Part shown: positions 1 through 34,876 of the stretch, piece after piece
Layout: the number at the start of each line of letters is the position of its first letter
How positions within the stretch are numbered: the first letter of the stretch is position 1
The notes under the pieces: generated by a model
What the model saw: the letters and a program-made list of their open reading frames with translations, nothing else
Databases searched by the model: none
What the model was told of the DNA's origin: nothing
From: Spirosoma sp.
Lineage (GTDB): Bacteria; Bacteroidota; Bacteroidia; Cytophagales; Spirosomataceae
Direction: 5' to 3'
Length of the DNA stretch: 34,876 nt
Assembly: GCA_014377625.1 (NCBI GenBank)
Contig: JACMPG010000044.1
Coordinates: forward strand, 1 to 34,876
Program-made: the position numbers and the translations under genes

Positions 1-1
1 A

Positions 2-448
2 GCCGACAAGTACGGTCAGCTCAGCACTACCATGAGCGGGGACGCCGTTAGCTCGCTCGAACAGGGAATAGATCTGTATAACCGGCAGCAATACGCCGAA
101 GCCGAAACCATTTTTACCCGTGAATTAAACCGACAGCAAAACAGGCAGCTGTCCGGCTCTACCCTTAAAGGCGGGCTGGGGGCAACACTGGGCAGCGACC
201 GGCTGCTAAAGTTTGCGGGTCTGGCAGCTCTCCAACAACAAAAATATGACGTAGCCATCGAGCGATTTCAGCAGCTTGGGCAGCGTACCGATCTGTTCAG
301 CAACCCCGGTTTGTTCTTGGAAGCTCTCGCCCGCATTAGGCGTAACGAACCGATGGATAAAGAGAGGGCCAAAGAATTGCTCGACACCGTCATTAACAGG
401 AACTTGGAAGACAAAAGCGAGGCTGAGCAGTGGGTTAAAAAACTGTAA
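2..448 (+). CDS. TPR-like protein, 5' end outside window
   Basis: The frame is open from the window edge, so the first ATG inside it (position 32) is probably internal and the true start lies upstream. The visible part is helical and Ala/Leu/Gln rich. Two helix-turn-helix units of tetratricopeptide type can be seen, around 'GIDLYNRQQYAEAETIF' and 'LLKFAGLAALQQQKYDVAI'. The C-terminus 'ERAKELLDTVINRNLEDKS' is copied in a decayed form at 775-969. In Bacteroidota, short TPR proteins of this kind usually carry an N-terminal membrane segment and act as scaffolds; that part is not visible. It lies on the same strand as the S8 protease and CHAT genes and probably belongs to the same gene cluster. 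No specific function is claimed. Confidence 0.6.
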   Translation, partial: ADKYGQLSTTMSGDAVSSLEQGIDLYNRQQYAEAETIFTRELNRQQNRQLSGSTLKGGLGATLGSDRLLKFAGLAALQQQKYDVAIERFQQLGQRTDLFSNPGLFLEALARIRRNEPMDKERAKELLDTVINRNLEDKSEAEQWVKKL

Positions 449-484
449 TGTCTTGTAAAACTCTAACATTAACCATTAGAAGCT

Positions 485-676
485 ATGAAATAGGTAATTT
501 CGTTGCGTCTCCTAACAGGGACGTTGGTCTTGGCTACATTCCTTGCTGCTTGCGAAGAAAGCCAAGTCAAACCTCAAGAATAGGTTGAGCAGAAAAGCAA
601 AGTGTTTCCGAACGGAATACCTGAACAAGCATCTGATGGCGACACTATAACCCCTCCTCATAAAGTTAAAGATTAG
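485..676 (+). pseudogene. small lipoprotein gene with two in-frame amber codons
   Basis: Reading from ATG 485 gives 63 codons that look exactly like a Bacteroidota lipoprotein: a basic start, a hydrophobic stretch 'LRLLTGTLVLATFLAAC' with lipobox LAAC, then a polar tail rich in Glu, Lys, Gln and Pro. Codon 3 (491-493) and codon 33 (581-583) are both TAG, and the frame ends at TAG 674-676. The signal-peptide pattern is too good to be chance, so this is most simply a decayed gene. Both internal stops would become Gln by a single change (CAG). It sits between the TPR gene and its partial duplicate. Confidence 0.6.
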
Positions 677-710
677 TAGTAGATCACTTGGTCGCCTATG
701 AAATTTATTA

Positions 711-749
711 CAAACATGCCCAACGTATTAAATGCGCTGGGCATGTTTG
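711..749 (+). terminator. hairpin, probable terminator
   Basis: Perfect 12-bp arms (711-722 and 738-749) enclose a 15-nt loop. There is only a short T-rich stretch after it, so termination efficiency is uncertain. It separates the two decayed genes from each other. Confidence 0.4.
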
Positions 750-774
750 CTTTCGCTGACGTAATTACGACTAA

Positions 775-969
775 GCCATCGGCGGCATCCACTGCCTAAA
801 CAAGTGCACGGACTTGTTCAGCAACCTCAGTCGGTTCTACGAAGCCATTGACCGCCTGAAGCCAAAACAACCGCAGGATAAAGAGCAGGCCAAAAAATTG
901 CTGAACGAAGTAATTAGCCGCAACTTGGAAGACAAAAGTGAGCCCGAAAGAATAATCCACAACATGTAA
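775..969 (+). pseudogene. decayed duplicate of the upstream TPR protein C-terminus
   Basis: After TAA at 772-774 the frame is open without a start codon and ends with TAA 967-969, directly before the S8 protease ATG. From residue 12 on it aligns with the end of the first gene: 'TDLFSNLSRFYEAI' against 'TDLFSNPGLFLEAL', and 'LLNEVISRNLEDKSE' against 'LLDTVINRNLEDKSE'. It therefore looks like the tail of a second paralogue whose front has been lost. This suggests the cluster once held two TPR genes, or that a tandem duplication partly collapsed. Confidence 0.65.
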
Positions 970-970
970 T

Positions 971-2395
971 ATGAATAGCAATTACAAAAAGCCTACTGGA
1001 CCTACGAGAGATCAAGTCCATTTTCACCAGCGAATCGCAGAATTGGTGAAGGAGGGACGTACTGTTCCTGACGTAGTACCGTACCCTGGTGATCCGTTAG
1101 GATTGCGCCTGGTGGTGCGGAATCAATTGGTTGCTCATCTCGACGCCCCAATTGACACCAAGCAGCGCAGGCTGTTGCTGGAAGGCCAGGATGCGCGTGA
1201 CAGAGCAAAAAAGAAAGTAACCGTCAGAATAATCGGCGTTTGCCACTGTAACCCACATTTGGTGTTGTTGGAAGGCGAGACAAATTCTGAAGCTCATTTA
1301 TTGACAGGTGCTATTGATATTCAGTACAGCCCGGATACTGACCAGCCTCCCCCACCGCCCCCAAAAGTAAAAAGCAGCAGCGCCAACGACGTTCAATATA
1401 GCCCGGATACCGACCAGCCTCCCCCACCGCCCCCAAAGGTAAAAAGCTCATCGGATGGTAGCGGGACACTGATTCCCATTACGCCCGCGTCGTTTGATCA
1501 CCAGCTCCGGCGAATTCTGGCCGGCTCACCGCGCTGGTCACGCTATCCGATTGTGGCAGTAATGGATACAGGGATCGATTTTGCTTATCCCAATACAGAG
1601 TCGATACCCATTCTGCACAATGGGGGGCATCCAATGTGTGGTTCTATAGAACCGGATTACATTGGCTGGGACTTCGTACATGACCAGAACAATCCCTACG
1701 ATGATGACGAACGTAGCAAACACGGTAGCCGAATTGCCGCCATTATTAGCCGCGTCATGGACCATAGAGTACGTATATTGCCGCTAAAAGTGATTGATAG
1801 TGAAGGATTTGGGTCGCTGTTTAATATCTTCTGCGGGTTTGAGTACTTGCTCTCCAAAGGGTTGCGTGAGCGGCCTAAAGTTATCAACGCCAGCTGGGGA
1901 TTCTATAGTGGCATCGAAAATGACTTGTTGACGTACTACGTCACTCAACTGCGAAAGGCCAGAATATGGCTGATTAACGCGGCTGGTAACCGGGGCGATC
2001 TTGACTCAGGTATTACGGTGAACCTCGACGTTGACACGCGCTATCCAGCCTGCTACAGCGAACGACATGCGCATGTGGTCACGGTTACTACAGTCAACTC
2101 GACAGACGCGGGGTTTGTGGTTGCTGAAAATTACTCGCCTACGTTCGTAAATCTCGGTATCGGTAGCGGCTCCGACCCAACGTTTCGAGAGCCGTTGGTT
2201 GACGACGATAGCAGTCCACAAGTTAAAGGGTCGTCGTATGCAACGCCTTACGCCAGTGCGTTCGCAGCGATACAGACGAGATTGCCGTATCGGCATTCGA
2301 CCCGTAAGGCTTTAGTACAGGATATGCCCGATGAAACGGAGGAGGGTGTCCTCAACACATTTATTGCCGATGGGTCGATAGTGCCTGTAGAATAG
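971..2395 (+). CDS. S8 family serine peptidase (subtilisin-like)
   Basis: A 474-residue protein with no signal peptide, so probably cytoplasmic. Residues 1-115 form an N-terminal region I do not recognise. Residues 116-163 are two copies of a Pro-rich 24-residue linker. The rest is a subtilase fold: Asp199 in 'AVMDTGIDF', His251 in 'KHGSRIAAI', Asn340 of the oxyanion hole in 'LINAAGN' and the nucleophile Ser422 in 'GSSYATPYASA'. The usual HGTHVAG is diverged to HGSRIAA, but all catalytic residues are present. There is no obvious pro-domain. The start follows the TAA of the preceding remnant by one base. The CHAT gene follows after 20 bp, implying an operon. The substrate is unknown; a role as partner or activator of the CHAT protein is inference. 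Confidence 0.88.
   Translation: MNSNYKKPTGPTRDQVHFHQRIAELVKEGRTVPDVVPYPGDPLGLRLVVRNQLVAHLDAPIDTKQRRLLLEGQDARDRAKKKVTVRIIGVCHCNPHLVLLEGETNSEAHLLTGAIDIQYSPDTDQPPPPPPKVKSSSANDVQYSPDTDQPPPPPPKVKSSSDGSGTLIPITPASFDHQLRRILAGSPRWSRYPIVAVMDTGIDFAYPNTESIPILHNGGHPMCGSIEPDYIGWDFVHDQNNPYDDDERSKHGSRIAAIISRVMDHRVRILPLKVIDSEGFGSLFNIFCGFEYLLSKGLRERPKVINASWGFYSGIENDLLTYYVTQLRKARIWLINAAGNRGDLDSGITVNLDVDTRYPACYSERHAHVVTVTTVNSTDAGFVVAENYSPTFVNLGIGSGSDPTFREPLVDDDSSPQVKGSSYATPYASAFAAIQTRLPYRHSTRKALVQDMPDETEEGVLNTFIADGSIVPVE
1316..1459 (+). repeat. in-frame tandem 72-bp repeat (poly-proline linker)
   Basis: Two adjacent 72-bp units (1316-1387 and 1388-1459) inside the S8 gene each encode about 'QYSPDTDQPPPPPPKVKSSS'. 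They differ by a few mostly silent bases. The repeat lengthens the linker between the N-terminal region and the catalytic domain without breaking the frame. Confidence 0.9.
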
Positions 2396-2415
2396 GTTGC
2401 TGATGCTGACTAACT

Positions 2416-5187
2416 ATGCAATGGGGCAAGCTGATAGGGAATATACTGATTGGCTGCCTGACGGTCGGCGGGGGAACCTATGCCCAATGCCACAGAACGC
2501 AGGTATACGCCCGGGCCTTGTGTCGCTCAACCATACTAAAGCCTGATAAGGCTTTGCAGGAAGCTACAGCAGTACTGAAACAGTGGCCTGTCTGCGGCCA
2601 GTCGCCTGATTCTACTTACGTAGGTCTGCTCCTATTCAGGAGTGACCAGTTTCGCCAGCTAGAACAGTACGATTCGGCGCGAACAGATATCAACAAGGCC
2701 ATTCGCTTAGGCCAGAGCATGGTTTCGTCCGGCTCTTTGCTGGCTCATGCCTTTTGCCTGTCTGGCTACCTTCACTTAGTCGACGGGCAGACAGGCCGGG
2801 CGAGGGACGCTTTTGCCCAGGCCGTAAGTCAGGCTACCCGTTGGCCGGGGGCGAAGCTCTGGGGCATTCAGGCGCAGGTTAATTTGGCCTATCTGTATTC
2901 ATCGACCGGCGATTATCAACAGGCAATTACCCATGCTGAAGAAGGACAGCAGTGGGCGAAGTTGTGGCACGATTATACAGCAAGAGCGTCACTACTACGG
3001 GAGAAGGCATATGCTTTGTACTGGCTTCGTCGGTACACGGAGGCTGCCTTGTGCGCCCGACAATCAATTCAATTGGCCGGTACCGCAGCCGAGATTAATC
3101 TAGGGCCATACTACCTGCTGTTGGGCGATATTGAGGCCAAGCAAGGAAATTATTCTGAGGCAGTTGACAGCTATAAACAAGCTAATTGGTTCGCCCAACA
3201 AGCGAATGACAAAGCACTACAGGCTTCAGTGCAGACTAATCTTGGGTTTCTCTATTATCAGCAGCACAACTACGCACAGGCTATTGAATGCAATCGGCGC
3301 GCGCTTGCCGGTCAAAAAAACAAGCTCAGCCAGGCCAGGATTTATGATAATATGGCAGCCTGCCACTGGAAAATGGGCCAGTTTGAGCAGGCGTTACGGG
3401 CTTATCAGAAAGGTCTAACCGTTTTACCTATAGGTTTTTCGCAAGGCACTACGACCGTAAATCCATCCGCTACGTCAGTCCGACTGGTATTCAAGAAAGA
3501 AGTCTTGCTCACGCTCATGCAGGACAAGGCCGATACGTGGCTCGACTATGCTAAAGCCACCGGGAGCCGCCAGCGGCTGCAACACGCCCTTGCTACGTAC
3601 CGGGTGGCCGACCAGATGATCGACTTCATGCGCTGGGAGCATACGGGGCAGCAGTCCAAGCTGTTCTGGCGGCAGAAAACGCGGGGGATGTACGAGCGCG
3701 CCATTGAAACCTGCTACCGGCTGGGCGATGCCGAACAGGCGTTCCGCTTTATGGAAAAAAGCCGGGCCGTGATGCTGGCCGACCAGCTCAACGAACTGGG
3801 TGCCCGGCAGCAACTCGCGCCCACGCAGGTAAAGCAGGAACAACCACTGCGGCAGGCCGTGACCGATCAGCAGGCGACGCTGGCGGTGCTCACGCCCGAT
3901 AGTTCGGCCTATGCTTCGGCCCGGTCCGAACTGCTCAACCGGCAGGATCGGTTAGATGCTTTTCTCAAGCAACTCGAAGCGTCGAACCCGGCTTACTACC
4001 GCTACAAATACGACAATACCACGCCCTCGCTGGCTGACCTGAAGACGTATCTGAAGCCCAGGCAGGCGCAATTTGTCAGTTACTTCGCAGGAGACAGTGC
4101 GCTGTATGTGCTGGCCGTAGCCGCCGGGCGCAACACGCTGATCCGGCAGCGGCTTGGTACGTATAAACAGACGGTTCGGCAGTTTATGAACCTGCTGGCT
4201 AACCCCGATGCCATGAATCAGACGGCGAATGTCCAGCAGTTTCTGCAGCTGGGCAACGGCCTGTACCGTCAACTCCTGGCTCCGCTCGGTCTAAGCGGGG
4301 GGCGGGTCATTGTCTCGCCCGATGGGGCCTTTGTACCCGTCGAAGCCCTGAGCAGGTCGGCCACCAAACCCGATTACTTAGTATTGACCCACGCCTTCAG
4401 CTATGCCTACTCGGCGGGCTTGCTGCTGAAGACGCAGCCCAGCGAACCGGCCGGATGGCGGCAGACCGATTTCCTCGGCGTAGCGCCCGTGTCGTTCGCG
4501 CCCGCGCTGGGGCAGGTGTCGCTGCCGGGTTCAGATGGAGCCGTTCAGGACATTGCCCGTCGGTTTGGTTCGGCGGTACTCCTGACCCGGGCGCAGGCCA
4601 CCCGGCGGGCGTTCCTGACCGAAGCGGCCCACGCGCGGGTCGTGCATCTGTTTACCCACGGCACTGCCACCGACAGCATCGACACCGAACCCCGGCTCTA
4701 CTTTGCCGATTCGACCCTGAATCTCTCCGAACTGGGTACCGATGGGTTGCCGGCCACGCAGTTAGTTGTGCTGGCTGCCTGCAAAACCGGTGTCGGCAGC
4801 TATCAGCGGGGCGAGGGTGTGTTCAGCATGGCACGGGGGTTTGCGGCTCTCGGTGTACCCAGCGTCCTGACTACCCTCTGGAGCGTAGACAATCAGGCTA
4901 CCTACGCCATCACCGATCTTTTTGAGCAATACCTGACTCGTGGACTCTCCAAAGACGAGGCCCTCCAGCAGGCACAGCGCGACTGGCTCACCACCGCCGA
5001 CGGAGCCGGTCAGCTACCTACCTACTGGGCCGGTCTGATTCTTGTGGGCAACACCGAGCCGCTTTCGCAACCTACTCCCTGGCCCTGGCTGGCCGGTGGT
5101 TTAGGAGGGCTGGTGGTTGGGAGCGCGTGGTTATGGCGCAGAAAACGCCGGACTACATCGGTAATTTCATCGCTTCGGCAAGCATGA
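2416..5187 (+). CDS. TPR-CHAT domain protein (caspase-like protease), membrane anchored
   Basis: A 923-residue protein. Residues 1-24 look like a signal peptide ending 'GGGTYAQ'. About residues 110-345 hold at least five tetratricopeptide repeats, for example 'LAYLYSSTGDYQQAI' and 'LGFLYYQQHNYAQAI'. A charged helical region follows near 480-545, then the CHAT domain (clan CD peptidase) from about 590. His748 in 'HLFTHG' and Cys789 in 'VLAACKTG' form the expected dyad, and 'RGEGVFSMARGFAALGVPS' is typical of CHAT. Residues 889-907 form one membrane segment followed by RRKRR. The predicted topology puts TPR and CHAT in the periplasm with a short cytoplasmic tail, whereas the S8 partner has no export signal. 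The TPRs probably sense or recruit a partner. The 3' end overlaps the convergent exonuclease gene by 35 bp. Confidence 0.9.
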   Translation: MQWGKLIGNILIGCLTVGGGTYAQCHRTQVYARALCRSTILKPDKALQEATAVLKQWPVCGQSPDSTYVGLLLFRSDQFRQLEQYDSARTDINKAIRLGQSMVSSGSLLAHAFCLSGYLHLVDGQTGRARDAFAQAVSQATRWPGAKLWGIQAQVNLAYLYSSTGDYQQAITHAEEGQQWAKLWHDYTARASLLREKAYALYWLRRYTEAALCARQSIQLAGTAAEINLGPYYLLLGDIEAKQGNYSEAVDSYKQANWFAQQANDKALQASVQTNLGFLYYQQHNYAQAIECNRRALAGQKNKLSQARIYDNMAACHWKMGQFEQALRAYQKGLTVLPIGFSQGTTTVNPSATSVRLVFKKEVLLTLMQDKADTWLDYAKATGSRQRLQHALATYRVADQMIDFMRWEHTGQQSKLFWRQKTRGMYERAIETCYRLGDAEQAFRFMEKSRAVMLADQLNELGARQQLAPTQVKQEQPLRQAVTDQQATLAVLTPDSSAYASARSELLNRQDRLDAFLKQLEASNPAYYRYKYDNTTPSLADLKTYLKPRQAQFVSYFAGDSALYVLAVAAGRNTLIRQRLGTYKQTVRQFMNLLANPDAMNQTANVQQFLQLGNGLYRQLLAPLGLSGGRVIVSPDGAFVPVEALSRSATKPDYLVLTHAFSYAYSAGLLLKTQPSEPAGWRQTDFLGVAPVSFAPALGQVSLPGSDGAVQDIARRFGSAVLLTRAQATRRAFLTEAAHARVVHLFTHGTATDSIDTEPRLYFADSTLNLSELGTDGLPATQLVVLAACKTGVGSYQRGEGVFSMARGFAALGVPSVLTTLWSVDNQATYAITDLFEQYLTRGLSKDEALQQAQRDWLTTADGAGQLPTYWAGLILVGNTEPLSQPTPWPWLAGGLGGLVVGSAWLWRRKRRTTSVISSLRQA

Positions 5188-5770
5188 ATACCTCTTTCAG
5201 GCATTTGGCGGTTAGTATGGCGTCTTCGAGGGCATTGTGAAACCCATCTTCCCGTGCAAATCCAAAGTGACTGGCAATAGCGGTCAGGCTCAGCCGGTCA
5301 GGGGCTTTGCGCCCGTTGGCCCGTAGTACCCGGAAGGTAAAGTAGCCCAGCGTGTGCAGATCGAGCAAGACGCGGGAAAAGGGCCATTTTAGTTTTTCGT
5401 AGCGGTAGGCTTCTTTCAGGAAATTGATGTCGTTGATTACGCTCTGCCCGCAGATAATCACGTCGCGCAGGTAGGGTGTTCGGTCCAGCTGGCCCGCTGG
5501 TACCCGGATGTTGAGCTGTTTGCAAATCCAGTTTTCCATCTCCGGCAACACATCGTACATCATGGGCGCGTCCTGTAAATCGGCCAGGGAGAGGTTATGA
5601 ATTTTCTCCGATGAACTCGAAAAGGCGTCTTCGTTTTCGGGATAGACGTTGGTGAGATACTGACCCTTCTCCACCCAATTGTCATCGAAGAGTACGGCAC
5701 CAATCTGAATGATTTCGTTATAGTCCGGCTCCGGGCCGGTCATCTCAAGGTCAAGAACGAGGTAAGGCAT
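5153..5770 (-). CDS. DEDDh 3'-5' exonuclease (DnaQ/RNase T-like)
   Basis: A 205-residue exonuclease-fold protein. Start chosen at 5770 ('MPYLVLDLEMTG'), because the family begins with the first motif; the frame continues upstream to 5935 but encodes nothing family-like there. Metal ligands are visible: Asp7 and Glu9 (DLE), Asp114 ('VINDINFL'), and His178 with Asp183 ('HNALED'), which together make DEDDh. The family removes nucleotides from 3' ends of DNA or RNA. Whether this protein works in DNA repair or RNA turnover cannot be told from the sequence. It is too short and lacks the tau-binding tail of DNA polymerase III epsilon. It is the last gene of a leftward run and converges with the CHAT gene. 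Confidence 0.85.
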   Translation of the reverse strand: MPYLVLDLEMTGPEPDYNEIIQIGAVLFDDNWVEKGQYLTNVYPENEDAFSSSSEKIHNLSLADLQDAPMMYDVLPEMENWICKQLNIRVPAGQLDRTPYLRDVIICGQSVINDINFLKEAYRYEKLKWPFSRVLLDLHTLGYFTFRVLRANGRKAPDRLSLTAIASHFGFAREDGFHNALEDAILTAKCLKEVFMLAEAMKLPM

Positions 5771-5917
5771 AGGTAGTGAATGATGATTTTTAGTCTTAAA
5801 TAGCCCGTTCAGACGGGTTGCCTTACTGAGTAAGAATAATGTGGAAAATAGTGCGATAGTTTTTCTTTCGTGCAACAAACAGGACAATACCGGCGTTTTA
5901 CTCTCAACTGACGCAGT

Positions 5918-5953
5918 AAAGCCCCGACGATTCAATCGCCGGGGCTTTTTTTT
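5918..5953 (+). terminator. G+C-rich hairpin with T8 tract
   Basis: Arms 5918-5926 and 5940-5948 pair perfectly, with an inner 3-bp extension, and are followed on the + strand by eight T. On the - strand the hairpin is followed only by TTTA. The stop codon of the FUSC gene (5932-5934) lies in the loop. By its T tract it is oriented to stop + strand transcripts, although no + strand gene ends nearby; it may act in both directions or limit antisense read-through from the CHAT operon. Confidence 0.6.
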
Positions 5954-8142
5954 GTGTCCTCTGGTTGCCAGTTTCCGCGTAGAATCAGTTTCTCAATATC
6001 CTGACTTATCTGCTGTACAAAACCAACCTGCTCCCGAAGCGACGTGTCTATTTCCGGGCCAGATTGAGGATATGTTTCGCCTGGCAAATGGGATGGGGCA
6101 GGCGGAGCCGACCCCGTGAGTTGTTGCTGAGCCGCCTGCAGAGCGGCAAGCGTCCGGTTCATCAACCGGATTAGGTCGGGCCGCGGGCGGTCGGGCCGGG
6201 CTGAGCGCAGCCCGACCGGCTCAGTAGGGGCTGAGTGAGGTAGCCTGCCATCGCGTTCGGTTAATATTCCCGACATCAGCGTGGCCATATTGGCCTGAAG
6301 GATATGATTCAGCACCATAAACTCGTAGATGAGCGTGGCGTTACGTTGTTGTCGCTGTGGCTCGGAGGTCATCCGCTGGAAAGCAGCCGCGAGGTTAGCC
6401 GATGCCACATACACTTCCTTGCGGGCGAGTTTATAATCAATCAGGGGTACAACCCGGCCCGACAGCCCATTGAGCAGCAGACTGGCGTAGTGAATGTCGG
6501 CGTTGAGCATGACGGTCATTGTACCCACAATTTGACGGGATTCCCAACTGGGAAACAGCCAGTAGCCTGCCGAGAGGGCAATCAGTCCGCCCAGCAGCGT
6601 ATCAACCGCCCGCGCCCCGGCCAGGTCGAGATAACCAATGCCCATGAAGTTGAAGGCAATGAGCAGAAACGGCGTCAGGCACACGACCATGATCAGATAA
6701 TTCAGCCGCATAAAACAGTACGTACCCAGCATAAACACTACGAGCAGGACAAACTGAGCAGTTTTGTCAGGAATAAGTGTCAGTACCAGTACCCCAATAA
6801 CTGCCCCGCCCAGCGTACCCAGCATGCGCTGCTTGTTACGCTGTTTGGTAAGACTGAAGGCCGGTTTTAAAATCACCAGTATCGTGAGCAGTACCCAGTA
6901 GCTGTGCGAACCGGCGGGTAGAAACAGCGTAGTCAGATACCCTGCCAGTAACGCGACCGATACCCGTACCGAATGCCGAAACGCCGAGGACTGCCGGGTC
7001 AGGTTGTCGCGAAACGTTGACCAGTCAATGCTGTGGTGCGACACAAACCGGTCATACTCCAGAGCGTTACGTTGCAGGCCATCAATGTGTGGCTCGCTCA
7101 GGTTGCGTTGAATAACGGTTATACGCTGCGCAATGCTGCGTAATAAAACCAACGCTTTTTTGAGTACCAGTGTAGAGCCGTACCGATTTCCGAGTGCGTC
7201 AATTTGCTGGGATAACTCAACAAGCGTCGGAGAAATATCGACCGGGGGCCGGCGAACGAGGGGTGTCTGAATGGCCAGCCCAACATAGTCAAGCTCGACC
7301 GAAAGCTGGCGAATGAGTCTGGCAATCTGTGGTAGTACCCCCGTTTGTCCAAACCGCTCAAGCATATCATTATAGTCGAGGTACATGGCCAGAATCTGAT
7401 CGTACAGATCAACCACATCCGTAAAGGTCAGCACCAGCAGCCGACCTGTGTTGTCAGGCGAGTTCATGTACTGCCGGCTTTTAAACAGCACCTCGCGCAC
7501 GGCGTCCTGCTGCTCGCTCACAACCACCTGCTGCGCCACCAGATGCCGGTAGTCCTCGTCCAGCGGTTTGGTAACGTCGTAAAAATCGGCTTTGATGCTC
7601 ATGGCACGAGCCACCGAATGAATGCACTGCCCGAGGGCCTGCCGGGCTGCCTGATAGGGGCGCAGCGTGGCCGACAGCAGGGCAATGGTCACGTACCAGA
7701 ATCCACCCCCGGCAATCAGCACACTCTGGCGCAGCACCCCGGCCATGTCGAGCGGTCGGTCGAGCGTTAAGATCAGCGTTAGCAGGGCCGCCGTACCAAC
7801 CGAAGCCGCCCGGGTGCCATAGACCACAAACATCGAGAAAAAGAAACCGAACAGGCCGATCTCCAGAGCCAGCACCGGCGGCAGGAACCGGGCAAAGCCC
7901 GTTAGCACCGTTATCAAAGCCGCCGTAGCCACCGTAATGAGCATGGCATTGCGCCGGTGCTGCACCGGGCCGGGTGCATCGACCAGACTCACCACCAACG
8001 CCCCCAGCGACAACGCCAGTCCAGTTCTTAACTGGTTCATTTGAGCACCCGCCAACGACGGCAGTAAAATCGACAGCGTCGTTCTAAAGCCATTCGATAC
8101 GTTCTGACTCACCAGAAAATAGCCCAGGTCTCGGCTGTTCAT
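5932..8142 (-). CDS. FUSC/YccS family inner-membrane protein
   Basis: A 736-residue protein built like the FUSC (fusaric acid resistance/YccS) family. An N-terminal block of about six hydrophobic segments (about 20-160) is followed by a long cytoplasmic helical region. A second hydrophobic block comes at about 385-530, then a C-terminal soluble part with a low-complexity Pro/Arg-rich stretch. The family is linked to efflux of aromatic acids or to aluminium-activated anion channels; the substrate here is unknown. Start placed at 8142 ('MNSRDLGYFLVSQ'), because the frame upstream to 8193 runs through an inverted repeat and would encode a repeated 'FYHSK' peptide. It is downstream of rpiB on the same strand with the inverted repeat between them, so expression may depend on read-through of that hairpin. 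Confidence 0.85.
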   Translation of the reverse strand: MNSRDLGYFLVSQNVSNGFRTTLSILLPSLAGAQMNQLRTGLALSLGALVVSLVDAPGPVQHRRNAMLITVATAALITVLTGFARFLPPVLALEIGLFGFFFSMFVVYGTRAASVGTAALLTLILTLDRPLDMAGVLRQSVLIAGGGFWYVTIALLSATLRPYQAARQALGQCIHSVARAMSIKADFYDVTKPLDEDYRHLVAQQVVVSEQQDAVREVLFKSRQYMNSPDNTGRLLVLTFTDVVDLYDQILAMYLDYNDMLERFGQTGVLPQIARLIRQLSVELDYVGLAIQTPLVRRPPVDISPTLVELSQQIDALGNRYGSTLVLKKALVLLRSIAQRITVIQRNLSEPHIDGLQRNALEYDRFVSHHSIDWSTFRDNLTRQSSAFRHSVRVSVALLAGYLTTLFLPAGSHSYWVLLTILVILKPAFSLTKQRNKQRMLGTLGGAVIGVLVLTLIPDKTAQFVLLVVFMLGTYCFMRLNYLIMVVCLTPFLLIAFNFMGIGYLDLAGARAVDTLLGGLIALSAGYWLFPSWESRQIVGTMTVMLNADIHYASLLLNGLSGRVVPLIDYKLARKEVYVASANLAAAFQRMTSEPQRQQRNATLIYEFMVLNHILQANMATLMSGILTERDGRLPHSAPTEPVGLRSARPDRPRPDLIRLMNRTLAALQAAQQQLTGSAPPAPSHLPGETYPQSGPEIDTSLREQVGFVQQISQDIEKLILRGNWQPEDTKKSPGD

Positions 8143-8148
8143 AGTTAA

Positions 8149-8248
8149 TTTTGAATGATAGAATTTTGAATGATAGAACAGTTGCTGACGCATGAATAGC
8201 CACCCGTGTCAGCAACTATTCTATCATTCAAAATTCTATCATTCAAAA
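8149..8248 (-). repeat. 41-bp inverted repeat built of 15-bp direct repeats
   Basis: Arms 8149-8189 and 8208-8248 match at 40 of 41 positions around an 18-nt loop. Each arm contains two tandem copies of the 15-mer TTTTGAATGATAGAA or its complement. It fills the whole gap between the rpiB stop and the FUSC start. As RNA it would form a very long stem and could act as terminator, attenuator or RNA-stabilising element; it could also be a small palindromic mobile repeat. Confidence 0.85.
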
Positions 8249-8249
8249 C

Positions 8250-8681
8250 TTATTCATCAAGCTCCTGAATGCGGGCCAGGTGGCGGCCACCTTCGAAAGG
8301 TGTGTCGAGCCATATTTTGACTAGTTTGAGGGCTGTTTCTTCGGTCATCATCCGCTCGCCAATGGAGATTACGTTCGCATCGTTATGCATCCGGCAAAGC
8401 CGGGCCGACTCTTCGTTCCAGCACAGGCCCGCCCGTACGCCTTTGATGCGGTTAGCCATCATGGCCTCGCCGTTGCCGGAGCCGCCCAGCACCACCCCCC
8501 GCTCTACTTCGCCAGCGGCAACGGCTTCGGCAACGGGCCGGATAAAACGCGGATAATCGACGGAGGGGGTTTCGGCGTAGGTGCCTTTGTCGATAACCTC
8601 ATGGCCGAGGTCGGTGAGGTAGTGACGAATGGCTTCTTTGTAGTGGAAACCGGCGTGGTCGGAGCCGATGGCAATTTTCAT
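8250..8681 (-). CDS. rpiB: ribose 5-phosphate isomerase B
   Basis: A 143-residue RpiB/LacAB-family enzyme that interconverts ribose 5-phosphate and ribulose 5-phosphate. Visible motifs: N-terminal 'MKIAIGSDHAGF' and the phosphate and active-site loop 'VLGGSGNGEAM'. The E. coli enzyme has a catalytic Cys in that loop; here it is Ser followed by Glu, as in the Mycobacterium-type subgroup, where the Glu is the proposed base. 'RMHNDANVISIG' is a further family signature. Full length. The response regulator ends 37 bp upstream. The zwf-pgl operon nearby completes the route from glucose 6-phosphate towards ribose phosphate, except that no gnd is visible. Confidence 0.95.
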   Translation of the reverse strand: MKIAIGSDHAGFHYKEAIRHYLTDLGHEVIDKGTYAETPSVDYPRFIRPVAEAVAAGEVERGVVLGGSGNGEAMMANRIKGVRAGLCWNEESARLCRMHNDANVISIGERMMTEETALKLVKIWLDTPFEGGRHLARIQELDE

Positions 8682-8718
8682 ACGATACTGCTTGCTAAAA
8701 ATGAGGAAAGGGAGTGTG

Positions 8719-9135
8719 TCAGGCTGGCTCAGAGAAATAGTCGGCCACCAGCTGCCGAAGCATGGCCCGGGTAAGTGGCTTGGCCTGATAATCGGTAACC
8801 TCGGCGATGCTACCTGCCCGCTGCCGGTCGTCAGGATTTAGGGAGGTAGTCAGCATCAGCACTACCAACCGGCTTTTCTGTTCGTCGGGTAGTTGATGGT
8901 ATTGGTCGAGAAACTCAAATCCATTCATACCCGGCATATTGATATCGAGCATAATCATGTCGGGCCGCAGGTAATCGGGAGCGTTGGTTTGGGTCAGGTA
9001 CCGTAGCGCTTCCGTACCACTTTCGGCAACGCGTGTTGTCTGGCAAAGGCCCGATTCGCTAATAACGAGTTGATGGAGATAGTTGTCGTCGGGGTCGTCG
9101 TCAATCAGAAGGATGCAGTGAACGGGTTGGTTCAT
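8719..9135 (-). CDS. single-domain response regulator (REC, CheY-like)
   Basis: 138 residues made only of a receiver domain. Acidic pocket residues 'LLIDDDPDDN' (12-14), phospho-acceptor Asp64 in 'IMLDINMPGMNG', Thr96 and Lys119 in 'YQAKPLT' are all present. The extra loop between beta strands 2 and 3 and the 'DDDPDDN' start resemble the Rcp1/phytochrome-associated class of response regulators. There is no output domain, so it must act by protein contact or pass phosphate on. The start overlaps the end of the kinase gene by 35 bp, which suggests translational coupling and a cognate pair. Confidence 0.93.
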   Translation of the reverse strand: MNQPVHCILLIDDDPDDNYLHQLVISESGLCQTTRVAESGTEALRYLTQTNAPDYLRPDMIMLDINMPGMNGFEFLDQYHQLPDEQKSRLVVLMLTTSLNPDDRQRAGSIAEVTDYQAKPLTRAMLRQLVADYFSEPA

Positions 9136-10273
9136 GGTGCTGAATGGGGTTTATCTCTTTCGGGATAGTAAAATAAACGGTTGTACCGATACCAACAGCA
9201 CTGTCGAGCCATATTTGTCCACCATACACATCAATCACTTTCTTAACAGTGGCCAGCCCAATACCCGTGCCGGTGTACTGGTTGCGCCCGTGCAGCCGCT
9301 GAAAAATCTGGAACACACGCTCGTAATGCTGCTGGTCAATACCGATGCCATTATCACTGAACGCAAACAGGTGATGATTACCCTTGTCGGTGGAGCGAAT
9401 GTGCAGGTGAGGAGCCACATCGGCCCGGCGGTATTTAAGACTGTTGCTGACGAGGTTCTGGAAAATCTGGTATATGTCTGTTGGGTGAACAACTATTGTT
9501 GGCAACGGCCCGACCTCAATCTGCGCCCCCGATGCCTGAATGTCGGACTGGTATTCGTCAATGATCTCAGCCATCGACTGGTTGAGGTTCACCGGCTTCA
9601 GATCTGTCCGGTTACCCACCCGCGAAAAATTCAGCAGGTCGTTGATGAGCGTCCGCATCCGTTCGCTGGCTGCGGTCGAGACGTTGATCAGTCTTTTTGC
9701 GTCGGTATCGAGTTCACTGCCGTATTTGGCTTCGAGCAGGCCGAGGTAGTTACTAATCGTTTTTAGGGGCGATTGCAGGTCATGGCTGGCGATGTAGGCA
9801 AACTGCTGAAGTTCCTGATTGGAACGGGCCAGTTCCTGTACCACCTGCTGCCGTAACACGAGTTCGCGTTCGTACTCCTGAGAGGTTCGCAGGCCAAGTG
9901 CTACGTTGAAATACCGGATCAGGGCTATTACCGTAGCCACCGATACCACCCCGGTCAGAAACCGGATCAGCGCACTGAGCCGGTAAGCAGGCCACCAGAA
10001 AATAATGGCGTCGATGAGGTGGGTCATGCCGCAGAGCAAAATGAACGCGCCAAACAGCCAGAACACCCCCGACATCGGTACGCCGGTTTTGATAAGCAAA
10101 AATCGAATCAGAATCAGTGGAATGGCCATGTACGCCAGCCAGATGGTCAGGTCAGAAACAATGTAAAGCCAGCCATGAAACTCGGTCCAGGTACCGCACT
10201 GCCAGCGCGGAGGCCAGTCGCTGGTATCGGTCAGATGCCGAAAAAAATCAATAATTGGTTCCATAAAAAACAT
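9101..10273 (-). CDS. histidine kinase with ethylene-receptor-type transmembrane sensor
   Basis: 390 residues. Residues about 36-120 hold three membrane segments that match the ethylene-binding domain of plant ETR1 and cyanobacterial Etr1: 'SDLTIWLAYMAIP' and 'FGAFILLCGMTHLID'. Asp41, Tyr48, Ile51, Pro52, Cys81 and His85 correspond in kind and in spacing to ETR1 Asp25, Tyr32, Ile35, Pro36 and the copper ligands Cys65 and His69. A coiled linker (130-155) leads to HisKA with phospho-acceptor His164 in 'ASHDLQSPLK', then HATPase motifs 'NLVSNSLKYR', 'FSDNGIGID' and 'GTGIGLATVKKV'. There is no GAF domain. A start three codons later, at 10264, is equally possible. It presumably phosphorylates the overlapping response regulator. 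The ligand is inferred from homology. Confidence 0.92.
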   Translation of the reverse strand: MFFMEPIIDFFRHLTDTSDWPPRWQCGTWTEFHGWLYIVSDLTIWLAYMAIPLILIRFLLIKTGVPMSGVFWLFGAFILLCGMTHLIDAIIFWWPAYRLSALIRFLTGVVSVATVIALIRYFNVALGLRTSQEYERELVLRQQVVQELARSNQELQQFAYIASHDLQSPLKTISNYLGLLEAKYGSELDTDAKRLINVSTAASERMRTLINDLLNFSRVGNRTDLKPVNLNQSMAEIIDEYQSDIQASGAQIEVGPLPTIVVHPTDIYQIFQNLVSNSLKYRRADVAPHLHIRSTDKGNHHLFAFSDNGIGIDQQHYERVFQIFQRLHGRNQYTGTGIGLATVKKVIDVYGGQIWLDSAVGIGTTVYFTIPKEINPIQHHEPTRSLHPSD

Positions 10274-10437
10274 AATGCACTCAGGCTGATTTTGTCATAG
10301 CAAGGCCTGAAATTATCGCTATAAAGTTACGCAGACCTGCCGTATTGTTTCTATCAGCGAAGCGGCAAAAAAGTTTACCAACCCCTCACACCGGACGCAG
10401 AGTAGCCCGCGTGCCCCGAAACCTTAACGCACTGAGC

Positions 10438-10467
10438 TTGTTCAGAACCGGGAGGGGCGGTAATTTG
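10438..10467 (+). promoter_or_regulatory. candidate promoter of zwf-cupin-pgl
   Basis: TTG at 10438-10440, 20 nt, then TAATTTG at 10461-10467. This is close to the Bacteroidota pattern TTG-N19/20-TAnnTTTG but has one base fewer in the -7 box. Transcription would begin about 15 nt before the zwf ATG. Confidence 0.4.
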
Positions 10468-10488
10468 CGGCCCTATACAACTGACATT

Positions 10489-11991
10489 ATGATACCACCC
10501 ACCAATCAGCGGCCAACCGCTACCGTTCTGTTTATCTTCGGTGGCAGCGGAGATCTGAACCTTCGTAAACTTACGCCCGCTCTTTATAACCTATACCTCG
10601 ACAAGTACCTGCCCGAACATTTTGCAGCAGTAGGACTGGGCCGCAGCGAGTACGATAATGATTCCTTTCGGGAGCGGCTACTGGAGGGCGTTCAGTCATT
10701 TTCGCGCCGGAAAAACGGTGACGATGACGTCTGGAAAAAATTCGCCCCCCTGATCTCGTATATGCAGATGGACGCGGCCAATGACGATGCCTACGTGAAA
10801 CTGTCTGACTTCGCCAGAGCGAAACAGAAGGAGTGGGGCGAGCCGGTCGATGTAGTATTTTACCTGGCCGTAGCTCCCCAGCTGGTACCGGAAATTGCTA
10901 CCAACCTCAGCAAACTGGATTTGTGCGCCGATACAACCCATGTCAGAATTGTGGTTGAAAAGCCGTTTGGGCACGACCTGAAAACCGCCACCGAACTCAA
11001 CGCGCTGCTGGGCGGGCTGTTTGCCGAAGAGCAGATTTACCGGATTGACCATTATCTCGGTAAAGAAACCGTCCAGAATATCCTGGCCCTGCGATTTGCC
11101 AATTCGCTGTTTGAGCCGATCTGGAATCGTCGCTACGTAGAATATGTGCAGATCACAGCCGCCGAAACCGTAGGGCTGGAAGGCCGCGGTGGCTATTACG
11201 AAGGCTCCGGTGCCCTGCGCGATATGATTCAGAACCACCTGCTTCAGGTTATGTGCATGATTGCTACGGAGCCGCCAGTCAACTTCACGGCTAACGAAGT
11301 GCGTAATAAAACCGTGGATGTGCTCAAAGCCATCCGGCGTATCGAACCTGATCAGGTAGACGAAATGGCCGTTCGCGGACAGTACGGGCCGGGTAAGGTG
11401 AAGGGGAAAGACATACCGGGCTATCGTGACGAAAAAGGGGTGGCTCCCGATTCGCCTACCGAGACGTTTGCCGCCGTGAAACTGTTTGTCGATAACTGGC
11501 GGTGGGAAAACGTACCATTCTACCTGCGTACGGGTAAAGTGTTGCCCGAAAAAGAAACCGTTATTACCGTTCAGTTCAAAGCGGCACCCGACTTTGCGTT
11601 TCCACAGGAGGCTACCGAAACCTGGGAATCTAACCGGCTTACCATCGGCATCCAGCCCGAAATGGACATCCGCCTGCGGTTTCAGGCCAAGCGGCCTGGC
11701 CAGACACTGGCCCTCGATCCCGTAGAGATGGTGTTCAGCTACAAGACTAACTACGATGGGCAGGAACCTGAAGCCTACGAAACCCTGCTCCTTGACGTGA
11801 TGACCGGCGATGCGACGCTGTTTATGCGGGCCGATCAGGTGGAGGCTGCCTGGCGCGTAGTCACGCCTGTTCTGGACGCCTGGGAAAGTACACCGCCCAC
11901 CAATTTTCCGAACTACACACCCGGTACCTGGGGACCCGAAGCCGCCATGCAACTCGTAGAACAGGACGGCTACGAATGGGGCGCGAAATAA
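10489..11991 (+). CDS. zwf: glucose-6-phosphate 1-dehydrogenase
   Basis: 500 residues; oxidises glucose 6-phosphate to 6-phosphogluconolactone with NADP+, the first step of the oxidative pentose phosphate pathway. The nucleotide-binding loop is '[14 protein letters not shown]' (Gly18-Asp22). 'EKPFGHDL' (157-164) and the substrate-binding signature 'RIDHYLGKE' (185-193) with catalytic-site His188 follow. Start placed at 10489, because the Rossmann motif then lies near residue 18 as in the family; the open frame reaches back to 10345 across the candidate promoter. First gene of an operon with the cupin and pgl. Confidence 0.97.
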
Positions 11992-12002
11992 ACGACTTTA
12001 CC

Positions 12003-12359
12003 ATGAACACTACTGACAGCACTACCGTCTTTGAACGCCTTTTTGTGGACGATGCGTCCCTGCCGTGGGAAACCGTAGCCGAGGGGGTAACGCGCAAGAT
12101 CATGACCTACGACGATAACCTCATGCTGGTGAAAGTGGCGTTTGAGACGGGTGGTATCGGCGCAGTTCATCAGCATCGGCATACCCAAATAAGCTACGTA
12201 GTCAGTGGCGAATTTGACATTACCATTGCCGACGAAACCCGGACCGTACGCACCGGCGATGCATATTATATTCCGCCGGATGTACTGCATGGTGCCGTTT
12301 GTTTGCAGGCCGGTACGCTGGTCGATGTATTTACGCCCATGCGCGAAGACTTTGTTTGA
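12003..12359 (+). CDS. small cupin-domain protein
   Basis: 118 residues forming a single cupin barrel. Motif 1 is 'HQHRHTQISYVVSGEFDI', with the His-x-His pair and Gln as likely metal ligands; motif 2 is 'GDAYYIPPDVLHGA'. Start chosen at ATG 12003, 11 nt after the zwf stop; an ATG at 11976 would overlap zwf. It ends 2 nt before pgl, so it is co-transcribed with the two pentose phosphate enzymes. Single-domain cupins of this size are sugar-binding proteins, isomerases or dioxygenases; which applies here is not visible. A role in handling a sugar phosphate or a related small molecule is inference from the position only. Confidence 0.85.
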   Translation: MNTTDSTTVFERLFVDDASLPWETVAEGVTRKIMTYDDNLMLVKVAFETGGIGAVHQHRHTQISYVVSGEFDITIADETRTVRTGDAYYIPPDVLHGAVCLQAGTLVDVFTPMREDFV

Positions 12360-12361
12360 TT

Positions 12362-13105
12362 ATGGAACTCATTATTCAGAAAAACCCCGACGCGCTGGCC
12401 AGGGCAGCTGCTGACTTTATTACGAAGCGCATCAAACACGTACTTAAGACGCAGGATCGGTTCACCATTGCGCTGTCGGGCGGTAGTACACCCAAAGCAT
12501 TACACGAACTACTGGCCAAACCGCCCTACGTCGATCAGATTCCGTGGCTGCAACTGCATGTGTTCTGGGGTGACGAACGCTACGTACCTATTGACGATCC
12601 GCAGAGTAATGCGGGCATGGCCTACGATACGCTGCTGGGTCACGTCTACACGCCCGAAGATCAGATTCATGTCTGGCGAACCGACCTGGAACCCGAAGCT
12701 GCTGCCGCCGATTACGACCGGATCCTGCACGAGTATTTTAGTGAAACAGGCAAAGCGTCGCCCGGACCCACGTTTGACCTCGTTCTGCTCGGTATGGGCG
12801 ACGATGGTCATACGCTTTCGCTGTTTCCCGGTACGGAGGTGGTTCACGAGCAAACCGCCTGGACCAAAGCATTTTTCCTCGATCAGCAGGATATGTACCG
12901 GCTAACCCTCACCGCACCAATGGCCAACCGGGCCGCCTGCGTCCTGTTTCTGGTGGCTGGTCCAAAAAAAGCCGAAGCCCTGAAACAGGTGCTGGAAGGC
13001 GATTATAACCCCGATAAATATCCATCCCAGGAAATCAAACCCATCCCCGGCGAACTCATCTGGATGGTGGACGAAAAAGCGGCTGCGGAGTTGGCTAAAA
13101 ATTGA
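12362..13105 (+). CDS. pgl: 6-phosphogluconolactonase (DevB type)
   Basis: 247 residues; hydrolyses 6-phosphogluconolactone, the product of Zwf. Family motifs: 'IALSGGSTPKALHELL' near the N-terminus, 'VFWGDERYVP', and 'LLGMGDDGHTLSLFPG' with the active-site His. Start taken at ATG 12362, which gives the usual family length and follows the cupin TGA after 2 nt. Third gene of the zwf operon; no gnd follows. Confidence 0.95.
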   Translation: MELIIQKNPDALARAAADFITKRIKHVLKTQDRFTIALSGGSTPKALHELLAKPPYVDQIPWLQLHVFWGDERYVPIDDPQSNAGMAYDTLLGHVYTPEDQIHVWRTDLEPEAAAADYDRILHEYFSETGKASPGPTFDLVLLGMGDDGHTLSLFPGTEVVHEQTAWTKAFFLDQQDMYRLTLTAPMANRAACVLFLVAGPKKAEALKQVLEGDYNPDKYPSQEIKPIPGELIWMVDEKAAAELAKN

Positions 13106-13243
13106 TTGCATAACAAACTATAGGTGCTGCGAAAGGCTTGTCTGAGATTTGGATGTCTTTGTTTGTGAGGTATTACAGTATACCCCGCCCATTCACTCAT
13201 TCGATCCAATTCGGCATACCGATTCACTAATTCAAAATTGACC

Positions 13244-14644
13244 ATGGAATTCCGTACTGAAAAAGACACGATGGGACCCGTTCAGGTACCCGCCAATGTA
13301 TACTGGGGCGCGCAGACGCAGCGCTCTATCGAGAACTTTAAAATTGCGCAGGACACCGACAAGATGCCCCGCGAGATTATCCGGGCGTTTGCCTACCTCA
13401 AAAAAGCCGCGGCCCTTACCAATCGCGACGCGGGCGTGCTGCCCGCCGAAAAATGCGACCTCATTGGGCAGGTGGCCAACGAGATTCTGGCCGGTGAACT
13501 GGCCGATCAGTTTCCGCTCGTGGTCTGGCAAACGGGTTCAGGTACGCAGAGCAACATGAACGTGAACGAGGTGATTGCCTACCGCGCCCACGTGTTGCAG
13601 GGCGGGCAGCTCACCGACGAGAAAAAGGCTATGCACCCCAACGACGACGTGAACAAGTCGCAGTCGAGCAACGATACGTTTCCAACGGCCATGCATATTG
13701 CGGCCTACAAAATCCTTGTTGACGTCACGATTCCGGGCATTACTAAATTGCGCGATACGCTGGCCGATAAGTCGAAGCAGTTTATGCACGTGGTGAAAAT
13801 TGGCCGGACGCACTTTATGGACGCCACGCCGTTGACCGTGGGGCAGGAGTTCTCGGGCTACGTCTCGCAACTCGATCACGGACTGCGGGCCATCAATAAC
13901 ACCCTCGCGCACCTGAGCGAACTCGCCCTCGGTGGTACCGCCGTGGGTACCGGCATCAACACGCCCCCGAACTATTCGGAAAACGTAGCCAAACACATCG
14001 CCGACCTGACGGGCCTGCCGTTTGTAACTGCCGAAAACAAGTTTGAGGCCCTGGCTGCGCACGATGCTATCGTGGAAGCGCACGGCGCGTTGAAAACCGT
14101 AGCGGCCAGTTTGATGAAGATTGGTAACGACATCCGAATGCTGGCGAGCGGTCCGCGTGCGGGTATTGGCGAGCTACACATTCCCGACAACGAACCGGGC
14201 AGTAGCATCATGCCGGGCAAGGTGAACCCCACGCAGTGCGAAGCCATGACAATGGTGGCCGCGCAGGTTATGGGCAACGACGTAGCCATCAACATTGGCG
14301 GCATGAGCGGCCATTTTGAACTGAACGTGTTCAAGCCCGTCATGATCGTCAACTTCCTGCACTCGGCCCGGCTCATCGGCGACGTATGCGTATCGTTCAA
14401 TGACAAGTGCGCCCTCGGCATTGAACCCATCGAAGCCAACATCAACAAGCACGTCAATTCGTCGCTGATGCTGGTCACGGCCCTGAACACGAAAATCGGG
14501 TACTACAAAGCCGCCGAAATTGCGCAGACCGCCCACAAGAACGGCTCTACGCTCAAAGAAACCGCCGTTTCGCTCGGCTACGTCACCCCCGACCAGTTTG
14601 ACGAGTGGGTCATACCGGGCGATATGGTGGGGGATGTCAAGTAA
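13244..14644 (+). CDS. fumC: class II fumarate hydratase
   Basis: 466 residues; reversible hydration of fumarate to malate in the TCA cycle. Start at ATG 13244 ('[15 protein letters not shown]'), the usual beginning of FumC. Motifs: '[13 protein letters not shown]', '[13 protein letters not shown]' and the superfamily signature '[16 protein letters not shown]'. Full length. It lies on the same strand as pgl after a 138-bp gap in which I see no promoter matching the consensus, and is followed by a clear hairpin terminator. Mqo, which uses its product malate, is encoded at the other end of the window. Confidence 0.97.
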
Positions 14645-14674
14645 GTTGGCTTTCTCTCCCTATTTTGCTTTCTC

Positions 14675-14703
14675 AATCGGATGACTGCACAGTCATCCGA
14701 TTT
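14675..14703 (+). terminator. fumC terminator
   Basis: Perfect 12-bp arms 14675-14686 and 14691-14702 around a 4-nt loop, followed by TTTCTTTG. It lies 31 bp after the fumC stop and marks the left border of the AT-rich island. Confidence 0.75.
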
Positions 14704-14913
14704 CTTTGTGCTGTGCTGTAAACCGAACGAACAGGTATTGCCGATGGTGGGTAATTTTATATTCGTCCGCCCGGAACTGCTGCTTGGCTTTTTGATAAAG
14801 TTAAACATTAAGAACTAAAGCTGGGCTTTATTCGTCAAGTCCCGAACCGCAGCACAGCAGAATTACTACTGCTGATTGCTCCAATGTCTAGCCCCACTAC
14901 TGGTAAGACCAAT

Positions 14914-14920
14914 GTTAGGC
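14914..14920 (-). other. integron-like core site (R'' type) at the HEPN stop codon
   Basis: On the - strand the heptamer is GCCTAAC, an exact match to the attC core RYYYAAC. It contains the TAA stop of the HEPN gene, an arrangement common in integron cassettes. No matching GTTRRRY was found within the next 200 nt downstream, so a complete attC is not shown. Confidence 0.35.
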
Positions 14921-15565
14921 GATGTTTTTCTTTTCGTAATTTGAGAGGGCAGCATTGTTAGTTATGTCATTTTTAATTGAAGTCATAAGAATAGTGATTT
15001 CTGTATACAGTTCATAAAACTCCTCTTCATTAATGTCTGGGTCTTGTCCATGTGCAACAGAATTTCTAATTCTCAGAAGTTGACTGTCAATGTATTTTTC
15101 TTTGAGTTCATATGGTGTGTAGTCAACGCCTATGACCGATAAGATTTCCCTTAGTATACTTGAATTTAAATTTGATTGTATCTTAATAATATTTTCTGTA
15201 GGTATTTGCGCCCTGATATTTAAGTCCCCCAAAAGGAAATTTACTAATTGTATATGCACCGTATTTTTATTAATTTCTTCAAACTCCTTCAATTGTGATT
15301 TTAAAGAAACCGCAATCATACTATTACTAAGTCGATTAAGGTTAAGCTTTTTACAAGCGACAAAAATTAAGTAATGTTCAGCCGCATTTTTAATAAAACC
15401 TTCCCAATGTGCATATAGCATGACTACTCCAATTCTTATATTGGTATTGAGTTGAAGAGGCTTTGAAGATTGTACGTTTGTATAAATTACAGTTAGCTCT
15501 TTCCTCCTCCAAGCAAAGTCTTCATCTAATCTTGTTTGTAACTCTTCTGTCGTTCTAATTTTCAT
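14915..15565 (-). CDS. MAE_28990-type HEPN protein (putative RNase)
   Basis: 216 residues, AT-rich codon use. The middle part 'LYAHWEGFIKNAAEHYL' is characteristic of the MAE_28990/MAE_18760 HEPN family, and 'RIRNSVAHG' supplies the R-x4-H motif (Arg167, His172) that forms the RNase active site in HEPN dimers. Members of this class are predicted effectors in conflict systems. It overlaps the end of the DUF262 gene by 11 bp, so the two are translationally coupled. I infer an effector role here, with DUF262 as sensor or regulator. The gene ends inside an integron-like core site. Base composition differs sharply from the flanking fumC and amidase genes, pointing to transfer. Confidence 0.8.
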   Translation of the reverse strand: MKIRTTEELQTRLDEDFAWRRKELTVIYTNVQSSKPLQLNTNIRIGVVMLYAHWEGFIKNAAEHYLIFVACKKLNLNRLSNSMIAVSLKSQLKEFEEINKNTVHIQLVNFLLGDLNIRAQIPTENIIKIQSNLNSSILREILSVIGVDYTPYELKEKYIDSQLLRIRNSVAHGQDPDINEEEFYELYTEITILMTSIKNDITNNAALSNYEKKNIA

Positions 15566-16673
15566 TTGTAAAAATCTGTTCGCCTAATGGAATAAAATGT
15601 GGTAGTCTTGTGGATGCTCTTTTTCCACTACCAGAATTTTCTACAAAAACTGGATTAAGGCTTACCGATTTAATTTTCTCTTTTAAAGTTTCGATACTAT
15701 CTGGTGTATCATAGTAATTATTAATATTTTTAGCTAGCCCTGTAACAATAACTTCAAATGAGGCTATTGAAAAAGCCCCTGTAAACTTATTTTTTTGAGG
15801 CTCCCATTTTCTGAAAGTATCTTCCCCAAATGCCTTCCCGAGTAACAGGAAAACTTTTTCAAAGTTATCTTTTTCCAACGCATAATTAAATCCTTCAAAA
15901 AAGGCAAATTCTACCATTTTATCAGTAAGAAGTTTTCCAACGTCTTTTGTGGCATTTACATCTTGAACTGTTATCGCTTTATACACAAAATATCGTAGGG
16001 CTAATTCCATGTCATACTGTTCTTCAAGGGCTCTTTCTGTTATGGGAATCGTAGACTTAAATCCTTTATTTTTACTTAGTCCGGAAAGCCAAGTATAAAA
16101 TGCCTTATTTATCATAACTAAAATACAGTTTCTGATTTCTTGCTCTGTTAAAGCAGTGCCACCTGTATTTAGTCTTTGAAACAATTCAAATTTAGTGTCC
16201 TTGTCACTTTCTTTCTTTATGATTTGAACACCTAACTTGGCTCTCTTAATTATCAGCCTCTGTGCTTGGTCAAATGAATTTGCAGGCTCGTCATCTTTTT
16301 GCCAATATTTTCCTTCAAGTGAAGGGAGGTATTCTGTTGCACTGAGTTTGCTTCCGGCGATGGTTTTGCCTTTATCGTCTCTAAGCAATCCAGCAAATTC
16401 TAAAATTGTTGATAGTCGTTGAAGTCCATCAATAACATCCCATACTCCGTCTTCCCGTTGTGAAACGAAAATTGGTGGGATAGGTATTCCCAATAAAATA
16501 GACTCAATAAGTTTAGTTTTTTGATTCGGAGTCCACCTGAAGAAACGTTGAAATTCCGGATGAATGTCGATTTCCTTGTCTTTGTAAAGAGACATAAGTT
16601 CTCCGATTGATAAAGCATATCCGTCTGTGTGGATTTGTTTTGCTCTCTTTTCTATTTCGTCTTGTAATGCCAT
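15555..16673 (-). CDS. DUF262 (GmrS/ParB-like) protein
   Basis: 372 residues. The N-terminal half is the DUF262 domain: 'IDIHPEFQRFFRW', then 'DVIDGLQRLSTI' (Asp82-Arg86), equivalent to the DGQQR nucleotide-binding motif of the ParB/Srx-like fold. In the type IV restriction enzyme GmrSD this domain powers or gates DNA cleavage, with DUF1524 supplying the nuclease. No DUF1524 HNH motif is visible here; the C-terminal half (about 180-372) is helical and lysine-rich. The cleaving partner is therefore probably the HEPN protein encoded next, with which it overlaps by 11 bp. AT-rich like its partner. Defence function is inferred. Confidence 0.85.
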   Translation of the reverse strand: MALQDEIEKRAKQIHTDGYALSIGELMSLYKDKEIDIHPEFQRFFRWTPNQKTKLIESILLGIPIPPIFVSQREDGVWDVIDGLQRLSTILEFAGLLRDDKGKTIAGSKLSATEYLPSLEGKYWQKDDEPANSFDQAQRLIIKRAKLGVQIIKKESDKDTKFELFQRLNTGGTALTEQEIRNCILVMINKAFYTWLSGLSKNKGFKSTIPITERALEEQYDMELALRYFVYKAITVQDVNATKDVGKLLTDKMVEFAFFEGFNYALEKDNFEKVFLLLGKAFGEDTFRKWEPQKNKFTGAFSIASFEVIVTGLAKNINNYYDTPDSIETLKEKIKSVSLNPVFVENSGSGKRASTRLPHFIPLGEQIFTNEN

Positions 16674-16696
16674 TATGAAGTGGGGTTTAAAATATC

Positions 16697-16703
16697 TCCT
16701 AAC
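16697..16703 (-). other. integron-like core site (R' type) before DUF262
   Basis: On the - strand the heptamer is GTTAGGA, six of seven matches to the attC core GTTRRRY. It lies 23 nt before the DUF262 ATG, the usual short distance in an integron cassette. Together with the core site at the HEPN stop it would bound a cassette of about 1.8 kb. Confidence 0.35.
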
Positions 16704-17104
16704 GTTTTTGGGCTTGGCGAAGGTGGGATTTAGAAAGCACCAAAGTTCAAATTTATTACAAAACTAACAGAAAGTACAAATGTTCAGCCATGATTATATG
16801 TCCCAATAATAATAACTTCAGGGTCATAAGTTACAGTGTCCAAAATTGAATTGTGAGTTTGAAACCCGTTGTCAAAATTGTGTTGTTGATATTTGTGTAG
16901 AAATGGCATTTGTCAGTTAGTTATTATGTCTGTTGGTGTGTCGTCATACACTTGTGCATAACTCTCTATTAGACGAAAGTTTTGCAGTACTTCTTGTATG
17001 CATTTAAACTATTCAAATACGTAATAGTACTATTCTTGCAATACTTTCTATATTGTTGCTTACTACACTCTTAAAAGTAGTAGGCTACTTATTAGATCTC
17101 CAAA
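16704..17104 (-). other. AT-rich non-coding stretch between recombinase remnant and DUF262
   Basis: About 400 bp without a credible coding frame. It holds the candidate promoter for the DUF262-HEPN pair and a further TAAC core-like word at 16956-16962. In position it corresponds to where an attI site or an ORF-less cassette would lie in an integron. I see no tRNA and no transposon ends. Confidence 0.4.
16748..16779 (-). promoter_or_regulatory. candidate promoter of the DUF262-HEPN operon
   Basis: On the - strand, TTG (16779-16777), 21 nt, then TAAATTTG (16755-16748), an exact match to the Bacteroidota -7 consensus TAnnTTTG. The leader would be about 70 nt. It lies outside the presumed cassette boundary at 16697-16703. 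Confidence 0.5.
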
Positions 17105-17392
17105 TCATTTATTTTCAAGATTTAGCGAGTCAAAGGGGCTCTTTATCGCTTCGATTGTTCGTTTGCTTACGTGTATACAGCGTAGCGTAGTCTTGACGTC
17201 ATTATGGCCTAATAGTTCCTGTATGAGTTTGATGTCTGTACCGGCCTCATGCAGGTAGGTAGCAAAACTATGACGCAAACTATGGAAGGTTACGGCTTGC
17301 TAGATTTTGGCAGCATCTTTGGCACGATGGAAAATACTTTGCAGACTGCATGTAGTGTACTGGCTGTTCTCATTTTGCCGGATGCGTCGGCA
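17105..17392 (-). pseudogene. C-terminal remnant of a tyrosine recombinase (integron-integrase-like)
   Basis: 96 codons read leftwards to TGA (17105-17107). '[18 protein letters not shown]' carries the H-x-x-R box and '[14 protein letters not shown]' is the conserved helix. The tail 'IKSPFDSL' resembles the C-termini of integron-type integrases. Three lesions: an in-frame TAG at 17300-17302; the position of the nucleophilic Tyr is TGT (Cys, 17177-17179) in 'TTLRCIHVS'; and the N-terminal two thirds are missing, the remnant abutting the amidase stop codon. It cannot be active. It lies upstream of, and in the same direction as, the DUF262-HEPN pair, marking the right edge of the island. Confidence 0.88.
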
Positions 17393-19036
17393 TTACTTAT
17401 ACGCTTCCGGGATTTTGCGGGATTTCGTTGCCTGCTCATAGGCATAGCCAATTTTTAGCAGTTTATCTTCCTCAAAGGGCCGGGCAATGAACGTGATGCC
17501 GATGGGTTCGCCGTTGGTTTTGTAGCCCATCGGAACGGTCAGGCACGGGTAGTTGGCGGCTGCGGCCAGACCGGCACTTCGGTTGTTGATCGACAGGATC
17601 ACGTCGAGCTGGTTTGCCTGCATTGGCTTCTCAAAATAACTCACACCACTTTTGCGGATATTCGTCCGTAGCTGCGCTATCTCTTCCGGGCTGCTCGTTG
17701 CTTTGGTAACCCCCGCAATCCGGCCCTGTCCGTACGGCATGCGCCGGGCCGAGTCCTGCTTGTTGTAAGCCAGAATATCATTTACCGATTTGTAGGGGAG
17801 TGCCGCCGAGCCGTAACTTTTGATATAGTTCGGCAGGTCGGCGTTCATGTCGGCGTTCAGCAGCGTACCGAATCCTTCGTTGGGTGCCTGCTCCAGGTCA
17901 ATCTCTACCACCGTGCCACCCAGCGACCGAATTTTTTCGACGTTCAGGGCATAGGTCGTGTCTTTCAGCAACGGTTTATATGCGCCGAACCGAATGCCCG
18001 TTAAACTGCCTGTTTTCACCTCTTGCCAGTATTGCTTATTCTTCGGGTTGTTTGCCGTCGCCGGGTCGGCGGGGTCTTCGCCCGACATAGCCGACAGCAG
18101 AATGGCCGCATCGACCACCGTTCGGGTCATGGGACCGGGCGTATCGAACGTACTGGAAATAGGGACGATACCACCCCGGCTCAACAGACCTGTAGTGGGT
18201 TTGAGACCAACCAGCGAGTTAGCACTCGACGGCGACAGAATAGATCCCGACGTTTCGGTACCTACGGCCCCGGCGGCATAGTTGGCCGCTACGGACGAGC
18301 CACTCCCCGAACTCGACCCGCCCGTGTCGAACTGTCGGCGGCCGTACGGATTCAGCGTTTGCCCGCCCATGGCACTGTACCCATTGGGGCAGTCGAGGCA
18401 CATAAAATTAGCCCACTCGCTCAGGTTTGCCTTGGCTAGTATGATGGCCCCCTTCTCCTGAAACCGATCGACAATGAAGGCATCTTTGGTGTCGCGGTTG
18501 TTGCTGAACGCCTGCGCCCCGGCGGTGGTGGGTAGCCCGTTCAGGTTGATGTTATCTTTCAGGATAATGGGCATGCCGTAGATGGGGGGGGTAGCCGCCG
18601 ATTTGTTTTTGTCCCGCTGTCGGGCTTCGGCTACGGCATTTGGGTTGATGGCAATGATGTTGTTCAGGGTTGTATTCCGGTCATTTTCGTAGAGAGCAAT
18701 CCGGTACAGATACCACTGCGTCAGCTTCTCGTACGTCAGTTTGCCGGATTGAACGTTGGCCTGCAGGGTGGGTATATCCTGCTCCAGAATGAGCGGTTTG
18801 AGGGCCTGATAATCTGTTGCCGTGAAATGTTTCAACTGGCTGGCTATCGATTTCCAAAGCTCATTCTTATCCAGATTCCTGGACTGAATCAGCTTGTAGC
18901 GCAATCGGGGAGATTCGTTCTTAGCATTTTTGGCCAGTTCATCCGATTCGTCGTAGGGTGTCCAGGCGGGGATGGTCGTTTTCTGGGTCTTACAGGATGC
19001 CAGAGAAATTAGTAGCAGTACAATCAGCTTTTTCAT
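17393..19036 (-). CDS. amidase signature family lipoprotein
   Basis: 547 residues. The N-terminus 'MKKLIVLLLISLASC' is a lipoprotein signal with Cys15 as the likely lipid attachment site, so the enzyme is periplasmic or on the outer surface. The amidase signature Ser-cisSer-Lys triad is visible: Lys in 'GMPIILKDNINL', and Ser residues in 'GGSSSGSGSS' and 'GTETSGSILSPS'. 'PGPMTRTVVDAAILL' is also typical. The family hydrolyses carboxamides; the substrate is unknown. It is not GatA, because of the export signal and the lack of gatB/gatC neighbours. Its stop codon touches the recombinase remnant, so the very 3' end may have been shaped by the insertion, although the protein looks full length. 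Confidence 0.93.
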   Translation of the reverse strand: MKKLIVLLLISLASCKTQKTTIPAWTPYDESDELAKNAKNESPRLRYKLIQSRNLDKNELWKSIASQLKHFTATDYQALKPLILEQDIPTLQANVQSGKLTYEKLTQWYLYRIALYENDRNTTLNNIIAINPNAVAEARQRDKNKSAATPPIYGMPIILKDNINLNGLPTTAGAQAFSNNRDTKDAFIVDRFQEKGAIILAKANLSEWANFMCLDCPNGYSAMGGQTLNPYGRRQFDTGGSSSGSGSSVAANYAAGAVGTETSGSILSPSSANSLVGLKPTTGLLSRGGIVPISSTFDTPGPMTRTVVDAAILLSAMSGEDPADPATANNPKNKQYWQEVKTGSLTGIRFGAYKPLLKDTTYALNVEKIRSLGGTVVEIDLEQAPNEGFGTLLNADMNADLPNYIKSYGSAALPYKSVNDILAYNKQDSARRMPYGQGRIAGVTKATSSPEEIAQLRTNIRKSGVSYFEKPMQANQLDVILSINNRSAGLAAAANYPCLTVPMGYKTNGEPIGITFIARPFEEDKLLKIGYAYEQATKSRKIPEAYK

Positions 19037-19089
19037 TGGGTACGCTTTACAGGTTTGTAAATGGTTGATGAAGTTGGTTAAAGGTTCCT

Positions 19090-19130
19090 AAAACCCGGCG
19101 GCTTGCCCGTCTCTGCGCGATTCGGTAGCG
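19090..19130 (-). repeat. direct repeat copy 1: tail of a gamma-glutamyltransferase gene
   Basis: 41 bp matching 19771-19811 at 39 positions, in the same orientation. On the - strand it encodes 'ATESRRDGQAAGF' followed by a stop, the last residues of gamma-glutamyltransferase. No rest of the gene is attached. The two copies flank the DUF433/DUF5615 pair. Confidence 0.8.
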
Positions 19131-19142
19131 TTACGAATTCGA

Positions 19143-19496
19143 CTAAAACCAGATTTTCAGCATGTGCTGATTCAATTCTATAACCTGAGCCTCTTCCAAA
19201 GCCATAAGCAGTTGGGTGAACGAAGATCTGAACAGGTCGAGTAAGGGCCGATTGCGTAGATTACCAGTGGTAATGTAAACCAGTTTGTAAGGTTGTCTTT
19301 TTACGATATAGGTGTTGATGAAATCGCTGTCTTTCGTAATGACAGTTCGTTCCTGCAACATACTCTGCTCGCAAATAAACTCGTCCGAAATGCGTGAATC
19401 AGTAAGTAGTGCGGAGACGTGAATGGCGTCGTACCCCTTTTCCTGTAGCCAGTCGGCCAGGAGCCGGGGTAATTGCTCATCTATCAGAAACGTCAT
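19143..19496 (-). CDS. DUF5615 PIN-like protein (putative toxin)
   Basis: 117 residues. 'MTFLIDEQLPRLLADWL' and 'ERTVITKDSDF' are the two acidic motifs of the DUF5615 PIN-like fold, a predicted Mg2+-dependent RNase. The start overlaps the DUF433 stop by 4 bp, the usual arrangement of this toxin-antitoxin-like pair. The gene ends 13 bp from the 41-bp repeat. Confidence 0.88.
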   Translation of the reverse strand: MTFLIDEQLPRLLADWLQEKGYDAIHVSALLTDSRISDEFICEQSMLQERTVITKDSDFINTYIVKRQPYKLVYITTGNLRNRPLLDLFRSSFTQLLMALEEAQVIELNQHMLKIWF

Positions 19497-19714
19497 GCCA
19501 CAAGCGAAACAGACTTGAAATGAGCTAACTGCACGGCATAATCTAGACAGGCGCGAATATCGTTTTCATCAATACCCGGATATTCTTCCAGTAACTCTGA
19601 CCAGCTAGCCCCGCCTGCCAGTAATTCCAGTATGGTGGTTACCAAAAGCCTTGACCCCCGAATGGTTGGCTTACCGTGGCACACATTCGGGTCGATAGTG
19701 ATGCGAGATATCAT
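19493..19714 (-). CDS. DUF433 protein (putative antitoxin)
   Basis: 73 residues from 'MISRITIDPNVCHGKPTI', the canonical DUF433 start; an in-frame ATG at 19732 adds six residues not typical of the family. 'IRGSRLLVTTILELLAGG' and 'YPGIDENDIRACLDYA' are family motifs, forming a small helix-turn-helix-like DNA-binding domain. It is the upstream partner of DUF5615 and probably neutralises it and represses the operon. Confidence 0.88.
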   Translation of the reverse strand: MISRITIDPNVCHGKPTIRGSRLLVTTILELLAGGASWSELLEEYPGIDENDIRACLDYAVQLAHFKSVSLVA

Positions 19715-19768
19715 TGCGTTCAGTTTTAACAAAATTAATCAAATCCTGCTGTAAGAGCAGGGTGAGGG

Positions 19769-20056
19769 TCAAAACCCGGCGGCTTGCCCGTCTTTGCGCG
19801 ATTCGGTGGCGCCATGGTAAACTTTATTCCGGACATCGTACATGATAGCCTGATACCCGCCGTAGCCGCCGAGTCCGTAGCCTACTTTGTGGCCCATGCG
19901 CATCAGGTCGCGGATGGTTTCGTAGGAATAGCCCGATTCGAGTTTTATCTGGCCGGAGTCGGTCATGCGTTCGCGGGTGGGTTCGGAGGAGCCGTCGTGG
20001 TCGATGCGGGGGGCGTCGCCGGCTTCCTGCGGGTTCATGCCGTAGTCGATCATGTT
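19769..20056 (-). pseudogene. 3' fragment of a second gamma-glutamyltransferase gene
   Basis: About 290 bp encoding the last 95 or so residues of gamma-glutamyltransferase ('NMIDYGMNPQEAGDAPRID' to 'DGQAAGF', TGA at 19769-19771). At DNA level it is similar but not identical to the intact gene at 30864 (several dozen differences, mostly silent), so it is the tail of an older paralogue. Homology stops abruptly at about 20056; the frame runs a further 120 bp into unrelated sequence. The catalytic Thr region is missing, so no activity is possible. Confidence 0.9.
19771..19811 (-). repeat. direct repeat copy 2: tail of a gamma-glutamyltransferase gene
   Basis: 41 bp matching copy 1 (19090-19130) with two mismatches. 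Here it is the natural end of the larger gene fragment, so this copy is the probable source of copy 1. Confidence 0.8.
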
Positions 20057-20132
20057 TATTGGCAAGAAAATAGAAGCACCAGCGCATACCGAGATGGTGA
20101 TGGAGTAATCAGGAAATTCATATCGTTTGTTA

Positions 20133-20140
20133 TAGCTTTG
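20133..20140 (+). promoter_or_regulatory. candidate -7 box for mrr
   Basis: TAGCTTTG, an exact match to the Bacteroidota -7 consensus TAnnTTTG. No TTG is seen at the right distance upstream. Its last G is the first base of the hairpin at 20140-20165. Confidence 0.4.
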
Positions 20141-20170
20141 GTGTCGGGAGGAAACTCCCGACACCTTTTT
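20140..20170 (+). terminator. hairpin with GAAA loop and T5 just before mrr
   Basis: Perfect 11-bp arms (20140-20150 and 20155-20165), loop GAAA, then TTTTT. It has the form of an intrinsic terminator but lies only 22 nt before the mrr start codon and overlaps a candidate promoter. It may be an attenuator of mrr, an operator, or the end of a lost upstream gene. Confidence 0.65.
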
Positions 20171-20191
20171 ATTCAAACATTCTCTGATTTT

Positions 20192-21109
20192 ATGCCGGTT
20201 CCTGATTATCAGACGTTAATGCTGCCACTGTTGAAAGCGGTTGCTGACAGAAATGAGTATAAACTGAACGATATGGTTGAATTGCTTGGTGAGCAATTCA
20301 ACCTGACCGAAGAAGAACGAAGTGAACTCTTGCCGAGTGGTCAGACATTTTTGTTTGGCAGTCGGGTTGGCTGGGCGAAAACGTATTTGAAAAAAGTAAG
20401 ATTACTCGATTCGCCCAAACGGGGCATCATTGCCATTACAGAACGCGGCTTGAGTGTTCTTGAACAGAAGCCAACTAAAATCAACGTCGCTTTACTCAAG
20501 CAGTTTCCAGAATTTGTCGAATTTCAAACGCCTAAGCGTAGTGACGATTCTACCAACGTACAAACGACTATTGATGAATCATCAGCGCAAACGCCCGAAG
20601 AAATTCTGGAGAATGCGTACCTGAGTATTCGTAAAGATTTAGCTCAGGAGGTTCTGAATAAGATTGTCGCTATGTCGCCCCTTTTCTTTGAAGAGCTTGT
20701 TGTCAAGCTCCTGGTGAAAATGGGATATGGTGGCTCAATCAAAGATGCAGGTAAAGCCATAGGTAAAAGCGGTGACGAAGGCATCGACGGGACGATCAAA
20801 GAAGATAAATTGGGTCTCGATGTTATTTACATTCAGGCCAAGCGATGGGCACCCGGCAACGTAGTGGGCAGACCCGAACTGCACAAATTTGTGGGTGCGC
20901 TGGCCGGGCAGGGTGCCAAAAAGGGCGTTTTCATTACCACGTCCAGCTTTACCAGAGAAGCCAGAGAGTACGTTCCCCGCAACGAAACTAAGATCGTGCT
21001 GATTGACGGCGACGAGTTAGCCCAACTGATGATCGACTACAACCTTGGCGTTTCCGTTCAGCAGACGTTCGAGATCAAGCGCATGGACAATGATTTTTTC
21101 GGCGAGTAA
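20192..21109 (+). CDS. mrr: Mrr-type restriction endonuclease
   Basis: 305 residues from ATG 20192 ('MPVPDYQTLMLPLLKAVAD'), the usual Mrr N-terminal winged-helix domain (about 1-90, DNA binding). An acidic linker follows, then the Mrr catalytic domain (about 155-285): 'FFEELVVKLLVKMGYG', 'GDEGIDG', and the PD-(D/E)xK variant 'VIYIQAKRW' with Gln-x-Lys. 'KKGVFITTSSFTREA' is typical of the end of the domain. Mrr enzymes are type IV restriction nucleases that cut methylated foreign DNA; no methyltransferase is encoded nearby, as expected. The frame continues upstream to 19784 but only through the antisense of the gamma-glutamyltransferase fragment. Confidence 0.93.
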   Translation: MPVPDYQTLMLPLLKAVADRNEYKLNDMVELLGEQFNLTEEERSELLPSGQTFLFGSRVGWAKTYLKKVRLLDSPKRGIIAITERGLSVLEQKPTKINVALLKQFPEFVEFQTPKRSDDSTNVQTTIDESSAQTPEEILENAYLSIRKDLAQEVLNKIVAMSPLFFEELVVKLLVKMGYGGSIKDAGKAIGKSGDEGIDGTIKEDKLGLDVIYIQAKRWAPGNVVGRPELHKFVGALAGQGAKKGVFITTSSFTREAREYVPRNETKIVLIDGDELAQLMIDYNLGVSVQQTFEIKRMDNDFFGE

Positions 21110-21110
21110 A

Positions 21111-21150
21111 CAAAAAAGTCGGATGACCACGTGATCGTCCGACTTTTTTG
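21111..21150. terminator. bidirectional terminator between mrr and M13 peptidase
   Basis: Arms 21111-21123 and 21138-21150 pair perfectly over 13 bp, with six A on one side and six T on the other, so it gives a hairpin plus U tract on both strands. It serves the two convergent genes. Confidence 0.85.
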
Positions 21151-21163
21151 TTTCACTTCGCCC

Positions 21164-23194
21164 TTACCAGACCGTTATTCGTTCGGCTTCGGGCTTATAC
21201 ATCTTATCGCCGGGCTTCACGTCGAAGGCTTTGTAGAACGGCGTAAAGTTCATGAGCGGCCCGTTTACGCGCCACTTGGCTGGCGAGTGCGGATTGGTGT
21301 TTACGTACATCCGCAAAAACTCATCCCGGGTTTTTACGCGCCAGATCCGGGCTATCGAAATAAAGAACCGCTGGTCGGGCGTAAAGCCGTCAATTTTCGT
21401 GGTGTCTTTGCCTTGTTCGGTTAATTTGAACGCATCGTAGGCAATAGCAACCCCGGCAATATCGGCGGTGTTTTCTCCTACGGTCAGGGGTCCTTTTACG
21501 TGTACTGAATCGAGTACGGTAAACGTATTGTATTGGTCAATCACCTGCTGGGTTCTGGCTTTGAATTTAGCGTAGTCGTCTTTTGTCCACCAGTTCGTTA
21601 CGTTGCCGACTTTATCGAACTGTGCGCCCTGATCGTCGAACGAGTGGGTTATTTCGTGACCGATCACCATGCCGATGCCGCCGTAGTTCAGCGCATCATC
21701 GGCCTGCAAACTGAAATAGGGAGACTGTAAAATACCTGCCGGAAACACAATCTCATTGAGTGGCGGACTGTTATACGCCGTTACCGTAGGGGGCGTGGTA
21801 TGCCATTCGGTTCTATCGACTGGCTGTTGTAGTTTAGCTATATTGTAATCGTACTCGTTTTTAGCCGCCGACAGCCGATTCTCAAAATACGTATCCCGGC
21901 CTACCTTCACGGTCGTATAGTCCCGCCATTTGTCCGGATAGCCAATTTTTTCGGTGAAGGCGTACAGCTTTTCTTTCGCTTTTGTTTTGGTCGAATCGCT
22001 CATCCAGTCTAAGCGGTTAATGCGGGCTTCAAACGCTTTTTCCAGGTTGGCTACCAATACGGTCATGCGTTTTTTTGCTGCTTCGGGAAAGTACTTTTTC
22101 ACGTATAACTGGGCCAGTGCATCGCCGAGTGACTGATCGACCGCCTGCGTCATTTCCTGGGTTCTTGTTTGTTTGACTGCCTGTCCGGTCAGGGCTTTTG
22201 AGTAGGCAAACGATGCCTCCAGAAATGGCTGGCTCAGGAAATTGGCGTAGTGGGTGAGGGCATTGGCTTTCAAATAAGCCTGCCAGTTCTGGATGGGCGT
22301 CGTTCCTAACAGCGTGTTCAGCCTGTAATAGTAAGCCGGTTGCCGTACGTTGATCGAATCGACCTGCACGCCGAGGTCGCTCAATAACGTAGTCCAGTTG
22401 AGTGTTGACTGGCTTTTGGCCAGTGTGGCAACCGCCATCTTGTTGTAGTTGGCCCGTACATCCCGGCGTTCAATATTCGTTTTGTGGGCAGCGGCCATCT
22501 GCTTTTCGATGTCGTAAGCTGCATCTGCCTGTTTCGCGGCAGTGGCGGCATCAATTCCGGTTAGCGTAAGCAGGCTGGTTATGTACGTTTTGTAAGCGCG
22601 TTGAATGGCCGTGGTTGCCGAATCGGTCTTAAAATAATAGTCCCGGTCCGGCAAACCGATGCCAGTCTGCGAAAGCTGCGCAATGTTGACTGTACTCTGT
22701 TTGTTATCAGAACCTATGGAAAGACCAATGATTGACCCATTGCCCGCTTTCTGTTCGTCGGCCACCAGTTTCAGCAGAGACGTAACGTCGGTTAGGGCGT
22801 CGATGCGGGTTAGAATGGGCTTGATAGGTTCGTAACCCCGTTTGTTAATAGCCGCCGTGTCCATACCCGACGCATAAAAATCGCCTACCTTCTGTGCGTT
22901 ACTCTCCGGTGTATTACTTGCGGCTGAAACGCTGTCCAGAATCCCCTGCAACCGGATGCGCTGCGGGTAATTCATGAAGGAATAAGAACCTACGCCCGTC
23001 TGCGCTGCCGGTATTTGGGCGGTATCGTACCAGATGCCGTTGGCGTACATGAAAAAATCGTTACCGGGCCTTTTGGAAGCATCTATCCCGGTTATGACTA
23101 TGGGTTTTGTAGTCGCGGTCGTGGTCATAACGGCACCCCGGTTACAGGCTGCTGCTGTTAAAATCATTACGGAGAGATAGACAAGTTGTTTCAT
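21164..23194 (-). CDS. M13 family zinc metallopeptidase (neprilysin-like) lipoprotein
   Basis: 676 residues. 'MILTAAAC' near the N-terminus is a lipobox (Cys17), so the enzyme is exported and membrane anchored. 'GNDFFMYANGIWYDT' is the family's N-terminal signature. The zinc site is 'GHEITHSFDDQG', with His513, Glu514 and His517; the third ligand Glu574 and Asp578 are in 'GENTADIAG'. The substrate-binding motif is 'TAYNSPPLNEIVFP', and the C-terminus ends 'ITVW'. Full length. The family degrades short peptides. A weak promoter candidate lies upstream (TACTTTTG, 23291-23284, - strand), but without well-spaced TTG. Confidence 0.96.
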   Translation of the reverse strand: MKQLVYLSVMILTAAACNRGAVMTTTATTKPIVITGIDASKRPGNDFFMYANGIWYDTAQIPAAQTGVGSYSFMNYPQRIRLQGILDSVSAASNTPESNAQKVGDFYASGMDTAAINKRGYEPIKPILTRIDALTDVTSLLKLVADEQKAGNGSIIGLSIGSDNKQSTVNIAQLSQTGIGLPDRDYYFKTDSATTAIQRAYKTYITSLLTLTGIDAATAAKQADAAYDIEKQMAAAHKTNIERRDVRANYNKMAVATLAKSQSTLNWTTLLSDLGVQVDSINVRQPAYYYRLNTLLGTTPIQNWQAYLKANALTHYANFLSQPFLEASFAYSKALTGQAVKQTRTQEMTQAVDQSLGDALAQLYVKKYFPEAAKKRMTVLVANLEKAFEARINRLDWMSDSTKTKAKEKLYAFTEKIGYPDKWRDYTTVKVGRDTYFENRLSAAKNEYDYNIAKLQQPVDRTEWHTTPPTVTAYNSPPLNEIVFPAGILQSPYFSLQADDALNYGGIGMVIGHEITHSFDDQGAQFDKVGNVTNWWTKDDYAKFKARTQQVIDQYNTFTVLDSVHVKGPLTVGENTADIAGVAIAYDAFKLTEQGKDTTKIDGFTPDQRFFISIARIWRVKTRDEFLRMYVNTNPHSPAKWRVNGPLMNFTPFYKAFDVKPGDKMYKPEAERITVW

Positions 23195-23351
23195 ACTGCG
23201 CCGGGTTGACGGTGTTTGGGAGTGGGAAAAGTAAGATAAAGGGCTATTGGATTAAAAAAGGGTAGACCGGCTCTGTTGGAGCCCAAAAGTAATTTTCAAT
23301 CACGTAGTTTACTGGACAAAACTACCCCTTTTTCGGTTCTGGGTACCCTAT

Positions 23352-23375
23352 TGCCCGGTACCGTGGTACTGGGCA
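23352..23375. repeat. 24-bp near-perfect palindrome
   Basis: Arms TGCCCGGTACC and GGTACTGGGCA pair with one G-T, around GT. It lies upstream of the M13 peptidase gene and could be an operator; nothing else supports a function. Confidence 0.4.
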
Positions 23376-23408
23376 GCATGGCTACGGGGAGGATGACCAG
23401 AATCAGGC

Positions 23409-23461
23409 ATACACAAAAACGCTCCCGGCAAGTCTGACCTGCCGGGAGCGTTTTTGTGTAT
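23409..23461 (-). terminator. rpmE2 terminator
   Basis: Perfect 22-bp arms (23409-23430 and 23440-23461) with a 9-nt loop, 15 bp after the rpmE2 stop. The arms contain GTTTTTGTG-type T runs on both strands, so it can work in either direction. Confidence 0.85.
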
Positions 23462-23476
23462 GGGGTTGCCGGAGCG

Positions 23477-23764
23477 TTATGCCTGCTCTGCGGGAGCGGC
23501 TTCTTCGGCGGGTGCCGCAGCGGGCTTGGTGCCGTAACGCTTGCGGAACTTGTCCACGCGGCCAGCCGTATCGAGCAGCACGTTCTTGCCGGTGTAGAAT
23601 GGGTGCGACTGCGAGCTTACTTCAAGCTTAACGAGCGGGTAGGTTTTGCCTTCGTACTCAATGTTGTCTGGTGTCTGAACCGTTGACCGGGTTACGAACT
23701 TATAATCGCTCGACAGGTCGTGGAATACCACTTCGCGGTAGTCCGGGTGAATGCCTTTTCTCAT
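23477..23764 (-). CDS. rpmE2: 50S ribosomal protein L31 type B
   Basis: 95 residues beginning '[19 protein letters not shown]', with '[19 protein letters not shown]' and '[11 protein letters not shown]' as in type B L31. The zinc-binding Cys residues of the C+ type are absent, as normal for type B. The tail is rich in Ala, Pro and Glu. A strong promoter and terminator frame it as a single-gene transcription unit. Confidence 0.96.
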
Positions 23765-23817
23765 GGTATTATCTCAGTTTCTATCATCTTTCTCGGTTTC
23801 CGTCCGAAAAAGGATTG

Positions 23818-23848
23818 CAAAGGTAGGGAGATCGTCGCAGACAGTCAA
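23818..23848 (-). promoter_or_regulatory. rpmE2 promoter
   Basis: On the - strand TTG (23848-23846), 20 nt, TACCTTTG (23825-23818): both elements and the spacing fit the Bacteroidota consensus exactly. The leader would be about 45 nt. Confidence 0.7.
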
Positions 23849-23927
23849 GGGTTTACCCGCCTTCTTTTGCGGGCTGGTAATCAATCGAAAAAAGTTGATC
23901 CGTTTGCTAATATCTCCGTAACAACCC

Positions 23928-23958
23928 TTGTCAGGCCGGGCCGATTTTCCTAAATTTC
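23928..23958 (+). promoter_or_regulatory. candidate nrdA promoter
   Basis: TTG 23928-23930, 20 nt, TAAATTTC 23951-23958, one mismatch from TAnnTTTG. This would give a leader of about 280 nt. Confidence 0.5.
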
Positions 23959-24243
23959 GCTCATCATTTACCTCCTCCTCCGGTCGAACGCAGGTAGCGA
24001 CCGAATCAAAAAACAGGCCAGTTTTTATTTTTCACCAGGGTGCCACCCACTTGATTTCGGTAAGTCGCTAAGACTTACGACTTAACAATTTAGTAATCCA
24101 ATCTACCCAATTGCATCTTTCCGGGAATCCGAAAAAGCTCCGAACCTTCGGCGTTTTTTTCTCGTCTATTCCAGCATACCCGTTCATCAACTGCGCATTC
24201 TATTCATCATTTTTCATAGATCACCACTAATCCCCAAGAAGAC
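23959..24243 (+). promoter_or_regulatory. long nrdA leader with alternative hairpins
   Basis: No gene is visible in this stretch. It holds a hairpin GGTCG/CGACC near 23982-24002 and a segment (24060-24066) that can pair with 24072-24078 or, shifted by one base, with 24078-24084. A terminator-like hairpin follows at 24132-24160. I do not recognise a known riboswitch class; the adenosylcobalamin consensus does not fit. Regulation by attenuation is inference. Confidence 0.4.
24132..24160 (+). terminator. terminator-like hairpin inside the nrdA leader
   Basis: CCGAA and TTCGG form a stem extended outward by GC and A-T pairs with one mismatch, and seven T follow (24154-24160). It lies 83 nt before the nrdA ATG. 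The loop is very tight, which lowers confidence. Confidence 0.45.
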
Positions 24244-26724
24244 ATGTACGTAATTAAACGCGATGGTCGCCGGGAGTCGGTTAAGTTCGATAAGATAACC
24301 GCCCGCATCGAAAAGCTCTGCTACGGCCTTGACCCGGCCTACGTTCAACCCGTTGATGTGGCTATGCGCGTCGTAAACGGTTTATTCGACGGCGTCAAAA
24401 CCACGCAGCTCGACAACCTGGCCGCCGAAACAGCCGCGTCGATGACTACCCGCCACCCGGACTACGCCACTCTGGCCGCGCGGATTGCCATCTCCAACCT
24501 GCATAAGGATACCAATAAGTCGTTTTCCGGCACAATTAAGCAGCTTTTTCATTACGAAGACCCGAAAACGGGTGAGAATGCATCGCTGATTGCCCGCGAG
24601 GTGTATGACATTGTACGCACCCACGCGGCCCTGCTCGACTCGACTATCATTTACGACCGCGATTACGGCTACGATTATTTCGGCTACAAAACCCTCGAAA
24701 AATCGTACCTGCTCAAAATGGAGGGCCGCATTGCCGAGCGTCCGCAGCACATGCTCATGCGCGTATCCGTTGGTATCCATATGGAAGATATCGACGCGGC
24801 TATCGAGACGTATAACCTGCTGTCCGAAAAGTGGTTCACCCACGCTACGCCCACGCTCTTCAACGCCGGTACGCCCAAGCCGCAGATGTCGAGTTGCTTT
24901 CTGCTGACGATGAAAGACGACAGCATCGACGGGATTTATGACACGCTGAAACAGACCGCCAAAATCTCGCAGTCGGCGGGGGGCATTGGTCTGAGCATCC
25001 ACAACGTGCGGGCCACGGGAACGTATATCAAAGGTACCAACGGCACCAGTAACGGCATTGTGCCAATGTTGCGCGTGTTTAACGACACCGCCCGCTACGT
25101 AGATCAGGGGGGCGGCAAGCGTAAAGGCTCGTTCGCCATTTATCTGGAACCCTGGCACGCCGATATTTTCGACTTCCTGGACCTGAAAAAGAACTCCGGC
25201 AAGGAAGAAGGCCGTGCTCGCGACCTGTTCTACGCCCTCTGGACGCCCGATCTGTTCATGAAGCGCGTGGAAGATAACGACGTATGGTCGCTGTTTTGCC
25301 CGCACGAATGCCCCGGCCTGGCCGATTGCCACAGCGAGGAGTTCGAAACGCTGTACACCCGCTACGAGCGCGAAGGCCGCGCCCGCCACACGATAAAGGC
25401 GCAGGAACTGTGGTACAAAATCCTGGAATCGCAGACCGAGACGGGTACGCCGTACATGCTGTTTAAGGATGCGGCCAACCGGAAATCGAACCAGAAAAAC
25501 CTCGGTACCATCAAATCGAGTAACCTCTGCACCGAGATCATCGAATACACCGCGCCCGACGAAATAGCGGTCTGTAACCTCGCGTCCATTGCTCTGCCCA
25601 AGTTCATTAAGCGCGACCCCGACGGTATTCTGCGCTTCGACCATCAGAAGCTGTATGAGGTGACGAGAACGGCCACGCGCAACCTGAACAAGATCATCGA
25701 CGTCAACTATTACCCCGTTGAAGAAGCCCGCCGGAGCAACATGCGCCACCGGCCCATCGGTATCGGGGTGCAGGGTCTGGCCGATGCGTTCATTATGCTG
25801 CGGATGCCATTCGAATCGGACGAGGCCCGGCGGCTGAACGAAGACATTTTTGAGACAATCTACTACGGAGCCATGACCTCCTCGATGGAGCAGGCGAAGG
25901 AATCCGGCCCCTACGAAACCTGGAAAGGCTCGCCCATTTCGGAAGGCATTTTCCAGTTCGATATGTGGGGCGTGAAACCCAAATCCAACCGCTGGGATTG
26001 GGAAACGCTGCGCAAAGACGTAGTAGAGCACGGCGTTCGGAACTCGCTGCTGCTGGCTCCCATGCCGACCGCATCGACCTCGCAGATTCTGGGCAACAAC
26101 GAGTGTTTCGAGCCGTACACGAGCAACATTTATACCCGACGCGTCTTGTCGGGCGAGTTTGTGGTGGTGAACAAGCACCTGCTCAAAGACCTCGTGAAGC
26201 TGGGCCTGTGGAACGACGCCATGAAGAACAACCTGATTCTGGCCAACGGCTCGGTGCAGGCCATCCCGAACATTCCGCAAAACATCAAAGACCTCTACAA
26301 AACGGTTTGGGAGATCAAGCAGAAGCATATCATCGACATGGCCGCTGACCGGGGGGCGTTCATCTGCCAGTCGCAGTCGCTGAACATCCACATTCAGGAC
26401 TCGAACTTCGGCAAGCTGACCAGTATGCACTTCTACGCCTGGAAAGCGGGCCTGAAAACGGGCATGTACTACCTCCGCACCAAAGCCGCTGCCGACGCCG
26501 TGAAGTTCACCGTAGTGCAGCCCCAGGCTGAGCCGCAACTGGAACCGGTCATGGCCGAGACCATCGCCGTCGAGAAACCGTTAGACTACGTGCAGTACGC
26601 CAAAGACCACGCCACCAACGCCCAGCCCGCCCCCGTCCCGATGGTGACGGAACTGGAGCAGCAATATGCCGCCATGACCTGCTCGCTCGACGACCCCGAA
26701 GGTTGCGAAGCGTGTGGGAGTTGA
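24244..26724 (+). CDS. nrdA: ribonucleoside-diphosphate reductase, alpha subunit (class Ia)
   Basis: 826 residues, of the eukaryote-like R1 type. Residues 1-90 are an ATP-cone ('[18 protein letters not shown]'), which allows dATP feedback control. The catalytic barrel shows Cys218 ('QMSSCFLL') and Cys444 ('[12 protein letters not shown]') as the redox pair, Asn427, radical Cys429 and Glu431 ('SSNLCTEI'), and the C-terminal shuttle pair Cys821 and Cys824 ('GCEACGS'). It reduces ribonucleotides to deoxyribonucleotides with the radical from NrdB; no nrdB is found up- or downstream in this window. The ATG follows a long leader. Confidence 0.97.
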
Positions 26725-26748
26725 GATGCCATATACAACTGACTTATT

Positions 26749-26776
26749 ACCCCGGCTGCTGGTTAGCGGTCGGGGT
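26749..26776 (+). terminator. probable nrdA terminator
   Basis: ACCCCG (26749-26754) and CGGGGT (26771-26776) form a stem followed by TTTACT, 24 bp after the nrdA stop. The T tract is short. Confidence 0.5.
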
Positions 26777-26819
26777 TTACTATTAAGTAAACACTAATCT
26801 AACACAAAATACTATTTCC

Positions 26820-27290
26820 ATGATTCAAGAAGCTTACAAGCTACAAACAGATAGTACCCAAAGAATTTATTTTTTTGAAAGCACAAGTCCTGAGCGAACA
26901 ATCAAGAAGGTGATTCAATTTGAAGAATTAGTTGATCGGCCCAACCTACCATCCTTGAGTATGAAGGAGATATATAATATAGGGTTCGGTGATGTAGATG
27001 ATGAGACCGGAGAAGTAAGTGACACAATCGACTCCAAAAATGGGGATAAGGACAAAGTACTGAGAACGGTAGCCCTGTCTGTGCTAAAGTTTCTTAATGC
27101 TTATCCAACTGTAGCGGTCTATGCGGAAGGCAGTACAAAAAGCCGGATTCGAGAGTATCAGATGAGCCTTAGTCGATCCTATGATGAATTGGTCGAGAAC
27201 TACGTAATACATGGCCTACTGAAAGACGGATCATGGAGCTTATTTGAACGAAATATAAATTACTATGCTTTTGTAGTGTATAGACGATAG
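26820..27290 (+). CDS. DUF6934 family protein
   Basis: 156 residues. Features I associate with the DUF6934 family of Bacteroidota: 'IYNIGFGDVDDETGEVSD', 'NGDKDKVLRTVA' and 'PTVAVYAEGSTKSRIREYQ'. The biochemical function is unknown. A 60-residue protein follows 17 bp later on the same strand; such pairs are frequent in accessory regions and look like toxin-antitoxin or conflict modules, which is inference. It is more AT-rich than nrdA, which precedes it. Confidence 0.7.
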   Translation: MIQEAYKLQTDSTQRIYFFESTSPERTIKKVIQFEELVDRPNLPSLSMKEIYNIGFGDVDDETGEVSDTIDSKNGDKDKVLRTVALSVLKFLNAYPTVAVYAEGSTKSRIREYQMSLSRSYDELVENYVIHGLLKDGSWSLFERNINYYAFVVYRR

Positions 27291-27307
27291 AAACGTATAT
27301 TTCATTC

Positions 27308-27490
27308 ATGAAAGCTACAATTGAAGGAAAACTGATTTCGTTGAAGGATGTTGTCGTTACCAAAAATCCTGAATTGGATCGGATTTTTGGTGGTCGCATT
27401 CTGTTCCCGGAGAAGAATCGGTTAGCAGAGGAGCAGATACGGAAGTACGGTCTGCCAAAGGAGTTGACTGTTAGGAAAAATATTGATTGA
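27308..27490 (+). CDS. small protein paired with DUF6934
   Basis: 60 residues, beginning 'MKATIEGKLISLKDVVVTK', basic and without Cys. I recognise no domain. It starts 17 bp after the DUF6934 gene and is probably co-translated with it. Confidence 0.6.
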   Translation: MKATIEGKLISLKDVVVTKNPELDRIFGGRILFPEKNRLAEEQIRKYGLPKELTVRKNID

Positions 27491-27604
27491 CAAACCGATT
27501 TTAAATCAGGTTTACTGCTCCCGACTGTGTTTGACATGGCCGGGAGTATTTATAAGCAATAGTTAATCAGCAATAAGTGCAGCAGTCAACGCACCGGATT
27601 CATT

Positions 27605-28231
27605 ATGACCCACTACCTCGAAAGCATTCTGCCGAAGATTCTGTCCTACTCGCAGAAGCTCGATAAGCTGGCTCTGTTGCTCAACGAACCCTGGGTAGTG
27701 ACCGGCGACGATTCGAAGCGGATGAAGCTGATCTTCAAGGCCGACGGGGAGGTAGTGATCTCGGAAAACGGCGACGTTCAGTTCGGGAAGTGGGAGTTGC
27801 TGAACCGCGCCAGTTCAATTCTCATCAAGTACGAGAAATCTGCCAAGCTGTACAATCACGCTTTTTTTGACGAAGGCATTCTCGCGTTGAAACTGGATGG
27901 CTCAACCGACTTCTTCATTCTGGCCAACCAGAACCGCATCCCGGATTTGAACGTAGCGGGCTATTTGAATGCTAAATATGAGAGTCCAGCCAAAGCGGGT
28001 TTGGCTACGAACACAAATACTATCCAAAAGACGCGACCATACGACTGTACGACCGATAAAGGGCAGATAACGATACATATCTGTGTACCATTGTGGCAAG
28101 GTAATTTTCTTAACGAGGGTGACCCGGTGACCGTAGATAACCAACCCGCCCCAGATGGAAAATACAAAATCAGTACACTGGACTATATTCATGTCAAAAA
28201 TGGATATATCCAAAAGCGGTCCATGTTCTGA
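27605..28231 (+). CDS. hypothetical protein, conserved type in Bacteroidota
   Basis: 208 residues, no signal peptide or membrane segment. The first 120 residues contain beta-rich stretches such as 'LIFKADGEVVISENGDVQF' and 'YNHAFFDEGILALKLDGS'. The end 'NQPAPDGKYKISTLDYIHV' followed by 'KNGYIQK' looks like a second conserved unit, with a Thr/Pro-rich linker between. I recall proteins of this build in Cytophagales but know of no function. The HicB-like gene starts in the stop codon of this one (TGATG). Confidence 0.75.
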   Translation: MTHYLESILPKILSYSQKLDKLALLLNEPWVVTGDDSKRMKLIFKADGEVVISENGDVQFGKWELLNRASSILIKYEKSAKLYNHAFFDEGILALKLDGSTDFFILANQNRIPDLNVAGYLNAKYESPAKAGLATNTNTIQKTRPYDCTTDKGQITIHICVPLWQGNFLNEGDPVTVDNQPAPDGKYKISTLDYIHVKNGYIQKRSMF

Positions 28232-28422
28232 TGATAGTATACAACCACTGTATCCTGCTAACGCCTGAACAGGAAGGCGGCTTTACGGTTACGGTGCCTA
28301 CGCTGCCCGGTTGTATCACCTACGGGGAAAGTGTTGACGAGTGTATCGCCAACGCGAAGGAAGCAATTGAACTGTATATCGAAAGTCTGAAAACTGATGG
28401 CGAACTCGTCTCATCTTGTTGA
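28231..28422 (+). CDS. HicB-like antitoxin
   Basis: 63 residues with the HicB partial RNase H fold motif 'EGGFTVTVPTLPGCITYGES' and 'ECIANAKEAIELYIESL'. No DNA-binding tail is present, and no HicA mRNA interferase is encoded beside it, so it is an orphan or belongs to a different partner. Its ATG overlaps the preceding stop by one base. It converges with the next gene, 7 bp apart. Confidence 0.82.
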   Translation: MIVYNHCILLTPEQEGGFTVTVPTLPGCITYGESVDECIANAKEAIELYIESLKTDGELVSSC

Positions 28423-28429
28423 TAACCAA

Positions 28430-28714
28430 CTATTTTGATTTCAAAAACTGCTTATTGTATTTGTTCCTCACCAGTACCGATTGGCGTTTTTGAGCGAACG
28501 TTTTCTCAAACGTAACCAACAAATCAAGCTCTTTGTCGGTGGCCTGTTCACATAGATAGTCGCTTTCCTCTTTGGTCAGATGTAGGGAGTCATCAAAAGA
28601 CCGATCAACATAATCGCGGAGACTGTTTGGACCGAAAAGGGGTTGAAGAAGGCTCGCTAACTTCGCCTGCATTTCGGGGTCCATACGGGTGATAACTGGC
28701 TTTACTAAACTCAT
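28430..28714 (-). CDS. hypothetical protein downstream of DUF4926
   Basis: 94 residues, highly charged and mostly helical; no recognised domain. It starts 13 bp after the DUF4926 gene and is probably in one operon with it. Confidence 0.6.
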   Translation of the reverse strand: MSLVKPVITRMDPEMQAKLASLLQPLFGPNSLRDYVDRSFDDSLHLTKEESDYLCEQATDKELDLLVTFEKTFAQKRQSVLVRNKYNKQFLKSK

Positions 28715-28727
28715 TTGATTTTTGATT

Positions 28728-28943
28728 TTACCCGACCATGTCGGCGTTCAAATATACCCGCATCAACCCTTCGGCATTAACCGTCGGCGTAGCGTAATGG
28801 ATGCCGTTTCGGTCAGCGAATTCCAGCAAATACTGGTTGTTTGGACCAATGTCGAGGACGGTATCTACGTCGCCCCGGCGCAGGTTGTGTTCGGGGAGGG
28901 GTTGCGTGAGGGCCACGACATCGTGCAGGCGTAGAGTTTCCAT
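28728..28943 (-). CDS. DUF4926 family protein
   Basis: 71 residues from 'METLRLHDVVALTQPLPEHN', the standard start of DUF4926; the frame extends ten codons further up. 'LRRGDVDTVLDI' and 'LLEFADRNG' complete the small SH3-like fold of the family. These proteins often accompany toxin-like partners; here the partner is the 94-residue protein. Confidence 0.78.
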   Translation of the reverse strand: METLRLHDVVALTQPLPEHNLRRGDVDTVLDIGPNNQYLLEFADRNGIHYATPTVNAEGLMRVYLNADMVG

Positions 28944-29076
28944 AGGAGTATCAGTCAGCTGATTACGTAACAACTCGTCAGACGTGGAAAGTTTTCATCG
29001 TCTTTTCGCTCAGGAATTCCAGTGCAAATCAGCCTGTCCTTTTCGTATCTTCACGTCAATCATAATCAACGAAGCT

Positions 29077-29295
29077 ATGACAGTCGTACAAATTCCTGTT
29101 GCGGAAGATCTCATTCTGGCGATGGGGCAGCGGGCAATCGAGGAATTCCTGCAAAAGCAGACCCAGGCATTGCGACTTCAGCTACTGGCCGAGCGGCTGG
29201 ATAAGTTGATTACCGATAGTGGCATAGACTGGGACGGCGAACTTGAAACGGCCCGTCAGGAAGCTTGGGAAACTTACCAGCGTAATCACTCGTGA
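29077..29295 (+). CDS. antitoxin of a PIN-type toxin-antitoxin pair
   Basis: 72 residues from ATG 29077 ('MTVVQIPVAEDLILAMG'). It is helical, and the C-terminal half 'DKLITDSGIDWDGELETAR' is acidic, as in small antitoxins that wrap around a PIN toxin. It overlaps the PIN gene by 4 bp. Identification rests mainly on the partner. Confidence 0.7.
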   Translation: MTVVQIPVAEDLILAMGQRAIEEFLQKQTQALRLQLLAERLDKLITDSGIDWDGELETARQEAWETYQRNHS

Positions 29296-29723
29296 ACGCC
29301 TACGTCATTGATGTGAACGTCCTATTCAGTGGCCTGATTAGCCGCAAGCCCTTTTATGAACGGCTGTTTGGGCAGTATCAGTTTAGCACACCTGATTTTG
29401 CCTTGATCGAACTGGAAAAGTATCGCAGTGTCTTTCTCAAAAAGGTCAAAGGTAATCCGGCTGATTTTGAAGAGTTTGCGCTATTGCTGTTCTCTCGCCT
29501 GACTATTATTCCGGATTTTCTGATTCGCCCAGAATTCAAAAATCAGGCTGCTATCTTATGCGATCCCGTCGATCCAAAAGATTCATTATACGTTGCGTTG
29601 GCTATGCAATTTAGTTAATCGCTTATCACGCGAGATGTACCGTTGCACGACCACCTAAAAGCAAACGGATTTGAGCAAGTCGTATTATTCGATGAATTTA
29701 TACGTCAGACCGGGGCTGTCTGA
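29292..29723 (+). pseudogene. PIN-domain toxin interrupted by a nonsense codon
   Basis: The frame begins 'MNAYVIDVNVLFSGLISR' (acidic Asp7), continues through Glu40 ('ALIELEKY') and 'PVDPKDSLYVALAMQFS' (Asp94/Asp97), and meets TAA at 29616-29618 (codon 109). The same frame continues without shift: 'SLITRDVPLHDHLKANGF' to TGA 29721-29723, exactly the expected end of a 143-residue PIN protein. The last acidic residue of the active site (Asp115 in 'TRDV') lies beyond the stop. The truncated product is therefore probably inactive, while the antitoxin remains intact. Confidence 0.82.
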
Positions 29724-29726
29724 CGT
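29702..29726 (+). terminator. hairpin at the end of the PIN gene
   Basis: Perfect 9-bp arms ACGTCAGAC (29702-29710) and GTCTGACGT (29718-29726) that include the original PIN stop codon. No T tract follows, only GATTATTAATTG. Confidence 0.45.
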
Positions 29727-29748
29727 GATTATTAATTGAGATCTTCCT

Positions 29749-30348
29749 ATGCGTCTCCTAACTCTTTTCCTGTTCCTTTCCTCTACAGCCTTTGGGCAGA
29801 TGGCCTATACTGATTCGATTGAGCGACATCGGGATGCGTACAGGGCTGATTTTTTGAAGCCGGGCAATGGCCCGCTAAAGAATGAAGCTGATGTGGCGGC
29901 TCTGCGGTTTTTTGCGCCTGACTCGGCCTACCGTGTTATCGCTACGGCGCAGCGGACTCTTAACGCCGAGCCGTTCGACATGCCGACGTATAGTGGCAAA
30001 ACCAGTCCGTATGTGTCGTATGCAACGCTGTCGTTTACGCTCAATGGGCAGCCGTGTCAACTAACCGTGTTTCGTAGTTTGCGACTGGCGAGTAACCCGA
30101 AGTACCGGGATTATCTGTTTCTGCCGATTAAAGATGCTACGTCGGGCGGAGAAACTTACGGCGGGGGCCGCTACCTCGATCTTCGGCTGGGCAGCATCCG
30201 CGAGGGCAAACTGTTGCTCGATTTCAACAAAGCGTATAACCCATACTGTGCGTATAGCGATGGGTATTCCTGCCCCATTCCGCCCGCGGGCAACCGGCTG
30301 ACGGTGGCCATCAACGCGGGCGAAATGACTTACGGAAAGGAACACTGA
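29749..30348 (+). CDS. DUF1684 domain protein, exported
   Basis: 199 residues. The signal peptide 'MRLLTLFLFLSSTAFGQ' (cleavage near 16-17) predicts export. The DUF1684 core is clear: 'GGGRYLDLRLG' and 'LLLDFNKAYNPYCAYSDGY' followed by 'SCPIPPAGNRL'. The family function is unknown. It stands alone after the PIN pseudogene. Confidence 0.9.
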   Translation: MRLLTLFLFLSSTAFGQMAYTDSIERHRDAYRADFLKPGNGPLKNEADVAALRFFAPDSAYRVIATAQRTLNAEPFDMPTYSGKTSPYVSYATLSFTLNGQPCQLTVFRSLRLASNPKYRDYLFLPIKDATSGGETYGGGRYLDLRLGSIREGKLLLDFNKAYNPYCAYSDGYSCPIPPAGNRLTVAINAGEMTYGKEH

Positions 30349-30444
30349 CGGGTGTAGCGTTGCAGTTTTATGATCCGGGTTTGAGCTACATTCTACTCGA
30401 TCTTCTTTTTGGCTGGCTCTCACAGGCTTGACAAGGTGACTTTG

Positions 30445-30840
30445 TTACGCCATTTTCTCAAGCTGATTTCCTTCCAGATAGGCAAGTGTACCAACAATAA
30501 CTATCTGAAAAAGCAGGGTAGTAAGCCCAAACGTTGTTACGTTGGTATAATGAACGTACAGCAAAGCAACACTAAGTAGTGTCCAAAACCAGTTCGCTCC
30601 AATCAGTAGTCGAAGCAAGGGGATGGACGGGTTTCGCTGAGCAGTAGCCAGTGTAAACGCAGCCGTTGCGTAAAGGATGTTTGCAAGCGGAACGAGAATG
30701 ATGAATGGCTGCGACAAGCCTAAGAACCCTTCTAACGGACGAAAAAATACAAGGCCAGTAAAAGCAGTCAACCCGCCTAATATAAAGTCAGCCCGCAGGA
30801 TATTCTTGAGGTGACGTGTATCTTTAATGGTGTAGCCCAT
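30445..30840 (-). CDS. small four-helix membrane protein
   Basis: 131 residues with four hydrophobic segments at about 16-34, 44-64, 76-95 and 101-122. No family recognised with certainty. It starts 23 bp after the gamma-glutamyltransferase stop on the same strand, so the two may be co-transcribed. Confidence 0.75.
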   Translation of the reverse strand: MGYTIKDTRHLKNILRADFILGGLTAFTGLVFFRPLEGFLGLSQPFIILVPLANILYATAAFTLATAQRNPSIPLLRLLIGANWFWTLLSVALLYVHYTNVTTFGLTTLLFQIVIVGTLAYLEGNQLEKMA

Positions 30841-30863
30841 GCCTGTTTTCTCCTAAAAGTGCC

Positions 30864-32561
30864 TTAAAATCCTGCTGCCTGCCCGTCTTTTCTGGATTCG
30901 GTGGCACCATGATAGACTTTATTCTTGGCATCGTACATAATGGCCTGATAGCCCCCGTAGCCACCGAGCCCGTAGCCCACGCGGTGGCCCATGCGCATGA
31001 GGTCGCGGATGGTTTCGTAGGAATAGCCCGATTCGAGTTTAATCTGGCCGGAGTCGATCATACGCTCGCCGGTGGGTTCGGAGGAGCCTTCGTGGTCGAT
31101 GCGGGGGGCGTCGCCGGCTTCCTGAGGATTCATGCCGTAGTCGATCATGTTCATGATGATCTGGACGTGACCCATCGGCTGAAACGCCCCGCCCATGACG
31201 CCGAGGGTCATAAACGGTTGCCCATCTTTGGTCACGAACGCCGGAATGATAGTCTGAAACGGGCGTTTGTGGGGTGCAAACGTGTTGTTTTGCCCGTCGG
31301 TCAGGCTGTACAACTCGCCCCGGTCCTGAAGCATGAAGCCCAGCCCGTCTGGCACCATGCCGGAGCCGAAGCCCCGGTAGTTGCTCTGGATTAGCGAGAC
31401 CATGTTGCCTTCATCGTCGGCAACGGTCAGGTAAATGGTGTCGCCATCTTTCAACGCGGGATTTCCGGCCTCCACGCGACTGGCGGCCCGATTATCGTTG
31501 ATGAGTTTGCGCCGTTCGGTGGCGTAGGGCTTGCTGATGAGTTCGGCCACGGGGATTTTGGCAAAGGCCGGGTCGGCGTAGTATTTGGCGCGGTCTTCAA
31601 AGGCGATTTTTTTAGCTTCTACGAATTTGTGAATGTGTTCGGCACTGCCCCAGGGAATCTTCGAGAAATCGTAGCCTTCGAGCAGATTCAGCATTTGCAG
31701 GGCCGCAATACCCTGGCTGTTAGGCGGCAACTCCCATACGTCGTAGCCCCGGTAGTTCGTCGAGACGGGTTCTACCCAGTCGGAGGTATGGTCGGCGAGG
31801 TCTTTTGCGCTAAGAAAGCCGCCGTTTTTCTTCATAAACCCGTCGATAGTGCGGGCAATGTCGCCTTTGTAAAACGCATCGCGGCCACCCGTTGCAATTT
31901 TCTCCAGCGTATTGGCCAGAGCCGGGTTTTTAAAGATTTCACCCCGTTTGGGTGCGGCTCCAGTGGGCGCGTAGGTGTCCATGACGTTCGGGTATTTGTT
32001 AAACCGCGCAATCATCGATGACCAGTAAAACGCGGCTTCGTCATGTACCGGAAACCCCTCGCGGGCGTAACGGATGGCGTGGCTCAAAATCTCGGTCATG
32101 GGCTTTTTGCCGAACCGCTTGTGCAGCGTAAACCAGCCATCTACGCAGCCCGGTGTGGACACCGGCAGTGGTCCGTCGCTCGGAATGTGCGTTAGCCCGC
32201 GTTTCTGAAATTCGGCCAGCGTGAGCGAATACGGCGACCGCCCGGATGCGTTCAGGCCGTACAGTTTTTTTGTTTTGGCATCCCAGACAATCGCGAACAG
32301 ATCACCCCCAATGCCGTTCATGTCGGGTTCTACCAGCCCCTCCATAGCGTTGGCGGCAATGGCGGCATCAATCGCGTTCCCCCCTGACCGCAACACGGCG
32401 ATGGCGGCCTGCGTAGAGAGCGGGTGCGAGGTGCAGGCCATGCCATGCTGAGCCATAACTACGGCACGGGTGGCAAAGGTTTTACCCGTAAGCCGGTCCT
32501 GGGCAAGGGCGGGTAACGTCAACCAAATCAGTACGTAAAGGGTGGGTACAAATTTTTTCAT
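30864..32561 (-). CDS. ggt: gamma-glutamyltransferase
   Basis: 565 residues with a signal peptide ending 'LPALA' at about residue 20, so periplasmic. The enzyme hydrolyses or transfers the gamma-glutamyl group of glutathione and related peptides. 'SGGNAIDAAIAANAMEGLVE', 'VSTPGCVDGW' and 'GGAFQPMGHVQIIMNMID' are family motifs. Autocleavage should occur before Thr375 in 'GDTIYLTVAD', giving large and small subunits. Full length. Fragments of the 3' end of a second copy lie 11 kb away (19090-19130 and 19769-20056). Confidence 0.96.
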   Translation of the reverse strand: MKKFVPTLYVLIWLTLPALAQDRLTGKTFATRAVVMAQHGMACTSHPLSTQAAIAVLRSGGNAIDAAIAANAMEGLVEPDMNGIGGDLFAIVWDAKTKKLYGLNASGRSPYSLTLAEFQKRGLTHIPSDGPLPVSTPGCVDGWFTLHKRFGKKPMTEILSHAIRYAREGFPVHDEAAFYWSSMIARFNKYPNVMDTYAPTGAAPKRGEIFKNPALANTLEKIATGGRDAFYKGDIARTIDGFMKKNGGFLSAKDLADHTSDWVEPVSTNYRGYDVWELPPNSQGIAALQMLNLLEGYDFSKIPWGSAEHIHKFVEAKKIAFEDRAKYYADPAFAKIPVAELISKPYATERRKLINDNRAASRVEAGNPALKDGDTIYLTVADDEGNMVSLIQSNYRGFGSGMVPDGLGFMLQDRGELYSLTDGQNNTFAPHKRPFQTIIPAFVTKDGQPFMTLGVMGGAFQPMGHVQIIMNMIDYGMNPQEAGDAPRIDHEGSSEPTGERMIDSGQIKLESGYSYETIRDLMRMGHRVGYGLGGYGGYQAIMYDAKNKVYHGATESRKDGQAAGF

Positions 32562-32582
32562 GGAGATAAATCAGAAAGGGCT

Positions 32583-32615
32583 AAAAAAAATGCCGCGACG
32601 GACGACATCGTGGCA
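32583..32615 (-). terminator. mqo terminator
   Basis: On the - strand, arms 32615-32608 and 32598-32591 pair with one G-T and are followed by eight T (32590-32583). It lies between the mqo stop and the ggt start. Confidence 0.7.
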
Positions 32616-32667
32616 CAAGATAACAAAAGACCCGGAACTGTTACGTCCTGGGCGTCAGACAACATGT

Positions 32668-34200
32668 TTACCGCGTTACTTCGGAAGTCTGCTCCTCCAG
32701 CGTCAGTCCCAGTACTTCGCTCGTTTGGCGACGGAGCCGGTGGCCAAGTTCGGGATTATTGGCCAGCGTTTGGCCGTAACTCGGTATCATCTCTTTCAGT
32801 TTCTGCTGCCATTCGTCGGTGGCAACTTTATTGGCGAAGCAGGTTTTGAGCAGGGTCAGCATGATCGATACGGCGGTTGACGCACCGGGCGATGCACCGA
32901 GCAAGGCGGCAATACTGCCGTCGGTAGCACTCACCACTTCGGTGCCAAATTCAAGTACCCCGCCCTCATCTTCGTCTTTTTTGATGACCTGTACTCGCTG
33001 TCCGGCAATTTCCAGTTCCCAGTCTTCGAGTTTAGCATCCGGGTAATACTCACGCAGGGCTGACATCCGGTCGTTGGGCGATTGCAGCACCTGCTGAATC
33101 AGGTACTTGGTGAGCGAAATATTATGTAAACCGGCCATGAGCATAGGGGCCATGTTGCTCAGCTGAATCGACTTCGGCAAATCGAGGTACGAGCCGCTTT
33201 TCAGGAATTTAGTCGAAAAACCGGCGTAGGGACCAAAGAGTAACTCTTTCTTTCCGTCAATCATGCGTGTGTCCAGGTGGGGTACTGACATAGGGGGCGC
33301 GCCCACCGATGCCTTGCCGTACACTTTGGCCGCGTGCTGTTCAATAATGTTGCGGTTCAGGCATTTGAGCCACTGTCCGCTGACGGGAAAGCCCCCAAAC
33401 CCCCTGCTTTCGGGAATATCGGACTTTTCGAGGAGACGCAATGAACCGCCACCCGCGCCGATGAACACGAAATCGGTTTGCACCTCACTGGTGTGGCCAT
33501 CGTTCTTATTCTCCACTTTTACCTTCCAGCCACCCAGCGTTTTGGATCGCCATAGATCACGAACATCGTAACCGAAATGCATGGTAACACCATCCATTTT
33601 CTGTAACTGCGTAAACATGCAGCGGGTCAGTGCGCCAAAGTTTACGTCGGTGCCGATGTTCATTTTCGTTGCGGCCACGGGCTGGTCAGGGTCGCGGCCA
33701 CGCATTACGAGCGGTATCCAGTCGGCCAGTTGCGCCGGGTCTTCAGAGTAATGCATCCCGTGGAAAAGGTAATTCTGCTGGAGGGTATCGTAGCGTTTAC
33801 GCAGGAAATCGACGTTGTCATGCTCCCACACAAAGCTCATATGCGGAATGGAGCGGATGAAATTGGGTGTATCGCTCAGAAATCCTTGCTGTACCAGATA
33901 CGACCAGAACTGTTTGGACTGCTCGAACGATTCCGCAATTTTTACGGCCTTGCCAATGTCGATGGTACCGTCTTCGCGCTCTGGCGTGTAGTTGAGTTCG
34001 CAGAAGGCCGAGTGCCCCGTACCAGCGTTATTCCAGGCGTCGGAGCTTTCGGCGGCAGCGCGGTCGAGCCGTTCGTAGATGTCGATGGTAAGGTCAGGCT
34101 GGAGTTCTTTGAGCATCACGCCGAGGGTCGCGCTCATAATGCCCGCGCCGATCAGGATAACGTCGGGGCCTTTTTGGGTTGTATTTTTATGTTTTGCCAT
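32668..34200 (-). CDS. mqo: malate:quinone oxidoreductase
   Basis: 510 residues; membrane-associated FAD enzyme that oxidises malate to oxaloacetate and passes electrons to quinone. 'DVILIGAGIMSATLGVML' is the FAD-binding motif, 'SSDAWNNAGTGHSAFCELN' the family signature, and 'LLGASPGASTAVSIML' lies near the C-terminus. Full length. With fumC in the same window it covers two consecutive TCA steps, though the genes are 18 kb apart. Confidence 0.97.
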   Translation of the reverse strand: MAKHKNTTQKGPDVILIGAGIMSATLGVMLKELQPDLTIDIYERLDRAAAESSDAWNNAGTGHSAFCELNYTPEREDGTIDIGKAVKIAESFEQSKQFWSYLVQQGFLSDTPNFIRSIPHMSFVWEHDNVDFLRKRYDTLQQNYLFHGMHYSEDPAQLADWIPLVMRGRDPDQPVAATKMNIGTDVNFGALTRCMFTQLQKMDGVTMHFGYDVRDLWRSKTLGGWKVKVENKNDGHTSEVQTDFVFIGAGGGSLRLLEKSDIPESRGFGGFPVSGQWLKCLNRNIIEQHAAKVYGKASVGAPPMSVPHLDTRMIDGKKELLFGPYAGFSTKFLKSGSYLDLPKSIQLSNMAPMLMAGLHNISLTKYLIQQVLQSPNDRMSALREYYPDAKLEDWELEIAGQRVQVIKKDEDEGGVLEFGTEVVSATDGSIAALLGASPGASTAVSIMLTLLKTCFANKVATDEWQQKLKEMIPSYGQTLANNPELGHRLRRQTSEVLGLTLEEQTSEVTR

Positions 34201-34233
34201 GTTGAAAGGTGAGCGTATTGATTTTCCTTCCTA

Positions 34234-34264
34234 CAAAATAGGCAGGTCGGTCGTTCCGAAACAA
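34234..34264 (-). promoter_or_regulatory. candidate mqo promoter
   Basis: On the - strand TTG (34264-34262), 21 nt, TATTTTG (34240-34234), a -7 box one base shorter than the consensus, as in the zwf candidate. The leader would be about 27 nt. Confidence 0.4.
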
Positions 34265-34454
34265 GCTAATAACTACGCTACTGCAAAGCTGATAAACTTG
34301 ACTTCAAATTGATAATCTACCATATTTGTAAGTAAGAAACTCAACGTTGAATCGGTATGAGAACGAACCTGCGTGCGGGTGTAAAAGATGCGGTAATCAC
34401 GACGGTACATGAGCGACTCACAACGGTGACGTAATCGTATTTTGTCATTCCATA

Positions 34455-34542
34455 TTTTCTGTCATTCCGACGAAGGAGGAATCTCAACGTAGCCACACGC
34501 TACTCTACATAGAGATTCCTCCTTCGTCGGAATGACAGAAAA
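34455..34542. repeat. palindromic intergenic element with 31-bp perfect arms
   Basis: Arms 34455-34485 and 34512-34542 are perfect inverted copies containing CATTCCGACGAAGGAGGAAT, around a 26-nt spacer. A partial third copy (TTTGTCATTCC) stands just before at 34441-34451. I recognise this word as a dispersed intergenic repeat in Cytophagales genomes. The rest of 34201-34572 shows no gene beyond a possible 25-codon ORF at 34357-34434 that I do not support. Confidence 0.9.
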
Positions 34543-34572
34543 ATTAAATAATTAATGTAAGTTGCGTAGTAC

Positions 34573-34876
34573 TCAGAACTGTTTGTCAAGGATAAGCATG
34601 ATGATGAAACACAATATCTTGAGTAGAAAACCCTTTGCTGTTACGGCGTGAATCTTTCTGGGAAACTTGGCCGTCATATCCGCAAACGTGTTTTCAATCC
34701 GCTTCCGGTAGTACCGATTCTCCAGTTCTTCAGCTCACGTATTGCGAATCAGCGTGTTTTTCTTCGTAGCCGCTTTCAGAGTAACTCCTTCAAAATCAAG
34801 CAATAAAAGTTTTATTTCCTGATTTATGTAAGCGGCATCGCCGTAGAGGTCACTTCCGGTAGGTAAGCTGATATCC
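34573..34876 (-). pseudogene. IS982-family transposase, C-terminal remnant
   Basis: Read leftwards from the window edge to TGA at 34573-34575, the frame encodes 'LYGDAAYINQEI', 'YYRKRIENTFADMTAKFPR' and 'IHAVTAKGFLLKILCF', the end of an IS982 DDE transposase. An in-frame TGA at 34735-34737 (one change from CGA) interrupts it, so it is non-functional unless read through. The N-terminal part lies outside the window. No terminal inverted repeat was identified. Confidence 0.85.

Follow-up and report, generated by a model that had tools for sequence, protein, structure and literature searches.

We propose, with a probability that we put at roughly three in four, that the AT-rich unit described here is a cassette carrying a two-gene anti-phage operon resembling PD-T4-2, which was inserted near the attI site of an integron-like element that has since decayed. 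The unit lies in a stretch of DNA of 34,876 nucleotides, hereafter the window. On our analysis the cassette reading is supported, and defence is a plausible function. This kind of operon is already known, since PD-T4-2 provides a precedent in the published tables available to us, and the integron-like system is the more important result.

A two-gene operon of DUF262 and HEPN proteins

The initial annotation described two overlapping AT-rich genes, and both features were confirmed. The reading frames lie on the minus strand (Table 1) and share 11 nt, with the DUF262 gene first and the HEPN gene second, and GC content is 0.33-0.36 across 15001-17000 versus 0.54-0.58 for 12501-14500 and 17501-19000 (1-kb steps). 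This arrangement suggests that the two genes are coupled in expression and that their products perhaps form a complex. The nearest neighbours of the operon resemble housekeeping genes, one being an amidase (PF01425) and the other reading as a fumarase by eye. The window also encodes an Mrr restriction enzyme and a PIN protein, together with a DUF433/DUF5615 pair.

Table 1. Features of the unit and its surroundings in the window.
Feature	Position	Strand	Remarks
DUF262 gene	15555-16673	minus	372 aa; GmrSD_N, ParB/Srx-like; D-G-L-Q-R motif
HEPN gene	14915-15565	minus	216 aa; RiboL-PSP-HEPN family; R167-x4-H172
GTTAGGA (R')	16703-16697	minus	23 nt before the DUF262 ATG
GCCTAAC	14920-14914	minus	contains the TAA stop of the HEPN gene
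Right two thirds of an attC-like site, including R' GTTAGGA	16697..16786	minus	candidate crossover G|TT at 16703/16702
Probable left arm of an attC-like site	14892..14921	minus	R'' CCTAAC overlaps the HEPN stop; right part missing
Possible leftover of a leading cassette	16787..16955	minus	no recognised gene; fills the gap from the attI-like junction to the partial attC
Putative attI-like junction	16956..16981	minus	AACTTTCGTC...GAGAG|TTATGC
Integrase remnant, about the last 80 residues	17123..17359	minus	PF00589, 47 bits for 17121-17290

As originally annotated, the first protein is a DUF262 protein without a DUF1524 nuclease: GmrSD_N (PF03235, 100.7 bits) is its sole Pfam domain, and the Pfam search gave no DUF1524 HNH match. 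Its residues D82, G83, Q85 and R86 are invariant in all 23 aligned proteins, and a comparison with solved structures returned no match at E<=0.1. The second protein had been called a MAE_28990-type HEPN with an R-x4-H motif. The motif stands, and the family label is the second-best one, PF18737 (MAE_28990, 98 bits) ranking behind PF18735 (RiboL-PSP-HEPN, 126 bits), although NCBI labels the homologues 'MAE_28990/MAE_18760 family HEPN-like nuclease'. R167, H172, E55 and N132 show no variation among the 25 aligned proteins, that of the window included. Two unconvincing matches (E 0.11 and 0.92) were all that solved structures yielded for the HEPN protein, which combines the family match and the R-x4-6-H motif expected of HEPN RNases.

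Among PADLOC defence models, the DUF262 protein scores 216.5 bits on NsnA, which we take to be the DUF262 protein of Menshen, and 114 bits (E 1.7e-33) on PD-T4-2_A, and both models match all 23 DUF262 homologues. The HEPN protein has a single PADLOC match, to Csn2, and it is weak (E 0.00043). Because the PADLOC PD-T4-2 models match none of the 25 HEPN proteins, the likeness of the operon to PD-T4-2 is one of domains.

The initial annotation knew of no described system with this pairing, a statement that appears to be wrong: a review (PMC10952713, Table 1) lists PD-T4-2 with both DUF262 and HEPN PF18735, the former domain also being listed there for Menshen and Dazbog and the latter for three other systems. 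Loss of PD-T4-2 from ECOR65 is reported to increase plaquing by T4 (Vassallo et al. 2022, PMC9519451). By Pfam match the operon in the window probably shares these two domains with PD-T4-2, and its DUF262 protein has the PD-T4-2_A match. It differs in that its HEPN protein matches no PADLOC PD-T4-2 model and in being found in Bacteroidota and, on our reading, cassette-borne. We also considered Menshen, since the DUF262 protein scores higher on NsnA than on PD-T4-2_A, and rejected membership because the Menshen DUF262 gene is tied, in the same review, to a predicted OLD nuclease that is missing from the two-gene unit. GmrSD, BrxU and SspE have a DUF262 domain with the same DG-Q-R motif, but as described in the available text they carry a DUF1524 nuclease, whereas the DUF262 protein of the window is partnered with a HEPN protein; the missing DUF1524 led us to reject GmrSD type IV restriction as well. 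Operons of RiboL-PSP-HEPN or MAE_28990 HEPN genes with ParB-type genes were listed as early as 2013 (Anantharaman et al., PMC3710099). They place the same HEPN families beside a ParB-superfamily gene and were predicted from gene neighbourhoods, and the passages of that account that describe them contain neither a cassette context nor a test.

The pairing recurs, as the initial annotation had suggested checking. DUF262 matches at E<=1e-30 occur in 22 of 291 genomes of the same order, the window's own genome included, and a HEPN reading frame directly follows the DUF262 gene in 24 of the 25 loci besides the window. The 25th is a fragment in the window's own genome that is ended by the contig end, and the pairing is thus found in 24 of 24 testable loci. 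On viral contigs, where 80 loci were retained from 178 relatives, a HEPN reading frame starts within 400 nt in 72; among the others, three are cut, three have a HEPN reading frame just outside the test and two have none. Six plasmid records hold both genes (two from Corynebacterium, two from Psychrobacter and one each from Enterobacter and Leptospira), and in a Paraburkholderia plasmid both genes are annotated under its DUF262 match. The Psychrobacter pair adjoins a BsuBI/PstI restriction-modification system.

We infer that the operon acts in defence as a DUF262-gated RNase. The DUF262 protein would bind a nucleotide through its DGLQR motif and sense a phage cue, for example DNA that is foreign or carries modifications, and would then release or activate the HEPN RNase; RNA cleavage by the latter would halt phage growth or the infected cell.

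Borders of the unit and remnants of an integron-like element

GTTAGGA before the first start codon and GCCTAAC over the last stop codon lie exactly where the initial annotation had placed them. The GTTRRRY motif by itself is no better than chance, with 50 matches in the window versus 71.7 expected, and so we rejected judging the borders from 7-mers alone. Longer homology was found at the upstream border: 16786-16686(-) is 86% identical over 102 nt (E 2.4e-27) to L130:2247-2348, which is the right part of a complete attC-like site, L130:2204-2337, in another genome. Arm matrices built from 69 sites of other genomes were also scored across the positions of the window. The right arm at 16741(-) ranks first of 69,664 positions (34.3 bits, the next scoring 8.4). 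With one inserted base, the left arm at 14921(-) ranks first of 69,692 (18.3 bits, next 11.3), but ungapped it is 37th of 69,696. The two ends of the unit are reverse-complementary at 11 of 13 nt, a value equalled by 122 of 200,000 random GTT/AAC pairs and reached at one other same-strand place (3120).

Whole attC sites, which we had expected within the window, were rejected after a search with the full covariance model (13500-18500, filters off) gave nothing better than E 0.96 and a complete attC at neither border. The 5' partial site lacks its left arm. An attC-like fold in the flanks, as envisaged at the outset, is accordingly represented by part sites at both borders and not by a whole site. 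These observations support the view that the unit is a decayed cassette with part sites only.

The integrase remnant upstream of the unit aligns to TIGR02249 positions 241-315 with one TAG, and over 16967-17359 it is 92% identical to another remnant in the same genome (C251). Homology to the L026 remnant stops at 16967, which is 6 nt before the attI-like junction. In three other loci (L121, L124 and L069) the integrase is followed by GTTATGTGC or GTTATGTGT, and in three more (L120, L127 and L130) by other GTT forms. We envisage that a recombinase acted on the hairpin in its folded single-stranded form, cutting R' between G and TT, and that it joined the circular cassette to attI. The element would then have decayed, leaving about the last 80 residues of the integrase and reducing both flanking attC sites to parts.

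Hairpin arrays and their integrases in other genomes

A BLAST search of the upstream border against its own genome gave five further copies of the right arm. Six hairpins lie at or beside these copies, and five of them have exactly 126 nt from YAAC to GTTA. A covariance model built on these five (R1) describes an attC-like hairpin of 133 nt and recovers seven sites in that genome, the founding five among them. At E<=1e-5, R1 has matches in 142 of the 291 genomes sampled from the order and in 147 of the 395 sampled from the phylum. The two samples overlap, and because scoring was confined to 11 or 8 candidates in each genome, the counts are lower bounds.

We chose 15 loci, representing 13 arrays, for their strong or clustered R1 matches. 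At E<=0.001, 14 of them hold 69 sites, all on one strand within each locus. In the alignment of these hairpins, 81.2% of cells are paired versus 59.8% after shuffling, and 617 cells are double-changed versus 259 shuffled and 128-163 in slid controls. The number of pairs with any double change (40 versus 38.0) is not above that of the shuffles. The alignment was fitted to the model and hence leans towards the structure, but since slid controls yield 128-163 cells, this fitting is probably not the main cause of the covariation signal. Searches of Rfam in the loci returned no family for the hairpins (six sources at gathering scores, three at E<=1).

The intervals between sites have the character of cassettes. 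In 38 of 55 consecutive site pairs, the 5' cassette end (GTTNNNNNN) is complementary to the 3' end (NNNNNNAAC) over all 9 nt. The mean complementary run is 7.31 of 9, GTT/AAC included, versus 3.97 for shuffled partners, and none of 2000 shuffles reaches it. Full complementarity is missing in the other 17 pairs, which we put down in part to missed sites or a misread AAC. We inspected three shared cassettes out of 31 inter-locus DNA matches of at least 250 nt, and in each the homology ends at G|TTA on the 5' side; for L117/L119 it also ends there at the 3' end. For L088/L155, the L155 copy is preceded by sequence without an attC, which fits a position next to an attI. The longest reading frame is on the sense strand in 44 of 47 intervals of up to 2.5 kb, and the mean GC content of the intervals is 0.33, like that of the operon. 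Judged from sequence, the array system thus has the marks of recombination at G|TT in which R' and R'' would belong to one cassette.

Seven of the 13 arrays have an integrase reading frame upstream of the sites and on their strand, in one case (L128) 4 kb before the first recognised site. In three arrays the contig ends before any integrase could appear, and in three no integrase was found within the 12-14 kb examined. The 80 best of 588 integrase relatives are mostly from Bacteroidota (Runella, Arundinibacter, Algoriphagus, Flavobacterium, Winogradskyella and others), and a few come from records named Nitrospirae, Spirochaetes, Clostridium, Dehalococcoidia and others. Around these 80, R1 gives 86 matches at E<=0.01, of which 82 are downstream on the integrase strand, two upstream and two downstream on the other strand, even though 660 kb of upstream versus 362 kb of downstream DNA was searched. 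An R1 site is present in 25 of the 49 integrase loci with at least 1.5 kb of downstream sequence.

Against TIGR02249 (cut-off 265 bits), every one of the seven array integrases, including one truncated where its locus ends, gives a split, two-part alignment, with scores of 149-234 bits; three exceed the cut-off of NCBI NF040815. Among PDB structures the top-ranking relative is IntI4 of Vibrio cholerae (2a3v), and the aligned blocks are separated by 30 residues in L130 versus 73 in IntI4. The IntI-specific segment is missing from all seven. Six integrases that were compared have invariant R, HxxR, H and Y residues, which we take for the catalytic residues. Across the order, TIGR02249 found 0 of 291 genomes at E<=1e-60, but no control genome gave a signal either, and this zero therefore does not establish that classical IntI is absent.

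A profile of the N-terminal segment of these integrases has as its best PDB match the HARP domain of SMARCAL1 (4o66, E 5.6e-6, next 0.22). The HARP domain of SMARCAL1 binds structured DNA. The Pfam HARP model matches five of the seven array integrases weakly (0.0035 to 0.65), and HARP-like segments occur in 60 of the 80 relatives. Integrases with sites do not clearly carry them more often (22 of 27) than those without (38 of 53), and so a link between HARP and attC recognition is a guess.

These arrays resemble classical integrons in their folded attC-like sites, a probable crossover at G|TT, cassettes that all point one way, an integrase heading the array and defence cargo. They differ in that the array integrase has no IntI-specific segment and often carries HARP-like domains, and in that the 133-nt attC has a consensus of its own. 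The array integrase is also transcribed towards the cassettes, whereas classical intI is divergent; inverted integrases do occur in some integrons. The integron-cassette reading of the initial annotation is thus strengthened by the arms, the recombinase remnant, the complementary ends and the arrays elsewhere, and needs amending in that only part sites remain in the window and the integrase departs from the standard IntI build.

Sedentary chromosomal integrons with defence cassettes are on record (Darracq et al. 2025, as cited in PMC13064858). In the portion of the IntegronFinder 2.0 paper available, one complete integron is named in Bacteroidetes proper, that of Salinibacter ruber (PMC9024848), and excerpts of other papers list Bacteroidota among integron-bearing phyla. 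The IntI insertion is described as not fully conserved in an 'integron-like' subgroup of recombinases (Smyshlyaev et al., PMC8138268), and the NCBI name for NF040815, 'site-specific tyrosine recombinase/integron integrase', is already used for such proteins. In the NF040815 entry and the available sections of Smyshlyaev et al. (PMC8138268) we found no tie to attC arrays or HARP domains. We found no description of this integron class in the literature searched, with preprints and most subscription papers lying outside that search.

We consider it rather likely that Bacteroidota, and perhaps other phyla, harbour widespread non-IntI integrons. Their recombinases, many bearing HARP, would catch AT-rich cassettes via 133-nt attC hairpins, with HARP-like domains aiding the recognition of folded sites, and would move defence operons between genera; tet(X3) on Acinetobacter-type plasmids would lie inside a fragment of one such integron. 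We lowered these odds slightly in view of the remark on the IntI insertion (PMC8138268, consulted in excerpt) and the family name of NF040815. If this reading is true, there is a common gene-capture system with a different integrase architecture in a phylum where standard tools report few integrons, and the movement of AT-rich accessory genes, anti-phage operons included, between distant Bacteroidota would be accounted for. It would also represent a second solution to recombining folded single-stranded DNA, one that dispenses with the IntI-specific domain. The operon, for its part, would put a PD-T4-2-like pair among the mobile defence genes of wide host range.

Movement of the pair and competing explanations

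The expectation that homologues would share such borders did not hold up: of the 24 homologous pair loci that were scored, 23 show no attC-like border that the model or the matrices recognise, and the pair therefore usually moves by other routes. The exception, L102, is in another genome and encodes a DUF262 protein 38% identical to that of the window. Its right arm scores 8.3 bits, the highest value among 16,954 positions; 29 nt separate the end of R' GTTGTGTGC from the DUF262 ATG, and GCACACAAC is found 6 nt after the HEPN stop. R1 reports two other sites in L102 and not the one before DUF262, and R' GTTGTGTGC recurs 2.4 kb upstream, which makes the exact extent of this cassette tentative. 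The pair is thus an occasional cassette, one that was probably captured at least twice.

The scarcity of bordered homologues is what one would expect if the pair were an ordinary operon acquired horizontally through a plasmid, a prophage or illegitimate recombination, its border motifs being due to chance or unrelated causes. GTTRRRY is a common motif, viral contigs often carry the pair and some plasmids carry it as well, and the window has no whole attC. Against this explanation, 102 nt with strong identity to a complete attC stand directly before the DUF262 gene, both arms rank first in the window (the left with one gap), the ends are complementary and the recombinase remnant is of the array type, all of which make it very improbable to us. 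Since the hairpins are palindromic repeats that occur across the phylum, we also asked if they might be MITEs, REP-like palindromes or a similar repeat family and not integron recombination sites. This is extremely improbable, given that the hairpins share one strand within each array downstream of one integrase type, that the ends of one cassette are complementary far beyond shuffled partners, that homology between genomes breaks at G|TTA and that genes between sites have one direction.

A toxin-antitoxin function bears on the defence half of our proposal. The HEPN RNase would be a toxin kept inactive by the DUF262 protein, the pair would mainly stabilise the cassette or the element, and phage defence would be secondary or absent. 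The DUF262 partner, however, is an enzyme-like protein of 372 residues with an invariant D-G-x-Q-R motif, the PADLOC matches are to defence models, and PD-T4-2, which has the same domains, is described in the accessible text as protecting against T4. We therefore hold this function to be unlikely, even though the gene order (regulator, then RNase) and overlap resemble those of toxin-antitoxin operons, the window also has DUF433/DUF5615 and PIN genes, and stabilising modules are common in cassette arrays.

For the cassette that we favour, synteny among genomes of the genus provided no clean empty junction. A fumarase-like match is present in 34 of 36 genus genomes and the amidase (E<=1e-150) in 4 of 36, the window's own genome being included in both counts, and in one of these genomes (G272) the fumarase-like and amidase genes are 20 kb apart.

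A shortened integrase beside tet(X3)

To judge from its sequence surroundings, it looks as if tet(X3) made its exit from Bacteroidota within a fragment of an integron of the kind that this phylum carries. Immediately upstream of the gene, on both an Acinetobacter indicus plasmid and plasmid pHH1107, lies a shortened integrase, TnpF, which shares 68% identity across residues 219-445 with the integrase of the cassette array at L130. On both plasmids the tet(X3) stop codon is followed by a Bacteroidota-type left attC arm, which receives 28.5 bits in arm scoring (true sites have a median of 27.9 bits, and the runner-up within the locus reaches 9.6). Between TnpF and tet(X3), the sequence as read for the A. 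indicus plasmid is G|TTATGTGC. No right attC arm was found at either plasmid locus, and a search with R1, our covariance model of the 133-nt attC-like hairpin, returned no whole attC-like site at these two loci. When the two ends of the tet(X3) unit are compared, complementarity is limited to GTTA/TAAC.

Hairpins and RNA elements at other arrays

Two records named outside Bacteroidota proper, with lineage taken from the record name, also hold R1 matches beside an array-type integrase. The Dehalococcoidia record (L220) has three, distributed over both strands, and the Ignavibacteria record (L227) has seven, all on one strand. RNA elements also occur within or close to some arrays (see table); the DUF805 RNA motif lies about 75-95 nt past the upstream site in its two cassettes.

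Features at related loci and near the DUF262-HEPN operon
Feature	Location	Strand	Setting
tet(X3) region	L319:5019-7150		NZ_CP041297.1, Acinetobacter indicus plasmid
tet(X3) region	L320:5019-7150		FJ012881.1, plasmid pHH1107
DUF805 RNA motif (Rfam RF03081)	L009:2883-2952	+	inside cassette
DUF805 RNA motif (Rfam RF03081)	L120:10291-10359	-	inside cassette
Group II intron domains	L121:2839-3206	+	close to cassette array
Group II intron gene	L321:14732-16048	-	between sites, Chryseobacterium plasmid
Second DUF262, same family	L116 (G000:C200:111-920)	-	window's own genome; truncated by contig end
Shortened integrase, array type	L024:8221-8901		own genome
Shortened integrase, array type	L025:8551-9198		own genome
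Shortened integrase, array type	L026:5614-5940		own genome
Shortened integrase, array type	L027:175-477		own genome
DUF5615/DUF433 pair	window 19143-19732	-	near operon
Gamma-glutamyltransferase C-terminus, partial copy (PF01019)	window 19769-20176	-	adjoins Mrr gene
Mrr restriction enzyme (Mrr_N + Mrr_cat)	window 19784-21109	+	near operon
PIN-domain protein	window 29292-29618	+	near operon
Gamma-glutamyltransferase, reads as complete gene	window 30864-32561	-	

Gamma-glutamyltransferase copies in the window

The partial gamma-glutamyltransferase copy and the apparently complete gene are separated by about 10.7 kb.
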